A DNA stretch of 64,000 bases from Campylobacteraceae bacterium. GTDB lineage: Bacteria > Campylobacterota > Campylobacteria > Campylobacterales > Arcobacteraceae. Made by a program: the position numbers and the translations under genes. The notes beneath the pieces are model-generated. The model was not told the origin of the DNA. It did not search any database and saw only the letters and a list, made by a program, of their open reading frames with translations. Below, piece after piece: positions 1 through 64,000 of this stretch (its first letter is position 1; each line of letters begins with the position of its first letter). The DNA lies in assembly GCA_013215945.1 (NCBI GenBank), contig JABSOM010000003.1, positions 124,001 through 188,000 of the forward strand. The letters are read 5' to 3'.

Positions 1-1
1 A

Positions 2-211
2 ACTCCAACACTAGTTAAGAAAGGTTCTAGTATAGGGGCAAATGCAACTATTGTATGTGGAATAATTATAGGTGAATATGCAATGATTGCAGCAGGAAGT
101 GTTGTAACAAAAGATGTTGAACCCTACAGTCTAGTATTAGGAAATCCAGCAAAACATTACTCATATGTAGATAAAATGGGAAATAAAATAGAAGGGAATC
201 CAAATGATTAG
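2..211 (+). CDS. Hexapeptide-repeat acetyltransferase, C-terminal part (5' end outside window)
   Basis: An open frame enters from the left edge and runs 69 codons to a TAG at 209-211. The peptide shows left-handed beta-helix repeats (IGANATIV, IGEYAMIAAGSVV) and ends with the typical GNPAK tail of sugar N-acetyltransferases. The visible part resembles WbpD/WlbB-type enzymes, which acetylate an amino group on a UDP-sugar. The stop overlaps the start of the next gene by 8 bp, so the two are probably co-translated. The N-terminus and the acceptor sugar cannot be judged from this window. Confidence 0.85.
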   Translation, partial: TPTLVKKGSSIGANATIVCGIIIGEYAMIAAGSVVTKDVEPYSLVLGNPAKHYSYVDKMGNKIEGNPND

Positions 212-1190
212 TATAGCACTTATCGGTTATGGTTATTGGGGCCCTAATGTAGCGAGAAATATTCATATAAATCCAAATTTAAATCTTCATACAATTTGTG
301 ATATAAAAGAAGACAGATTAGAAAAAGCCAAGTCTATATATCTTGCTCAATTAAACTATGAATTAAACTACAAAAAAATATTAGAAAACGGTGAAATACA
401 AGCTATAGCAATTGCAGTAGAAACTAGCGGTCATTATAGTCTAGTAAAAGAAGCTTTACTTGCTGGAAAAAATGTATATGTAGAAAAACCTTTCACTTCT
501 ACAGTAAAAGAAGCCCAAGAATTAGAAGAATTATCAAAAGAGTTAAATCTTATAATTCATGTAGATCATATTATGATATTTCATCCTATTATTAAAAAAA
601 TAAAATCTTTGATGGAGAATGATGAGTTAGGTGATATTCTTTATATAGATGCAATGAGAATGAATTTAGGTCAGATAAAAAAAGATGTTAGTGCAATGTG
701 GGACTTGGCTGTTCATGATTTGGCTATCATAGACTATCTTATGAATGGAAAAGAACCATTTTACATAAATTCGGTTGGTGAAAAATATTATAACCCAAAA
801 GAAAGTTTATGTTTTTTGACTTTACGATATGAAGGCTTTATCTCCCATATCCAATCAAGCTGGATATCTCCATTAAAAGAAAGAAGACTTGTCGTTGCAG
901 GTACTAAAAAAATGGTTGTATTTGATGATTTAAAATCAGAAAAGTTATCTGTTTATGATAAAGGTGTAGATGTAATATCTGGGAAAAACATAGAATATAA
1001 AGATTATGTTGTTAAAACTAGGGATGGTGATGTTTGGATGCCATATGTAAAACAAGAAGATGCTTTATTTAATAGTATTGATCATTTTAAAAAATGTATA
1101 GAACAAAATAAACAATCAATTTCAAGTCCAAAACAGGCTATAAGGCTTCAAAAGATTCTTGAACTTGCTGATGAAAAAATGAATAAGTAG
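204..1190 (+). CDS. Gfo/Idh/MocA-family oxidoreductase
   Basis: This 328-residue protein should be a cytoplasmic NAD(P)-dependent sugar dehydrogenase. It begins with a Rossmann dinucleotide-binding motif (GYGYWGPN, residues 8-15) and has the family EKP motif at residues 94-96. A WDLAVHD segment around 166-172 carries a conserved His (171) typical of the catalytic C-terminal domain. It overlaps the preceding acetyltransferase and is followed 6 bp later by an SDR enzyme and then by a DegT aminotransferase. That order suggests oxidation of a nucleotide-sugar before amination and acetylation. The exact substrate is not readable from the sequence; a 3-dehydrogenase acting on a UDP-sugar is one possibility. 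Confidence 0.85.
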   Translation: MISIALIGYGYWGPNVARNIHINPNLNLHTICDIKEDRLEKAKSIYLAQLNYELNYKKILENGEIQAIAIAVETSGHYSLVKEALLAGKNVYVEKPFTSTVKEAQELEELSKELNLIIHVDHIMIFHPIIKKIKSLMENDELGDILYIDAMRMNLGQIKKDVSAMWDLAVHDLAIIDYLMNGKEPFYINSVGEKYYNPKESLCFLTLRYEGFISHIQSSWISPLKERRLVVAGTKKMVVFDDLKSEKLSVYDKGVDVISGKNIEYKDYVVKTRDGDVWMPYVKQEDALFNSIDHFKKCIEQNKQSISSPKQAIRLQKILELADEKMNK

Positions 1191-1196
1191 GACAAA

Positions 1197-2162
1197 ATGA
1201 AAAGTAGACCATACATAAAAAATAGTACTATCCTTGTTACAGGGGGTGCTGGATTCATTGGAAGTCATCTTGTAGATAGACTTATTGTTGAGGGTGCAAA
1301 AGAAGTAGTTATTATAGATAACATGTTTTTGGGAAGTGAAGAAAACCTTAAGGATGCTATCTTAAAGGGTGCAATTTTGTATAAAGATGATTTAGAAATT
1401 ACATCATCCTTAGATTATATCTTTGAAAAACATGATATAGACATAGTTTTTAATTGTGCAACTAAAGCATTAAATTATTCTTTTGTAAATCCAAAGAATG
1501 CATTTAATACGAATGTAAATGGTATTTTGAATATTTTAGAACATCAAAGAAAAGGTAGTTTTAAAACATTAGTACATTTTTCTACTTCTGAAGTATATGG
1601 TACAGCCGTGTATGAACCTATGGATGAAAAACATCCAATTAACCCAACCACTACTTATGCAGCAGGAAAAGCTGCTGCCGATATAGCAGTTAATTCTTGG
1701 ATAAATATGTACAATGTAGATGCTTTTATTGTAAGACCTTTTAATAATTATGGTCCAAGACAAAATTATAAAGGATTTATGGCCGGAATTATACCTATAA
1801 CAGCATATAGAATATTAAATGATATAAATCCTGAAATCCACGGAACAGGTTTACAAAGTAGAGATTTTATATATGTACTAGATACTGTAGATGTTATAAT
1901 AAAACTTTATTCAAAAATGAAAAAAGGCGATAGTGTAAACATTTCAACAGATGGACAAGTATCTATGAAAGATTTAATACTTAAAATTACCAGGATTATG
2001 AATTATAAAGGTAAAATTCTACAAAAAGAGGCAAGAGGTGCTGATGTAGAATGTCATAATGCTTGCAATAAAAAAGTAAAAACTTTAATAGATTATAATT
2101 TAACATCTTTTGAAGATGGATTAAAAGAAACACTTAAATGGTATAAGGAAAATATCAAATGA
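1197..2162 (+). CDS. NAD-dependent nucleotide-sugar epimerase/dehydratase (extended SDR)
   Basis: The 321-residue protein has the glycine-rich NAD-binding motif GGAGFIGSH (residues 16-24), a STSEVYG strand and the catalytic pair Tyr154/Lys158 (YAAGK). These are hallmarks of extended short-chain dehydrogenases that epimerise or dehydrate UDP/GDP/dTDP-sugars. The C-terminal half has the RPFNNYGPRQ and SRDFIYVLD motifs shared with GalE- and RmlB-like enzymes. It sits 6 bp after the oxidoreductase and overlaps the downstream aminotransferase by 4 bp (ATGA), so it is part of one translation-coupled operon. Which reaction it catalyses is not decided by the sequence. Confidence 0.85.
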   Translation: MKSRPYIKNSTILVTGGAGFIGSHLVDRLIVEGAKEVVIIDNMFLGSEENLKDAILKGAILYKDDLEITSSLDYIFEKHDIDIVFNCATKALNYSFVNPKNAFNTNVNGILNILEHQRKGSFKTLVHFSTSEVYGTAVYEPMDEKHPINPTTTYAAGKAAADIAVNSWINMYNVDAFIVRPFNNYGPRQNYKGFMAGIIPITAYRILNDINPEIHGTGLQSRDFIYVLDTVDVIIKLYSKMKKGDSVNISTDGQVSMKDLILKITRIMNYKGKILQKEARGADVECHNACNKKVKTLIDYNLTSFEDGLKETLKWYKENIK

Positions 2163-3238
2163 TTAAATTAATAAAACCATATTTATCTTTCGATGAAGTA
2201 AAAAATGAATTTGAAGATATTTTTGATAGTGGTTGGTTTACAAAAGGAAAGTATGTAGAAGAATTTCGTAATGAAATAAAAAGTTATACAGACGCTAAAT
2301 ATGCCTATTTAACAACTTCTGCAACAACTGCACTAGCTATGGCCTTAAAAGTACTGGATATAAAAGCTGGTGATGAAGTGATGGTATCTGACTTTTCTTT
2401 TCCTGCAACTGCAAATGTAGTAGAAGAACTAGGTGCCATTCCAATATTTGTAGATGTTAATGTAGATACTTTTAATATGTTAACAGAGCAACTTGAGAGT
2501 AAAATCACATCAAAAACAAAAGCAGTTATTTTTGTAGATGCGCTTGGAAATCCAAGTGGCATACATGATGTAAAAGAAATATGTAAAAAATATAATCTTC
2601 CATTAATAGAAGATGGTGCATGCGCTATAGGAAGCAGTGAACTTGGTATTAAATGTGGAAATATAGCAGATATTACTTGTTTTAGTTTTCATCCTAGAAA
2701 ACTACTTACTACAGGTGAAGGTGGAGCAATTACTTTTAATAATGATGACTATTCAAGTTTTTTTGAAATTAAGTTAAATCATGGAGCAAAAGTTACTAAT
2801 GGTAAATTTGATTTTGTAGATTATGGTTACAATTACAGGTTGCCAGAATTACAATGTGTAATGGGCATAAAACAATTTCAAAAATTAGATGAAATAGTTG
2901 CATCAAGAAATCTAATAAGAGATAAATATATAGAAGGATTAAGTCCACTAGGATTTGAGATACAAACTATAAAAAAAAATGTAGAATATAACGTACAGTC
3001 ATTAGTATTTAAAGTGCCCGTGAATATTAGTCGAGATGATTTAATAAAATATTTAAAATACAATGAAATAGAAACTACTATAGGAACATATTGTTTAAGT
3101 GCTACAACATACTATAAAAATAAATATAATGATGTTCAAAAAAATGCAATATTTTTAGAAGAAAATACTATTACTTTTCCTTGTTATAATGATGTTGATG
3201 TTAAATACATAGTTTCGAAAATAAAAGGGTATGAATAA
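2159..3238 (+). CDS. DegT/DnrJ/EryC1-family PLP sugar aminotransferase
   Basis: The 359-residue protein is of normal length for fold-type I sugar aminotransferases, which transfer an amino group from glutamate to a keto-sugar nucleotide. The PLP-binding Asp lies in IEDGACAIGS, and the predicted Schiff-base Lys181 lies in FSFHPRKLLTTGEGG. It overlaps the SDR gene by 4 bp and is followed 2 bp later by an acetyltransferase. The natural reading is a keto-sugar made upstream, aminated here, then N-acylated by the next gene. The HPRK type of active-site loop differs from the FNGNK loop of the second aminotransferase at 14054, so the two likely act on different sugars. Confidence 0.88.
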   Translation: MIKLIKPYLSFDEVKNEFEDIFDSGWFTKGKYVEEFRNEIKSYTDAKYAYLTTSATTALAMALKVLDIKAGDEVMVSDFSFPATANVVEELGAIPIFVDVNVDTFNMLTEQLESKITSKTKAVIFVDALGNPSGIHDVKEICKKYNLPLIEDGACAIGSSELGIKCGNIADITCFSFHPRKLLTTGEGGAITFNNDDYSSFFEIKLNHGAKVTNGKFDFVDYGYNYRLPELQCVMGIKQFQKLDEIVASRNLIRDKYIEGLSPLGFEIQTIKKNVEYNVQSLVFKVPVNISRDDLIKYLKYNEIETTIGTYCLSATTYYKNKYNDVQKNAIFLEENTITFPCYNDVDVKYIVSKIKGYE

Positions 3239-3240
3239 CG

Positions 3241-3747
3241 ATGATAAAAGCCTTTCTCTCATCTATTTTTATAAAAAGAGACAAGATTAAAAAGAAGTTT
3301 TGTCGTGTATTACCAGTAGGAGACTATATTATTGATAGATGGGAAAAAGCACAGTACTGTGGTTTTGGAAAAGGAACTTCTATATATGATAGCAGTTTAA
3401 TACTAGGGAATGTTTCTGTTGGTAAAAATACTTGGATAGGGCCGTATACTCTACTTGATGGTTCTGGAGGTATCTTAGAAATAGGTAATAATTGTAATAT
3501 TTCAGCAGGCGTACAAGTTTATACACATGATACAGTAGAAAGCGTTATTAATAATAAGGAAATTCAAAAGGCAGATACAAGAATAGGGAATAATGTTTAT
3601 ATAGGACCCAATACGATAATAGCTAAAGGTGTTACTATTGGAGATTTTGTTGTTATAGGTACAAATAGTTTTGTAAATAAAGATATAGAAAGTTATTCGA
3701 AAGCCTTTGGCACTCCTGTTAAAATAGTTAGTAATACAAAATTATGA
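3241..3747 (+). CDS. Left-handed beta-helix acyltransferase (hexapeptide family)
   Basis: The 168-residue protein has hexapeptide repeats over most of its length, for example VGKNTWIGPYTLL, IGNNCNISAGVQVYTHD and IGNNVYIGPNTIIAKGVTIG. It ends with the AFGTPVKIV tail typical of sugar O- or N-acetyltransferases. The HD pair in VYTHD is placed like the catalytic His of the family. It starts 2 bp after the aminotransferase stop and overlaps the next glycosyltransferase by 4 bp. Acetylation of the amino sugar made by the preceding genes is the likely role; O-acetylation of a finished glycan is the alternative. Confidence 0.82.
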   Translation: MIKAFLSSIFIKRDKIKKKFCRVLPVGDYIIDRWEKAQYCGFGKGTSIYDSSLILGNVSVGKNTWIGPYTLLDGSGGILEIGNNCNISAGVQVYTHDTVESVINNKEIQKADTRIGNNVYIGPNTIIAKGVTIGDFVVIGTNSFVNKDIESYSKAFGTPVKIVSNTKL

Positions 3748-4901
3748 GAATTTATATCAAAGGCTTTTTGATAATATTCCAAGTTATGTTATTGAATTTA
3801 GTATTTTATTTTTTTAGAATCATAAATATAAATAAAAACAAAAATAAAAAAATTTCTTGGGTATGCGGTGTTTCAGAAGTAGCTAGTATGCTAAACCTAG
3901 TTTCTAAAATAATAAAGCCAGTAACAACTGTATGTATGGATAATAATTCATATTATAATTTGGATTATGATTATAATATAAAGATATCAAATAAGTACTT
4001 GAAGTATTTGTTCAAAATTTTCTATGGTCCGATTCTTTTAGGTTATCTTCTGAATAAAAATACACACTTTTGGTATATGTGGAATACAGGTTTTTTATTA
4101 AATCGTGACTACGAATTTAAATTTTTAAAAGCAAAAAATAAAAAAATTATATGTATGTTTCTGGGAAGTGATATCCGTTCTCCTAAATTAATTAAAGAGA
4201 TGATAAATAGACTAAATATTGATCATTTTATAGAATATATAGGTACAGATAATTATGTCTGTGAAAAAAAGCTAAAAAAGATTGCATATTCTGCAGATCG
4301 ATATGCTGATATTATAATATCAGCAAAATATGATCACCTTTCATACATTAAAGGAAAACAATATTTTTTTCCTTATATTTACAATGAAGAGAAATTTTGT
4401 AAAAATAAAAAAAAGTTTGAAAATTTAAAGAAGATTAAAATCTTACATGCTCCTTCAAATCCAATAATTAAGGGTACTCCTCTTGTAAGGGCTGCAATTA
4501 AAAAATTAGAAATAGAGGGATATGATTTCGAATATATTGAACTTCAAAATATTCCAAATGAAACTGTACTGGAACATCTAAAATCTAGTCATATCGTTCT
4601 TAATCAATTTTATGCATTTGTACCTGGTGTATTTGGAATAGAATCTATGGCAAATAATTGCGCTGTTTTGATGTCTGCTGACTCCACTATAGAAACTGGT
4701 TTACCTCATGATAGTGAAGATGCATGGATGATAACAAGATATTGGGAAGTATATGATAATCTAAAATACTTACTGAATCATCCAGAAAAGATAAAATATT
4801 ATGCTGATAATGGTTATGCATTTGCACACAAACACTATACATATGAAGCAGCAAGCAAATATGTAAAGAAAGTTTTAAACGAAAATGGTATTATAGATTG
4901 A
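3744..4901 (+). CDS. Putative glycosyltransferase (GT-B-like)
   Basis: The 385-residue protein begins with a hydrophobic segment (residues about 8-25) and ends with a GT-B-like nucleotide-sugar domain. The segment ILHAPSNPIIKGTPLV followed by LNQFYAFVPGVFGIESMA resembles the donor-binding half of GT4-type enzymes. It lacks strong textbook motifs, so the family assignment rests on overall shape and context between acetyltransferase and flippase genes. It overlaps its upstream neighbour by 4 bp and the flippase start by 4 bp. It probably adds one sugar to a lipid-linked glycan at the inner face of the inner membrane. Donor and acceptor are unknown. Confidence 0.7.
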   Translation: MRIYIKGFLIIFQVMLLNLVFYFFRIININKNKNKKISWVCGVSEVASMLNLVSKIIKPVTTVCMDNNSYYNLDYDYNIKISNKYLKYLFKIFYGPILLGYLLNKNTHFWYMWNTGFLLNRDYEFKFLKAKNKKIICMFLGSDIRSPKLIKEMINRLNIDHFIEYIGTDNYVCEKKLKKIAYSADRYADIIISAKYDHLSYIKGKQYFFPYIYNEEKFCKNKKKFENLKKIKILHAPSNPIIKGTPLVRAAIKKLEIEGYDFEYIELQNIPNETVLEHLKSSHIVLNQFYAFVPGVFGIESMANNCAVLMSADSTIETGLPHDSEDAWMITRYWEVYDNLKYLLNHPEKIKYYADNGYAFAHKHYTYEAASKYVKKVLNENGIID

Positions 4902-6328
4902 TAAAATCATTTTTGAAAAATAGTTTTATATATACTATAGGCACAGTGTTTACTCGTGGTATAGGCATACTTCTTGTTCCTATATATACTAGATACCTAA
5001 CTCCAAGTGAATATGGAGTGATAGATTTATTTATCATACTTACTTCTCTTATCAGTCTTACTATTGCTTTGGAGATACATCAAGCAGTTGTTAGGTTTTA
5101 CCAAGATACTGAAGATGAAGATGAAAAGATGAAGTATGTATCTACTGCATTTATATTTACTGTTTTTGTTTATATGATATATTTAATTATTTCGTTTAGT
5201 TTTTCAGATATTTTTACGCTATGGTTACTCGATGATATAAAATATAAAAGTATATTTCTACTAGCTACCTTCTCTGTCTTTACTTCTGGATTGTTTTACT
5301 TTACATCTGGTCAGTTAAAGTGGCAAATCATGCCAAAACAGTTAGTAACAGTTAGTATTGTAAATGTTACGATAGTGGCCAGTATAACTGTATATCTACT
5401 TGTGATAGAAAAGATGAAAATAGAAAGTATATTTATAGGGCAAATTGTTGGAAATAGCCTTTGTATGGTATTATCTATTTACTATGCTCAAAAAAGTTAC
5501 AAGATGGTTTTTGTATACACAAAATTTAAAGAGTTAATACACTTTTCCTTTCCACTTGTATTTTCTAGTGTAGCCATATTTATAGCTTTGTTTATAGATA
5601 GAATTGCAATAAAGTATTTTTTAGGATTAGATGAATTAGGGATATATGGACTTGCGTATAGGTTCGCTGCAGTTACCAGTTTAGTAATGATAGGCTTTCA
5701 AAGCTCCTTATCTCCTTTGATTTATAAACATTATAAAGAAAAAGAAACCCCAAAAAATATTGTAAGATTATTTGAATTATTTTGGATATTTATGATATCG
5801 GTTACTGCAGGAGCTATACTTTTTTCAAAAGAGATAATAGTGCTTATGAGTACAAAAGATTATTATGCTGCAGTACCTGTAATACCATTACTAGTGTTGG
5901 CAGTTTTCTTTACAAATATGTATATATTTATCCCTGGACTAGGAGTTGCAAAAAAAACAAAATTAATAGCTATTATTTCAATAATAGCAGCGATTTTAAA
6001 TACCGGTTTAAACTTCTTGTTGATACCAATGTTTGGAATAGAAGGTGCTGCACTTGCTACATTGATAAGTGCTGTTAGTATATTTGTAGTAAGAGTTAGA
6101 ATGAGTCAAGAGTATTATTTTATACCATTTAGATGGGCAAGGACGATTTTTAGTTTATTAATAGTCATAATTGCTAGTTATTTACTCGTAGATTATTTTA
6201 ATACTATCAGCTTATTATTTATTAGTGTCAAAATATTATTCTTATTTGTTGTCCTGATAGCAGTGAGTTTATTAATGATAGAAAAAGAAGACTTGAAAAT
6301 AATAACTTTTTTTAAAAAAAGGGAGTGA
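4898..6328 (+). CDS. wzx: Wzx-type polysaccharide flippase (MOP/MATE-like)
   Basis: The 476-residue protein is hydrophobic throughout, with roughly 12-14 predicted membrane segments. Its N-terminus (GTVFTRGIGILLVPIYTRYL, then SEYGVIDLF) is typical of polysaccharide-repeat exporters. Such proteins move undecaprenyl-linked repeat units from the cytoplasmic to the periplasmic face of the inner membrane. The start is a TTG overlapping the TGA of the previous gene. A polymerase-like gene at 8750 in the same operon supports a Wzx/Wzy pathway rather than an ABC export route. There is no PglK-type ABC flippase in the window. Confidence 0.88.
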   Translation: MIKSFLKNSFIYTIGTVFTRGIGILLVPIYTRYLTPSEYGVIDLFIILTSLISLTIALEIHQAVVRFYQDTEDEDEKMKYVSTAFIFTVFVYMIYLIISFSFSDIFTLWLLDDIKYKSIFLLATFSVFTSGLFYFTSGQLKWQIMPKQLVTVSIVNVTIVASITVYLLVIEKMKIESIFIGQIVGNSLCMVLSIYYAQKSYKMVFVYTKFKELIHFSFPLVFSSVAIFIALFIDRIAIKYFLGLDELGIYGLAYRFAAVTSLVMIGFQSSLSPLIYKHYKEKETPKNIVRLFELFWIFMISVTAGAILFSKEIIVLMSTKDYYAAVPVIPLLVLAVFFTNMYIFIPGLGVAKKTKLIAIISIIAAILNTGLNFLLIPMFGIEGAALATLISAVSIFVVRVRMSQEYYFIPFRWARTIFSLLIVIIASYLLVDYFNTISLLFISVKILFLFVVLIAVSLLMIEKEDLKIITFFKKRE

Positions 6329-6329
6329 C

Positions 6330-7400
6330 GTGAAAATACTAACAATCCTAGGTGCAAGACCACAGTTTATAAAGGCTGGTTCGGTAAGTAGAGAAATAGC
6401 AAAACATAAAGAAGTAGTAGAAATTATACTTCATACAGGTCAACATTATGATGCAAACATGAGTGATATTTTTTTTGAAGAAATGCAAATACCAAAACCT
6501 AATTATTTCTTAGGAATAGGTGGAAAATCACATGGTTCAATGACTGGCCAAATGATAGAAAAAATTGAAGAAGTTGTTCTTAAAGAATCACCAGATTGGA
6601 TTTTAGTATACGGAGATACAAATTCTACTTTGGCTGGTTCGATAGTGGCATCTAAGCTTCACGTTAAACTTGCTCATATTGAAGCAGGTTTAAGATCATA
6701 TAATATGAAAATGCCAGAAGAAGTAAATAGAATTCTTACAGATAGAGTAAGTAATATTCTTTTTTGTCCTACTCATACTGCAATACAAAATTTAGAAAAA
6801 GAGGGGTATCGTAATTTTACTTGTAAAATATTACATGTTGGAGATGTAATGCAAGACGGAGCAATCTTTTATAAAAACTTAGCAAGAAAGCCAGATTGTC
6901 ATTTAGAGAATAACTATGTTTTAGCAACAATTCATAGAGCTGAAAATACGGATAATATTAAAAAGTTAAGCTCAATAATTAGTGCGCTTAATCAAATTAG
7001 TAAGGAGAAACAAGTAGTGGTACCCTTGCATCCACGAACAAAAAAATTTATTGAAAAATATAATATTGATGTGAATTTTATGATAATTGATCCTGTTGGA
7101 TATTTAGAAATGGTTTGGTTAATAAGTAATTGTGATATTATTATGACAGATAGCGGAGGATTACAAAAAGAAGCCTATTTTTTTAATAAATCATGTATAA
7201 CATTAAGAGAAGAAACTGAATGGGTAGAATTAGTTGAAGGTAACCATAACATTCTTGTAGGTTCCAACTTTCATAAGATTATATCATCATATGAAAATCA
7301 TATTTTTAATAAAAATTATAAAAAGAATATCTATGGGAATGGTGATACTAGTAAAATAATCATAAAGGAACTTCTAAAATATAATTTATCTACATATTAA
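6330..7400 (+). CDS. wecB: UDP-GlcNAc 2-epimerase family (WecB/WbpI-like)
   Basis: The 356-residue protein begins with GARPQFIKA (residues 8-16) and carries HTGQH, VYGDTNST (Asp96), EAGLRS (Glu118) and the late TDSGGLQKEA motif. These are the signature of non-hydrolysing UDP-GlcNAc 2-epimerases. The enzyme would convert a UDP-GlcNAc-type sugar to the ManNAc configuration. The LGIGGKSHGSMTG segment is reminiscent of WbpI, which acts on a 2,3-diacetamido uronic acid; together with the WbpD-like acetyltransferase at the left edge this makes such a sugar plausible but unproven. The start is GTG, 1 bp after the flippase stop. Confidence 0.88.
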   Translation: MKILTILGARPQFIKAGSVSREIAKHKEVVEIILHTGQHYDANMSDIFFEEMQIPKPNYFLGIGGKSHGSMTGQMIEKIEEVVLKESPDWILVYGDTNSTLAGSIVASKLHVKLAHIEAGLRSYNMKMPEEVNRILTDRVSNILFCPTHTAIQNLEKEGYRNFTCKILHVGDVMQDGAIFYKNLARKPDCHLENNYVLATIHRAENTDNIKKLSSIISALNQISKEKQVVVPLHPRTKKFIEKYNIDVNFMIIDPVGYLEMVWLISNCDIIMTDSGGLQKEAYFFNKSCITLREETEWVELVEGNHNILVGSNFHKIISSYENHIFNKNYKKNIYGNGDTSKIIIKELLKYNLSTY

Positions 7401-7446
7401 GTGAATTTAGATAAAATACAAAAATTTAAAATGGAGATTATATCTA

Positions 7447-8760
7447 TTGAAAAAGAAAAATATTTTACTGATTGCATATTATTTTCCTCCTATAAAAGCT
7501 ATCGGATCAACACGACCCTATTATTTTGCGAAGAATCTAATAAAAAAGAATTGGGATGTATCGGTTATTACAACTATGAGCTTTAAATACTTACAGAATG
7601 ATTCATTTTTAGTAAAATTAAAACAGATAAAATATCTTTATATTCCTTCTTTTGATTTACAAGTACTCAAATCTATCTTTCAATCAAGATTCCAAACTAA
7701 TGGTAAAAATGAATCAAAAATGAGGAATACAAGTAGTAAAAGTAAAAAAACTGCAAATAGATTATTTCAAAAATTAAGAAATTCTTTTCCTTTGAATATT
7801 GCTTATGAAGGTGGTTTTTTGTATGTATTTTTTGGCTTAATTTGGGCCCTTTATTATATGAAGAAAAATAATATTAAATATATTTATTCAACCTACAGCC
7901 CCTATTCTAACCATTTAATTGCATATTTAATTAAATTAATTTATAAAGATTGTTATTGGATAGCAGATTTTAGAGATTTGCCTTTTGGTGAAAATGATAC
8001 AGAAATATTCTTCAAATCTTTTCAGATGAAGATGAATGAGCTCATTTGTAAAAAGGCTGACGCTTTAGTAACAATTAGTGATGGTATGAAAAAAAGCTTA
8101 CTTAAATATAATAAATGTATTTTTACAATAACAAATGGTTTAGATATTGATATGGAAACATTAATTGAACATCAAATTAAGATTAAAAAAGGTTTTAATA
8201 TCGTATATACTGGAATGTTATATGAAGGGAAGCGAGATGCAACTATGGTATTTAAAGCTGTAAAACTACTATTAGATAGAAATAAAATTACAAATAATAT
8301 AAAACTAATTTATGCAGGGAATGATGGTCATTTATGGAAAAAATGGGCGATTGAACATTCTTTAGAAAAATATATAGAGATAAAAGGGCCTATTAGTCGT
8401 AAATCTGCAATTGAATTACAAAATCAAGCTTCTATTAATCTAATGTTAACATGGGCTACAAAAAAAGAAAAAGGAATTTTAACAGGTAAACTATTTGAGT
8501 ACTTATCAACATTAAATCCTATTTTTTGTGTCATTAATGGAATAGAAGATAAAGAAATTGAGAATTTATTTCAAAGTATAAACTGCGGAAAGGTCTTTTA
8601 TAATAATGAAACTGAGGAACTGTCTAATAATTTGTATAAAATATGTAAAAACTATAAGTATGTGTATAATTTTCATGAGCTAGAAAAATATACTTATCCT
8701 TATTTAACTAATGGGTTAGAAAGCATTTTCCTAAATAAGGATTTATTAAGTGAACGGTAA
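7447..8760 (+). CDS. Glycosyltransferase, GT4-like
   Basis: The 437-residue protein has an N-terminal ILLIAYYFPPIKAIGSTRP segment typical of GT4 enzymes of the wcaI/WbuB type. A central ADFRDLPFGEN follows, and the C-terminal half contains NIVYTGMLYEGKRD and GILTGKLFEYLS. The last corresponds to the conserved PGKLFEY loop of this group. The start taken is the TTG at 7447, preceded by GGAG about 10 bases upstream; no better start is visible. The gene end overlaps the polymerase gene by 11 bp. Sugar and acceptor are unknown, but the position points to repeat-unit assembly. Confidence 0.8.
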   Translation: MKKKNILLIAYYFPPIKAIGSTRPYYFAKNLIKKNWDVSVITTMSFKYLQNDSFLVKLKQIKYLYIPSFDLQVLKSIFQSRFQTNGKNESKMRNTSSKSKKTANRLFQKLRNSFPLNIAYEGGFLYVFFGLIWALYYMKKNNIKYIYSTYSPYSNHLIAYLIKLIYKDCYWIADFRDLPFGENDTEIFFKSFQMKMNELICKKADALVTISDGMKKSLLKYNKCIFTITNGLDIDMETLIEHQIKIKKGFNIVYTGMLYEGKRDATMVFKAVKLLLDRNKITNNIKLIYAGNDGHLWKKWAIEHSLEKYIEIKGPISRKSAIELQNQASINLMLTWATKKEKGILTGKLFEYLSTLNPIFCVINGIEDKEIENLFQSINCGKVFYNNETEELSNNLYKICKNYKYVYNFHELEKYTYPYLTNGLESIFLNKDLLSER

Positions 8761-9925
8761 TGTAGTGTTATTTTATATTTTTTGTTTATCAATTGCACTT
8801 ACCTTATTTACACAATTTAGATTTTCTTCTTTACCTATTGGTATAGGTGAATGCTTAATAATTCTTGTTTCTGTTATCGTAATAGTGAAAAATATAAAAT
8901 CTTTTAATTATAAAAGTGTAATTAAGAATGATATATTGGTTTTTTGGTTTTTTTCTTTCATTCTTCTTTTTACAGGAAGTATTATCGCTTTTTTAGTTGG
9001 ACATGAAAATTCTATTAAAAATATTGTACATGATTTTTTTGCATATTCATTTATTATTTTAATCTTATTCGTGTTGCATTTTTTTAATGAAAAAGAGTGT
9101 AGCATAGAAAAGAAAATTGAAGAACTAATATACTATTCAGTTTTTTTCTATTCCTTTGTTCTTATTTTTGCATTGTTTTTTGGAGAAACTTTAAATATAA
9201 TACCTTGGTACCCAGCTGATTATAGATTTTTGGGTCTTTCTTTAAATCCAAATCAATTGGCATTACTTTTTACTATTATTCCATTTTTATTAATTAAGTA
9301 TAAAAATAAATATAGAAATAATGATAATAGTAAAATTTTTCTTGTCGTGACTCTTTCTGTTGTTATTGGTTATTGCATAAAAAGTGATGCTTTATTTCTT
9401 TCGTGGTTATTTCCTAGTTTTATGTATATATTTTTAAAATTATTTATGTATATGAATAAAGTATTTAAACTGCTAACGATTACAATTTTTGTGTTGCTCG
9501 GATTTTTGTTAGTATATTATTCTCTAAGTTTGATCAATATGTTAGAAAATTTACTTATTGTTGATGGAAGATTTACATTAATTAGAAATGCTTTTGATGA
9601 TATCAATTATATGATATATTCTGGTTTTGGTTTTGGCCCACATAGTTATCAAGAAAATCTAAATTTATCAAAGTATTGGGAAGTTCATAATACTTATATT
9701 GATTGGTTTACACAGACAGGACTTATTGGAATTGTATTATTTTTGTATTTGATATTGAAAATTATGATTTCGTTGATTAAGCAAAAGGATGTTTTTTTAA
9801 CCTTGGCGTTTCTTTCTTTGTTAGTCTTTATTACTTTTCATTTTGTATTTAGACAACCTATTTTTTGGCTATTTATGTATTACTTTTATATGATGGGAAA
9901 GAAGGAAAAAAAATGTGTGGAATAG
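8750..9925 (+). CDS. wzy: O-antigen/polysaccharide polymerase-like membrane protein (Wzy/WaaL type)
   Basis: The 391-residue protein is very hydrophobic, with about ten or more membrane segments. It has a late polar loop (GFGFGPHSYQENLN, then HNTYIDWFTQTGLIG) that matches the Wzy_C/ligase type of periplasmic loop with its conserved HNxY. Such proteins polymerise lipid-linked repeat units or ligate them to lipid A core. The flippase in the same operon favours a polymerase. Sequence alone does not separate Wzy from WaaL. The start is GTG inside the end of the upstream gene, and its end overlaps the asnB start by 13 bp. Confidence 0.75.
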   Translation: MNGNVVLFYIFCLSIALTLFTQFRFSSLPIGIGECLIILVSVIVIVKNIKSFNYKSVIKNDILVFWFFSFILLFTGSIIAFLVGHENSIKNIVHDFFAYSFIILILFVLHFFNEKECSIEKKIEELIYYSVFFYSFVLIFALFFGETLNIIPWYPADYRFLGLSLNPNQLALLFTIIPFLLIKYKNKYRNNDNSKIFLVVTLSVVIGYCIKSDALFLSWLFPSFMYIFLKLFMYMNKVFKLLTITIFVLLGFLLVYYSLSLINMLENLLIVDGRFTLIRNAFDDINYMIYSGFGFGPHSYQENLNLSKYWEVHNTYIDWFTQTGLIGIVLFLYLILKIMISLIKQKDVFLTLAFLSLLVFITFHFVFRQPIFWLFMYYFYMMGKKEKKCVE

Positions 9926-11712
9926 CGGGAACAATTAATTTAAAATATAAAAGAGATGATATCTTAAAAGCACTTTTTCATAGAGGTCCAAATGAACAAA
10001 GTTCATATAGATACAAAAATGTTAATTTGTTACATACTCGGCTATCAATTCAAGACATTGATCACGGGCAACAACCTTATTCATTTAATCAATATGTAGT
10101 TATCTTTAATGGAGAGATATATAATCATCTTTCTCTTCGTAAGAAGTACCTCTTAGATTTTACTTTTAAAACACTATCAGATACTGAAACTTTATTGTAT
10201 TTGTACATAAAGTATGGGAAAGACATGTTTAAACATATTGATGGCATGTTTTCTTTTGCAGTATTAAATAAAGATACAAATTCAATATTTTTAGCTCGAG
10301 ATAGATCTGGAAAAAAACCCTTGTTTATTTATAAAGATAAAAACTCTTTAATGTTTGCTAGTGAACTAAATGCAATAAAAGCTGGTATTGGCTCTTTAAA
10401 AATCAATGAAGATAATATATATGCCTATATACGAAGTGGTTTTTTTTATAAAGAGACTACAGCTTATCAAAATGTTGAAGAACTTGAAGCAGGAAGTTTT
10501 TGTACAATTAATCTAGAGAGTTTAGAAATAAAAAAAGAAAAATATTTTGATATATTAAAATGTTATGAAAAGAAATCTGATATGTCGTTTTCAGAAGCTT
10601 TAGAACAAACAGATGTTTTGTTACGTAAAAGCGTAAAAAACAGGCTTTTATCCTCAGATTTAGAAGTTGGGGCATTTTTAAGTGGAGGTATTGATAGTTC
10701 TTTAGTAGTGGCAATTGCTAGTGAATTTACAAGTAATTTAAAAACATTTACTGTAAAATTTGAGGGAGCTTTTGATGAATCTCATTTGGCTAAAATCACT
10801 GCGAGACAATACAATACGAATCATCATGAAATATCTCTTTCCCTGAATTTAAAAAATGATATTGAAAAGATTCTATTAAATTATGGTCAACCTTTTATGG
10901 ATAGCTCTGCAATCCCTAGTTATTATGTCTCTCAAGAAGCAAAAAAACATGTAACTGTTATCTTAAATGGGGATGGAGCAGATGAATTATTTGGAGGATA
11001 TAGAAGATATGTACCAGCTGCTAATGGTTTAATTAAAATTGCTTCTTATATATCTTTTTTAACTAAAATCATACCAAAACCTCATAATAAAAAATCCTTG
11101 TATAATCATATATACCGATTATTATCTATGTCAAATAAAAGTGGATTAGATTATTATCTAAGTTCTACTACTGATATATTTGAAGATGAATATACATTTA
11201 AAAATAATTCCGTTTTAAATGATATGAATGGTTTTATAAACAATACAAACTTAGATGACTTTTCTAAAATGTTATATTTAGACTTCAATATGCTTTTATT
11301 TTCTGATTTATTAGTAAAAATGGATATTGCAACGATGTCAGCTTCTCTTGAGGGAAGAAGTCCTTTTTTAAGTAAATATTTAATCGAATTTGCACCGACT
11401 TTACAAAATTCTTATAAAATCAAAGGCAAGTCAACAAAACATATCTTAAGAGAATTATCCAAAAAATATCTAAACGATGAGATAATACACCAACCCAAAA
11501 GAGGTTTTGAAGTGCCTTTATTAAAATGGGTGAATAATGATTTAAAAGACAATATCTTTGATAGTTTAAGTAATAAATCCTATTCACAAGAATTTATCAG
11601 TAAAAAGTTTATAAATCAATTATTGTATAAAAAAATAAATGTTTCAGAAGAAAAAAGAGCGAAAATGCTTTGGAATTTATATTGTTTAGAAGTATGGGAA
11701 AAGAGTCAATAA
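9913..11712 (+). CDS. asnB: Glutamine-dependent asparagine synthetase-like amidotransferase
   Basis: The start is set at 9913 because class II glutamine amidotransferases need Cys as residue 2 after Met removal, and this ATG gives MCGIAG with a purine-rich ribosome site just upstream. Earlier in-frame starts would bury the Cys. The 599-residue product has the N-terminal glutaminase domain and the synthetase PP-loop SGGIDSS. The later LNGDGADELFGGYRRY segment is typical of AsnB. Its place between a polymerase and glycosyltransferases suggests that it amidates a uronic-acid sugar, as proposed for WbpS-type proteins, rather than making free asparagine. That role is inference. Confidence 0.9.
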   Translation: MCGIAGTINLKYKRDDILKALFHRGPNEQSSYRYKNVNLLHTRLSIQDIDHGQQPYSFNQYVVIFNGEIYNHLSLRKKYLLDFTFKTLSDTETLLYLYIKYGKDMFKHIDGMFSFAVLNKDTNSIFLARDRSGKKPLFIYKDKNSLMFASELNAIKAGIGSLKINEDNIYAYIRSGFFYKETTAYQNVEELEAGSFCTINLESLEIKKEKYFDILKCYEKKSDMSFSEALEQTDVLLRKSVKNRLLSSDLEVGAFLSGGIDSSLVVAIASEFTSNLKTFTVKFEGAFDESHLAKITARQYNTNHHEISLSLNLKNDIEKILLNYGQPFMDSSAIPSYYVSQEAKKHVTVILNGDGADELFGGYRRYVPAANGLIKIASYISFLTKIIPKPHNKKSLYNHIYRLLSMSNKSGLDYYLSSTTDIFEDEYTFKNNSVLNDMNGFINNTNLDDFSKMLYLDFNMLLFSDLLVKMDIATMSASLEGRSPFLSKYLIEFAPTLQNSYKIKGKSTKHILRELSKKYLNDEIIHQPKRGFEVPLLKWVNNDLKDNIFDSLSNKSYSQEFISKKFINQLLYKKINVSEEKRAKMLWNLYCLEVWEKSQ

Positions 11713-12863
11713 TGAATAAAAAAATACATAAAATCGCATTTTTGTCCCACCTAGATTTAAATTTATATCTTTTTAGGCTTCCTATTATGATTGCTTTAAT
11801 TAAAGAAGGACATAAGGTATATGCTATTTGCCCTAGGGGAGATAAGTTTGACGAGTTTGAAAAATATGGTATTGAAGCTTTACCTTATGCTATAAGCAGA
11901 AAAAGTCTTAACCCTTTTAAAGAACTAAAAACTATTCGAAATATATACAAAGTTATTAAACGTTTGGATTTGGATATTTTACATAATTTTACGGCAAAAC
12001 CAAATATTTATGGCTCAATTGCTGGGCATTTAGCAAAAGTTCCAAATATCATTAATTCAGTTACTGGCTTAGGAAGTTTTTATATTCAAAAAACAAAAAA
12101 AGCGCAGAGAATTAGATTAATTATGGAAAAACTGTATAAAGAAGCCAACAAAAAAGTTAATCATGTAATCTTTCAAAACAGCGACGATATGAGATATTTT
12201 ATCCGCAAAAAACTTGTGAGAAAAGATCAAGCAGTTTTGATAAAGAGTTCTGGAATTAATAGCAGTATCTACGATATGAATAATGTTGAAGATTTAACAA
12301 TTATTAAGTTAAAAAAAGAATTGAATTTGTCACAAAAAATTGTTGTTTTGATGGTTTCTCGAGCAATTTGGCATAAAGGCATTAAAGAGTATTATGATGC
12401 AGCAAAAATATTATCATCTAAGTATGAGAATATAAAATTTATTTTTGTGGGAGATACAGATGAAAACAATGTATCTTGCGCAAATGAAGAATATTTAAAA
12501 AAACCATTTGTATCTTGGCTTGGACATAGAGATGATATTTTGAATCTTACTGCCATAAGTGATATATGTGTTTTGCCTAGTTATAGAGAAGGTGTGCCTC
12601 GTACATTATTAGAAGCTGCTTCAATGAGTAAAGCTATAGTAACGACAAAAGCTATTGGCTGTAAAGAAGTAGTTGATGATGGTGTTAATGGTTACTTGGT
12701 TCCGGTTCGAAATACAAAACAATTGGGTAATAAAATAGAGAAGTTATTTTTAGATGAAAACTTAAGAAAAACCATGGGGAAAAAGGCTAGAATGAAAGTA
12801 TTAGAAGAATTTGATGTGGATGTTGTAGTAAAAAAATACTTGGATGTATATGATGCACTATAG
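11712..12863 (+). CDS. pglA: PglA-like glycosyltransferase (GT4)
   Basis: The 383-residue protein resembles Campylobacter PglA along its length. Matching features are an N-terminal [16 protein letters not shown], a GLGSFYI segment, [15 protein letters not shown], the donor-binding [16 protein letters not shown] and a C-terminal LDVYDAL. PglA transfers GalNAc onto undecaprenyl-linked diacetylbacillosamine at the cytoplasmic face of the inner membrane. The ATG at 11712 was chosen because it overlaps the asnB stop (TAATG) and follows an AAAGAG-type site; longer frames start inside asnB. It is followed directly by pglC-, pglD-, pglE- and pglF-like genes. The transferred sugar could differ from GalNAc. 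Confidence 0.82.
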
Positions 12864-13455
12864 AATTAAAAGAATCTTTGATATTATTCTGTCTTCTTTT
12901 CTTATAATTGTCGTTTCTCCAATATTAATTATTCTGTCTTTTTTAATTTTAATTAAAATGGGAAGACCTATTTTCTTTAGACAAAAACGTCCCGGATATA
13001 AAGAAAGTATTTTTTCTATTTATAAGTTTAGAACAATGACAAATGAAAAAGATGCAAAGGGAAATCTTTTACCTGATGAAAAAAGGCTAGAAGGTTTAGG
13101 ACAATTCATTAGAAGTGCCTCCTTGGATGAACTTCCTCAAATATTGAATGTCCTAAAAGGTGAAATGAGTTTTATAGGACCTAGACCTTTGTTAATAGAA
13201 TATCTAGTTTTATACAATGATAAACAAAAAAAACGACATGATGTAAAACCAGGTATTACAGGGTGGGCTCAAGTTAATGGAAGAAATGCAATATCTTGGG
13301 AAAAAAAGTTTGAATATGATACGTGGTATGTTGAAAATAAATCTTTTATTTTAGATATGAAAATTCTTTGGCTTACTTTTTTAAAAGTTGTAAAAAGAAG
13401 TGATATCTCATCAACAACAGTAATAACGATGGAAAAATTTCAAGGCAGTAAATAA
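12844..13455 (+). CDS. pglC: Initiating phosphoglycosyl transferase (PglC-like, monotopic)
   Basis: The 203-residue protein has the architecture of small monotopic phosphoglycosyl transferases: an N-terminal re-entrant hydrophobic helix (residues about 10-35), then [15 protein letters not shown], the catalytic ASLDELPQ with its Asp-Glu pair, FIGPRPLL and [13 protein letters not shown]. It transfers a phospho-sugar, here probably phospho-diacetylbacillosamine, onto undecaprenyl phosphate, which starts glycan assembly. Length matches PglC (about 200 residues) rather than the longer WbaP type. It overlaps the pglA-like gene by 20 bp. Several ATGs are clustered at the start (12844, 12850, 12853), so the exact start is uncertain by a few codons. 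Confidence 0.9.
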
Positions 13456-13457
13456 TT

Positions 13458-15162
<1,705 letters not shown>

Positions 15163-15163
<1 letters not shown>

Positions 15164-16896
15164 TGTTTAGTATAGATAAACGGGTATTAAATTTATTGGT
15201 AATTATTGTATTAACTTGTATTACATTTTCTTGGTCTTTTTTTATATTTAAATTACCTTTTGATTATTCTCTAATTATACTTGTAGTTATTGTTCGCTTT
15301 GTTTGCTCTTTTTTGATTTTAAAAGATTATTCTTTGTCTTGGTCTAAAACGTCTTCTCGATCTTTTTTGATTAAAAGTATTGTTTATATAGCTGCTTTTT
15401 TTGTCTATATGCCTTTTCTTTATGGAGAATATAGAATATCTTTTATTTTATCTGAGTTGTTTTTATATATATTTTCTATTTCTTTTTTAATGTATGCTTA
15501 TAATTTTTTAATTAATAGATCAAGAACATTTAAGTCTAAGAATATTGTTATTTATGGGGCTGGAAAAGCGGGATTACAGCTTGAAAATGAATTTTCAACT
15601 TCTGAGTATAAAGTGGTTTGTTTTATTGATGATGAGAAGGTTCTGCAAAATAGATCTATTGATGGGTTAGCTATTTTATCACGTGAGAAGTATTTAAGAA
15701 AATATAAAACAGATCATTTTGATATTATGATTATTGCAATGCCCTCTGCTTCAAAAGAAGAAATCAATGCTATTTATAATGAGATGGAAGGTAAGTTTCA
15801 AAGTATTAAAATACTTCCATCTTTAGAAAATATTTTAAAGAAAGAAAGTTTTTCAAAACAATTAAAAGATATTACGGTTGAAGATCTTTTAGCTAGGCAT
15901 CCTGCTGACTTGGATCAAAAACAAATTGAGCATTTTATTGAAGATAAAACTATTCTAATTACAGGAGCTGGTGGGAGTATTGGTTCTGAGATATCTAGAC
16001 AATGTGTACATTTTAATGCTAAACAGTTAATCTTAGTTGATCACAGTGAGATTAATCTCTATAGTATTAGTGAAGAATTAAAAGACTTTAATCATGTATC
16101 GGTTATGAAGTCTGTTGTTGATAAAGAGATATTAAAAGAGACTTTTGAAAAGTATCATCCTGATATGGTGATTCATGCAGCAGCTTATAAACACGTGCCA
16201 TTGGTAGAAGATAATATTTTAAGTGGAATTACAAATAATATATCGGGTACGAAGAACTGTATTGATTTAGCTATTGAGTTTGGAGTGAAAAAGTTTGTTT
16301 TAATTTCAACGGATAAAGCGGTACGTCCTACAAATGTAATGGGCACTACTAAAAGAATATGTGAACTCTATGCTCAAAATGTAGACTCACAAGATACAGA
16401 GATTGTTGCTGTTCGTTTTGGGAATGTTTTGGGTTCTTCTGGATCTGTTATTCCTAAGTTTAAAAAGCAAATTGAACTTGGTTTAAATATTACAGTAACC
16501 CATCCTGATATTACGAGATATTTTATGTTAATACCAGAAGCTTGTGAATTGGTATTACAAGCTGCGAGTATTGGAAAAGGTGGTGAGCTTTTTATTCTTG
16601 ATATGGGTGAACCTATTAAAATAGTGGATTTAGCCAAAAAAATGATTGTATTGTCTGGTAGAGATGACATAGAAATTGAATTTTGCGGGTTAAGAGCTGG
16701 TGAGAAACTTTATGAAGAACTTTTGATAAATGATTCTGATAAAAAAACAGCCTATGAATCTATTACTGTTGCTAGTCCTAGTTTTTTTGATATTAATGAA
16801 TTAAATACAAAAATTGAAGAGTTAATTAATTCTTCTACTCCTTTAGTGAAACTAAAAGAAATTGTGCCTGAATTTGAGCATAAGCTAAATTCATAA
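15163..16896 (+). CDS. pglF: PglF-like membrane-bound UDP-GlcNAc 4,6-dehydratase
   Basis: The 577-residue protein has about four N-terminal membrane helices (residues 8-120), a degenerate nucleotide-binding region (YGAGKAGLQ, 131-139), then the catalytic SDR domain with TGAGGSIGSE (267-276) and STDKAVRPTNVMGTTKR (382-398). In this group the usual Tyr is replaced by Met (393), and Asp384/Lys385 belong to the active site. The enzyme dehydrates UDP-GlcNAc to the 4-keto-6-deoxy sugar, the first step to bacillosamine. Size and layout match PglF/WbpM/CapD-type long dehydratases. It closes the pglACDEF-like block. Confidence 0.92.
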
Positions 16897-16938
16897 GCTT
16901 TAATTTAGAATATAAACAAATTTTTAATAAGAAAATAT

Positions 16939-17963
16939 ATGTCAATTCTTGTAACGGGAGGAGCTGGTTATATTGGCTCCCATGTTGTTAAACAATTATT
17001 AGAAAAAAAAGAAGATATAATTGTAATAGATAATCTTAGTACTGGAAAGATTGAGGCTATTAATAGCTTAAAAGAAATTTACAGCTTTAAATTCATAAAT
17101 GTAGATTTGAAAAACTTTGAAAAAATTGAAGAAATTTTTAAAAATAATAAGATAGAAACAATAATACATTTTGCAGCATATAGTATAGTAGGCGAGTCTA
17201 TGTCTAATCCTAGTAAGTATTATATGAATAATACTGTAAATACAGCAAATTTAATTAATCTAGCTGCTTTGTTTAATGTAGAAAAATTTATATTTTCTTC
17301 AACAGCCGCATGTTATGGAGAACCTGATTTTAGTCAAATAAAGGGTTCAAGAATAATTGATGAGAATTTTGATACGAAACCTATAAATCCATATGGTAGC
17401 TCAAAATTAATGAGCGAAAATATAATTAAAGATGTTGTTTCTGTAAATAGTAATATGTAATATTTGGATATTTTAATGTCGCAGGTGCAGATGTTTTTTA
17501 TGAAGAGAATAAAAAACTTTTACCACGTATTGGAGAGAGACATGATCCAGAGACACATTTAATACCATTAGTTGTAAAAACCTCTTTACATAAAAGAGAT
17601 AAAATTACTATCTTTGGAGAGGACTATGATACAAAAGATGGAACATGTATTAGAGATTATATACACGTTGATGATTTAGCTTCTGCACATATTTTGGCAA
17701 TTGATTATTTAGATGATAATGAAAGTGATACTTTTAATGTAGGTTATGGATATGGGTATTCAGTAAAAGAAATTATTAAAGCAGTAAAGAATGTTAGTGA
17801 TACAAACTTTACAGTACTAAAAGGTGAAAAAAGAGAAGGAGATCCAAGTGTTCTAGTTTCTAATAATACAAAAATTAAAGAAAAAATGAAGTGGAATCCT
17901 AAATATGATGATTTAGACTTAATCTGTAGAAGTGCATTTGAATGGGAAAAGAGTTTAGAGTAA
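16939..17963 (+). pseudogene. galE: UDP-glucose 4-epimerase gene with a frameshift
   Basis: The first 173 codons encode a GalE N-terminus (TGGAGYIGSH, then YGSSKLM) and stop at TAA 17458-17460. From 17454, in another frame, translation continues with YFNVAGADVFYEEN, IRDYIHVDDLASAH and the normal GalE C-terminus to 17963. The two halves together give a full-length enzyme of about 340 residues, so one small indel breaks the gene. The expected RYFN motif reads GYFN just after the break, a second change at a conserved Arg. A functional product would need frameshifting; a sequencing error is also possible. If intact, it would interconvert UDP-Glc/Gal or the N-acetyl forms for the glycan operon. 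Confidence 0.88.
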
Positions 17964-18081
17964 TATTAAAAGATAAAGCAAATGCTTAGTTAGAAATTAG
18001 CCTAAACTTTTTTATTAAAATAGATTACTTTCTAATCTTCCCTATGATATAATTTTAAATATTATTATACTGGGGCCTCAA

Positions 18082-18495
18082 ATGCATAACAAATCAATAA
18101 AAGCTTTTACTCTTTTGGAACTTATTTTCGTGATTGTAATTATTTCAGCATTGGCTAGTATTGCTTTGCCTAAGTTTTTTAATGCTAAATCAATGGCAGA
18201 TGTTGCTGTTTTAAAACAAGATATTGTTTCTACTATTTCTTCTTTGCAAAGTTATTCTTTAAGTATGGGCTCTGTTGATAAAATATCGGATGTTATAACT
18301 TTGAACGAAACTTTATGGACGGTGAAAGATAAAAAAGTTTCTTTTGTTGATGGAGATAGTACTTGTATTTCTATTGAAGTTAAAAATACAACGTTAACTA
18401 AAGAAATTGTTTTGTTGATTACTCCTAATGTTAGTACTTTATGTACAAAATTAAATGAAGCAGGTATTGTTTCACGAAATTACCCCTTGTACTAA
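18082..18495 (+). CDS. Type II secretion/type IV pilus pseudopilin-like protein
   Basis: The 137-residue protein starts with a short basic leader and a prepilin-like processing and methylation site, KAFTLLELIFVIVI. Ala sits where Gly is usual before the cleaved bond, and Glu is at +5 of the mature form. The hydrophobic N-terminal helix continues to about residue 32. The globular part has two Cys residues that could form a disulphide. It should be an inner-membrane-anchored minor pseudopilin processed by a PilD-type peptidase. It stands alone between galE and galU, with no other secretion genes nearby, so the machine it serves cannot be named. A minor pilin for DNA uptake is one option. Confidence 0.78.
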   Translation: MHNKSIKAFTLLELIFVIVIISALASIALPKFFNAKSMADVAVLKQDIVSTISSLQSYSLSMGSVDKISDVITLNETLWTVKDKKVSFVDGDSTCISIEVKNTTLTKEIVLLITPNVSTLCTKLNEAGIVSRNYPLY

Positions 18496-18535
18496 ACTAT
18501 CTATATTGTTAGTATACTCCTAAGTCTATCTTTGT

Positions 18536-18541
18536 TATAAT
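18536..18541 (+). promoter_or_regulatory. -10 box upstream of galU
   Basis: A TATAAT hexamer lies 23 bp before the galU start in a T-rich stretch, with no clear -35 box. This is the usual look of vegetative promoters in Campylobacterota. It would start a galU-gmhB transcript separate from the pseudopilin gene. Confidence 0.5.
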
Positions 18542-18564
18542 CTTAAAAAAATAAAAGAGTATTA

Positions 18565-19407
18565 ATGAATTCACAAAGAATTACCAAATGTTTATTCCCT
18601 GCTGCTGGATATGGTACACGTTTTTTACCTGCTACAAAAGCCATGCCTAAAGAGATGTTACCCGTACTTACTAAACCTTTGATTCAATATGCTGTTGAAG
18701 AAGCTTTAGAAGCTGGTATGGATACTATGGCTATAGTTACTGGGCGTGGAAAACGTGCGATTGAAGATCATTTTGATATTTCTTATGAGTTAGAGCATCA
18801 AATTAAAGGAACATCAAAAGAACCTTTATTAAGAGAAATTCGTTCTGTTTTGAATAAGTGTACATTTTCTTATACTAGGCAAGTAGAGATGAGAGGTCTA
18901 GGACATGCTATTTTAACAGGAGAAACACTTATTGGAAATGAAGCTTTTGCTGTAGTATTAGCAGATGATTTATGTGATAATAGGGATGGAGAAGCTGGTG
19001 TTTTATCTCAAATGACAAAATTATATGACAAATATAAATGCTCAATTGTAGCTATTGAAGAAATACCTATGGATAAAACAAATAAATACGGTGTTATTTC
19101 AGGTACTGAAATAGAAGAGGGAATTTTTAGAATTACGGATATGGTTGAAAAACCTGAAGCAAAAGATGCACCTTCCAATCTAGCAATTATTGGACGGTAT
19201 ATTTTAACACCTGATATTTTTGATATTTTAAGAGTAACTGAGCCTGGAAAAGGTGGCGAGATTCAGATTACCGATGCGCTCTTAGCTCAAGCAAAACAAG
19301 GTAAAGTGTTAGCATATAAATTTAAAGGTACACGCTTTGATTGTGGAAGCGTTGATGGTTTTGTTGAAGCCACAAATTATTTTTATGATAAAAGTAAAGA
19401 AGCTTAA
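18565..19407 (+). CDS. galU: UTP-glucose-1-phosphate uridylyltransferase
   Basis: The 280-residue protein carries the nucleotidyltransferase signature PAAGYGTRFLPATKAMPKEM (residues 12-31), then a VLADDLCD metal-site segment, GVISGTEIEEG and FDCGSVDGFVEA near the C-terminus. It makes UDP-glucose from UTP and glucose-1-phosphate in the cytoplasm, feeding LPS core and capsule synthesis. Length is normal for GalU. It is immediately followed by gmhB with no gap, so the two are likely co-transcribed. Its place between glycan and heptose genes fits a surface-polysaccharide supply role. Confidence 0.95.
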   Translation: MNSQRITKCLFPAAGYGTRFLPATKAMPKEMLPVLTKPLIQYAVEEALEAGMDTMAIVTGRGKRAIEDHFDISYELEHQIKGTSKEPLLREIRSVLNKCTFSYTRQVEMRGLGHAILTGETLIGNEAFAVVLADDLCDNRDGEAGVLSQMTKLYDKYKCSIVAIEEIPMDKTNKYGVISGTEIEEGIFRITDMVEKPEAKDAPSNLAIIGRYILTPDIFDILRVTEPGKGGEIQITDALLAQAKQGKVLAYKFKGTRFDCGSVDGFVEATNYFYDKSKEA

Positions 19408-19935
19408 TTGTTAGAAAAAGCTGTATTTTTAGACCGTGATGGGGTAATTAATATTGAAAAAAACTATTTGCATAAGATAAAAGATTTTGAATTTATTCCT
19501 GGTCTTTTTTCTTCTTTGCAGTATTTATTATCTTTGGATTACAAACTCTTTATTATTACGAATCAATCTGGAATTGGAAGAGGATATTACACGCAAAAAG
19601 ATTTTGATATTCTTACTTCTTGGATGTTAGAAAAATTAGAAAAACATAATATTAACATTTCACAAGTAGAGCTTTGTCCTCATGCCCCAAATCAAGAATG
19701 TGAGTGCCGAAAACCAAAAACACAAATGATCGATAATATTTTAAAAAATCACAGTATTGATTTAGATAATTCTTGGTTAATTGGGGATAAAAGTTCTGAT
19801 ATTAAATGTGCTCTAAATGCAGGGATAACTAATACCATTCAAGTAAAATCAGGGCATGATTTTATTGAAAAAGATTCTTTGGCACAATATGTTTGTAATT
19901 CTATTGCTGATATAAAAAGTATTATTAAAAATTAG
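19408..19935 (+). CDS. gmhB: D-glycero-D-manno-heptose-1,7-bisphosphate 7-phosphatase
   Basis: The 175-residue HAD phosphatase has the nucleophile motif FLDRDGVIN (Asp9, Asp11), a TNQSGIGRG segment and the zinc-binding CPHAPNQECECRKPKT cluster that marks GmhB. The late GDKSSD holds the Mg-binding Asp residues. It removes the 7-phosphate of heptose bisphosphate in the ADP-L-glycero-D-manno-heptose pathway for LPS inner core. The start is a TTG directly after the galU stop. The other pathway genes (hldD, hldE, gmhA) follow after a single inverted gene, so the pathway is complete in the window. Confidence 0.93.
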   Translation: MLEKAVFLDRDGVINIEKNYLHKIKDFEFIPGLFSSLQYLLSLDYKLFIITNQSGIGRGYYTQKDFDILTSWMLEKLEKHNINISQVELCPHAPNQECECRKPKTQMIDNILKNHSIDLDNSWLIGDKSSDIKCALNAGITNTIQVKSGHDFIEKDSLAQYVCNSIADIKSIIKN

Positions 19936-19956
19936 TTTTAAAAGTATTAATGTGAA

Positions 19957-20763
19957 CTATTCTTCTTTTCTTATTCGTAAGAAAGAAGCAAAACGCGGTT
20001 TTTTATTCTTAGTTAGACCATAGTATTTAAAAGTCACGATATCACCAACAGAAGGGGGATTTGCTCTCTCATCTTTGCTAAAGCCACCTCCTAAATTAAA
20101 CGTCACATTATTTTCTAGTTTTATTAATAAAGAACGCATTGTATTGTTTTTACCATAATTTATTTTCTCAACTCTACCTTCTGTATCGTAAAACATAGTA
20201 ACTTTTAGGGCTTTATTTGTTCTTGTTTTAATATATTCTAAATTAGGGTCTTTTACTATTACACCTTCACCTTTTAATAAAACAATTTTTTTAAGATAAT
20301 CGTATAGATGTTTTTTGTTTTTGCATACTATTTGTTCAATAATATGTACTTGTGAATTGGGATTATTTTTAAACCAATTTTTTGCTTTATTAACACGTTC
20401 TAGAAAATTACCCTTAGCATTTGGGGCTTCAAAAATATTATAGGAGATTTCTTTCCAGTATTTTGACGGAGTTTTATCTAAAACAATGCTTTGAATATTT
20501 GAGAAATCATTTCTTTTTGTCCACAATTCCCCATCCAGTTCAAAAGAAGGGAAGTTTTTAGTAAAACTAGCAGGTGCATAGATTTTATTGCCATTTTTAC
20601 TTAAGAATTCTTTTCCATTCCAATAACCTCTTATTCCATCTAGTTTCTCACTCATAACCCAACCACTTACATCTTGATTGGTATATTGATTGGGTCTTTC
20701 AATCTCTACTTGAAAAGAATACAGTGATAAAAAAGTAAATAGAATGAAGCTTAATATTTTCAT
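19957..20763 (-). CDS. Exported ATP-dependent DNA ligase (LigE-like)
   Basis: The 268-residue protein begins with a signal peptide (MKILSFILFTFLSLYSF) and contains the ligase nucleotidylation motif SEKLDGIRGYW, with Lys40 as the predicted AMP-accepting residue. Further motifs are ELDGELW, the GEGVIVKDP motif IV/V region, and a short C-terminal OB fold ending RFASFLRI. This minimal two-domain form with a signal sequence matches the periplasmic Lig E group, which is found in naturally competent Gram-negative bacteria and may repair incoming DNA. It is inverted between gmhB and hldD, breaking the heptose operon. The competence role is inference. Confidence 0.88.
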   Translation of the reverse strand: MKILSFILFTFLSLYSFQVEIERPNQYTNQDVSGWVMSEKLDGIRGYWNGKEFLSKNGNKIYAPASFTKNFPSFELDGELWTKRNDFSNIQSIVLDKTPSKYWKEISYNIFEAPNAKGNFLERVNKAKNWFKNNPNSQVHIIEQIVCKNKKHLYDYLKKIVLLKGEGVIVKDPNLEYIKTRTNKALKVTMFYDTEGRVEKINYGKNNTMRSLLIKLENNVTFNLGGGFSKDERANPPSVGDIVTFKYYGLTKNKKPRFASFLRIRKEE

Positions 20764-20856
20764 GACCTGAGTATATTACAATTTAGATATTTTTATTATA
20801 AAGTCATAATGATTTTTTGGATAATATATTTACTATATTAAACAATTGGATAAACT

Positions 20857-21867
20857 ATGACATATACAAATACAGATTTTAATAACAAGACTATATTAAT
20901 TACAGGGGCAGCAGGTTTCATTGGTTCTAACTTATGTTTTTATTTTCAAGACAACTATCCAAAAGCCAATATCATTGCTCTTGATTGTTTTCGTTCAACA
21001 GCTACATTATCAAATGGTAATCTAAAAAGTTTTGGACATTATAAAAACCTACTTGGTTTTAATGGCACGGTAATCTCAGGTGATATCAATGATAGGAAAC
21101 TTTTAAAAGCTTTAAAATACGACTATAACTTTGATTATATCTTTCATGAAGCGGCTATTTCTGATACTACGGTAGAAGAACAAGATTTAATGATTAAAAC
21201 CAATGTGAATGCTTATGAAGATTTATTAAAAATTGCTATTAAACACAAAGCCCACATGATTTATGCTTCATCAGCTGCTACTTATGGAGATGCTTCATCT
21301 CCACAAACTCCAGGGGATGAAGCACCTGGAAATGTTTATGGTTTCTCAAAACTAATGATGGATAATATTTCAGATACTTATATTAAAAAAGACCTAGGTA
21401 TTTCTATTATTGGATTGCGTTACTTTAATGTATATGGAGCAAAAGAATTTTTCAAAAATAAAACAGCTTCTACTGTTGTACAATTTGGCCATCAAATACT
21501 TGCAGGTAATACACCTAAACTTTTTGAAGGCAGTGATAAGATTTTAAGAGATTTTGTTTACATAGAAGATGTCATTCAGGCTAATATTAAAGCAGCTTCA
21601 AGTGGTGTTTCTGGTGTGTATAATGTAGGTACTGGAAAAGCAAGATCTTTTCAAGACATAGCTGATCTTTTACAAGAAAACTTAGGTACTAGTTTAGGTA
21701 CGAATTATATTCCTAATCCTTTTATTGGCCAATACCAATTTCATACAGAAGCAAATATTTGTGCTACTACTGCTGATATTGGATATGAACCAGCATATGA
21801 GCTAGAAGATGGGATTAAAGCTTATATAGAAGAGATTAAACGTTTATATACAACGGAGGTGAAATAA
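20857..21867 (+). CDS. hldD: ADP-L-glycero-D-manno-heptose 6-epimerase
   Basis: The 336-residue extended SDR protein has the NADP-type TGAAGFIGSN motif (residues 16-25), HEAAISDTT, the catalytic YGFSK and the RYFNVYGAKE segment typical of HldD/RfaD. It epimerises ADP-D-glycero-D-manno-heptose to the L form, the last step before LPS heptosyl transfer. It is joined to hldE by a 1-bp overlap of stop and start (TAATG) and lies divergently from the LigE-like gene. The 93-bp divergent gap should hold both promoters. Confidence 0.94.
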   Translation: MTYTNTDFNNKTILITGAAGFIGSNLCFYFQDNYPKANIIALDCFRSTATLSNGNLKSFGHYKNLLGFNGTVISGDINDRKLLKALKYDYNFDYIFHEAAISDTTVEEQDLMIKTNVNAYEDLLKIAIKHKAHMIYASSAATYGDASSPQTPGDEAPGNVYGFSKLMMDNISDTYIKKDLGISIIGLRYFNVYGAKEFFKNKTASTVVQFGHQILAGNTPKLFEGSDKILRDFVYIEDVIQANIKAASSGVSGVYNVGTGKARSFQDIADLLQENLGTSLGTNYIPNPFIGQYQFHTEANICATTADIGYEPAYELEDGIKAYIEEIKRLYTTEVK

Positions 21868-23300
21868 TGATTGAAAGTATTTTACAAAGTAATAAAAGAA
21901 CCTCGATTTTAGTTATTGGGGATTTAATGATTGATCATTATTTATGGGGAAGCTGTGAGCGTATTTCTCCAGAAGCTCCTGTTCCTGTAGTTGATATTAA
22001 AAGCGAAACTACTGTTTTAGGTGGGGCTGGAAACGTTATTAATAATCTTGTTTCTTTAGGAGCAGAAGTAGGAGTACTTTCTGTTGTTGGAAATGATGCT
22101 GTTGCAAATGAATTAAAATATATCTTAGATGAAACAGGTGCTAAGTCTTTTTTAACAGAACAAGCAGGAAGAAAAACATCTAAAAAATCACGTCTTATGG
22201 CTGCTAAGTCACAAATTGTTAGATATGATCATGAAAGTAAAAATGATATATCTTTTGAGTCAGTAAAAAAAATATTTTCTAAATTTCAAGAAATTATTAA
22301 TGGTTATGACATTATTTTATTATCAGATTATGGAAAAGGTGTTTTAACTGATACGTTAACAAAAGAAATTATTGAGTACGCAAGTAAATACGATAAAAAA
22401 GTATTAGTAGATCCAAAAGGAACAGATTATTCTAAATACAAGGGTGCTTATTTATTAACACCTAATAAAAAAGAAGCACAAATTGCTTCTGGAATTGAGA
22501 TTGATTCTAGCGATACTTTGGAATTTGCATTAAAAAGACTGAAAGATATAGCAGCTTTAACATACTCTGTTATTACCTTAAGTGAAGATGGTATTGCTAT
22601 TTTAAAAGACAATAATGTGATTACCAAACCCACAGTTGCACGTGAAGTTTATGATGTGACTGGGGCAGGGGATACCGTACTTGCTTCTTTAGGTTTTGCT
22701 TTGTGTTTACAAGATGATATTGAAATTGCAGTTGAGTTTGCTAATTTAGCAGCTGGTGTAGTTGTAGGAAAACTTGGATCTGCAACAGTAAGTTTAGATG
22801 AAATAGAAGATTATAAATCAAGTATCTCAAAAAGCTCCATTGAACTTCATATTAAAACACAAGATGAAATAGAAAATCTTACAAAACGTCTTGCCTTAAA
22901 AAACAAAAAAATTGTTTTTACCAATGGTTGTTTTGATATTTTACATAAGGGACATGTTTCTTATTTAAATATTGCTAAATCTTTTGGAGATGTATTAATT
23001 GTTGGATTAAATTCTGATGCATCAGTACGAGCTTTAAAAGGTGAGAACAGACCTGTAAATGAAGAAGATGACAGAGCGTATATGTTAAGTGCGTTAGAGA
23101 GTGTTGATTATGTAGTGGTATTTAATGATGATACGCCATATGAACTTATTAAAAAAATACAGCCTCATACTCTTGTAAAAGGGGCTGATTATGAAGGTAA
23201 AGAAGTAGTTGGTTCTGATATTGCAAAAGAAACACGATTGGTTGAATTTGTTGAAGGCAAAAGCACAACAAAACTCATTGAAAAAATCAAAAATAAATAA
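21867..23300 (+). CDS. hldE: Bifunctional heptose-7-phosphate kinase / heptose-1-phosphate adenylyltransferase
   Basis: The 477-residue protein joins two domains. Residues about 1-320 are a PfkB/ribokinase-type kinase (DLMIDHYLWG, then the anion-hole motif VTGAGDTV). Residues about 345-477 are a nucleotidyltransferase with TNGCFDILHKGHV and GLNSDASVRALKG. It phosphorylates heptose-7-phosphate at C1 and, after GmhB, adenylylates heptose-1-phosphate. Full fusion length matches E. coli-type HldE. It is translation-coupled to hldD and followed 9 bp later by gmhA. Confidence 0.95.
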   Translation: MIESILQSNKRTSILVIGDLMIDHYLWGSCERISPEAPVPVVDIKSETTVLGGAGNVINNLVSLGAEVGVLSVVGNDAVANELKYILDETGAKSFLTEQAGRKTSKKSRLMAAKSQIVRYDHESKNDISFESVKKIFSKFQEIINGYDIILLSDYGKGVLTDTLTKEIIEYASKYDKKVLVDPKGTDYSKYKGAYLLTPNKKEAQIASGIEIDSSDTLEFALKRLKDIAALTYSVITLSEDGIAILKDNNVITKPTVAREVYDVTGAGDTVLASLGFALCLQDDIEIAVEFANLAAGVVVGKLGSATVSLDEIEDYKSSISKSSIELHIKTQDEIENLTKRLALKNKKIVFTNGCFDILHKGHVSYLNIAKSFGDVLIVGLNSDASVRALKGENRPVNEEDDRAYMLSALESVDYVVVFNDDTPYELIKKIQPHTLVKGADYEGKEVVGSDIAKETRLVEFVEGKSTTKLIEKIKNK

Positions 23301-23309
23301 GGCTCTAAA

Positions 23310-23882
23310 ATGAAAGACATTATTAAAAATGAATTTAATTTACATTTAGAAACAATTACTAATGTAATAAATACTATGCAAGGGCCTTTAGAAGAAGCTG
23401 CTAAATTAGCAGTGGATACTTTAAAAGCGGGTAATAAAATACTGTTATTTGGAAATGGTGGAAGCGCCGCTGATGCACAACATATAGCAGCAGAATTAAC
23501 AGGACGTTATAAAACAGAAAGACGTGGATTACCTGGTATTGCACTTACTACTGATACTTCTGCTTTAACAGCTATTGGAAATGACTATGGATATGAGAGA
23601 ATTTTTGACAGACAAGTTGAATCCTTGGCTAATAAAGGGGATTTACTATTAGGAATCTCAACTTCTGGGAATTCTAAAAATGTGATTTCTGCTTTTAGAC
23701 TGGGACGTGAAATGGGATGCCGAATTCTTGGTTTCTCTGGACGTGATGGAGGAGCTATGAATGAATACTGTGATGTGAATTTAATAGTACCCTCAAATGA
23801 TACTCCACGTATTCAAGAAATGCATATTTTATTTGGACATACTATTTGTCACATTATTGATACAGCATACGAAGAGAAGTAA
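23310..23882 (+). CDS. gmhA: Sedoheptulose-7-phosphate isomerase
   Basis: The 190-residue SIS-domain protein has the phosphosugar-binding [12 protein letters not shown] motif (residues 47-58), [12 protein letters not shown] and [10 protein letters not shown]. These are diagnostic for GmhA, a homotetrameric isomerase that makes D-glycero-D-manno-heptose-7-phosphate and opens the heptose pathway. It follows hldE by 9 bp and precedes apt by 26 bp. All four cytoplasmic enzymes for ADP-heptose are therefore encoded within about 4.5 kb. Confidence 0.95.
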
Positions 23883-23908
23883 AAGTTAAAAAGCAAAAAA
23901 GGTAAAAA

Positions 23909-24454
23909 GTGAATTTAAGTAAAGCAGACAAACAAATAATAAGTGACTCAATAAGAGATATACAAGACTTTCCAAAAAAAGGCATAGTATTTAAAGATAT
24001 TACGACTTTATTAAACAATAAAGAAGCCTACCAAGTATTGATGAATCATTTAGAAGAACGTTACAAAACATATGATTTAGATTATATAGCTGGAATTGAT
24101 GCCAGAGGTTTTATTTTTGGAGCAGCTCTTGCTGATAGATTAAAAATCGGTTTCGTACCAATTCGTAAAAAAGGAAAACTTCCTTCTACTACTGTATGTG
24201 AAAAATATGAATTGGAATATGGTTTTGATGAGGTAGAAGTACACTTAGATGCTTTTAAAGACATACCTAATGCAAGAGTATTAATGATTGATGATTTAAT
24301 TGCAACAGGTGGAACTGCGAATGCTGCTGCTAAATTAATAAACAATGTAAATGCCCTTTTAGTAGAATCTTGTTTTATTATGAACTTGACTTTTTTAAAT
24401 GGAAGTGAAGCTGTAAGCAAACATGCACCTGTATACTCTGTGTTAGAGATTTAA
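23909..24454 (+). CDS. apt: Adenine phosphoribosyltransferase
   Basis: The 181-residue protein has the PRPP-binding motif [14 protein letters not shown] and the [12 protein letters not shown] segment of APRT enzymes. It salvages adenine with PRPP to give AMP in the cytoplasm. The start is GTG with a purine-rich leader (AAAAAGGTAAAAA) just upstream. It lies downstream of the heptose genes and 23 bp before trpB, probably in one long transcript, but the functions are unrelated. Confidence 0.95.
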
Positions 24455-24477
24455 ATATATAAAAATAGGATAGAAGA

Positions 24478-25725
24478 ATGAATAATCAAAACAATAACTT
24501 AGAAGAAGAATTCAGAGAATTTTTCTATCTTCCAAAAGCATCAAAATTTGATCCCGATGAAAATGGACATTTTGACAAGTTTGGTGGAAGATATGTACCA
24601 GAAACGCTAATGCCAGCTTTATTGGAATTAGAAAAAGAATATAAAAGTATTCGTTTTGATAAAGATTTTTGGATAGAAGTTAATGCTTTATTAAAAGATT
24701 ATGTCGGACGTGAAAATCCATTATATTATGCAAAAAATATTTCAGAAGAAATGGGTGCAAAAGTATATTTAAAAAGAGAAGATTTAAATCATACTGGGGC
24801 TCATAAAGTTAATAATGTAATAGCCCAGGGTTTATTAGCAAAACGTTTGGGTAAAAAGAAAGTAATAGCTGAAACAGGGGCAGGGCAACATGGTGTTGCA
24901 ACGGCTACTATTGCTGCATTACTTGGTTTAGAGTGTACTGTTTTTATGGGTGCAAAAGATGTTGAAAGACAAGAATTAAATGTATTCAGAATGAAACTCT
25001 TAGGTGCTAAAGTTGTTAGTGTTGAATCTGGAAGTAAAACACTAAAAGATTCAATGAATGAAGCTATTAGATATTGGGTTACAAATGCCAGAGATACATA
25101 TTATATTATAGGTACAGTTGCAGGGCCTCATCCTTATCCTATGATGGTAAGAGACTTTCAAGCTATTATTGGTTTTGAAGCAAGAAAACAAATTCTTCAA
25201 AAAGAAAATTGTTTGCCTGATTATGTAATTGCGTGTATTGGTGGAGGTTCTAATGCTATTGGAATGTTTTCACATTTTTTAGAAGATAAAGAAACGACTT
25301 GTATTGGAATAGAAGCAGGTGGTTTAGGAATAGATACGGATAAACATGGTTGTTCACTTGCAAAAGGAACACCAGGTGTACTGCATGGTCAATGCTCTTA
25401 TTTATTGCAAGACAAAGAAGGACAGATTTTAGAAGCTCACAGTATTTCTGCTGGTTTGGATTATCCAGGAATTGGGCCAGAGCATGCTTATCACAAAGAG
25501 TTAGAAACAGTAGAATATGATTCTATTACGGATCAAGAAGCTTTAGATGCTTTTGTATGGTTAAGTAGAAAAGAAGGAATTATTCCTGCTTTTGAGAGTG
25601 CTCATGCAATTGCGTATTTGAAAAAAGCACAAAAAAGATTTAAAGATAAAATTATAATTATTAATCTTTCCGGACGTGGAGATAAAGATATGGTACAAGC
25701 AAAAGATTTACTAAACTTTGACTAA
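24478..25725 (+). CDS. trpB: Tryptophan synthase beta subunit
   Basis: The 415-residue protein is a TrpB1-type enzyme with [14 protein letters not shown] near the N-terminus, the PLP Lys110 in HTGAHKVNN, the ETGAGQHGV motif and the phosphate-binding [10 protein letters not shown]. It also has the SGRGDKD end motif. It makes tryptophan from indole and serine, normally as an alpha2-beta2 complex with TrpA. No trpA or other trp gene is in the window, so this copy is separated from its usual partner. It may be the only trpB or an indole-salvage copy. Confidence 0.95.
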
Positions 25726-25734
25726 GGCGTAATA

Positions 25735-26427
25735 TTGAATAATTTATTAAGACTTTTTAAAAAACACTCAGGCAAAATTTTAGCTTTAGTGGTGATAACA
25801 TTTTTTTCTTTTTTAGCCTACAATTTATATCAAGCACCAGTAGATGGATTTACTGATAAATTTGTATATTTATTAAAAACCTATGGTTATGTGATTTTAT
25901 TTGCATGGAGTATTTTAGAGGGGGAAGCTGGTTTAATAATGGCTGGACTTTTATCTCATACAGGTGATATGAATGTGTATATGGCTGTTTTTATAGCAGG
26001 TCTTGGTGGTTTTGCAGGGGACCAAATATATTTTTATATTGGACGTTTTAATAAAGCTTATGTTCATAAAAAATTTAGAGGTCAAAGACGTAAATTTGCC
26101 CTCTCTCATTTGTTACTCAAAAAATATGGTTGGCCTATAATTTTTATGCAGCGTTATATGTATGGAATGAGAACTATTATCCCTATTTCAATAGGGCTTA
26201 CAAGATACAGTGCTAAAATGTTTGCTTTTATAAATCTTATTTCTGCTTGGTGTTGGGCTGCTATTACTATAGTACCTGCTTGGTATTTTGGAGAAGAAAT
26301 ATTAGTAGTTCTTCATTGGGCTAAAGAGCATTGGTATTTCGCTTTACCTTTTGCTTTAATCTTTGGTGGAAGCATAATATACTATTTTAATAAAATGACT
26401 AAAAAAAAGGAAGAAAATGAAAATTAA
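25735..26427 (+). CDS. DedA-family membrane protein
   Basis: The 230-residue protein has an N-terminal membrane helix (residues about 13-32) and a DedA/VTT core with the conserved LEGEAGLIMAGLL, GGFAGDQIYFYIGRF and the RYMYGMRTIIPISIGLTRY segment. The FxxRYxxGxR-type motif carries the essential Arg residues. DedA proteins are inner-membrane transporters or flippases linked to undecaprenyl phosphate or phospholipid recycling. It starts with TTG, follows trpB by 9 bp and overlaps pepA by 11 bp. The specific substrate is not evident. Confidence 0.88.
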   Translation: MNNLLRLFKKHSGKILALVVITFFSFLAYNLYQAPVDGFTDKFVYLLKTYGYVILFAWSILEGEAGLIMAGLLSHTGDMNVYMAVFIAGLGGFAGDQIYFYIGRFNKAYVHKKFRGQRRKFALSHLLLKKYGWPIIFMQRYMYGMRTIIPISIGLTRYSAKMFAFINLISAWCWAAITIVPAWYFGEEILVVLHWAKEHWYFALPFALIFGGSIIYYFNKMTKKKEENEN

Positions 26428-27850
26428 TTTAAATGATAAAAATATTAATAAAATAAGTGCAGATGTAGAAATTATTATCACTACGCCTACAAACTTAAAT
26501 AAATCAAATGATATAAAGTTATTAGAAAAAGTAAACTTCAAAGCACATGACGAAGAAGTGGTTTTATTACTTGAAAAACAAAAAATATATGTTGGTTGTG
26601 AAGATAATTCTTATGATGGTATTGCAATTGCTATATCATCTGCTATTAAAGAGCTTAAAAAAACTACTTTTACAAGCGCAAAAGTTCTTTTAGAAAATGA
26701 TGATGAAAACATTTTAAAACCCCTTGTTGAGGGTGCATTTTTAGGTGAGTACGAATTTTCAAAATATAAAGCAAAAAAAGAAAAATCAACTAAAATCAAA
26801 TTAACAATTGTCTGTAAAAAATTAACAACTCTTTTAGTTAATATTTTAGAAGACTCGGTAATTATTGCATCTTCTGTTAATAAAGTAAGAGACTTTGTAA
26901 ATACTATTCCTAATGATTTTTTCCCAAAAACAATGAGCCGTGAAGCTAAAAAAATAGCTAAAAATGACGATGTATCTGTGAAGATTTATGGAGAAGACTA
27001 TTTAGATAATAACAAAATGCATACTATGTTAGCCGTAGGTCGTGCTTCAAGACATGAATCACAACTTATTCATTTGACGTATAAACCAAAGAATGCTACG
27101 AAAAAAATCGTATTGGTTGGAAAAGGTTTGACTTATGATTCAGGTGGTTTGTCTTTAAAACCAGCAGATGGAATGTTGGGTATGAAATCCGATAAAGGTG
27201 GAGGATGTGCAGTACTAGGAATTTTAAATGCAGTTTCTTTACTAAAACTACCTATTGAAGTACATGGAATTATTGGTGCGGTTGAAAATATGATTGGTGG
27301 AGATGCTTATAAACCAGATGATGTATTAATTGCAAAAAATGGAACAAGTATTGAAATTAAAAATACAGATGCAGAAGGAAGACTTGTATTAGCTGATTGT
27401 TTATGTTATGCACAAGAACAAGTAGAAGATTTAGATTATATCTTTGATTTTGCAACCTTAACTGGTGCTGCTGTTGTTGGTGTTGGACAATATACTACTG
27501 CTATTATGGGAAATGATATTGCTTTAAAATGTTCTGCTGTAGGTACTGCTTTAAGAGCAGGAGAGTTAGCAACAAATCTTCCTTTTAACAGACATCTTAG
27601 AAAATTAATTAAATCAGATATTGCAGATATTGCTAATCTTGGAACAACCAGGTTAGGTGGAGCTATTACAGCTGGAATATTTTTGGATCAGTTTATTACC
27701 AAAAAGAATAAAAACAAGTGGTTACACTTTGATATTGCTGCTCCTGCTTATGTAACTCATGCTTGGGGATACAATCCTATTGGAGCATCAGGTGCTGGTG
27801 TTCGTATGACAGTTGAGTTCTTAAAGAATCTTGATAATAATAAGTGTTAA
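26417..27850 (+). CDS. pepA: Leucyl aminopeptidase (M17, PepA)
   Basis: The 477-residue protein has the M17 metal-binding and catalytic motifs: KGLTYDSGGLSLKP, MKSDKGGG and the family signature NTDAEGRLVLADCL. It removes N-terminal residues from peptides in the cytoplasm as a hexamer with two metal ions per subunit. Length is normal. The last codons (around 27796-27835) have a degenerate near-copy at 35249-35305 across the siderophore cassette. A perfect 15-bp hairpin follows the gene and separates it from the convergent araC-type gene. Confidence 0.94.
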   Translation: MKINLNDKNINKISADVEIIITTPTNLNKSNDIKLLEKVNFKAHDEEVVLLLEKQKIYVGCEDNSYDGIAIAISSAIKELKKTTFTSAKVLLENDDENILKPLVEGAFLGEYEFSKYKAKKEKSTKIKLTIVCKKLTTLLVNILEDSVIIASSVNKVRDFVNTIPNDFFPKTMSREAKKIAKNDDVSVKIYGEDYLDNNKMHTMLAVGRASRHESQLIHLTYKPKNATKKIVLVGKGLTYDSGGLSLKPADGMLGMKSDKGGGCAVLGILNAVSLLKLPIEVHGIIGAVENMIGGDAYKPDDVLIAKNGTSIEIKNTDAEGRLVLADCLCYAQEQVEDLDYIFDFATLTGAAVVGVGQYTTAIMGNDIALKCSAVGTALRAGELATNLPFNRHLRKLIKSDIADIANLGTTRLGGAITAGIFLDQFITKKNKNKWLHFDIAAPAYVTHAWGYNPIGASGAGVRMTVEFLKNLDNNKC

Positions 27851-27864
27851 ACACTTATATATAT

Positions 27865-27898
27865 TTAAAGAAAAAGGAATAGCTTCCTTTTTCTTTAA
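27865..27898. terminator. Bidirectional hairpin terminator between pepA and the AraC regulator
   Basis: A perfect 15-bp stem (TTAAAGAAAAAGGAA against TTCCTTTTTCTTTAA) with a 4-base loop lies between the two convergent genes. Its right arm includes the stop codon of the minus-strand regulator. A/T-rich flanks on both sides allow it to end transcripts from either direction. Confidence 0.75.
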
Positions 27899-28836
27899 GA
27901 GTAGTATTTTATATTTTTAATACACTCTTTTGGGTTTATTTTAAACTCTTTAAAAAATGCATTTGAAAAGTTATTTGAATATTTATATCCCATTAAGTGT
28001 GCTACTTCATTTACATTATATTCTCCCTCTTCTAATAAATACTTTGCTTTTGTTAATTTATATTTTGTTAAAAATTGATAAGGACTTTGTTTATATACTT
28101 GTTTAAAGCCTTTTTTTAATTTAAACTCATTGATACATACAATTTTTGCAAGCTCAACAATTGAGGGTGGGTTTTGTAAATCTTGAAGAAGTATTTCTTT
28201 TGCTTTAAGTATTTGTTGTTTATCGTAAGTATTTAGTTTGATTGCATTTTTTGTTGCAGATATTTTATTTATTTCTAAATATAAGAGTTCTAATATTTTA
28301 CTTTGTAAAAATAGCTTATTAATTTCACTGTTATTAGAATGGGCATAGATTTCATTTAAAATTCTTTCACTCTTTACACTTGTAGGGGAAAAATCAATCA
28401 GATTAAGTTTTTTATGATTTCCATATTTATTTAAAATAGTATTTTCAAAATTTTTTTGTAAAAAATCTTCATTTACTATTAATCTAATTTGTTCAACTTT
28501 TTTGCTAGTAAACTCTCTAATGCCTTGGGAACCATCAAAAAGAGAGATGGTAGTAAATCCCTCCTTAAATTCTATTATTTCTTTTTTACCAGAGCTTTTA
28601 TAATTGGAATAACCTTTTAATCCAAATGTTATAACAAACTTTTTTTCATGTTGATTTGTTTTTATTTTCGTTGGTTTTAGAAATTCAAAATGGGTTTTTA
28701 ATAATAAAAGTCCTTCTTGAATATGCAGTTTTTCCATATAGTCTTTTCCTATATTTTTAGGAAAGGTATTCTCTAAAATATTTTCATTGGAGGAAATATT
28801 ATCTAACAATATCTCTTCTAAGTTAAGTTTACACAT
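27895..28836 (-). CDS. AraC-family transcriptional regulator (PchR/YbtA-like)
   Basis: The 313-residue protein has a non-conserved N-terminal sensing region and a C-terminal AraC double helix-turn-helix (residues about 215-310), ending in the typical NEVAHLMGYKYSNNFSNAFF and KEFKINPKE sequences. AraC regulators of the PchR/YbtA type sit beside siderophore receptor genes and activate them when the ferric siderophore is sensed. This gene is divergent from a TonB-dependent receptor gene, with 110 bp between the two starts and a Fur box in the gap. Activation of the uptake cassette is the expected role; the ligand is unknown. Confidence 0.87.
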   Translation of the reverse strand: MCKLNLEEILLDNISSNENILENTFPKNIGKDYMEKLHIQEGLLLLKTHFEFLKPTKIKTNQHEKKFVITFGLKGYSNYKSSGKKEIIEFKEGFTTISLFDGSQGIREFTSKKVEQIRLIVNEDFLQKNFENTILNKYGNHKKLNLIDFSPTSVKSERILNEIYAHSNNSEINKLFLQSKILELLYLEINKISATKNAIKLNTYDKQQILKAKEILLQDLQNPPSIVELAKIVCINEFKLKKGFKQVYKQSPYQFLTKYKLTKAKYLLEEGEYNVNEVAHLMGYKYSNNFSNAFFKEFKINPKECIKNIKYYS

Positions 28837-28879
28837 GTTTTTCCTTTTGTAATAGAAATAAAACCTTTTAGCATATTAA

Positions 28880-28894
28880 TGATATTGAATATCA
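28880..28894. promoter_or_regulatory. Fur box upstream of the TonB-dependent receptor
   Basis: TGATATTGAATATCA fits the 7-1-7 Fur consensus (TGATAATnATTATCA) with symmetric changes and is the core of a perfect 19-bp palindrome at 28878-28896. A TATAAT box at 28908-28913 lies 13 bp downstream, so bound Fur would block RNA polymerase on the receptor gene. Iron repression of the cassette is therefore likely; regulation of the divergent araC gene is also possible. Confidence 0.75.
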
Positions 28895-28907
28895 TTTTTA
28901 TCCAAGA

Positions 28908-28913
28908 TATAAT
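28908..28913 (+). promoter_or_regulatory. -10 box of the TonB receptor gene
   Basis: TATAAT lies 33 bp upstream of the receptor ATG and just downstream of the Fur palindrome. A good ribosome site (AAAGGAAG) precedes the start codon. Confidence 0.55.
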
Positions 28914-28946
28914 AATTTCAATTAAAAATAAATTAAAGGAAGAATA

Positions 28947-30947
28947 ATGATAGACCTTAAAAGTAAAACATTATTAACAATAACAAGTATTATTTTAAGC
29001 AGTAATCTTTTAGCTAATAATACTCAAAATCTTAACACAGTTACAGTAAGTGCCCAAAAAAGCATAGAGGATGTACAAAAAATTCCTATGAGTATAAATG
29101 TATTTAATGCACAAACATTAAAGAATAATACAATAACAAAACTTGATGATATTGCTTTATATACCCCTGGTTTATTACTTTTTAATACAGGAGAAGAGGG
29201 CTTAATAACTCCTTCAATCAGAGGAATATCAGGAAACATTAGTTCTTTCTCTACTCCTGTTAGTTTATATCTTGATGGTGTGCCTGTAATGAGTAGTTTT
29301 GGTTATACAAATGCTTTATTGGATGTAGAGAGGATAGAAGTATTAAAAGGTCCTCAAGGTACTTTATATGGTAATAACTCCGAAGTTGGAGTAATCAATA
29401 TAATTAGTAAAAAACCAAATAATAAATCAAAAGCTAAACTCTCAGTTATTATTGCAAATAAGGGTAAAAAAGAATATCAAGCGAATCTTTCTTTCCCCAT
29501 CATTAAAGATAAGTTTTATGTAAGCCTTGCTTTAAAGCATGAAGAAAAAGATGGTTTTATAAAAAATACCAATAGTTATCAAAAGGAAAACAATAAAGAA
29601 GGTGATTTCCAAAAGATTAATTTACGATTTACTCCTTTAGATAACTTGGATATTTCTTTTGTTGTTTCTAATAGTAAAAGAAATGATGGTTCTTTAGATT
29701 GGGCAAAAGCAGGGCAAGAAAATAATGTAGAAGTAAGCTCAAACCTAATAGGTTATTCTAAACCTAAAGAGCGAAACTATTCTTTGAAAGTAGATTATGA
29801 TATTAATAATACTAGTAAATTTACATCAATTACTGCAAAACGTAATTATAAAGAAAAAGCTGCACTAGATCTTGATTTAAGTGCTACAAACATGGCACAT
29901 ATTTACAGAGACTATGAATTTGATACTTTTTCACAAGAGTTTAAATTAGAAAAGAATTTTAAAAATACAAAGTTACTTGCAGGTGTGTATTTCTCTAAAG
30001 AAAAAGATGATATATATTTTAAAAGAGTAACAATGATGGCTCCCTTAGGAATGAGTTCGTTACAGTACTTAAACTCAAAAACATATAGTATTTATAGCAA
30101 TGTAACTACCCGAATAAATGATAAATTTAGCATAAGTGCTGGTCTTAGATATGACTATGAAAAAAAAGATTTAATCCTTGCCTCTTCTACTATCAAACTT
30201 GAAAAAGATTTTAAAAACATCTCTCCTAAACTTTCTTTTTTATATGATTTTAATGATGAATCAATGATGTACTTTACTCTAGCACAAGGTTATAAAAGTG
30301 GAGGTTTTAATGCTTTTGTATCTTTGCAAGATGAGAAAAAATTTACTGAAGAAGAATTGACTTCTTATGAGTTAGGATATAAAACATATTTGTTTAATAA
30401 CAGCGTAATATTTAATTCATCTCTTTATTATATGAATATAAATGATATGCAAGTTGAGTTAAGAGATGGCTCTAATAATCCCTATACAACAAATGCAGCA
30501 AAAGCAAAATCTCAAGGTCTAGAGCTTGAAGTGCAAGCTTTTGTAAGTGATGATATAACACTGTTTGCAAATGGTGCTTTAAATAAAACTATTTTCAAAG
30601 AGTACAAAAATAATAGCAATGATTACAGTGGGAATACTAATCCTTTTGCTCCTAAATATAATTTTAACTTAGGAGTATTATATGAAAATGTTAGTGGTTA
30701 CTTTACTAAAGTTGATTTAGCTGGATATGGAAAAACATATTTTGATCCTGCGAATAAATATTTTCAAAAAGCGTATGAGGTGGTTAATGTAAAAGTAGGG
30801 TATTCAAGTAAAAATTATGAAATCTACTTTTATGGGAAAAATGTATTTGATCAAAAACACGATGCAACGAATGTTTATCTCAATGGAACGGTATCTGTGT
30901 ATAACGATGATAAAGAATTTGGCGTTCAATTAGCGTATAAGTTTTAG
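28947..30947 (+). CDS. TonB-dependent outer-membrane siderophore receptor
   Basis: The 666-residue protein has a signal peptide (about 23 residues), a TonB-box-like NTVTVSA near residue 31, and a plug domain with DDIALYTPGLLLF, PSIRGISG and VLKGPQGTLYGNNS. A 22-strand-type beta barrel follows, containing GYKSGGFNAF and ending in aromatic Phe. Such receptors import ferric siderophores across the outer membrane with TonB-ExbBD energy. The sequence resembles receptors of the FyuA/pesticin branch, which points to a phenolate or mixed siderophore, but this is inference. The Fur box, AraC gene and inner-membrane permease form a matching set. Confidence 0.92.
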   Translation: MIDLKSKTLLTITSIILSSNLLANNTQNLNTVTVSAQKSIEDVQKIPMSINVFNAQTLKNNTITKLDDIALYTPGLLLFNTGEEGLITPSIRGISGNISSFSTPVSLYLDGVPVMSSFGYTNALLDVERIEVLKGPQGTLYGNNSEVGVINIISKKPNNKSKAKLSVIIANKGKKEYQANLSFPIIKDKFYVSLALKHEEKDGFIKNTNSYQKENNKEGDFQKINLRFTPLDNLDISFVVSNSKRNDGSLDWAKAGQENNVEVSSNLIGYSKPKERNYSLKVDYDINNTSKFTSITAKRNYKEKAALDLDLSATNMAHIYRDYEFDTFSQEFKLEKNFKNTKLLAGVYFSKEKDDIYFKRVTMMAPLGMSSLQYLNSKTYSIYSNVTTRINDKFSISAGLRYDYEKKDLILASSTIKLEKDFKNISPKLSFLYDFNDESMMYFTLAQGYKSGGFNAFVSLQDEKKFTEEELTSYELGYKTYLFNNSVIFNSSLYYMNINDMQVELRDGSNNPYTTNAAKAKSQGLELEVQAFVSDDITLFANGALNKTIFKEYKNNSNDYSGNTNPFAPKYNFNLGVLYENVSGYFTKVDLAGYGKTYFDPANKYFQKAYEVVNVKVGYSSKNYEIYFYGKNVFDQKHDATNVYLNGTVSVYNDDKEFGVQLAYKF

Positions 30948-30955
30948 GAATATAA

Positions 30956-31948
30956 ATGACAAAAAATATTAATACCTATTTACAAATGTTATTGGTTCAG
31001 CAAAAAGTTGAACTCTTAAGCATAGCTTTGAACTTTGAATTATTTAAAGCTTTAGAGGAAAAAGAACACAGCTATATTACATTAGCAAAACATATGAGAA
31101 GCAATAAGAACAATACGAAAATATTATTAGAGGGTTTAGATTTATTAGGTCTTATAAAAGAAGAGAACAATATCTATGTAAATACAAAACTGTCAAGAAC
31201 ATATTTCACTGCGGGCAAAAAAAACTATTGTGGGGATTTGTTTTTGCATAGAAAAGACTTATTATCTAAAGCCAATACAATGTTATCTTCTTTAATACTA
31301 AAAGAGAATGAAGACAACAGCAATGCAAAGCATCCAGAAGTATGGGCAAAAGCAGCCAAAAAGAATTTAAAACAAGAACAACTTAACCTTATTTCACCTA
31401 TTTCTTTAAATATTGTAAAAGAATTAAAAGAGTTTAAACATTTTAAAAAGATGTTAGATTTAGGATGCTCTTCTGGAATACTTAGTTTAGAATTTGTGAA
31501 AAATCATCCATCTATGACAGCAGTTTGTTTTGATTATAAAGAAGTTACCACTGTAGTTAAAACACATATAAAAGAGTATGACTTAGAAAATAGAGTTAGC
31601 GTGATAAGTGGTGATATTGAAGAAGATGATATTGGAAAAGGCTACGATTTTATTTGGTGCAGTAATATTTTTTATTTTATAAAAGATAATAAAAATTTGC
31701 TAAAAAAAATATACGATGCATTAAATCCCAAAGGTGTTTTAATTACTTGCCATATGGAAGAGCAGAACAATACAATGGATGAAGCAAGTTTCTTTTATTT
31801 TTTATTTTTAAATTTACAAGGAAAAAAGAGTTTAAAACAAGAAGACTTAAAAAAAGACTTCAAGGATGTAGGCTTTAAAAGTATTACTACATTAAGAAGG
31901 GAAGATTTTCCTATGACTCCTAATTATATACATATTGTAAGGAAATAA
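30956..31948 (+). CDS. SAM-dependent O-methyltransferase-like protein in the siderophore cassette
   Basis: The 330-residue protein has an N-terminal winged-helix dimerisation region (residues about 10-90, with TLAKHMRSNKNNTKILLEGL), as in acetylserotonin/CrtF-type O-methyltransferases. A Rossmann methyltransferase domain follows with MLDLGCSSGILSLEF (motif I) and YDFIWCSNIFYFI (motif IV). It would use SAM to methylate a small hydroxylated molecule. It begins 8 bp after the receptor stop and 2 bp before the permease, so it is clearly part of the uptake operon. No siderophore synthase is nearby, so its substrate may be the imported siderophore itself. That is a hypothesis. Confidence 0.78.
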   Translation: MTKNINTYLQMLLVQQKVELLSIALNFELFKALEEKEHSYITLAKHMRSNKNNTKILLEGLDLLGLIKEENNIYVNTKLSRTYFTAGKKNYCGDLFLHRKDLLSKANTMLSSLILKENEDNSNAKHPEVWAKAAKKNLKQEQLNLISPISLNIVKELKEFKHFKKMLDLGCSSGILSLEFVKNHPSMTAVCFDYKEVTTVVKTHIKEYDLENRVSVISGDIEEDDIGKGYDFIWCSNIFYFIKDNKNLLKKIYDALNPKGVLITCHMEEQNNTMDEASFFYFLFLNLQGKKSLKQEDLKKDFKDVGFKSITTLRREDFPMTPNYIHIVRK

Positions 31949-31950
31949 AG

Positions 31951-33138
31951 ATGAATGCATTACAAAAAAAGAACATACTCTTTTCTATTTTATTTATTGC
32001 TATTTTAACGCCTGTGATATTTTTTGTCATGGGTATTCCAATGATATTGCAAATGAAAGGATATGATGCAGCACTTATTGGAAGCTTTCAATTAATTGGA
32101 CTGCCTATGGTTTTTAAATTCATAATGTCGGCACCTATAGATAGGTATGTTTTTGAAAAAAGACATTATAAAAAATGGATTTTCTATAGTGGAATAGTAT
32201 ATGCTTTACTTTTGGTGTATATAAGTTTTCTTTCTTTAGAAGATAATATCTCATTGATTTTTGTGGCTATTTTTATTACGGCTTTAATATCTACCTTTAT
32301 TGATATTCCTTTAAATGCATTAGCAATAAAAATATTTACAGAAGAAGAAAGGTTTAATGCAAGTACTTATAAAGTGGCTGCATATTCTATTGCTGCAATG
32401 CTTGGAAGTGGTGTATTTCTCTTATTTTACAATCATCTTGGTTGGAGAAGTACTTTTATTCTAATGTCAGTTATGTTGCTAGTATCTTTATATATACTAA
32501 ATTTTATTGAAGAACCCGATGAGGTAATCAAAGAAGAAAAAGTTTCATTAAAGAAAATCATAAGTTTTTTCAAGCAAAAAGATATAAGTATTTGGATTTT
32601 TATCTTAGGCTTTTATTTTGCTTTTATAAGTGCCATTTGGGTTTTCATGAAACCTTATTTAATAAGCAAAGGAGTAAAAGCAGATGATATAGCAATATAT
32701 GTTGGAATTTATGGAAGTTTAATTGGATTTTTAGGAGCTTTATTAATAAGTAAATTTGCTAATAATTTTTCAAGAAAGACCTTATTATTAGCATTTATTG
32801 TATTTAATATAATAAGTGCTAGTATTTTAGTATATATTGAACAAGCAGAATTAACATTGTTTTCTTTAATTCTAAGCATTACTTTTATTGCTTTGTCAAT
32901 ATCATTGTCCTCAGCAATTATCTTTACTATGATTATGGATTATGCAAGAAAAGAAACAAGAGCCATTGATTATTCTATTCAAGCAAGTTTTTTCTCACTA
33001 ACAAGAATTATTTCCGCTGTAATAGCAGGCCTAATAATATCGACGTTCAACTTTCAAATAATGTTTATCTTTGAAACTATAGGAATGATTATTGTGTGTA
33101 TTTTCATATATAAGTTTTATAAAAGTAAAAAGAAGTAA
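31951..33138 (+). CDS. MFS permease, RhtX/FptX (AmpG-like) siderophore transporter type
   Basis: The 395-residue protein has about 12 membrane helices. The N-terminal pattern (LTPVIFFVMGIPMILQMKG, then GLPMVFKFIMSAPIDR) resembles the AmpG-like RhtX/FptX group, which carries siderophores such as rhizobactin 1021 or pyochelin across the inner membrane. It is 2 bp downstream of the methyltransferase gene and completes an outer-to-inner membrane route with the TonB receptor. Export cannot be fully excluded, but the absence of synthesis genes makes import more likely. Confidence 0.82.
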   Translation: MNALQKKNILFSILFIAILTPVIFFVMGIPMILQMKGYDAALIGSFQLIGLPMVFKFIMSAPIDRYVFEKRHYKKWIFYSGIVYALLLVYISFLSLEDNISLIFVAIFITALISTFIDIPLNALAIKIFTEEERFNASTYKVAAYSIAAMLGSGVFLLFYNHLGWRSTFILMSVMLLVSLYILNFIEEPDEVIKEEKVSLKKIISFFKQKDISIWIFILGFYFAFISAIWVFMKPYLISKGVKADDIAIYVGIYGSLIGFLGALLISKFANNFSRKTLLLAFIVFNIISASILVYIEQAELTLFSLILSITFIALSISLSSAIIFTMIMDYARKETRAIDYSIQASFFSLTRIISAVIAGLIISTFNFQIMFIFETIGMIIVCIFIYKFYKSKKK

Positions 33139-33160
33139 AAGAATATTTCTTTTACTTCTT
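33130..33160. terminator. Bidirectional hairpin between MFS and PepSY genes
   Basis: A perfect 14-bp stem (AAGAAGTAAAAGAA against TTCTTTTACTTCTT) with a 3-base loop lies between two convergent genes. It overlaps the end of the MFS gene and touches the end of the PepSY gene. Confidence 0.7.
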
Positions 33161-34700
33161 AGAATTCAAAATATTTTTTAGGTAGTTTTTTCCCTGTAAA
33201 TATTAATAATGCAGCTACTAGTAGAAGAATGATATCGCTTGCTAGAATTTGGATTAATCCTTCTTGATATAATCTTATGAACGAATATCCACTAAAAAAC
33301 TCATGTGATATTACAGCACATATTAAGAATACTGATGATAAATAACAAGTGTATTTTGTAATTTTAAATAAATCTTTTTTAAATAAAATGACTGCTAATA
33401 ATACAAGGAAACAAAGATAAAATAGTGTTTCTTGAGTACTGTATCTCTCACCCATAAAAGAGTAAAAGACAGCTGATTTTGGAATCAACCAAACACTTGC
33501 AAATAGAAAAGATGAAGAAATTAATGAACCTAAGATAATAGTAAAACTTAAAGGTTTTAATACTTTATAAGAGAACTTATCTTTTTTTGCTCTCTCCAAC
33601 CATAAGCTCATTGCAAAAACAAGTCCTATTAAAATACTAATACTAATAAAAGCAAAAATGATTCGAGGAAGATCCGAAAAAGTTCTTAAATAATGCAAAT
33701 AAAAGATTGCATCCAGTGTTTTTTCTGCAAAAGTACCATCATCAGCTATTTTTTTCTCAAGTACTTTTGCATTTGTTCCATCTAAGATGATATAACTTTC
33801 ATTGGTCATAGAACTTATAAAAAAGTTCTTAGGTTCATAACCTATGAATTTTACCCGTGAATTAATATCATTGTAATTGTATATTTCCATTTTATAAAAA
33901 GAGATATCATCAAATTCTTGCGTGGCTTTTGTATAAAGTTCATTTACGCTGATACTTTTTATTTTTTTACTTAAATCCATGTTTTTTAAAGCAGGATCAA
34001 ATAAAATATTTCTTTTTGTTTGTAAAGCATTTAGGGTTTCACCTTTTGTTAAATAATGCGTTAATAAAGGGGAACTGTAAAGACCTAAATTAAACAATGC
34101 TCCTGTTATTCCAAACATAAAAATTAAAGGAAGAGTATAAAAAAATAAAAGCCTGTGATATTTTGCATAAAAAGCTTTATTGGATTTTGTTTTTTTATTG
34201 CTGTATTTGTTTTTTATGATTAATAAAATGCCAGAAAAACACAAAAATACGACAGCAACAGACATAAAACCAAAGAGTATTTTAACTAACAAAGAATTGA
34301 ATAACCCGCCTGTGTGCATTTTATCAAAAAACTGAGATATTTTGAAATTCTTAGGCCTTACTCTTTTACAGGTATTGGGATCTAAATAAAAGTTAGGTCT
34401 GTTTCTTACTCGAATCAAATTTGTAGCGCTTACTTCGATACTTGGAAAAGACAGACTAATGATATCATTTCTAACTTTTTTCCCATCTTCTCCAAAATAA
34501 GTTCTTTTCGTAATTTGTTTAAGGCATTTGTCTAAATCTATATCGCTTATTTTTATATCATTTACATGTTGTTTTGAATCTTCCCATGTATTTACATAGG
34601 GTTGAAAAATAGTTAATATTCCAAAAAACAAAGAGATAAAAAAGAATAAGAGAACATTTACTCCAATAAACTTGTGTATATTAAACAGTCTTTTTTTCAT
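33159..34700 (-). CDS. PepSY-associated membrane protein, probable ferric-siderophore reductase
   Basis: The 513-residue protein has several membrane helices: one at the N-terminus (residues about 13-32), a pair in the middle, and a group of four to five at the C-terminus. A large periplasmic PepSY-type region lies between. Proteins of this PepSY_TM family (FoxB, FpvG, FchR types) reduce ferric siderophores to release iron. Conserved His residues within helices (FNIHKFIG, MHTGG, YAKYHRLL, LHYLRTF) could bind heme. A good ribosome site (AAGGAAAACA) precedes the ATG. It converges on the MFS gene and follows a small membrane protein gene. Confidence 0.82.
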   Translation of the reverse strand: MKKRLFNIHKFIGVNVLLFFFISLFFGILTIFQPYVNTWEDSKQHVNDIKISDIDLDKCLKQITKRTYFGEDGKKVRNDIISLSFPSIEVSATNLIRVRNRPNFYLDPNTCKRVRPKNFKISQFFDKMHTGGLFNSLLVKILFGFMSVAVVFLCFSGILLIIKNKYSNKKTKSNKAFYAKYHRLLFFYTLPLIFMFGITGALFNLGLYSSPLLTHYLTKGETLNALQTKRNILFDPALKNMDLSKKIKSISVNELYTKATQEFDDISFYKMEIYNYNDINSRVKFIGYEPKNFFISSMTNESYIILDGTNAKVLEKKIADDGTFAEKTLDAIFYLHYLRTFSDLPRIIFAFISISILIGLVFAMSLWLERAKKDKFSYKVLKPLSFTIILGSLISSSFLFASVWLIPKSAVFYSFMGERYSTQETLFYLCFLVLLAVILFKKDLFKITKYTCYLSSVFLICAVISHEFFSGYSFIRLYQEGLIQILASDIILLLVAALLIFTGKKLPKKYFEF

Positions 34701-34708
34701 TGTTTTCC

Positions 34709-35002
34709 TTAAAAAATGTATAAAATAGAGTATAGAATGAATGCCGGTAAGATGGCTTTTAAGATGGCGATAAATTTAGTTTTGGACATGATTATGTAAA
34801 GTGATGCCGCTGACCAAAAGAATGGAAGAATAATTATTCCAATCACAATATTTTCAAATATTGAGTACTGCAGTTGTTCTGAGATTAGCATTATTAGAAA
34901 ATAAGAAACAAAAAGACCTCCAAAAATGGAGAAGAATATTCTTATAAAACCTAAGGTGCTATTATTGTCTTTTAAAAAAATAGTTTTGATTATTTTATTC
35001 AT
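34709..35002 (-). CDS. Small membrane protein upstream of the PepSY reductase (DUF3649-like)
   Basis: The product of about 97 residues has three predicted membrane helices with FGGLFVSYFLIMLISE and GIIILPFFWSAASLYIIM. This pattern resembles small iron-transport-associated membrane proteins (DUF3649-like) found before PepSY genes in other proteobacteria. The ATG at 35002 is preferred over a GTG at 35011 because AAGTGAG lies just ahead of it. It is 8 bp upstream of the PepSY gene. A long inverted repeat with Fur-like half sites lies directly upstream. Exact function is unknown. Confidence 0.65.
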   Translation of the reverse strand: MNKIIKTIFLKDNNSTLGFIRIFFSIFGGLFVSYFLIMLISEQLQYSIFENIVIGIIILPFFWSAASLYIIMSKTKFIAILKAILPAFILYSILYIF

Positions 35003-35013
35003 TTTACTCACTT

Positions 35014-35043
35014 ATTTTAATTATCAAGAATGATAATTAAAAT
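35014..35043. promoter_or_regulatory. Long inverted repeat with Fur-like half sites upstream of the PepSY operon
   Basis: Two perfect 13-bp arms (ATTTTAATTATCA and TGATAATTAAAAT) flank a 4-base centre. The arms contain TTATCA/TGATAA half sites like those of Fur boxes, but the spacing differs from the 7-1-7 consensus. It sits immediately before the start of the small membrane protein gene. It could be an operator or an mRNA hairpin that controls translation. Confidence 0.5.
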
Positions 35044-35248
35044 TGATTTAAAATCTTATTAAAAGGAGTTAGATCAAGACTAGTTGAAAATATAAGATCT
35101 TAATTTATCTCTTTTTTTACTTTTTAATTATAATGTGTGTAATTAACATAAAATAAAACTTTGATATAAATAATATATTTAATCAAAGTAAAACATTGAA
35201 AGATATGGGATTAAGTGTCCCACTGAAAATAATGCTTAGCACTCACAA

Positions 35249-35305
35249 GGAACTGGTCTTCGTATGACGCTTGAGTTCTTAAATAATTACCCTTCATGCG
35301 GATAA
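35249..35305 (+). pseudogene. Remnant of an M17 aminopeptidase (pepA) 3' end
   Basis: Reading from 35249, the frame gives GTGLRMTLEFLNNYPSCG and a stop at 35303-35305. This matches the C-terminus of PepA (GAGVRMTVEFLKN) in the intact gene near 27793-27835; about 38 aligned bases show only a handful of mismatches, with TTCGTATGAC and TTGAGTTCTTAAA identical. There is an in-frame stop just upstream, so it is not part of a working gene. It overlaps the 3' end of the minus-strand MocA-like gene. The remnant and intact pepA bracket the siderophore cassette. Confidence 0.7.
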
Positions 35306-35853
35306 TCTATATCTTCAATAACACCAATATCATCTACATTTAATATTTTGTATGAAAGTTTATTTTCTTTAATCACTTGATTTGCACCTTCTTGGTTTTT
35401 TATTTTACACAGTTCTTCAAAAAAATTATTTCCAAAAAAAACAGGATGCCCAACAATATTTTCATACTTAGCCCTTACAATTAGGTTCTTTTTTTGGATA
35501 TTTTGTAATGCAGTGATGGTTTTCTTTTTTATATTTGGCATGTCTGCTAAAAATATAGCACAAGACTCATACATAATGGCACTTTTTTTGATTTGTTGTA
35601 TGCCTACAGAAATACTAGTACCTAATGAAATATCAATGCTAGGAGCTTGTATTAAGGCAATATTAATATTCTCAAGTAAAGAAATCAGTTTTTTATCTTC
35701 ATATCTGTGGACTAAATAAATAGAATCAAAGGTTTTACATATATTTTTTAAAGTTCTTAAAATAAGTAATTCTTGTCCTGAGAAACGTTTATCACTTCCA
35801 TAACGTTTAGAAAAACCAGCCGCTAAAACTAAAGCACATGTATTTTGTTTCAT
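35287..35853 (-). CDS. mocA: MobA-like nucleotidyltransferase (MocA-type molybdenum cofactor enzyme)
   Basis: The 188-residue protein has the NTP-transferase start LVLAAGFSKRYGSDKRF, the metal-binding FLADMPNI and the GHPVFFG motif typical of MobA/MocA enzymes. MocA adds CMP to molybdopterin, giving the dinucleotide form used by xanthine-dehydrogenase-family enzymes. It overlaps the xdhC start-side neighbour by 4 bp (ATGA) and sits in the same minus-strand operon as a molybdenum hydroxylase, which favours MocA over MobA. The 3' end carries bases shared with the pepA remnant. Confidence 0.82.
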   Translation of the reverse strand: MKQNTCALVLAAGFSKRYGSDKRFSGQELLILRTLKNICKTFDSIYLVHRYEDKKLISLLENINIALIQAPSIDISLGTSISVGIQQIKKSAIMYESCAIFLADMPNIKKKTITALQNIQKKNLIVRAKYENIVGHPVFFGNNFFEELCKIKNQEGANQVIKENKLSYKILNVDDIGVIEDIDYPHEG

Positions 35854-36824
35854 AAGGTGTGACGAAGAGATATTAATTCAGCAATAATAGAAACAGCAAT
35901 TTCAGTTGGTGTTTGACTATGAATCATAAGACCAATAGGTGCTCTTAATTTTGACAGTATTATTTCATTCATGCCAGCATTTTTTAATCGTTTAGTTCTT
36001 TTGTTATTATTTTTACTAGACCCAATAGCACCTACATAAAAAGCATTTGAGTTTAGTGAAAAAGAAATTGCATCATCATCAATACTTGGATCATGTGCTA
36101 AAGCAACAACAGCTGTATGTTTATCTACGCGTTTTCTAACAAATAAATCAGATGCTTCTTTACACAATTCAAAATTATTATTTACTCCTTCATAGACTAA
36201 ATTGTCCAAAAATAGTTTTCTATTTTCACATAATTTAACATAAAATCCCAAGTCACTGGCTTGTTTCGCTAAGTGTTTTGCTACGGGTGTAGCTCCAATA
36301 ATAAGCACTTGAATAATAGGGAAATAAGTAATTTGTATACTCTTTTCATTTTTAATTACATTTTTTTCTTCTGATTTATAATACTCTGGAAGTGTTATAA
36401 ATGTACTTTTATTATTTTCTTTGTTGATAGTTCTTTGAAACCCAACACGCTTTTTAATTAAGTCATTCCATATTAGAAAGTTTTTTAACATATCACTTGA
36501 AGGAGTGATTTTTTCAACTAAAAGCGTCACATTTCCACAGCAAGGCAAACACAAGTTTTTCTCTTTATTTAAGAGCTGATTTCCATAGGTAAAAGTAGTA
36601 ATATCTTCTTTAAAATAACCTTCATTCAAAAGTTCGCAAAACGCATCATCGCTTCTTGGTTCTGAAATAAAACCTATTTTATTTGTGCCATCATAAGCAA
36701 AAATAGAGCCTAATGGACGTACAGAGGCACCTTTTGCAGAAATAATAGTACAAATAAAAAAATCTTTTTTTTCTTTTATCCATTGTATGGCAGATTTAAT
36801 TATAAGAGCTTCATATTTTTGCAT
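35850..36824 (-). CDS. xdhC: XdhC/CoxI-family molybdenum hydroxylase maturation factor
   Basis: The 324-residue protein has the N-terminal XdhC/CoxI domain (GASVRPLGSIFAYDG, then LCLPCCGNV) and a C-terminal Rossmann domain (VLIIGATPVAKHLA, later GAIGSSKNN and PIGLMIHSQTPTEIAVSI). XdhC binds sulfurated molybdenum cofactor and inserts it into xanthine-dehydrogenase-type enzymes. It lies between the mocA-like gene and the catalytic subunit genes, which is a usual order. The final motif is strongly conserved in the family. Confidence 0.92.
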   Translation of the reverse strand: MQKYEALIIKSAIQWIKEKKDFFICTIISAKGASVRPLGSIFAYDGTNKIGFISEPRSDDAFCELLNEGYFKEDITTFTYGNQLLNKEKNLCLPCCGNVTLLVEKITPSSDMLKNFLIWNDLIKKRVGFQRTINKENNKSTFITLPEYYKSEEKNVIKNEKSIQITYFPIIQVLIIGATPVAKHLAKQASDLGFYVKLCENRKLFLDNLVYEGVNNNFELCKEASDLFVRKRVDKHTAVVALAHDPSIDDDAISFSLNSNAFYVGAIGSSKNNNKRTKRLKNAGMNEIILSKLRAPIGLMIHSQTPTEIAVSIIAELISLRHTL

Positions 36825-36926
36825 GACGTGAACCTTTTATAATTACATCTTTTAAGAGTTTTAGAAAAGAAATTTTTTTTGTAAACAAAGAAGGTGTATA
36901 CTCTTCTTTGTTTATAAGTACATTAA

Positions 36927-37457
36927 CTAAAATGTTAAACCTTTTGTTTCTAAAATAAGTTTTTTCATTCCAGAATAATATTTTGCGTAACCCGTACATC
37001 TACAAATATGTTCCCCTAAGTTATCTTCAATTACTTTTTGAACATCATTTTTATTAATAGGCTTTGTTTTTAACTTATCCATTAACAACGTTGCTTCATT
37101 TACAAAACCAGATGTACACCATCCACATTGAAAAGAAAATTGTTTAATAAATGCTTCTTGAACAGGGTTTAAGGATATAATATTATTATTTTTATCTTTT
37201 TTTGCATGTCCTTCAATAGTGGTTATTTTTTTATTATTAAAAACAGAACTAGGGTTAATACATGTTCTTTTTACCTCTTTTGATCCATCCTCATTTTCTA
37301 CAATAATAACACAGGCATTGCATATACCCATTCCACAGCCAAATTTAGTACCTGTTAAGTTTCTAAATTCATGTAAATACTCAATCATCATCACTTCTTG
37401 AGGTATTTCTATGGGACCAATTTTTTTTCCGTTAATAGTGAATGTTAATTTACTCAT
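36927..37457 (-). CDS. [2Fe-2S] subunit of a molybdenum hydroxylase (CoxS/IorA-like)
   Basis: The 176-residue protein has a plant-ferredoxin cluster (CGMGICNAC, Cys41, 46, 49, with Cys66) and the second helical-domain cluster (CGWC at 111-114 and CRC at 152-154). These two clusters carry electrons from the molybdenum site. There is no signal peptide, while the partner large subunit has a Tat signal, so it is probably exported as a folded passenger. It lies 2 bp after the large-subunit gene. No FAD subunit is encoded nearby. Confidence 0.92.
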   Translation of the reverse strand: MSKLTFTINGKKIGPIEIPQEVMMIEYLHEFRNLTGTKFGCGMGICNACVIIVENEDGSKEVKRTCINPSSVFNNKKITTIEGHAKKDKNNNIISLNPVQEAFIKQFSFQCGWCTSGFVNEATLLMDKLKTKPINKNDVQKVIEDNLGEHICRCTGYAKYYSGMKKLILETKGLTF

Positions 37458-37459
37458 AA

Positions 37460-40261
37460 TTATATTTCCTTTCTTATATCTTCTGGTGTAACAGGTAAGT
37501 GATAAAATCTTTTATCAATAGCATGGTTGATTGCTTCAACAATAGAAGCAACAACAGGAATCATTACAACTTCAGCTATACCTTTACTTGGGTCTGATTT
37601 ACCTAAAGGAGGAAGTAAGGTATAGTTCATATTCCAAACCCCAACATCTCTTGCTCTTGGAACGTTATATCGATCTAGATTCCATGTTCCATTTCCCGCA
37701 CCATCTTGACCTAGTGGCAAACTCTCATATAATGTGTGTCCAATTCCCATTGCCACACCTCCGTGAATTTGACCCTCGACTAAATCTTTGACTAAAACAG
37801 TTCCTGGTTCTAACCAAGTATGTGTATCGAGAATTTCTACTTCTGCACTTTTTTTATTTATGCTTAATTCAACCAAAGTAGCACAAGGTGCAAGGTAAGT
37901 AACCATTGCATTTCCAATAGCGGTCGTTGGGTAAGTAACATTTTTTCTATTAATTATTGTAAATTCTTTAGACTTTTTACCATATTTAGTAGCTATTGCA
38001 TCTGCATAAACTTTTTGTGTTGTACCATTAATATCAAACTGGGCACTAGCCCATGCCCATCTGTTAAAACCATGAGACATTACAGCGGTAAGTAATCCCA
38101 TTTCATGTGCTTTTTTTGCCAGTGTTTTTAAATCTATTGGAGGAAATCCAGAAGCTGATAATTTCCCATTTTTCCATGAAGCTGTATGATAATCACCAAA
38201 ATTAGCATTTGCATAAGCATTGTTGAAATATTTTGTTTTCCAAATCTCAATAGCTGCTGGATATAATCCATGTTGTAAAATCAATTTTGCACATAAGTCT
38301 GTTGTATGTGTTTGATAATATGAAGACATAGATGCCGCAGATGCCATCGTCACAGAAGGTGTCCATTGTGGATTTTTTTCTTCTTTATCTTGTTGTTTTT
38401 GTGAAATGAAATATGGATTGTGTGTTTCAAAGAGTTTTAATATTTTGAAATCACTTATTTCAGCCATTACTACTTCATCCGCCATGCTTCCTAAGTATTT
38501 ACTTACTAAAGCACCCTGTGCTGTATCCGTACCAGGTCCCATTTCAATATAACCCACTTTAACAATAATTTCTCCATTAGGGGTAATTTCAACACTTGAA
38601 CTAGGAGCGGCCGCTCCTGTGCCATAATCTTTTGTAGCAATACTGTATCCCACCCCATATTTTTTACTTGGATTTTCTTTTTCAAATTGGATTTTTTTAC
38701 TGTGTCTATTTTTCCAAATTGTATGTTTCTCTCCCAACTCTAACATTTCTAAATATCGGTAATCTCCATTTGGAATGGCACCTTGAGTATTTTTATCTCC
38801 TGCTTTAGATGCATTAATACGTCTTAATGCAATAGGATCAATGTTTAAATCACTGGCTGCTTCATTCATCATCATTTCCATTGCTGCCATTGTTTGTAAG
38901 GTACCAAAACCTCTCATTGAGCCAGCAATAGGCATGGAAGAAGGATAAACACTTGCTAAAAGATCTGTTCGTGGTAGATAATATATACTTTGCATAGCAC
39001 TAAGCCCTACCATTGTTACAGGACCAGAAAAGTTTGCTCGACCTCCTCCATCAATAGTGGCATCAGTAATTAAACCCTTGATTTTTTTGGTTTTTTTATC
39101 AAAAGCTAATTTAGTATTAATAACAAAAGGATGACGTTTAATTCCTGATTGAAATTGTTCAAATCTGTTATTAGATAAAGAAATAGCATTTTTAGAATAT
39201 AATAAACTTAATAAACCAAAGTATGGAAAAGGAGTATGGTCTTTTCCTCCGTATCCTCCACCAATGTAGGGAGAGTGAATGACTAAATCTTTAACTTCTT
39301 TACCCTTAGGTGAAGCAGCTAACATTTCTCCTGCTTGTTTATAAAAATCCCCAGGAGATTGTGTACAAATTACCATATGAATGGTTTTGTTTTTTCTATC
39401 ATACCAGCCATTAAATGCTTCAGCTTCCATCATCACAGGATCAATAGAAGGAGTAGTAAATGTTTTGTTAACTACATGCCAGTCTTCATTTTTGATATCG
39501 TTATGCAGCTCATTTGCATAATGCATAGCTTGATGGATACTATCGCCTTTTACATTACCTTTAGGCCAAACTGCTTTGTTATTTTTAATATTTGGAAAAA
39601 TAAGACCATTTTGTAAAGGACTGTATTTGTCTTTTAAAAGTCCTTCTTCTCGTATAATTCTCCATGTTGAATAAGGTGCTTGTTTAGCACTTACTAAAGG
39701 ATGAATAGCGTTAGAGTACTTGATTATTTTATCACTGTTTTGTAAGCTATTTTTTGCATTCTTAAAACTTATAAAATCATCATAAACTAAAACAGCAACT
39801 TCTTGACCTTCATAAGCTGGTACTTTTCCTGCGGGTAATAACATATCATTACCAAAAAAACTAGGAAAACCAATTTTATCTTTTGCAAGTGTTTGGGCTG
39901 TAATAAGTACAGCTGGTTTCATTTCATTACTTAATGAAGAAAAATCTAAACCTTCAAATACTCTGTTTGCTTTATTGACTCTTAGTATAAAAGCATAAGA
40001 TTGTTTCTTTGGCCATCCTTTTATATCTTGTGATCTATAGTCTCTTCCATAAATCTTCTCACCAGTAACTTTAGCAATAGCATCGAATCTGAATTTAGGT
40101 TTTCCTAAATCTCCTTTCCAATCATTTTGTAGGAGTGTTGTATTTGTATATTCTTTAAATTTATCTGAACTAAATAGCATTGGAGCACTATAAATAGTGA
40201 TACCACCAATGACACATTGTTTCAAAAATCCTCTACGTGACAAATTATTAGGAGTTTGCAT
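37460..40261 (-). CDS. Tat-exported molybdopterin-binding large subunit (xanthine dehydrogenase/aldehyde oxidase family)
   Basis: The 933-residue protein begins with a Tat signal (SRRGFLKQ at residues 8-15 followed by a hydrophobic stretch). It has molybdenum-cofactor motifs of the IorB/PaoC type: GGYGGKDHTPF, SMRGFGTLQ, EMGPGTDTAQGAL and, near the end, GIAEVVMIPVVASI with the likely catalytic Glu897. It would oxidise an aldehyde or N-heterocycle in the periplasm and pass electrons via the [2Fe-2S] subunit to a cytochrome or other acceptor. The true substrate is unknown. It is divergent from a two-component system. Confidence 0.9.
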   Translation of the reverse strand: MQTPNNLSRRGFLKQCVIGGITIYSAPMLFSSDKFKEYTNTTLLQNDWKGDLGKPKFRFDAIAKVTGEKIYGRDYRSQDIKGWPKKQSYAFILRVNKANRVFEGLDFSSLSNEMKPAVLITAQTLAKDKIGFPSFFGNDMLLPAGKVPAYEGQEVAVLVYDDFISFKNAKNSLQNSDKIIKYSNAIHPLVSAKQAPYSTWRIIREEGLLKDKYSPLQNGLIFPNIKNNKAVWPKGNVKGDSIHQAMHYANELHNDIKNEDWHVVNKTFTTPSIDPVMMEAEAFNGWYDRKNKTIHMVICTQSPGDFYKQAGEMLAASPKGKEVKDLVIHSPYIGGGYGGKDHTPFPYFGLLSLLYSKNAISLSNNRFEQFQSGIKRHPFVINTKLAFDKKTKKIKGLITDATIDGGGRANFSGPVTMVGLSAMQSIYYLPRTDLLASVYPSSMPIAGSMRGFGTLQTMAAMEMMMNEAASDLNIDPIALRRINASKAGDKNTQGAIPNGDYRYLEMLELGEKHTIWKNRHSKKIQFEKENPSKKYGVGYSIATKDYGTGAAAPSSSVEITPNGEIIVKVGYIEMGPGTDTAQGALVSKYLGSMADEVVMAEISDFKILKLFETHNPYFISQKQQDKEEKNPQWTPSVTMASAASMSSYYQTHTTDLCAKLILQHGLYPAAIEIWKTKYFNNAYANANFGDYHTASWKNGKLSASGFPPIDLKTLAKKAHEMGLLTAVMSHGFNRWAWASAQFDINGTTQKVYADAIATKYGKKSKEFTIINRKNVTYPTTAIGNAMVTYLAPCATLVELSINKKSAEVEILDTHTWLEPGTVLVKDLVEGQIHGGVAMGIGHTLYESLPLGQDGAGNGTWNLDRYNVPRARDVGVWNMNYTLLPPLGKSDPSKGIAEVVMIPVVASIVEAINHAIDKRFYHLPVTPEDIRKEI

Positions 40262-40390
40262 TTTTTTCCTTTTCTAATACATAGAATTATTATTTTTATT
40301 ATTTTGTGATTAAATAAAGTTAATCATTTTGTTTTTTTCATAGCCAACAATGCTTTACAAAAATAATCACTTATAATATATATATTACTG

Positions 40391-40471
40391 ATGTAACATT
40401 TATGTCATTTTTTGCCTTATCTATAAGAAATAAATAGATAAAATGTGAATGTATTACTTAAATGTAACATT
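40391..40471. promoter_or_regulatory. Paired ATGTAACATT sites in the divergent xdh / two-component region
   Basis: The near-palindrome ATGTAACATT occurs at 40391-40400 and again at 40462-40471, 71 bp apart, which is close to seven helical turns. The 290-bp gap (40262-40551) also holds a 7-bp inverted repeat (TGATTAA...TTAATCA, 40307-40326). No ORF of note is in the gap. The sites are candidate operators for the adjacent OmpR-type regulator. Confidence 0.4.
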
Positions 40472-40551
40472 GATTATTACCTGATCTAGCAAGAGTTTGT
40501 TATTTGAAATTCACAGATAGATAGATTAAATAAATTTTATAAAGAATATAA

Positions 40552-41196
40552 ATGAAAGTCTTACTTGTTGAAGATGACATACAATTAAATACTACTATTG
40601 CCTCTTATTTAGAAAGTTTATCTTTTGAAGTCATTAGTGTTGAAGATGGAGAAAAAGCGCTTGATCTTATTGATGAAAATAGTTTTGATTTATACCTACT
40701 TGATATTAACATCCCAAGTATAAATGGTTTAGACTTACTAAAATACATAAGGCAAACTAATATTCATGTAGCTATTATCATTATTACGGCTTCTTTGGAA
40801 ATAAATAATCTAACTGCTGCTTATGATAATGGCTGTAATGAATACTTGAAAAAACCTTTTCACCTTAAAGAATTAGAAGTAAGAATAAATAAACTTATCA
40901 ATGTACAACTAAATTCAATTCAATTCAGTAAAGATTTTTATTATTGTCAAAAAAGCAGAAACTTTATTGTGCAAGAAAAAACGCTAGACTTAAGGAAAAA
41001 AGAAAAACGATTTTTAAGTATTTTAGTAGAAAACATTGGTCAAATAGTAAGCTCACAAGAAATTATAGATTATGTTTGGGAAAATGAGATTAAAGAAACA
41101 TACCCAATAAGACAGCTGGTAAATGGTATACGAAATAAACTACCTCTTAATATCATAAAAACACATATAGGTATAGGTTATAAGATTGAAAATTAG
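40552..41196 (+). CDS. OmpR-family response regulator
   Basis: The 214-residue protein has an N-terminal receiver domain with acidic residues 8-9 (LLVEDD), the phospho-acceptor Asp51 (LLDINIP), Thr79 and Lys101 (KKPF). A C-terminal winged helix follows (residues about 125-212, with DLRKKEKRFLSIL and IRNKL). It would bind DNA when phosphorylated by the kinase encoded next, whose start overlaps by 11 bp. It is divergent from the molybdenum hydroxylase genes, which are plausible targets. Confidence 0.93.
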   Translation: MKVLLVEDDIQLNTTIASYLESLSFEVISVEDGEKALDLIDENSFDLYLLDINIPSINGLDLLKYIRQTNIHVAIIIITASLEINNLTAAYDNGCNEYLKKPFHLKELEVRINKLINVQLNSIQFSKDFYYCQKSRNFIVQEKTLDLRKKEKRFLSILVENIGQIVSSQEIIDYVWENEIKETYPIRQLVNGIRNKLPLNIIKTHIGIGYKIEN

Positions 41197-43075
41197 TTTT
41201 AAATTAAATCAATATCTTTATCTGATCTCTGCGCTAATACTTTTAATACTTTTTGTAGGATTATCAACACAATACTATTTTACAAAAAAAATTATTATTC
41301 AAGCTTTTTATGACAAAGCGTATAAAGAGTCTATAGATATTAAAGAAGATTTTAGATTAGCTTTTGATAAAATACAATACGAATTTAAATTACAAGAAGC
41401 TAATAATATTCAAAAATTAAATTTTGCTGTTTCTTATATCCATGATAATAAAAATGCAAAACTAGATATTTTAGAAAATGAATTAAACAAAGATGTCTTT
41501 TTAGGAAAATATGAAATATTCATTATAAATAAAAATTATATTGTCGAAAATGCTTCTTATAAACCAGATATTGGGCTTAATCTTAGCTCGTATAAAGCCA
41601 ATAAAACTCTTTTTGATTTGGTCTTTGATAAGAAAATTATGATAGATATCACCCCACCTAAAATTGATTCTGCTTCTATGAATTTAAAACGATATATGAT
41701 GAAACTATCACATGATGAAAATAAAATCATTCAATTATCTTATGTACTAAATTCTTATGAGCCTATTAAAAAACTCTATGAGAATCGTAAAAATAGCGTA
41801 AATACTCTTGATGTTTATGTCTTAACAAAACATATGAACCAAAAAATAGACTTTGCATCTGAAAATTTTAAAAAAATAAATTTTATTCAAAACTGGAAAA
41901 AATCAAAAGAATTTTTAAATGAATTGGCTTCTGTATTGCCACAGTTTAAAAAAGAAATATCACATATTACAACTACAAATATAAATCAAAAAAAAATAAT
42001 ACTTAATAAAGAGTTGTCTAAAATATTTACAAAACAAAATAAACTTTTGAGCAGCCAAAATTATAGAAGCAGAATGTCCTATTTTTACTCTTTAAGTAAT
42101 GGTCTTTTTAGTGATAATGATGAAACTAAATTAATTATAAAAACAACATTTGATAATTATATTTTACAAAATGAACTTAATAAAAGTTTTTATACTTTTA
42201 TTGGTATTTTCTTTTTATCATTTATTTTATTATGGTTTTTATATCGATTTGTAGTGAAAAATGTTTCTTTTAAATTGATCCGCATTATTGAATCTATACA
42301 TAATAATAAAGACTCAAATGAAAAAAATATTATAGTAAAAGAGATAAATCAATTACAAAGTAATTACAATGAATTACACAAACTATTAAATGATGAAGTA
42401 CAAAAGAATCAACTTCTTTTAGAAGAAAATAAACAATTTATTGCAGATATGGTACATCAAATTAGAACGCCATTAACAGTTATCATGGCCAATGCTTCAA
42501 GAATTGAGATGAAATCTTATTCTGATATTATACCTTTTGTAACTCAAATAAATTCTTCAATTAGCATGCTGTCAAATTCTTATGAAGATTTGTCTTATAT
42601 TATTTCTAACGATACTATAGAATACAAAGCCCGAACTATTAATTTGTCAATTTTTTTAATGGAAAGAATTGAATTTTTTAAACATATTCTTTCTGCAAAT
42701 ATGAAAAACTTAAGTGAAAATATACAAAAAGATATCAGTGTTTTTATTAATGATATTGAACTAGAAAGATTACTTGATAATAATATCTCTAATGCTATAA
42801 AACATAGCATTAGAGATGCAAAATTAAGTATTTCTTTAGAACAAAAATCAAAATACGATCCGATCATACTTGTTTTTAAAAGCGAAGGGAAAATAATAAA
42901 AAACCCTACTTTACTTTTTGATAAGAATTACAGAGAGAATGATGCTAAACGAAGTTTAGGTTTGGGACTTCATATGGTAAAAACTATTTGTGATAAAAAT
43001 AATATTTCGTATGAAGTAAATTCTTCAAATACACATAACAATATTAATACCTTCATATATACATTTGTTAAATAA
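41186..43075 (+). CDS. Membrane sensor histidine kinase
   Basis: The 629-residue protein has membrane helices at residues about 11-29 and 336-354 with a periplasmic sensor of roughly 300 residues between them. The cytoplasmic part has the H-box DMVHQIRTPLTV (His424), the N-box NNISNAIKHS and the G-box RSLGLGLHMV. The F-box is weak. It should phosphorylate the upstream regulator. The start is TTG overlapping the regulator gene. The large periplasmic region suggests an extracytoplasmic ligand, perhaps the substrate of the neighbouring periplasmic hydroxylase. Confidence 0.92.
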   Translation: MKISFKLNQYLYLISALILLILFVGLSTQYYFTKKIIIQAFYDKAYKESIDIKEDFRLAFDKIQYEFKLQEANNIQKLNFAVSYIHDNKNAKLDILENELNKDVFLGKYEIFIINKNYIVENASYKPDIGLNLSSYKANKTLFDLVFDKKIMIDITPPKIDSASMNLKRYMMKLSHDENKIIQLSYVLNSYEPIKKLYENRKNSVNTLDVYVLTKHMNQKIDFASENFKKINFIQNWKKSKEFLNELASVLPQFKKEISHITTTNINQKKIILNKELSKIFTKQNKLLSSQNYRSRMSYFYSLSNGLFSDNDETKLIIKTTFDNYILQNELNKSFYTFIGIFFLSFILLWFLYRFVVKNVSFKLIRIIESIHNNKDSNEKNIIVKEINQLQSNYNELHKLLNDEVQKNQLLLEENKQFIADMVHQIRTPLTVIMANASRIEMKSYSDIIPFVTQINSSISMLSNSYEDLSYIISNDTIEYKARTINLSIFLMERIEFFKHILSANMKNLSENIQKDISVFINDIELERLLDNNISNAIKHSIRDAKLSISLEQKSKYDPIILVFKSEGKIIKNPTLLFDKNYRENDAKRSLGLGLHMVKTICDKNNISYEVNSSNTHNNINTFIYTFVK

Positions 43076-43174
43076 AGTATTTTCTTCAAAGAAAACTGTG
43101 TTTTTCTATTGATTTTTTAGGTCTGTAATAAGTAAAAATAAATTATAAAATATCTTTCTTGAAACATTTTTGGA

Positions 43175-43180
43175 TATAAT
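43175..43180 (+). promoter_or_regulatory. -10 box upstream of ychF
   Basis: A TATAAT hexamer in the context TTTTTGGATATAAT lies 65 bp upstream of the ychF ATG. The 169-bp gap after the kinase gene holds no ORF. Confidence 0.5.
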
Positions 43181-43244
43181 GCGCATAATTAATAAATGCA
43201 GTTAAAAATTAAGAATAATATTGACTGTTATCACAAGGAATAAT

Positions 43245-44348
43245 ATGGGATTAGGTGTAGGAATTGTAGGGCTACCAAATATAGGAAAATCAACAACGTT
43301 TAATGCGTTAACAAAAGCACAAAATGCAGAAGCTCAAAATTATCCATTTTGTACTATTGAACCAAATAAAGCAATTGTACCTGTTCCAGATAAAAGACTT
43401 GATGCATTAGCAAAAATTGTAAAGCCAGATAAAATTCAGCATTCAACTATTGATTTTGTTGATATTGCTGGTTTGGTAAAAGGTGCTTCAAAAGGTGAGG
43501 GTTTAGGAAATAAATTTTTATCTAATATTAGAGAAGTAGAAGTTATTTTACATATGGTTAGATGTTTTGAAGATGAAAATGTAGTTCATGTTGAAGGTGG
43601 AATTGATCCTCTTAGAGATATTGAAATTATTGAAACAGAATTAATTTATGCAGATATCACGCAGCTTGATAAAAAATGTGAGAGATTAAAAAAAGACTCT
43701 AAGTTTGATAAAAAAGCGGCAGCTAAATTAGAAGTAGCAGCAGCTGTTTTAGCTCACTTAGAAGAATTAAAACCGGTATCTTCTTACGAAGAACAAGACA
43801 ATGAAGAATTTGAAGAACTTGATGTTGAATTAAGATTTTTATCAAATAAAGATGTAATTTATGGTGCGAATGTAGATGAAGACTCATTAGCTGATGCTGG
43901 AAATAAATACGTTGATGTGGTAAAAGAACATGCTACTTCTGTAAATGCAGATGTAATTGTATTATGTGCCAAAATTGAAGAAGAATTAATTGGTTTAGAA
44001 GATGATGAAGTACAAGAGTTTTTAACAGACTTAGGTGTAAAAGAATCAGGACTAGAGCAAATTATTCATAAAGCTTTTGATAAACTAGGACTTCAATCAT
44101 ACTTTACAGCTGGTAAAGTAGAAGTTCGTGCTTGGACTATTAAAAAAGAAACTAAAGCTCCACAAGCAGCTGCTGTTATTCATAATGACTTTGAAAAAGG
44201 TTTCATAAAAGCAGAAGTAATTGCATACGATGACTTCATCGAATTAGGTGGAGAAGCTAAATGTAAAGAAGCTGGAAAACTTAAATTAGAAGGTAAAGAT
44301 TACGTTGTTCAAGATGGCGATGTAATGCATTTTAGGTTTAATGTTTAA
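43245..44348 (+). CDS. ychF: Redox-regulated ATPase/GTPase YchF (Obg family)
   Basis: The 367-residue protein starts at the ATG 43245, which follows AAGGAA and gives the conserved N-terminus [20 protein letters not shown]; an upstream TTG would add eight atypical residues. The P-loop is GLPNIGKS, with [19 protein letters not shown] as the switch II region. A C-terminal TGS-like domain ends in [12 protein letters not shown]. YchF is a ribosome-associated ATPase of conserved but incompletely known function. It stands as a single gene followed by strong hairpins. Confidence 0.95.
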
Positions 44349-44422
44349 TTCTGTAGAAAACGTGACTAACGTCACGTTTTCCAGAATTAAAGGGAAGCGT
44401 ATATGCCTTAAGGCATAGCTTC
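44347..44422 (+). other. Two tandem hairpins after ychF
   Basis: The first hairpin (44347-44388) has an 11-bp perfect stem, GAAAACGTGAC against GTCACGTTTTC, extended by AATTCTG/CAGAATT around a small bulge. The second (44394-44422) is the 16-bp palindrome TATGCCTTAAGGCATA flanked by GAAGC and GCTTC. Neither is followed by a clear T-run. The block is more GC-rich than its surroundings. It may end or stabilise the ychF transcript, or be an intergenic repeat element. Confidence 0.5.
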
Positions 44423-44541
44423 ACCGCGGGATAACTCATAATAAACTTTTAAAAATCACTATCATATCTTACTAAAAACTATATATCAGAAACACTAGAT
44501 TAAAATCATCTAAATAATATTTATTATTTGTTATACTTCTT

Positions 44542-44547
44542 TATAAT
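44542..44547 (+). promoter_or_regulatory. -10 box before the hypothetical membrane protein
   Basis: TATAAT is followed by AAGGAA and the TTG start at 44562. The leader would be very short. Confidence 0.4.
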
Positions 44548-44561
44548 TATAAGGAAGAATT

Positions 44562-44963
44562 TTGAAAAAAATTAAAAATATTCTATATCTTTTACTTCTA
44601 ATAATATTATCACTAAATTTTTTATTTTTTGGAATTGATTCTTTTATCGGCTTAATCTTTTCAAGTTTTATGATACTGATACTATTGCCCTTATTTATAT
44701 TTATGCAATCTTTTCCAAGAGTAGTTTCTTTAAAAAAGGAACTCCCTTTAGGTCTTGTATATGAAACAATATTTAAAAAGAAGATGAAGGTTAATACTAA
44801 TTTACTTTATTTGATTATTATTGTCTTTCTAGTTATTGATTATTTAAGTAATGGGTTAAAAGGAATATTCGAATCTTTATTAACTTATTGGTTTGCTGCT
44901 GCAACTTTGTGGCTAATTTTACTCTTATCCTATTCTTATCACTTGTATATTAATGAGGATTAA
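44562..44963 (+). CDS. Hypothetical membrane protein, four helices
   Basis: The 133-residue product has about four predicted membrane helices (residues roughly 5-25, 28-48, 83-103 and 107-127) separated by a short basic loop with KKEL and KKMK. I do not recognise the family. The start is TTG with AAGGA eight bases upstream and a TATAAT box in front, so expression looks real. It converges on the recO gene. No partner gene is evident. Confidence 0.55.
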   Translation: MKKIKNILYLLLLIILSLNFLFFGIDSFIGLIFSSFMILILLPLFIFMQSFPRVVSLKKELPLGLVYETIFKKKMKVNTNLLYLIIIVFLVIDYLSNGLKGIFESLLTYWFAAATLWLILLLSYSYHLYINED

Positions 44964-44976
44964 GAAATTAAACCTT

Positions 44977-45594
44977 CTAAATCCCCTGAACCAATATCTT
45001 CCAAAGATAATCCACTTCTTCATCACTAAATGATATCAAAGACTTATCTTCAAACAATTCTTGAATCTTATAAAAATCAAACTTTTTAGAAAAAGTACAG
45101 TTGGGATGCACAGGCATAAAACTTCGCACCAGTGATACTTCATGTTCAATGGGGACTTCACACAAGAGACAGATATAATCATTATGCAAACGCCCTTCAA
45201 ATTCAAGCAGTTTTATATAAGCTTGACAGATGGCTCTTTTGGCATTTTGTTTGGAGATTGAACTTATTAGTTCATTTAATAAAGTGCAGTAGAAAGGATC
45301 CACTTCTTCTACATCTTTAAGGTGGGGATAAAAGAGTTTGAGGAAACGCTGCCATAAATAAAGCTTGTCTTTATCAAAAATCCAAGGGAAACCAAGATGC
45401 ATTACATCTTTTAATCTTGGAATGGTAGATTTGTAATTGCTTTCTAATTCAAAATCAATTTTATAACCAATATTAATAGTAGAGTGTCTGGCACCATAAA
45501 ATCTATAAGTAGAGTACAAATGATTGTCACTCAATATTAGTACTATTAAATCATCATCTCTACATGGTTTAATATCGATTATAAAACCCTGCAT
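44977..45594 (-). CDS. recO: Recombination mediator protein RecO (short form)
   Basis: The 205-residue protein has an N-terminal OB-fold-like part (GFIIDIKPCRDDDLIVLIL, then YRFYGARHS) and a helical C-terminal half with a partial zinc-finger-like CLLC and HPNC. Size and pattern match the short RecO of Campylobacterota. RecO loads RecA onto single-stranded DNA with RecR in gap repair. The start overlaps the stop of the acidic small protein by 1 bp (TAATG), so they are translation-coupled. Confidence 0.75.
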   Translation of the reverse strand: MQGFIIDIKPCRDDDLIVLILSDNHLYSTYRFYGARHSTINIGYKIDFELESNYKSTIPRLKDVMHLGFPWIFDKDKLYLWQRFLKLFYPHLKDVEEVDPFYCTLLNELISSISKQNAKRAICQAYIKLLEFEGRLHNDYICLLCEVPIEHEVSLVRSFMPVHPNCTFSKKFDFYKIQELFEDKSLISFSDEEVDYLWKILVQGI

Positions 45595-45866
45595 TAATCT
45601 TCTTCTAAATCCTCGTCTTCTTGTTTCATTTCTTCTAGTTCTTCTATGATTTCAGCAGCTTCTTCTTCATCCATCTCACCTTTTTCAATATCTTTCAACA
45701 TCTCACGAAAATCAGTTTGCAACTCTTGCATGTTTTTTAACTCTTCTTTTGTATCAATTGTGTCATTCTTTTTAGCAACAAGCTCAAATAACTCATCAAT
45801 ATAATCTTCTAAGTCAACGATAATATCTTGCGTTAATAATTCTTTTAATTCTTCAACTTTTGTCAT
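45594..45866 (-). CDS. Small acidic coiled-coil protein, unknown function
   Basis: The 90-residue protein is highly acidic, especially the last 30 residues (EEEAAEIIEELEEMKQED), and is predicted to be helical or coiled coil throughout. I do not recognise the family. It starts the minus-strand pair with recO, sharing a TAATG junction, and is divergent from ppnP. The tight coupling suggests a conserved gene pair in this lineage. A role in chaperoning or in recombination would be a guess. Confidence 0.65.
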   Translation of the reverse strand: MTKVEELKELLTQDIIVDLEDYIDELFELVAKKNDTIDTKEELKNMQELQTDFREMLKDIEKGEMDEEEAAEIIEELEEMKQEDEDLEED

Positions 45867-45978
45867 GCTTAATCCTAATTTTTTAATCTCATAATTATAA
45901 CAAAATAAACCAGCAATTTGCTTGTATTTATCTCTTTTGTGTTAATATATATGTATAAATATAAGGAGATATTCACAA

Positions 45979-46290
45979 ATGAAATTTGAAAATGTAACAA
46001 TAGAAAAAGAAGCAAATATATTATTTGAAGGCAATATTACTAGTAGAAGTATACTTTTTGAAGATGGTTCAAGAAAAACACTGGGGATTATGTTACCAGG
46101 TGAATATGAACTAAACTCTATTCATGAAGAAATTATGGAAATAAAACGGGGTGAATTAGAAGTTATGCTTCCTGCACAAGAATGGAAAAAAGTAGTTGGT
46201 CCATCAACTTTTAATGTTCCTGCTAATTCAAAATTTAAATTAAGAGTACATACCTTAACTGATTACTGTGCTTCGTTTATTAAATACTAA
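45979..46290 (+). CDS. ppnP: Pyrimidine/purine nucleoside phosphorylase PpnP
   Basis: The 103-residue single-domain cupin has the PpnP (former DUF1255) pattern: GNITSRSILFEDGSRKTLGI, MLPGEYELN, EIMEIKRGELEVML and VPANSKFKL. It phosphorolyses various nucleosides in the cytoplasm. Length is normal. AAGGAG lies upstream of the ATG. The gene ends before a strong bidirectional terminator. Confidence 0.92.
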   Translation: MKFENVTIEKEANILFEGNITSRSILFEDGSRKTLGIMLPGEYELNSIHEEIMEIKRGELEVMLPAQEWKKVVGPSTFNVPANSKFKLRVHTLTDYCASFIKY

Positions 46291-46304
46291 TTTAAAAAGT
46301 ATAT

Positions 46305-46338
46305 AAAAAAAGGCTGAGTTTAACTCAGCCTTTTTTTT
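46305..46338. terminator. Strong bidirectional rho-independent terminator
   Basis: A GGCTGAG/CTCAGCC stem with a TTTAA loop is flanked by an A-run on the left and an eight-base T-run on the right. It lies between the convergent ppnP and superoxide reductase genes and can end both. Confidence 0.9.
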
Positions 46339-46347
46339 ATAATATTC

Positions 46348-46731
46348 TTATGAAACTAAAACAGTTTTAGCTGTTGATTCCCAAATACCATGTTTTGTAC
46401 AGTATCCTTGTGCTACAAGATTAAGTTTTTTCCCTTTAGCTCTGATATTAAAAGTAACTTCTGCATGCGATTTTTCATTCCCTAATGTTCCAGGAACAAA
46501 TTCTGTTTTTGCTAATAATGTTTCAGCATTAAACAATGAAATACTTGCAATATAATGATCAAAATCATCTGGGTGACTGTATTCGTTTCCCATTTTTACA
46601 GTAACTTTAAACATTTCACCCTCTTGTGCTTTTTCTTCACAGTGAATGAAAGGGGAGTGTCTATCTATTAAATCTTTTTTAGTTTCTCTCTCAATTGTAT
46701 CTATATCGACATATTTATTAATTTTTGGCAT
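46348..46731 (-). CDS. Superoxide reductase (class II, neelaredoxin type)
   Basis: The 127-residue protein has the mononuclear iron site of superoxide reductases. His25 (RHSPFI), His53 and His59 (SHPDDFDHY), and Cys111 and His114 (YCTKHGIWES) form the expected four-His, one-Cys centre. It lacks the N-terminal desulforedoxin domain, so it is class II. It reduces superoxide to peroxide in the cytoplasm without making oxygen, which suits a microaerophile. AGGAG lies upstream of the ATG. Confidence 0.9.
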   Translation of the reverse strand: MPKINKYVDIDTIERETKKDLIDRHSPFIHCEEKAQEGEMFKVTVKMGNEYSHPDDFDHYIASISLFNAETLLAKTEFVPGTLGNEKSHAEVTFNIRAKGKKLNLVAQGYCTKHGIWESTAKTVLVS

Positions 46732-46823
46732 TTATATTTCTCCTAAATTGAAATTTTGGGATTATACAATAATAATTTTAAAAAGTTTGGATAGCTTCGT
46801 TATTTTCTAAAGCAATCTTGTTT

Positions 46824-46867
46824 AATAGTTCAGCTTCAATTGTATTAAATACTAAAGCTGAACTATT
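46824..46867. other. Isolated inverted repeat between sor and nfeD
   Basis: A perfect 13-bp stem (AATAGTTCAGCTT against AAGCTGAACTATT) with an 18-base loop lies in the 253-bp gap between divergent genes. On the plus strand it is followed by TTTATTAAAATAG. No ORF surrounds it. It could be an RNA hairpin, the end of a small RNA, or an operator. Confidence 0.4.
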
Positions 46868-46984
46868 TTATTAAAATAGAATAGTTGAATGTTTAGTTTA
46901 ATTTTTAAATCTAATAAAATATTTTATTTAAAACTTTGAATTTTGGGAGTATTATTAAGAGTAAACATAAATAAAGGAACAAAA

Positions 46985-48313
46985 ATGAAAGTGATATTTT
47001 GTTTTTTCTTTTTTTTCTCTTTTCTTTTATCCCAAACTACAATAACTCATATTAAAATTCATAATGCTATTTCACCTGGAACTGCCCAATACCTAAAAGA
47101 TGCCTTTCTTCAGAGTAAAGAAGATAAAACATCTTTAATGTTAATTGAACTTGATACTCCAGGTGGTTTAGCTACTTCCATGAGAGAAATGATTCAGAAT
47201 ATCTTAAATTCAGATATTCCCGTAATAATGTTTGTTTCACCTAAAGGCTCACGAGCAGCAAGTGCAGGTACTTATTTAATGTATGCTTCTCATATTGCAG
47301 CAATGACACCAGGAAGTAATATAGGAGCAGCCACCCCTGTTAATTTAATGCAAGCCCCCAAAGCTCCAAAAATCATAAATAAAGAAGATGATAAAAATGA
47401 TTCTCTTAATAAAAAAATAAGCAATAACAAAACAGCCATGGAAAAAAAAGTCATTAATGATGCAATTGCATATATAAAAAGTATTGCAGAATTTAAAAAT
47501 AGAAATATTTCTTGGGCTATAGAAGCCGTAAAAGAAGGAAAAAGTATTTCTGCACAAGAAGCTTTAAAATTAAACGTAATTGATTTTGTTGCTTTGGATG
47601 TGGATGATTTATTAAAACAAATAAACAATAAAGAAGTTTTTCTTAATGGAGAAAAAGTGCGTATTAATACAAAAAATCGAACACTTAAATTCTTTGAGGC
47701 TTCTTTTAAAACAGAAGTATTAATGATTATTTCAAATCCAAGTTTTGCTTATGCTTTTTTAATACTTGCAATGTATGGAATATTCTTTGAAATGATGAAT
47801 CCTGGCTCTATTTTTCCAGGCGTGATTGGTGCATTTTTTGCTCTGCTTTCAATGTATGCTTTAAACATCTTACCTTTTTCTTATGTGGGCTTATTATTAA
47901 TCTTACTGGGAATCGCTTTTATGTTAAGTGAAGTTTTTATTTCAGGTTTTGGTATTTTAGGTTTAGTAGGACTTATTTCTTTTACTTTGGGTTCTTTTAT
48001 GTTATTTGATGAACAAACCTTAGGGCAAGATATATCTTCTTCTTTAATAATATCTTTCTCTCTTGTTTCTTTGGCTTTTTTTGTTTTTTTGATGGCATTT
48101 TTATTAAAGATAAGAAAAAAAGATCCGATTAGTGGAATACATACCCTTATTGGAGTAGAAGTTGAAATACTCTCGACAGATGAAAATAATTATAAAGTTT
48201 CATGTAATGGTGAGATTTGGAATGCTATAAGTGTAGAAAAATTAAAAATAAATGAAAAAGCAATCATTACAAATATAAAATCTTTAATACTAGAAATAAG
48301 GAGAATAAAATGA
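46985..48313 (+). CDS. NfeD-family membrane-bound serine protease (ClpP-class)
   Basis: The 442-residue form starts at ATG 46985 (AAAGGA upstream), giving a proper signal peptide. The first domain (residues about 20-220) is a ClpP/SppA-like protease with the nucleophile Ser in [11 protein letters not shown] and a likely Lys in the [14 protein letters not shown] helix. About five membrane helices follow, then a C-terminal NfeD OB fold (GVEVEIL to IEIRRIK-type end). It is paired with a stomatin/SPFH gene through a 4-bp overlap; such pairs act in membrane protein quality control. The protease presumably acts in the periplasm on stomatin-type partners. Confidence 0.92.
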
Positions 48314-49053
48314 CTTCATTTATAATCTTATATATATTAATCTTTGTTCTTGCTCTTTTAGTTTTGTCTATTCGTATTTTAAGAGAATATGAAAGAGCAG
48401 TTGTTTTTACATTAGGAAGATTTTCAGGAGTAAAAGGACCTGGTTTGATAATTATTATTCCTTTGGTTCAACAAACAGTAAGAGTTGATTTAAGAACCAT
48501 TGTTTTAGATGTTCCTACCCAAGATGTAATTTCTCATGATAATGTTTCTGTACATGTAAATGCTGTTTTATATTTTAGAGTTACTGATCCAGAAAAAGCA
48601 ATTATTCAAGTAGAGAATTTTCATATGGCTACAAGCCAATTAGCGCAAACAACCCTTAGGTCTGTTCTAGGAGGACATGAGTTAGATGAAATGTTAAGTG
48701 AGAGGGATAAGTTAAATACAGATATTCAAGATATTTTAGACAAACAAACAGATATTTGGGGAATAAAAATCTCTAATGTTGAAATTAAACATATTGATTT
48801 AGATGAAAGTATGATTAGAGCAATTGCAAAACAAGCTGAAGCTGAAAGAGAAAGAAGAGCGAAAGTAATTAATTCTAAAGGAGAGTTAGAAGCCAGCGAA
48901 AATATATTAAAAGCTGCAAATGTAATGGGTCAAAATCCACTTGCAATTCAGTTACGATATTTGCAAACCTTAAGTGATATCTCAAGTGATAGAACAAATA
49001 CTGTGGTATTTCCTTTCCCCAGTGATTTTGCTTCTTTATTAAAAAGCAAATAA
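48310..49053 (+). CDS. SPFH/stomatin-like membrane protein (slipin)
   Basis: The 247-residue protein has one N-terminal membrane helix (residues about 3-22), then [14 protein letters not shown] and [12 protein letters not shown], the SPFH core, and a C-terminal coiled coil ([15 protein letters not shown]). It matches prokaryotic stomatins that oligomerise at the inner membrane. Translation is coupled to the NfeD protease (ATGA overlap, AAGGAG upstream). The C-terminus ([13 protein letters not shown]) is typical of the proteolytic target region for the partner protease in archaeal pairs. Confidence 0.93.
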
Positions 49054-49075
49054 ATACAGAGGAAAAGATAAGGAT

Positions 49076-49144
49076 TTATTGTTTTTTTGCTAAGTCTTTA
49101 CTTGCATCTGTATCAATAATATCCATATTAAAATATTTTGTCAT
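49076..49144 (-). CDS. 22-codon ORF behind a Fur box, candidate small protein
   Basis: The minus-strand ORF begins MTKYFNMDII and ends KDLAKKQ with TAA at 49076-49078. It has a textbook ribosome site (AAAGGA, six bases before the ATG), a TATACT -10 box at 49165-49170 and a long Fur palindrome 17 bp further upstream. The peptide is polar, with an acidic middle and a basic tail, and has no signal or membrane segment. I do not recognise it. It may be a real iron-regulated microprotein or the leader of an iron-regulated small RNA that reads into the 3' end of the stomatin gene. Confidence 0.5.
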   Translation of the reverse strand: MTKYFNMDIIDTDASKDLAKKQ

Positions 49145-49164
49145 TTTTAGTCCTTTGTTAAAAG

Positions 49165-49170
49165 AGTATA
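49165..49170 (-). promoter_or_regulatory. -10 box for the 22-codon ORF
   Basis: Read on the minus strand this is TATACT, 20 bp before the ATG at 49144. The Fur palindrome covers the -35 position. Confidence 0.45.
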
Positions 49171-49187
49171 CAAAAATAAAGATTAAA

Positions 49188-49214
49188 ACTTTATGATAAC
49201 TATTATCATAAAGT
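49188..49214. promoter_or_regulatory. Strong Fur box between the small ORF and thiL
   Basis: The core TGATAACTATTATCA (49194-49208) matches 14 of 15 positions of the 7-1-7 Fur consensus. The palindrome extends to 12-bp arms (ACTTTATGATAA and TTATCATAAAGT) around a 3-base centre. Its position fits repression of the minus-strand promoter; thiL starts 43 bp away on the other side and could also be affected. Confidence 0.75.
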
Positions 49215-49256
49215 GCATAAGTTGCTTCATTAAGTACTTATGCTAATATTCATTTT

Positions 49257-50090
49257 ATGAACAAAGAAGATTTTTTTATTAAACAATTTATACCATCAAA
49301 GCGTGAGAATAACTTCATTGGCGACGATGCAGCCGTAATTGGTGAAGATGTTTATTCCATGGATGCATTTTTTGAAAATGTACATTTTAAAAGAAAATGG
49401 TTTACATTAAAACAAATCGCAAAAAAAGCAATGTTGGTTAATATTTCAGATGCAATAGTAATGAACGCAGTTCCTAAATATGCTCTTTTATCTGTAGCAA
49501 TCCCTAAAACGTACAGTAAAAAAGATTTAAAAGAATTGGCAAGCGGTTTTAAAGCAGTTGCCAAACAATATGGTATTACTATTATTGGTGGAGATACAAT
49601 TGTAAATGAAAAACTTGATATTTCAATTACTATTATTTCAAAAACAAAAAAAGCCATTTACAGAACAGGTACTAAAAAAAATGATCTCTTGTGTTACACT
49701 GGAAGTTTGGGTGAGTGTAAAAGAGATTTAGAAATACTTTTAAATGAGGGAAGTATTGCTTCCAAATCTAAATTTATAAAACCAAAATTAAAAGCTGAAT
49801 TTTTTTATGAGATTGTACCTTTTATTCATTCTGCATTAGATATATCAGATGGTTTGGTTTTTGAGTTAGAGCGTTTAAGCAAAGCCAATAAGCTAGGTTT
49901 TGAGTTTTTTAATGATTTAAGTGAAGAAATCATTACTTCAGGAGAAGAGTATGAAATACTTTTTTCTTTTAAAGAAAAGAATAGAAAAATTATAGAAAAA
50001 ATTGCAAAAAAACATAAAGTAGAATTAAACATTTTTGCTAAAGCAGTTAAGGGGTCTTATAAAAGCCCTTTTGCTAATCACCATTTTTAA
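49257..50090 (+). CDS. thiL: Thiamine-monophosphate kinase
   Basis: The 277-residue protein has the ThiL/PurM fold motifs: FIGDDAAVI, the metal-binding NISDAIVMNAVPKYAL, GGDTIV and HSALDISDGLVFEL. It phosphorylates thiamine monophosphate to the active diphosphate in the cytoplasm. It is slightly shorter than E. coli ThiL (about 325) but keeps the metal-binding Asp residues. It is followed 9 bp later by truD; a pairing of thiL with truD is one I associate with Campylobacterota. Confidence 0.9.
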   Translation: MNKEDFFIKQFIPSKRENNFIGDDAAVIGEDVYSMDAFFENVHFKRKWFTLKQIAKKAMLVNISDAIVMNAVPKYALLSVAIPKTYSKKDLKELASGFKAVAKQYGITIIGGDTIVNEKLDISITIISKTKKAIYRTGTKKNDLLCYTGSLGECKRDLEILLNEGSIASKSKFIKPKLKAEFFYEIVPFIHSALDISDGLVFELERLSKANKLGFEFFNDLSEEIITSGEEYEILFSFKEKNRKIIEKIAKKHKVELNIFAKAVKGSYKSPFANHHF

Positions 50091-50099
50091 GGACAATAC

Positions 50100-51161
50100 T
50101 TGAACAAACAATATTATTTAAACCATTCGAAAATTGACGTTTTATTTAAACAAAATAAAGATGATTTCTGTGTAACAGAAATTCCTTTATATGAATTTAG
50201 CGGAACGGGTGAACATTTAGTTATCAAAATAAGAAAAAAAGATTTAGCTACTTGGGATGCTGTTGAAATTATAGCAAAACACTTAGGGTGCAGACCTAGA
50301 GATATTGGATATGCTGGATTAAAAGATAAAAATGCTTTAACCATTCAAAGTATTTCTGTACATAAACAATATGAAGAAAAATTAAATTCTTTTTCTCATA
50401 AAAATATTAAAATTTTAAGTACTACTTATCATGATAATAAAATTAAAGTAGGACATTTAAAAGGGAATAGTTTTTTTATAAGACTTAAAAGAGTAACAGT
50501 AATAGAAGCTAATAAAATACAACAAGTATTAAAAACAATTACACAGCACGGAATTCCAAATTATTTTGGTTTTCAGAGATTTGGAATTGATGGAGATAAT
50601 TACAAAAAAGGTAAAGATATAATTGATGGGAAACTAAAAGAGAAAAGAAGAAACTTATCTCAAATGTATGTTAATGCCTATCAAAGTCATTTATTTAATT
50701 CATGGTTAAGTTCACGTATTGAAGTATCAAAACTCGTAGCTGCTTTTGAGCCTAAAGTAATATGCGAAAAACTTGATTTACCTTTAGATATTGTAAAATC
50801 TATGAAAAAACAAGCCCACCCTTTTAAATTATTACCTGGAGATTTAATGTCTCATTACCCTTATGGAAAAATTTTCCATGTAGAAGCATTGGAAGAAGAA
50901 GCAGGTAAGTTTAATTTAAGAGACAGAGTTGCAACGGGTTTATTAGCGGGTAAAAAAGTTAAAAAATCAATAGATTTAGCATACAAATATGAAGAAGAAT
51001 TTGATCTTGAAACAAAAGAAGATGGTACACGAAGATTTGCATGGATTTTCCCAAGTGAAATTCAAAGCAATTATAAAGAAGATAAAAATTGGTTTGAATT
51101 ACAGTTTGATTTACCAAAAGGTTCTTATGCGACAGAAGTTATTTCAGAGCTGATTCACTAA
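50100..51161 (+). CDS. truD: tRNA pseudouridine(13) synthase
   Basis: The 353-residue protein has the TruD catalytic motif GYAGLKDKNA (residues 70-79, Asp76 as nucleophile), QSISVHKQ, GIPNYFGFQRFG and YVNAYQSHLFN. It makes pseudouridine at position 13 of tRNA-Glu-type tRNAs. Length is normal for the family. The start is TTG with AAGGAC nine bases upstream. A weak A/T hairpin (51162-51178) follows the stop. Confidence 0.95.
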   Translation: MNKQYYLNHSKIDVLFKQNKDDFCVTEIPLYEFSGTGEHLVIKIRKKDLATWDAVEIIAKHLGCRPRDIGYAGLKDKNALTIQSISVHKQYEEKLNSFSHKNIKILSTTYHDNKIKVGHLKGNSFFIRLKRVTVIEANKIQQVLKTITQHGIPNYFGFQRFGIDGDNYKKGKDIIDGKLKEKRRNLSQMYVNAYQSHLFNSWLSSRIEVSKLVAAFEPKVICEKLDLPLDIVKSMKKQAHPFKLLPGDLMSHYPYGKIFHVEALEEEAGKFNLRDRVATGLLAGKKVKKSIDLAYKYEEEFDLETKEDGTRRFAWIFPSEIQSNYKEDKNWFELQFDLPKGSYATEVISELIH

Positions 51162-51232
51162 GAAAATAAATTATTTTCATATTTTTTAAGTAAAATATAG
51201 ATAAACTTTTCTACTAAATAAAAAGGGTTATT

Positions 51233-51592
51233 ATGAAATATGAAAATTTAATTACTCAACTGTGTGAAGTAATCAAAGAATCAGAGGTAAATGGGGTTGA
51301 AATTTACGATAAATTAGAGCAAATTACCTCTCTTTTAGATGACTGTAAAATACCAATGCACATACAAGAGAAGTTTACAAATTTAATTTCTGACTCTATG
51401 GGATTAATTCAACATCAAGATCTTCATCGTCAAAAAATTGAGAGAGTTGTGAATACTGTTTGTGAGTTAAATGATATAGATTCAAGTCAATATAATTTAG
51501 CATCTTCTGCTAAACACTTAAGTGGTGATGATACGGAAGACTTAGTATCTGATGCTGATATAGAAGAATTGATTAAACAAATGGCAAAATAA
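51233..51592 (+). CDS. CheZ-like small protein (putative CheY phosphatase)
   Basis: The 119-residue helical protein contains IQHQDLHRQKIERVV, where Asp63 and Gln67 keep the D-x-x-x-Q spacing of the CheZ active site. It ends in DIEELIKQMAK, an amphipathic tail like the CheY-binding peptide of CheZ. It is about half the length of E. coli CheZ, consistent with the divergent CheZ proteins reported in Campylobacterota. It would dephosphorylate CheY-P to control flagellar switching. There is no chemotaxis gene beside it, so the call rests on these motifs alone. Confidence 0.55.
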   Translation: MKYENLITQLCEVIKESEVNGVEIYDKLEQITSLLDDCKIPMHIQEKFTNLISDSMGLIQHQDLHRQKIERVVNTVCELNDIDSSQYNLASSAKHLSGDDTEDLVSDADIEELIKQMAK

Positions 51593-51609
51593 ACGTCAAA
51601 AATATTTGT

Positions 51610-51643
51610 TTTGTACAAGAAATATTTAGCTCTCTTGTACAAA
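51610..51643. promoter_or_regulatory. Inverted repeat of two TTGTACAA sites upstream of ruvA
   Basis: TTTGTACAAGA (51610-51620) and TCTTGTACAAA (51633-51643) form a perfect 11-bp inverted repeat with a 12-base spacer. Each arm contains the palindrome TTGTACAA. No T-run follows, which is more like an operator than a terminator. It lies 70 bp upstream of ruvA. Confidence 0.4.
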
Positions 51644-51712
51644 GAATCTGCATGTGCTTTAAGTTGCATTATTATATACTTAAAAAAATTTATTAATGGA
51701 TAAATATTAGAT

Positions 51713-52273
51713 ATGATAGTTGGAATAGAAGGTACAATTGAAAAAAAAGAACCAACTCTGGTTCATATAAATACCTCAGGTTTAATTTATGAAGTAAGTG
51801 TTTCTCTTAACTGCAGCTCCAAAATAACGGATAAGAGAGTAAAACTACTTACTACTCATATTATTAGAGAAGATGCTCAGTTATTGTTTGGTTTTTTGGA
51901 CTACAATGAAAAAAAACTATTTGATACAGTAATTAAAATAAATGGAGTAGGACCTAAGGTAGCTCTAGCTATTTGTTCAACCTTTACCCCTTCGTCTTTT
52001 TCTCAAATTGTTTCAAGCAATGATGTTTCTATGTTAAAAAGAGTTCCAGGGATTGGACCTAAGGGTGCGAGTAGGTTATTGGTTGAATTAACTGGTTTTG
52101 TTATTGATGGAAATGCCAATGACAGTGATTTAGGTAATCATATGTTAGAAGCATCTATGGCCTTAGAATCTTTGGGGTTCAAAAAAGATGTTGTTTCTAA
52201 AATATTAAATACTTGTAAATCTACAAATACGAGTGAATTGGTGCGAGAAGCACTTAAAAAATTACAAAAATAA
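51713..52273 (+). CDS. ruvA: Holliday junction helicase subunit RuvA
   Basis: The 186-residue protein has the N-terminal OB fold ([19 protein letters not shown]), two helix-hairpin-helix motifs ([12 protein letters not shown] and [16 protein letters not shown]) and the C-terminal RuvB-binding domain ([10 protein letters not shown] to ALKKLQ). RuvA binds four-way junctions as a tetramer and guides RuvB. Normal length. The ddl gene follows 8 bp later. Confidence 0.95.
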
Positions 52274-52281
52274 GGTTGAGT

Positions 52282-53322
52282 GTGAATAGAAAAATTGTTA
52301 TAGTATTTGGTGGTGTTAGTTTTGAACATGAGATTTCTATAGTATCTGCTATTGCTATGAAAGAAGTTTTACAAGCTGAATTACATTATGTTTTTTTAGA
52401 TGGGGCGCGAAATTTTTATTATATTCCCAATGAGCGTTTAAATGCAAAACTTTTCTCAAGTGGAAAATACAAAAAATGTGACAAACTGACTTTAGGAAAA
52501 GAAGGTTTTATCAAAAAATCTGTTTTTTCAACATCTGTTATTCCTTGTGATGTTATCTTAAATTTAATACACAGTGGAGATGGAGAAGATGGTACTTTAA
52601 GTGCTATGTTTGATTTTTATTCTCTGCCTTATATAGGTCCACGAAAAGAAGCTTGTGCAATTAGTATTAACAAATTTTTAACAAAAGGGTATGCTTCTTC
52701 TTTAAATATTAAAACAATGAATTATCAATACTATAACAAAGGCGAAATTGTAAGAGTAAAAGAATATCCAGTAATAGTTAAACCAGTACGTTTAGGTTCT
52801 TCTATCGGCGTTAGTATTGTAAAAGAAGAAGCAGATTTACTTTATGCGCTGGATGTTGCTTATGAATATGACAATGCAATTATTATAGAACCTTTTGTTT
52901 CTAATATTGAAGAGTATAATGTGGCTGGTTGTAAAATTGAAGGTGAGTTTGTTTTGTCTTTAGTAGAAGAACCACAGAAATCTGAATTCTTAGATTTTGA
53001 AAAAAAGTACCTTGATTTTTCAAGAACATCAACAGTACAAGAAGCTAATATATCGAGTGAATTAAAAAATGCTTTAAAAGATGCATTTAAAAAAATATAC
53101 AATACTCTTTTTGATGGATCAATGATACGTTGTGATTTTTTTGTTATTAATAATGTGGTTTATTTAAATGAAATCAATCCTATTCCTGGTTCTATGTCTA
53201 ATTATTTGTATGAAGATTTTTCAAGTACATTAGTATCTTTATCATATGACTTACCAAAAATACAAAACATTACTATTTCTTACGATTATGTGAATAAAAT
53301 ACAAAGTGCTAAAGGAAAATAG
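52282..53322 (+). CDS. ddl: D-alanine--D-alanine ligase
   Basis: The 346-residue ATP-grasp protein has IVFGGVSFEHEISIVSA at the N-terminus, LIHSGDGEDGTLSAMFDF, PVRLGSSIGVS and the metal-binding YLNEINPIPGSMS. It joins two D-Ala residues for peptidoglycan. The GTG at 52282 is preferred over the TTG at 52276 because AAGG lies six bases ahead of it and would abut the TTG. The stop overlaps the next start (TAGTG). Confidence 0.94.
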   Translation: MNRKIVIVFGGVSFEHEISIVSAIAMKEVLQAELHYVFLDGARNFYYIPNERLNAKLFSSGKYKKCDKLTLGKEGFIKKSVFSTSVIPCDVILNLIHSGDGEDGTLSAMFDFYSLPYIGPRKEACAISINKFLTKGYASSLNIKTMNYQYYNKGEIVRVKEYPVIVKPVRLGSSIGVSIVKEEADLLYALDVAYEYDNAIIIEPFVSNIEEYNVAGCKIEGEFVLSLVEEPQKSEFLDFEKKYLDFSRTSTVQEANISSELKNALKDAFKKIYNTLFDGSMIRCDFFVINNVVYLNEINPIPGSMSNYLYEDFSSTLVSLSYDLPKIQNITISYDYVNKIQSAKGK

Positions 53323-54041
53323 TGGCACGCAAAAACATTGAAGTCGATAACAAACATTTTGATATCTCATATGAAATTCTTAATCCTAGAGGAAAAAAGA
53401 ATTTAATTATACTTCATGGTTGGGCTTCATCAAAAGATTTGATGAAAAATGTTTTTTCCCCTTATTTGAAAAACTATAAACATATATATATTGATTTACC
53501 AGGTTTTGGTAAATCTCCTACAAAAGAAGTTTTGGACGTTTATTTGTATACTAAAATTATTGATGCTTTTTTAAACAGTATTGATGCTTCAAAAGATATT
53601 ATTATGGGACATTCTTATGGTGGGAAAGTAGCAACTTTATTAAATCCCAAAAATTTAGTACTTTTAAGTTCTGCTGGAATTATTGAAGAAAAATCTGCAC
53701 AAGTAAAATTAAAAATTAAATTGAGTAAAATATTAAATACAATGGGTTTATCTAAAATCACTAAGTTATTTCGTTCAAAAGATGTAGATAATATGAGCGA
53801 GAATATGTATGCTACTTTTAAAAATGCTTTAAAAGAAGACTTAAGGGAAGAGTTTAAAAACTTTTCTAATAAAGCCTTTATATTTTGGGGAGAAGAAGAT
53901 ACGGCCGCTAGTTTTACTGCTGGCAAACAAATTCATGTACTGATAAAAAACTCTGAAATGATATCTTATAAAGATGATCACTTTTTTTTCATGAAACATG
54001 CAAAAGACATCACACAAAGAATAGAACATGGAATATCTTAA
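53322..54041 (+). CDS. Alpha/beta-hydrolase fold protein
   Basis: The 239-residue protein has ILHGWASSKDLMKN (oxyanion-hole region), the nucleophile elbow GHSYGG, an Asp in WGEEDTAA and a His in DDHFFFMKH. These complete a Ser-Asp-His triad. The substrate is unknown. It is tightly packed between ddl and murF (overlaps of 1 and 14 bp), so a link with cell-wall precursors is possible, though no such reaction is proven by sequence. The start is GTG. Confidence 0.85.
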   Translation: MARKNIEVDNKHFDISYEILNPRGKKNLIILHGWASSKDLMKNVFSPYLKNYKHIYIDLPGFGKSPTKEVLDVYLYTKIIDAFLNSIDASKDIIMGHSYGGKVATLLNPKNLVLLSSAGIIEEKSAQVKLKIKLSKILNTMGLSKITKLFRSKDVDNMSENMYATFKNALKEDLREEFKNFSNKAFIFWGEEDTAASFTAGKQIHVLIKNSEMISYKDDHFFFMKHAKDITQRIEHGIS

Positions 54042-55461
54042 TATATTTACGCACATTATTTTAATAATGACTTTAGGTTGGTATTTAATTACAAACTTAC
54101 AATGGTATAACTACAAGTTAGAGAGAGTTATTTTAAAACATCATAAACAGCACTGGCATATTTTATATTTCATAACGCCTATTGTTATGTACTATTTATT
54201 AGAACCTTTATATTTTAATGTTTATTTTTATGTTCTGTATTTAAGTTCATTTATTTTATGGAATAGAAAACTGGACAGAAATTTGGTTTTAACGTCGAGG
54301 GTTAAACGCTTTTTATCTCTTCTTTTATTAATTACGTTCTTTTTAAATGTACTTTGTTTATTGGGGAATTGTAATGAAATAGCTGTATTTATTCCTTTAA
54401 TTGCTGCTTATGTAGTGTCTACTTTATTGGAAAAAATGTTTGCGACTTCTTTTAAACATCAAGCGAAAAAGCGTTTATCCAAGATGAATAATTTAAAAAT
54501 TGTAGCTATTACTGCATCCTACGGTAAAACATCTATCAAAAATTATTTGCATCAAGTATTAAAAAGAAAATATATTACGTATAAAACACCACGATCGGTA
54601 AATACTATTGCTGGTATTGTTTTGGATGTAAATAAAGATTTGCCTGGAAATACTGATATTTATATAGCAGAAGCAGGTGCAAGAGTTAAGGGTGATATCG
54701 CAGAAATCACGAACTTTTTAGAACCGCAGTATTGTATTATTGGCTCAGTAGGGGAACAACATTTAGAATATTTTAAAACACTTGATAATATTATTCATAC
54801 AAAAATGGAGCTATTAAGTTCTCCTAGAATGATAAAAGCTTTTGTTCATGATACTGTGCCTGTATTAAAATACGACAAAATTACTAAGTTTCCTAATAAT
54901 TTAAATATTACTATGAGTAATTTAGATGGTATTTGGTTTGATGTTATTATTAATGATAAAGTAGAACATTTTCATGCGCCAATCTTAGGATCTTTTAATG
55001 CTATTAATTTAACTGCTGTTATTTTAATGTCTTTAGAACTAGGAATGAGTATTGATGAAATTAAAATTGCTTTGGATGAAATAGATGCCGTTCCTCACAG
55101 ACTTCAAAAAATTGTTGCTGGTGGTAAAATTATAGTAGATGATTCTTTTAATGGAAACCTAGAGGGTATGTTAGAAGCAGTAAAAATCTCCACAACACAT
55201 GATGGAAGAAAAGTTATTGTAACACCTGGGTTAGTTGAATCAACGCAAGAAGCCAATATCACTTTTGCAAAAGCAGTGAATGAAGTATTTGATTTTGTAA
55301 TCATTACGGGTGCTTTAAATGAAAAAGTACTAAGAGAACATATTGATATTAATAAAACACTGTATTTAGTTGATAAATCTCAAATGGAAACTATTTTGGC
55401 AGAAAAAACAAAAGTAGGGGATTTGATTTTATTTGCAAATGATGCTCCTAATTTTATATAA
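54028..55461 (+). CDS. murF: UDP-MurNAc-tripeptide--D-Ala-D-Ala ligase
   Basis: The 477-residue protein has an unusual N-terminal part (residues about 1-140) with several membrane helices, then a Mur ligase core with ITASYGKTSIKNYLHQVL (ATP-binding loop), AEAGARVKGDIAEI and DDSFNGNLEGMLEA. It adds D-Ala-D-Ala to the UDP-MurNAc-tripeptide. The membrane-anchored N-terminus is a form I recall from MurF of Campylobacterota. It overlaps the hydrolase gene by 14 bp, close to ddl, whose product it uses. Confidence 0.9.
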   Translation: MEYLNIFTHIILIMTLGWYLITNLQWYNYKLERVILKHHKQHWHILYFITPIVMYYLLEPLYFNVYFYVLYLSSFILWNRKLDRNLVLTSRVKRFLSLLLLITFFLNVLCLLGNCNEIAVFIPLIAAYVVSTLLEKMFATSFKHQAKKRLSKMNNLKIVAITASYGKTSIKNYLHQVLKRKYITYKTPRSVNTIAGIVLDVNKDLPGNTDIYIAEAGARVKGDIAEITNFLEPQYCIIGSVGEQHLEYFKTLDNIIHTKMELLSSPRMIKAFVHDTVPVLKYDKITKFPNNLNITMSNLDGIWFDVIINDKVEHFHAPILGSFNAINLTAVILMSLELGMSIDEIKIALDEIDAVPHRLQKIVAGGKIIVDDSFNGNLEGMLEAVKISTTHDGRKVIVTPGLVESTQEANITFAKAVNEVFDFVIITGALNEKVLREHIDINKTLYLVDKSQMETILAEKTKVGDLILFANDAPNFI

Positions 55462-55477
55462 GTACTAAGGATAAAGA

Positions 55478-55966
55478 ATGGATAATATTTATGCGCCTTG
55501 GCGATACAATTATATAAGTGAAGATAAAATAGAAGGTTGCGTTTTTTGTCATATTTCAAACAATAAAGAAGATGAAAAACTGCAAGTACTTTTTCATGAT
55601 TCTTTGTGTTATGTGGTTATGAATAAATTTCCTTACTCCCCTGGACATATTATGATAATTCCCCATCATCATACGTCTAATATTGAAGACTTAAGCGATG
55701 AAATATGGACTACAATGTCTTTACGTGTTAAACAAGGCGTAAAGATGCTAAAAGAAGTTATGCCAGCCCCTGGGGTTAATATTGGAATGAATCTAGGCAA
55801 AGCTGCAGGAGCTGGTATTGAGCAACATGTTCATTATCATTTATTACCAAGATGGAATGGGGATACAAATTTTATTACGACTATTGCAAATACAAGAGCT
55901 TATCCCGCAGATTTTGAAGCTATTTTTCAAAAACTAAAAGAACAAGCGGTTAAATATTTCATCTAA
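55478..55966 (+). CDS. HIT-family nucleotide hydrolase
   Basis: The 162-residue protein begins MDNIYAPWRY, has CVFCHI and the histidine triad QHVHYHLLPRW at about residues 114-124. This form matches HIT proteins of the Ap4A hydrolase/phosphorylase type, which cleave dinucleoside polyphosphates or AMP conjugates. AAGGA precedes the ATG. It follows murF by 16 bp and the next hypothetical gene follows after 1 bp. Confidence 0.92.
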   Translation: MDNIYAPWRYNYISEDKIEGCVFCHISNNKEDEKLQVLFHDSLCYVVMNKFPYSPGHIMIIPHHHTSNIEDLSDEIWTTMSLRVKQGVKMLKEVMPAPGVNIGMNLGKAAGAGIEQHVHYHLLPRWNGDTNFITTIANTRAYPADFEAIFQKLKEQAVKYFI

Positions 55967-55967
55967 A

Positions 55968-56372
55968 ATGAGTTTTGATAAAAACTACTTAAAAGAACTT
56001 GTTTTAAATGATAAAAATTTTACTAAGATTTTAAAAGAAGCCAGTACTGTTAATTTGATTTATTTGTCTTTTAATCCAACACTTACAAAAAAAATGATTA
56101 ATACTTTATTTGAAAAGAATATTGAAAATATTAATGGAAATTTATTAAAAAACTCATTGTGTGAAGAATCAAAGATAAGAGAGTTTTTATCTTTAAAAGA
56201 CAAAATCTATAATATTTGCATAGCTCACAATAAAGCCTTAAATAAATCTCTTTATGAAGAATTATTTATTCTAAATGATTATGATGTTAATATTTCTTTG
56301 TTTTTTAATACCAGTATTCCTAAAGATTTGAAATTATTATTACATTCTAAACTTAAACTTGATATTTCTTAG
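55968..56372 (+). CDS. Hypothetical helical-repeat-like protein
   Basis: The 134-residue protein is Leu/Asn/Lys-rich and predicted all-helical, with segments (LTKKMINTLFEKN, ALNKSLYEELFILND, IPKDLKLLLHSK) that resemble degenerate leucine-rich or HEAT-like repeats. I do not recognise the family. It starts 1 bp after the HIT stop and is the last gene of that run. No signal peptide or membrane segment. Confidence 0.55.
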   Translation: MSFDKNYLKELVLNDKNFTKILKEASTVNLIYLSFNPTLTKKMINTLFEKNIENINGNLLKNSLCEESKIREFLSLKDKIYNICIAHNKALNKSLYEELFILNDYDVNISLFFNTSIPKDLKLLLHSKLKLDIS

Positions 56373-56442
56373 CGTACATAAATCCAACTAACCCACCATT
56401 TTATCCCTTCTTTAATTCTCTTTATCTTTTTTTTTGCTCTTA

Positions 56443-56575
56443 ATATCTGCTTACTGTAAATTTACAAATTTATTCGTATTAGTACCATTTGAATACCCTT
56501 CTTCTATATCATCAAAGTATAAAAATAGTTTGTTAATTAAATTTTCAATCTTTTTTGATATCTGTCTACTATAAA
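56443..56575 (+). promoter_or_regulatory. Duplicated promoter-like motif upstream of mmsA
   Basis: The 212-bp gap before mmsA has an imperfect 18-bp direct repeat: ATATCTGCTTACTGTAAA (56443-56460) and ATATCTGTCTACTATAAA (56558-56575), each preceded by a T-run. The second lies immediately before the ribosome site. A perfect 12-bp palindrome TGTAAATTTACA (56455-56466) overlaps the first copy and could be an operator. Confidence 0.35.
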
Positions 56576-56584
56576 AGGAATAAA

Positions 56585-58030
56585 ATGGAATGTGTAAGAA
56601 TAGAAAACTATATTAACGGTGAATTTGTAAATAGTTCATTAAATACTATGGATGTAAAAAGTCCAAGTGATGGGTCAACTATTGCAAGTGTTGTTTTAAG
56701 TACAAAAAATGAAGTAGAACAAGCGGTACAAGCTGCAAAAATTGCGCAAAAAGATTGGAAAAAATTAAGTTATAAACAACGTGCAAAATTCTTTTTTAAA
56801 TATTTGGTTTTATTAGAAGAAAACAGAGAAAAAATGGCTCTTTGCATTCAAAAAGAAAATGGAAAAAGTATTCTAGATGCAAATGCAGAAGTTGATAAAG
56901 CCATTGAATTATGTGAGTTTGCTTGTTCTATTGCACAAGATGATGTTCATGCTATTTCTGAAGTAAGTACTGGAATTACCTGTAGTGAACAAAGACGACC
57001 TTTAGGTATAGTTTCTTCTATTTCTCCTTTTAATTTCCCTATTATGGTACCTCATTGGACTGTTTTAAATGCAATAATGATGGGAAATGCAATGATTTTA
57101 AAACCCTCTGAAATGACGCCTATTAGTGCTCAACATATGGCAAGACTGTTTAAAGAAGCAGGTTTTCCAGATGGAATATTTTCTGTTATTAATGGTGGGA
57201 AAGATGCAGTTGAAGCTATTTGTGATCATGAAGATATCAAAGCTTTATCTTTTGTAGGTTCAACTCCTGTTGCAAAAATAGTGTATAAAAGATCTACTTC
57301 AAATTTAAAAAGAGCGCTTTGTTTAGGCGGAGCTAAAAACTTCTTAATTCTTACTCCTGATGCAGAACCTAAAATGGCGGTTAGTGATATTATTGCGTCT
57401 TTTTCTGGAATGAATGGTCAGAGATGTATGGCAGCATCTGTTTTAGTTGCTGTTGGAAATTGTGATCATATTATTTCACAAGTAGTAGATGCAGTTAAAG
57501 AAATTTCGAATGACGAAAATTTAGCACCTGTTATTTCGAATGCTGCTGTAACAAACTTAAATACGTATATGGAAAAAGCACAAAAGAACGGGGCAAAAAT
57601 TTTAGTAGATGGAAGCCAGTACAAAACAAATAAAAAAGGCTATTACACAGCACCTTCTATTATTGATTATAGAGAAGGTGGAACAATGGAAAAAGAAGAA
57701 GTTTTTGGTGCTGTTTTAGAAATCAAAGGCGCTTCAAGTTTAGAAGAAGCCTTAAGAGAACAAAATGATTCTCCTTATGGAAATGGTACTTCTATTTTTA
57801 CTCAAAGTGGAAGAGTAAGTGAAGATGCGGTAAGAGAATTAGAAGCAGGAATGATTGGGGTTAATATTGGAATTCCAGTTCCAAGAGAGCCTTTTTCTTT
57901 TGGAGGAATTAAAGATTCTAAATTTGGATATGGAGATATCACAGGAAAACAATCTCTTAATTTTTGGAGTGATTTGATTAAAGTAACTACAAAATATTCA
58001 GGTGAAAACAAAATAGATTGGATGAGCTAA
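56585..58030 (+). CDS. mmsA: CoA-acylating (methyl)malonate-semialdehyde dehydrogenase
   Basis: The 481-residue aldehyde dehydrogenase has NFPIMVPHWTV, the FVGSTPVAKIVY NAD-binding loop, and the catalytic Cys in GMNGQRCMAASV. This N-G-Q-R-C-M motif and the MVP segment mark the MmsA subfamily, which makes acetyl-CoA or propionyl-CoA from malonate or methylmalonate semialdehyde. ATG 56585 follows AAAGGA; an upstream TTG would add ten residues. It heads an operon with a Pot-like ABC importer and a beta-alanine-type transaminase, which suggests beta-alanine or polyamine breakdown via malonate semialdehyde. Confidence 0.9.
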   Translation: MECVRIENYINGEFVNSSLNTMDVKSPSDGSTIASVVLSTKNEVEQAVQAAKIAQKDWKKLSYKQRAKFFFKYLVLLEENREKMALCIQKENGKSILDANAEVDKAIELCEFACSIAQDDVHAISEVSTGITCSEQRRPLGIVSSISPFNFPIMVPHWTVLNAIMMGNAMILKPSEMTPISAQHMARLFKEAGFPDGIFSVINGGKDAVEAICDHEDIKALSFVGSTPVAKIVYKRSTSNLKRALCLGGAKNFLILTPDAEPKMAVSDIIASFSGMNGQRCMAASVLVAVGNCDHIISQVVDAVKEISNDENLAPVISNAAVTNLNTYMEKAQKNGAKILVDGSQYKTNKKGYYTAPSIIDYREGGTMEKEEVFGAVLEIKGASSLEEALREQNDSPYGNGTSIFTQSGRVSEDAVRELEAGMIGVNIGIPVPREPFSFGGIKDSKFGYGDITGKQSLNFWSDLIKVTTKYSGENKIDWMS

Positions 58031-58104
58031 AATATTATTTTTTAATATTTAACTTTTTAATAAGTAGCTAGATTGACTTTAAATTAAGTATAAGAAAGGA
58101 CATT

Positions 58105-59205
58105 ATGGATTCTTCATATGTAGTATTTGAAAACGTAAAAAAGAGTTATGACAATAAAAATTTTGTTGTAAAGGATTTTAACCTTAACGTTAAAAAAGGC
58201 GAGTTTTTGACAATGTTAGGCCCATCAGGAAGTGGTAAAACAACTTGTTTGATGATGCTAGCTGGTTTTGAAGGCGTAACAAGTGGTGAAATTTATTTAA
58301 ATGGAAAAGCAATAAAAGACATAGCACCACATAAAAGAAATATAGGCGTAGTTTTCCAAAATTATGCACTTTTCCCCCATATGACTATTGCTGAAAATTT
58401 GGCTTATCCTTTAAAGGTGAGAAAATTACCTAAGGCTGTTATTAAAGAAAAAGTTGATTATTATTTAAATCTTGTTGAATTAGAAGATTTTAAAGACAGA
58501 TTTCCTTCCCAATTATCAGGAGGGCAAAAACAAAGAGTGGCACTTTCTAGGGTACTAATATATGAACCGGAAATTATTCTTATGGATGAACCTTTAGGTG
58601 CTTTGGATAAAAAACTAAGAGAACAAATGCAGTATGAAATTAAACGACTTCATGCAAAACTTGGTTTTACTGTTGTTTATATTACTCATGATCAAACAGA
58701 AGCCCTTACAATGTCTGACCGTATTGTTGTTTTTAATGATGGAATAGTGCAACAAATTGATGCGCCAATGAAGTTATATGAAGAACCAGCTAATTCTTTT
58801 GTAGCCAATTTTATGGGTGAAAATAACAAAATTACGGGCATAGCCCAAGACAAATGGCTTAATGACGAAAATATCATTAATGTGAAAACACCTTTTGGAA
58901 TTGTAAAAGCTTTTAATGTTTTAAATCACAAAGAAGACGCGCCTGTTCTTTTATCAATTAGGCCAGAAAAGATTCTTTTAGATCCTTCCCCTGCGTTAGG
59001 TGTGAAAAACAATTTTAAAGCACTTATTGTAGATTTACTTTACATAGGAGATCATATTAGAGTTATTTTGCATATAGAAAATGATACACAAGACATTATT
59101 GTGAGACATGCAGTATCCCTTGATTCCAAAATCTACACCAAAGGTGAAACAGTCATGATTGGATGGCACCGACAAGATTGTCGGGCTTTAGATGTTTTGG
59201 ATTAA
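58105..59205 (+). CDS. potA: ABC transporter ATP-binding protein, spermidine/putrescine type
   Basis: The 366-residue protein has Walker A GPSGSGKTT (39-47), the signature LSGGQKQRVALSRVL, Walker B ILMDEPLGALD, and a C-terminal TOBE domain (residues about 290-366). It energises the uptake system formed by the next three genes. AAAGGA precedes the ATG. The Q-loop (VVFQNYALFPHMT) is typical of the PotA/MalK class. The substrate is set by the PotD-like protein. Confidence 0.93.
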   Translation: MDSSYVVFENVKKSYDNKNFVVKDFNLNVKKGEFLTMLGPSGSGKTTCLMMLAGFEGVTSGEIYLNGKAIKDIAPHKRNIGVVFQNYALFPHMTIAENLAYPLKVRKLPKAVIKEKVDYYLNLVELEDFKDRFPSQLSGGQKQRVALSRVLIYEPEIILMDEPLGALDKKLREQMQYEIKRLHAKLGFTVVYITHDQTEALTMSDRIVVFNDGIVQQIDAPMKLYEEPANSFVANFMGENNKITGIAQDKWLNDENIINVKTPFGIVKAFNVLNHKEDAPVLLSIRPEKILLDPSPALGVKNNFKALIVDLLYIGDHIRVILHIENDTQDIIVRHAVSLDSKIYTKGETVMIGWHRQDCRALDVLD

Positions 59206-59285
59206 ATCAGTATAAGGAGTTTTAGAAAACAAGTACGTTTTAGGTTTGCAAATATGCATCAATTTAAATTATTAAAGGAAATACG

Positions 59286-60305
59286 ATGAAAAGAATTATT
59301 TTAAGTATGTCACTAGTAGCAGTTGCTTCTTTAGCAGCACAAAGTTTAACAGTAATTTCATGGGGAGGAGATTATGGTAAAGCGCAAATGAAACATGCTA
59401 TTACTCCTTTTGTTGCAAAAACAGGAGTTAAGGTTTTATTTGATGACTACAAAGGTGGAACAGCAGAAATAAAAGCACAAGTAGATTCTAAAAATGTTAA
59501 ATGGGATGTAGTAGATATAGAATATATTGATTTAGAAAAAGCGTGTAGTGAAAATATGCTAGAAAGATTAGATACGTCATTTTTGCCAAAAGGTGAGAAT
59601 GGGATGTCTGCTAAAAAAGATTTTTATCCTGCTGCACTAGCTAGTGAATGTGCTATTGGTAATATATATTGGTCAACTGTATTTGCATACAGTAAAAAAC
59701 ATATTGGTGCGAATAAACCTTCAAGCATTCAAGATTTTTTCGATCTAAAAAAGTTTCCTGGAAAAAGAGCAATGAGAAAAAGAGCTCAAATCAATTTAGA
59801 ATGGGCATTAATTGCTGATGGTGTATCTAAAAGTAAAGTATACGAAGTATTAGAAACAGAAGCAGGACAAAAACGAGCTTTCAAAAAACTAGACACAATT
59901 AAAGAAAATATTATTTGGTTTGATTCATGGTCACAAGCTCCACAGTTGTTAAATGATGGTTCTGCTATTATGGCGCAATCTGCAAATGGAAGAATGACTG
60001 AATTTGAAATCGTTTGGGATGCTCAAGCTTTTGATTTAGATGGTTGGGCTATTGTAAAAGGTTCTAAAAACATTGAGTTAGCTAAAAAATTTATTGCTTT
60101 TGCAACGTCTACTAAAGCACTTGCTGGAATGCAAGATGTAAATTATGGACCTACTAGAGCTTCTTCATCTGCTTATATTCCAGAATCAAAACGAAATAAA
60201 CTTCCTTCTGCTCACTTAGATGAAGGTTTTAAAGTTAATGGTATATTCTGGTCAGATTATGCAACAGAATTAAACGAAAAATATAACTCTTGGTTATTAA
60301 GATAA
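59286..60305 (+). CDS. potD: Periplasmic substrate-binding protein, polyamine-type ABC importer
   Basis: The 339-residue protein has a signal peptide (MKRIILSMSLVAVASLAAQ) and the mature start LTVISWGGDYGKAQ typical of the PotD/PotF-like group. Later segments WDVVDIEY, FPGKRAMRKR and NYGPTRASS fit the fold. It lacks a lipobox, so it should be soluble in the periplasm. The ligand cannot be read from the sequence; the flanking catabolic genes suggest a polyamine, beta-alanine or another omega-amino compound. AAAGGAAA precedes the ATG. Confidence 0.9.
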   Translation: MKRIILSMSLVAVASLAAQSLTVISWGGDYGKAQMKHAITPFVAKTGVKVLFDDYKGGTAEIKAQVDSKNVKWDVVDIEYIDLEKACSENMLERLDTSFLPKGENGMSAKKDFYPAALASECAIGNIYWSTVFAYSKKHIGANKPSSIQDFFDLKKFPGKRAMRKRAQINLEWALIADGVSKSKVYEVLETEAGQKRAFKKLDTIKENIIWFDSWSQAPQLLNDGSAIMAQSANGRMTEFEIVWDAQAFDLDGWAIVKGSKNIELAKKFIAFATSTKALAGMQDVNYGPTRASSSAYIPESKRNKLPSAHLDEGFKVNGIFWSDYATELNEKYNSWLLR

Positions 60306-60333
60306 GAGTTAAATTCAATCTTGGAGTGAAAAA

Positions 60334-61557
60334 ATGAACAATAATAAAAATTTTTTCAAAGCACAAGAAAGATTAGCAAAAATAAAGGCCTTCCTTTTGG
60401 TCACGCCTTTATTATTGTTTGTTTTGGTGTTCTTTGTTACCCCTATTTTATTAATACTTGTAAAAGCTGTCTATAACCCAAAGGTTAATACTTTAATCCC
60501 CCAAACGGTTATGGTTATTAAACAATATGATTATAAAAATGTCTTTCCTAAAGAAGAAGTAATAAAAGTGTTTTTAACAGAACTTCAAGTTTTATCAAAA
60601 AACAGAACAAGTGGAATTTTAGCTGAAGAGTTAAACCGACAAGTTTCTGGTTTTGGAAGTACTATTAAAAAAACTGCTAGAAAAATTAGAAAAGAAGATA
60701 TAAATGCTATTTCTAATTATAAAGAATACCTTTTAAAAATTACAAAAAAATGGGATAATCCAAAGTTTTGGATTGCAATTCAGAGAAGTTATAGTAGTTT
60801 TACTTTCTCTAATATTTTAGCCGCTGTTGATCTTGAATATGATATGGATGGTAATATTGTACAAAAAGATGAATCGCAAAGAATATATTTTCCTATTTTA
60901 ATAAAAACACTTTATATGGCTATATTGATTACATTTTTTACAATAATTTTAGCTTATCCTACGGCTTATTTTTTATCTACCTTGTCAAAAAGTAAAGCAA
61001 ACTTATTAATGATTTTTGTACTCTTGCCTTTTTGGACATCACTTTTAGTACGTATTGTTTCTTGGATTACTTTATTACAAGAATATGGTGTTGTAAATGA
61101 GTTGTTATTGTATTTAAATATTATAGATAAACCTCTAGACATTGTTTTTAACCAGTTTGCAACCATTATTACAATGACACATATACTCTTGCCTTTTATG
61201 GTCTTGCCTTTATATGGTTCAATGCGAGCTATGGATATTACTTATGTAAAAGCGTCTGCTTCTTTAGGTGCAAATCCTTTTATGACTTTTTTCAAGATAT
61301 ATTTCCCACTTACTCTATCAGGGCTCAGCGCTGGTGCTGTTTTGGTATTTATTATCTCTATTGGTTATTACATTACGCCTGCACTAATAGGTGGCGTTGA
61401 TGGACAAATGATTAGTAACTTGGTGGAGTTTCATATGAGAACATCAAATAACTGGGAATTGGCTTCTGCCATTGGTGGAATACTTTTATTTATTACATTA
61501 GCATTGTATGCAATCTATAACAGGTTGGTCGGTGTTGATAATATGAAATTAGGATAA
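60334..61557 (+). CDS. potB: ABC transporter permease PotB-type, with a large periplasmic insertion
   Basis: The 407-residue protein has about six membrane helices and the EAA-like loop AMDITYVKASASLGANPF. Between helix 1 (residues about 18-45) and helix 2 (about 190-212) lies a hydrophilic insertion of about 140 residues, absent from E. coli PotB (about 285 residues). The same long form occurs in some other polyamine-type permeases. The gene precedes the second permease by 4 bp. GGAG lies before the ATG. Confidence 0.9.
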   Translation: MNNNKNFFKAQERLAKIKAFLLVTPLLLFVLVFFVTPILLILVKAVYNPKVNTLIPQTVMVIKQYDYKNVFPKEEVIKVFLTELQVLSKNRTSGILAEELNRQVSGFGSTIKKTARKIRKEDINAISNYKEYLLKITKKWDNPKFWIAIQRSYSSFTFSNILAAVDLEYDMDGNIVQKDESQRIYFPILIKTLYMAILITFFTIILAYPTAYFLSTLSKSKANLLMIFVLLPFWTSLLVRIVSWITLLQEYGVVNELLLYLNIIDKPLDIVFNQFATIITMTHILLPFMVLPLYGSMRAMDITYVKASASLGANPFMTFFKIYFPLTLSGLSAGAVLVFIISIGYYITPALIGGVDGQMISNLVEFHMRTSNNWELASAIGGILLFITLALYAIYNRLVGVDNMKLG

Positions 61558-61561
61558 TAGC

Positions 61562-62404
61562 ATGATGTATACATTAGAAAAACTATTTTATAAAAACTTT
61601 CATCATTTGATGAAGTTTTTTGCTTATGGGGTATTTTTATTTTTAATGCTTCCTATTTTAATACTTGTTCCTTTGTCCTTTAACGCGGGTTCTTTTTTTA
61701 CTTTTACTGAAGAAATGTTACGTCTAGATCCTGCTGGATATTCGCTTCGTTGGTATGAAGCATTTTTTGCAGATCCTAAGTGGATGCTTGCTATTAAGAA
61801 CTCTTTTATAATTGCAATTAGCAGTAGTCTTATTGCTGTTGTTTTAGGAACAGTAGCTTCTATTGGTTTAAATTCAGACAAAATGCCTTTTAGGTCTTTT
61901 ATGATGGTAATACTTATTTCACCTATGATTATTCCTTTGATTATCTTGGCTGCTGGTATGTATTTCTTTTATTCATATATTGGCTTGTCTGGTTCATATA
62001 CGGGTCTTATTATTGCTCATGCGATTTTAGGAGTTCCTTTTGTTGTTATTAATGTTTTATCCTCTTTAAATGCTTATGATTTAAATTTATCAAAAGCATC
62101 CACCAGTCTTGGTGCATCTAGAGTGTATACATTTTTTCATGTTATGTTTCCTTTGATTAAACCAGGGATTATATCAGGATGGCTTTTTGCTTTTATTACT
62201 TCTTTTGATGAAGTAATTATTATTATTTTCTTAGCAGGACCTGAGCAAAGAACAATCCCAAGGCAGATGTTTTCGGGATTAAGAGAACAAATTAGTCCTA
62301 CCATATTAGCAGCGTCTACTTTGTTATTACTTTTATCTGTTGTGCTTCTTGTTAGCATACAGTATTTACAAAAAAAGAGTAATGAACAAAGAGGCATAGA
62401 ATAA
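61562..62404 (+). CDS. potC: ABC transporter permease PotC-type
   Basis: The 280-residue protein has six predicted membrane helices and the EAA loop LSKASTSLGASRVYTFFHVMF. The end IPRQMFSGLREQISPTILA is typical of PotC/PotI. It pairs with the upstream permease to form the channel of the importer. AGGA precedes the ATG. The transaminase gene follows after 41 bp. Confidence 0.92.
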   Translation: MMYTLEKLFYKNFHHLMKFFAYGVFLFLMLPILILVPLSFNAGSFFTFTEEMLRLDPAGYSLRWYEAFFADPKWMLAIKNSFIIAISSSLIAVVLGTVASIGLNSDKMPFRSFMMVILISPMIIPLIILAAGMYFFYSYIGLSGSYTGLIIAHAILGVPFVVINVLSSLNAYDLNLSKASTSLGASRVYTFFHVMFPLIKPGIISGWLFAFITSFDEVIIIIFLAGPEQRTIPRQMFSGLREQISPTILAASTLLLLLSVVLLVSIQYLQKKSNEQRGIE

Positions 62405-62445
62405 ATTTAAAAATAAAAAATAGAATTAAAACTTAAAGGATAAAT

Positions 62446-63756
62446 ATGAGCAACATTAAAAATATGACTACACTTTGGAAACCTTTTACACCAAACAGAG
62501 AGTTTAATAAAAACCCAAGAATATTCACTTCTTCTGATGGAATGTATTATACAAGCGATAAAAATGAAAATGTTTTAGATGCTGTGTCTGGTTTATGGTG
62601 TTGTAATTTAGGAAATAACTATAAAAGCATTGTAAGTGCGATTAAAGACCAAAGTGAGATAATGTATTATTCTCCTGCTTTTCAAGTGGCACATCCACTG
62701 GAATATGAGCTTGCAAATGAGCTAATAAGTATAGCTCCCAAACACATCAAACACGTGTTTTTTGCAAATTCTGGTTCAGAAGCTGTAGAAAGTGCATTAA
62801 AAATGGCACTTGCTTATCAAAAAGCTATTGGGCAAGGTACACGAACCTTAGTTATTGGGCGCGAGAGTGCATATCATGGGGTTAATTTTGGTGGAATTTC
62901 AGTAGGTGGTTTGGTTAATAATAAAAGACAATATAATAATTTGATTAAAACCTTTCATATGCCGTGTATTTTAGATATTGAGAAAAACGCTTTTACAAAA
63001 GGAATGCCAAAACATGGGGCTATTAAAGCAGAAACTTTATTATCCCTTATTAATACTCATGGAGCAGAAAATATTGCAGCTGTAATAGTTGAGCCCGTAG
63101 CTGGATCAGCTGGGGTTCATATTCCTCCTGTTGGTTATTTAGAAAGGATTTCACAAATTTGTAAAGAAAATGGAATATTACTTATTTTTGACGAGGTAAT
63201 TACAGGTTTTGGTCGTTTAGGTACTCCTTTTGCGGCCGATAAATTTGGAATAGAACCGGATATGATTACGTGTGCAAAAGGTCTTACTAATGGAGCTTCT
63301 CCTATGGGTGCAGTGTTAGCTAGTTCACAAGTGTATGATGGAATTGTTAATAACAGTAAAACACCTATAGAGTTTTTTCATGGGTATACCTACTCAGGAC
63401 ATCCCTTATCGTGTGCTGCTGGAATTGCCACTATTAAAGCTTATAAAGAAGAAAAATTCTTTGAAAAAGTAGCAGGAATGGAAGAATTTTGGCAAGAAGA
63501 GTTGCACTCTTTAAAAGATTGTTCGAATGTTATTGATATAAGAAATCTGGGCTTAGTAGGTGCGGTACAATTGTCCTCAAATACAAAAGGTCCTGGAATA
63601 AGAGGAAATGATATTTATTTAGAATGTTTTAAGAATAATCTTCTTGTACGAGCAACAGGAGATATTATTGCTTTATCACCTGCTTATATTGTGAGCAAAG
63701 ATGAAATAAAACAAATTGTATCAATACTAAGAGATGCCATTAATAAAGTGGCATAA
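62446..63756 (+). CDS. Class III transaminase, beta-alanine/omega-amino acid--pyruvate type
   Basis: The 436-residue PLP enzyme begins TTLWKPFTPNREFNKNPR and has the SGLWCCNLG loop, both characteristic of beta-alanine:pyruvate transaminases. FANSGSEAVESALKMA, LIFDEVITGFGRLG and the PLP Lys in ITCAKGLTNGASPMGAV complete the fold. It would move the amino group of beta-alanine, GABA or a polyamine to pyruvate, giving a semialdehyde that MmsA can oxidise. AAAGGA precedes the ATG. A terminator follows the gene. Confidence 0.9.
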   Translation: MSNIKNMTTLWKPFTPNREFNKNPRIFTSSDGMYYTSDKNENVLDAVSGLWCCNLGNNYKSIVSAIKDQSEIMYYSPAFQVAHPLEYELANELISIAPKHIKHVFFANSGSEAVESALKMALAYQKAIGQGTRTLVIGRESAYHGVNFGGISVGGLVNNKRQYNNLIKTFHMPCILDIEKNAFTKGMPKHGAIKAETLLSLINTHGAENIAAVIVEPVAGSAGVHIPPVGYLERISQICKENGILLIFDEVITGFGRLGTPFAADKFGIEPDMITCAKGLTNGASPMGAVLASSQVYDGIVNNSKTPIEFFHGYTYSGHPLSCAAGIATIKAYKEEKFFEKVAGMEEFWQEELHSLKDCSNVIDIRNLGLVGAVQLSSNTKGPGIRGNDIYLECFKNNLLVRATGDIIALSPAYIVSKDEIKQIVSILRDAINKVA

Positions 63757-63769
63757 AAATAATACATCC

Positions 63770-63801
63770 GTGCAGGTGGGTTTTACGTTCCTTACCTGCA
63801 C
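63770..63801. terminator. Hairpin terminator after the transaminase gene
   Basis: GTGCAGGT (63770-63777) pairs with ACCTGCAC (63794-63801) around a 16-base loop and is followed by a T-rich stretch. It lies between two convergent genes. Confidence 0.7.
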
Positions 63802-63810
63802 CCATGTTTT

Positions 63811-64000
63811 TTAATTTTTATTAATAGGAATATAAATAGAAAACTCCACTCCATTTTTTATATTTTGTACACTTAATTTTCCATGCATATTTTGTTCAAT
63901 AATCATTTTACTCATATATAAACCTAGGCCTGTCCCATTATAACTCTCTTTAGTGCTAAAATAGGGTTCAAATATTCTATCAAGAATCTCTTCTTCAATG
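63811..64000 (-). CDS. Sensor histidine kinase, C-terminal part (continues beyond window)
   Basis: The minus-strand frame from the right edge encodes about 63 residues: ILDRIFEPYFSTKESYNGTG, then LGLYMSKMIIEQNMHGKL and VEFSIYIPI before a TAA at 63811-63813. These are the F-box (FEPYFSTK) and G-box (GTGLGL) of a histidine kinase ATPase domain of the NtrB/hybrid class. The rest lies beyond the window, so the sensor and any partner are unknown. Confidence 0.88.
   Translation of the reverse strand, partial: IEEEILDRIFEPYFSTKESYNGTGLGLYMSKMIIEQNMHGKLSVQNIKNGVEFSIYIPINKN

Follow-up and report, generated by a model that had tools for sequence, protein, structure and literature searches.

Organization of the import operon

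Why would an operon that appears to import a siderophore, and that carries no genes for making one, encode a methyltransferase? The question is raised by a 64,000-nucleotide stretch of a Campylobacteraceae genome (hereafter, the window), in which the first-pass annotation had placed a methyltransferase gene between those of a TonB receptor and a permease. The genes are indeed arranged in this way, all three on the + strand and separated by exactly 8 bp and 2 bp. The first encodes a TonB-dependent, FyuA-like outer-membrane receptor (28947..30947; PF00593 and PF07715), the second a class I SAM-dependent methyltransferase (MT) of the PF00891/COMT type (30956..31948; 330 aa, ATG start), and the third an MFS inner-membrane permease of the AmpG/RhtX/FptX group (31951..33138) that also matches AmpG structures. 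A Shine-Dalgarno-like AGGA precedes both the MT and the MFS genes. Divergent from the receptor gene, on the - strand, lies the gene of an AraC-family regulator (27895..28836; HTH_18, 3.8e-16), whose role may resemble that of PchR or YbtA.

Downstream, a hairpin that is terminator-like on the - strand (33130..33160) separates the MFS gene from a convergent one encoding a PepSY_TM membrane protein, a possible reductase (33159..34700, - strand; PF03929, 1.4e-30). We considered the latter as a member of the cassette and rejected it, since it is missing beside the other cassettes. Together with a 100-aa protein (window 33159-35011, convergent with the cassette), it resembles a receptor-linked pair of Arcobacter cloacae (25% and 33%, respectively). 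Further on, positions 35287-40261 hold a molybdenum-hydroxylase gene set, called from translations only, with a MocA-like protein, an XdhC-like protein, a 2Fe-2S subunit, and a large subunit carrying a Tat-like signal.

Conservation of the cassette

The gene order is not a peculiarity of this strain, which the first-pass annotation had named as an outcome that would refute its hypothesis. Orthologs of MT (46 to 55% identical) were found in 4 of 60 relatives, each time in the order receptor-MT-permease, and with the AraC gene where the contig was long enough. Within Campylobacterota, the same order recurs at 16 loci outside the window, among about nine sets of neighbors and in other genera and families, with AraC orthologs divergent from the TonB receptor in the other cassettes. 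MT orthologs were present in 11 of the 397 genomes sampled from the class and permease orthologs in the same 11; neither gene occurred without the other in this sample. A single-sequence scan of genome contigs gave no matches, and an alignment-based scan gave eight loci, all from Campylobacterota. The dN/dS of MT in close pairs (0.11 to 0.28) is similar to that of the neighboring genes and indicates purifying selection. This selection and the gene order kept across genera and families argue that the receptor-MT-permease arrangement is not due to chance. The distances of MT, receptor, and permease are correlated (r of 0.82 to 0.90), which shared ancestry alone could produce.

Several cassettes are damaged or rearranged. 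Among the 11 genomes, the assembled contigs show an interrupted MT frame in one (G170:C1:302252-303237, L061) and, in a second, a permease gene divided by an insertion (G371:C1:2613583-2616088, L059). Between loci L048 and L054, identity is 93% for MT, 82% for the receptor, and 67% for the permease, and the MT and MFS genes of L048, L049, and L054 suggest a mosaic cassette produced by internal recombination. On the Arcobacter cloacae plasmid pACLO (L078:2517-7441), a different receptor/PepSY operon is followed by a C-terminal remnant of the cassette permease (58% identical across 143 aa), with no MT there.

Beyond Campylobacterota, the spread of the cassette is known from plasmid records only. 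A plasmid of Vibrio nigripulchritudo encodes the AraC regulator, receptor, MT, and MFS permease in the order of the window (29, 32, 27, and 28% identity, respectively), followed by a second MFS protein of the CynX/NimT group. Azospirillum plasmids show the order AraC-MFS-receptor-MT; their permease was rejected as a homolog of that of the window, as it gave no BLAST match and resembles drug-efflux MFS proteins. On a Pantoea plasmid, MT lies beside a divergent AraC gene only, without receptor or permease, which counts against a role in import. A plasmid of Trichlorobacter lovleyi (L067:5557-12324) encodes BzaF, a PF00891-like MT, and a TonB receptor with an ExbB-like protein, among cobamide genes.

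A shared promoter with AraC- and Fur-like elements

The region between the AraC and receptor genes carries, on the + strand, a pair of 12-bp direct repeats (CCTTTTAGAATA-like, 21 bp apart; 28843..28875), presumably the AraC operator, that is kept across genera. When up to three mismatches were allowed, 8 of the 11 genomes had a single site with the repeat pair, and in seven of these eight it was at the cassette promoter. The eighth site precedes an ExbB/ExbD/TonB-like operon, close to a second receptor resembling FyuA. That receptor (L108:4136-7389, genome G376) is 38% identical to the one in the window and has a divergent AraC gene and no MT; the repeat-bearing ExbB/ExbD-like operon comes after it.

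Next to the repeats, a Fur-like palindrome (TGATATTGAATATCA; 28880..28894, + strand) matches 12 of the 14 positions of TGATAATNATTATCA (shuffle p of about 0.03). It covers the -35 element of a sigma-70-like promoter, TTGAAT-17-TATAAT (28885..28913, + strand; 10 of 12 matches, in a promoter scan that overall found sites no more often than in shuffles), of which the -10 element is conserved in relatives as TATACT or TATAAT. The palindrome is kept in most Campylobacterota cassettes. Single-locus shuffles gave a p of only about 0.01 to 0.03 in most loci and no significance in some; the argument for the box is its conservation. In the Vibrio cassette the box matches at 13 of 14 positions, a score that none of 500 shuffles reached. 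Both elements of an AraC- and Fur-controlled cassette, the direct repeats and the Fur-like box, are present as sequence in the shared promoter, and the cassette is probably iron regulated.

Receptor, permease, and probable ligand

Among solved structures, the best relative of the receptor is FyuA (4EPA, E value of 1.4e-60 over nearly the full length; next best, 7e-27), far ahead of the heme and B12 receptors, with a direct identity of only about 26%. Its closest relatives after that of Vibrio are cyanobacterial receptors, which are nearer to it than FyuA is, so its ligand may differ from ferric yersiniabactin. The permease had been called FptX-like. This is fair as a likeness but does not extend to family membership, since the protein scores 64.6 bits against the RhtX/FptX model (TIGR02718), far below the cut-off of 356; the AmpG model (TIGR00901) gives 104 bits, also under its curated cut-off.

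The description of the locus as an import operon without synthesis genes stands: none occur nearby, and searches of the genome of the window for NRPS condensation domains and for IucA/IucC gave no matches. The ligand is therefore probably foreign. The neighborhoods of receptor and permease relatives give some indication of its class. One cyanobacterial receptor relative sits in a cluster with a salicylate synthase, NRPSs, and a YbtPQ-like ABC pair. This locus, on Chroococcidiopsis plasmid pB (L080), also carries a tryptophan 7-halogenase-like gene and P450s beside the TonB receptor and resembles a cluster for a halogenated salicylate siderophore. A permease relative of Acaryochloris is encoded with genes for DHB synthesis and NRPSs. 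YbtPQ-like ABC pairs, together with an RhtX-like MFS protein, also lie beside six Campylobacterota cassettes, and the pairs tested were 34 to 41% identical to that of the salicylate cluster. Given these relatives in salicylate-NRPS and DHB-NRPS clusters, a phenolate or catecholate siderophore would suit the cassette and is our best guess for its ligand.

Ligands vary in these receptor and permease families, as two other neighborhoods indicate. On a Halotia branconii plasmid (L081), a ligase, a TauD-type dioxygenase, an FcoT thioesterase, an ACP, and an NRPS, a set of the isonitrile lipopeptide type, are divergent from a FyuA-like receptor and an MFS protein related to those of the cassette. 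On a conjugative plasmid of Bacteroides xylanisolvens (L077:4852-10891), a TonB receptor and an AmpG/RhtX-like MFS gene are in line with hemN and hemG, in what looks like a porphyrin-import cassette.

The methyltransferase and its active site

MT matches PF00891 (E value of 5.6e-15; 55.7 bits, above the curated cut-off of 22.3), and no second member of this family was found in its genome. MT matches the dimerization domain PF08100 only below the cut-off, and no signal peptide is apparent. The SAM motif LDLGCSSG (ending at residue 174) and the acidic D193 are intact, and D168, G170, and D193 are invariant among 14 homologs. An AlphaFold2 model (mean pLDDT of 80.7) matched RedM, DsyB, 2R3S, BchU, SibL, and the holomycin methyltransferase DtpM, a fold group whose members use aromatic, heterocyclic, or thiol compounds as substrates. 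Between them, the matched enzymes transfer methyl groups to O, N, S, and C, so the name O-methyltransferase is a family label rather than a finding, and the acceptor atom need not be oxygen.

The column of the usual catalytic His (the LHDW position) holds Tyr240 in the Campylobacterota MTs and His in that of Vibrio. Active PF00891 members without this His are known, RedM included (PMC10784701). Another residue, His266, is present in all cassette-linked MTs, at a column where RedM, PigF, 2R3S, and DsyB carry Glu or Asp. The window MT shows the signature as IWCSNIFYF and H266-M-E268. The combination of IW[CA]S and His266 was found in all seven cassette-linked MTs and in none of seven other plasmid-borne homologs, in a small sample of non-independent sequences, some of which are those in which the signature was first noticed.

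A model for iron release and its alternatives

The reading that we prefer, with a probability of about 0.5, is that the cassette is a xenosiderophore-uptake module whose cytosolic MT methylates the imported ligand and so weakens its hold on iron. The first-pass annotation had proposed methylation of a phenolic or catecholic oxygen that frees the metal or detoxifies the ligand; this idea is coherent and partly supported, in that MT belongs firmly to an uptake cassette under apparent iron control, and the chemistry is a hypothesis. Iron starvation would lift Fur repression, and the divergent AraC regulator would switch on the receptor, MT, and permease, with the ferric ligand, once imported, as its probable coactivator. 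Receptor and permease would then carry the intact ferric ligand, probably capped by a phenolate or catecholate, into the cytoplasm. FptX brings ferripyochelin into that compartment, where this complex activates the AraC-type PchR (PMC9774294), and by analogy the imported ligand could meet a cytosolic MT.

In the cytoplasm, MT would methylate the ligand at a phenol oxygen, a carboxylate, or a thiol. Coordination to a metal makes a phenolate a poor nucleophile, so a direct attack on the bound form is chemically less likely, and any iron release by methylation alone would be indirect. The most likely substrate is the ligand in its apo form, which MT would methylate as it loses the metal, so that release could not be reversed. 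Methylation would then have four consequences: chelation would be weaker, iron release would be driven, the ligand could not rechelate cellular iron, and the inducer would be removed. To our knowledge, most import systems of the FyuA/FptX type have no MT, which counts against the model, as do the Tyr in place of the usual catalytic His in Campylobacterota and the variety of ligands in the receptor and permease families. A wider form of it seems doubtful: in at least three bacterial classes, the IW[CA]S/His266 subfamily would methylate a metal-binding oxygen of phenolate siderophores after import and thereby free their iron, so that methyl transfer would join reduction, hydrolysis, and acetylation as a route of iron release.

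MT might instead inactivate a toxic chelator or siderophore-like antibiotic that enters with the nutrient, iron supply being secondary. Spm of Staphylococcus aureus, which is reported to methyl-esterify pyochelin and to lower ROS, would fit such a role, as would the place of DtpM in the fold group of MT and the transport of PQS-iron by FptX. A pure detoxifier, however, would not need to be welded to an importer, and the importer and the Fur-like box imply that the cassette is switched on for ligand uptake; we regard detoxification as unlikely. Alternatively, MT could turn an imported or host-derived precursor into a methylated metallophore or signal of the cell's own that is then re-exported. 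Many PF00891 enzymes do tailor biosynthetic products, and the CynX/NimT-type protein after the Vibrio cassette could be read in this sense, but with no exporter conserved alongside the cassette and neither an NRPS condensation domain nor IucA/IucC in the genome, tailoring is very unlikely. There is as little chance that the ligand is a tetrapyrrole, an isonitrile lipopeptide, or another chelate and MT a C-, N-, or S-methyltransferase, as the Bacteroides and Halotia neighborhoods and the structural match to BchU might suggest, for the receptor is far nearer to FyuA than to solved heme and B12 receptors, and BchU is not the best match of MT but a middling one by both sequence and fold, which led us to lower a BchU-like tetrapyrrole C-methyltransferase as a candidate.

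Uptake followed by methylation of the ligand, if correct, would bear on a gap in siderophore biology. For pyochelin and similar phenolate siderophores, the way in which iron is set free from the periplasmic fraction is still described as unexplained (PMC9774294). MT, conserved as a fixed member of its cassette, is a concrete candidate for phenolate iron release. Siderophore methylation, so far reported as a defense against a competitor's pyochelin, would also be part of piracy. The signature residues and the cassette order provide a handle for finding more such systems in unannotated genomes.

Comparison with known systems

The claim that no system of this type had been described is too strong. 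We found no description of the cassette itself in the open-access literature, but siderophore methylation and enzyme-aided release have precedents, and the idea is less new than first thought. MT shares with the PF00891 enzymes RedM, DsyB, SibL, PigF, BchU, and DtpM the two-domain fold, the SAM motif, and a dimerization-type N-terminal domain; it differs from them in the Tyr/His240 column, the invariant His266, the IW[CA]S motif, and the import-cassette context. With the uptake systems for pyochelin (FptA/FptX/PchR) and yersiniabactin (FyuA/YbtPQ/YbtX/YbtA), the cassette has in common a FyuA-group receptor, an RhtX/FptX-like permease, an AraC regulator, Fur-like control, and, in some relatives, a YbtPQ-like ABC pair nearby. 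Unlike them, it has no synthesis genes, has an MT inserted between receptor and permease, and has a permease that falls under the RhtX/FptX cut-off.

The closest chemical parallel is Spm, whose methylation of pyochelin lowers iron binding (PMC11130421, PMC11449898). SAM-dependent methylation with this effect is reported for Spm and would, under our model, apply to MT. Spm is described as esterifying the carboxylate of pyochelin and as protective in S. aureus, whereas the MT gene is a constant member of an operon dedicated to TonB-dependent import. For the placement of the enzyme, the nearest parallel is the FiuA/FiuB/FiuC system of Pseudomonas aeruginosa, a TonB uptake system with its own group-transfer enzyme for the siderophore: FiuC acetylates ferrichrome in the cytoplasm as part of iron release (PMC7699141). 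Like that system, the cassette encodes its group-transfer enzyme together with a TonB receptor; FiuC acetylates a hydroxamate siderophore, whereas the cassette combines a methyltransferase with a FyuA-like receptor.
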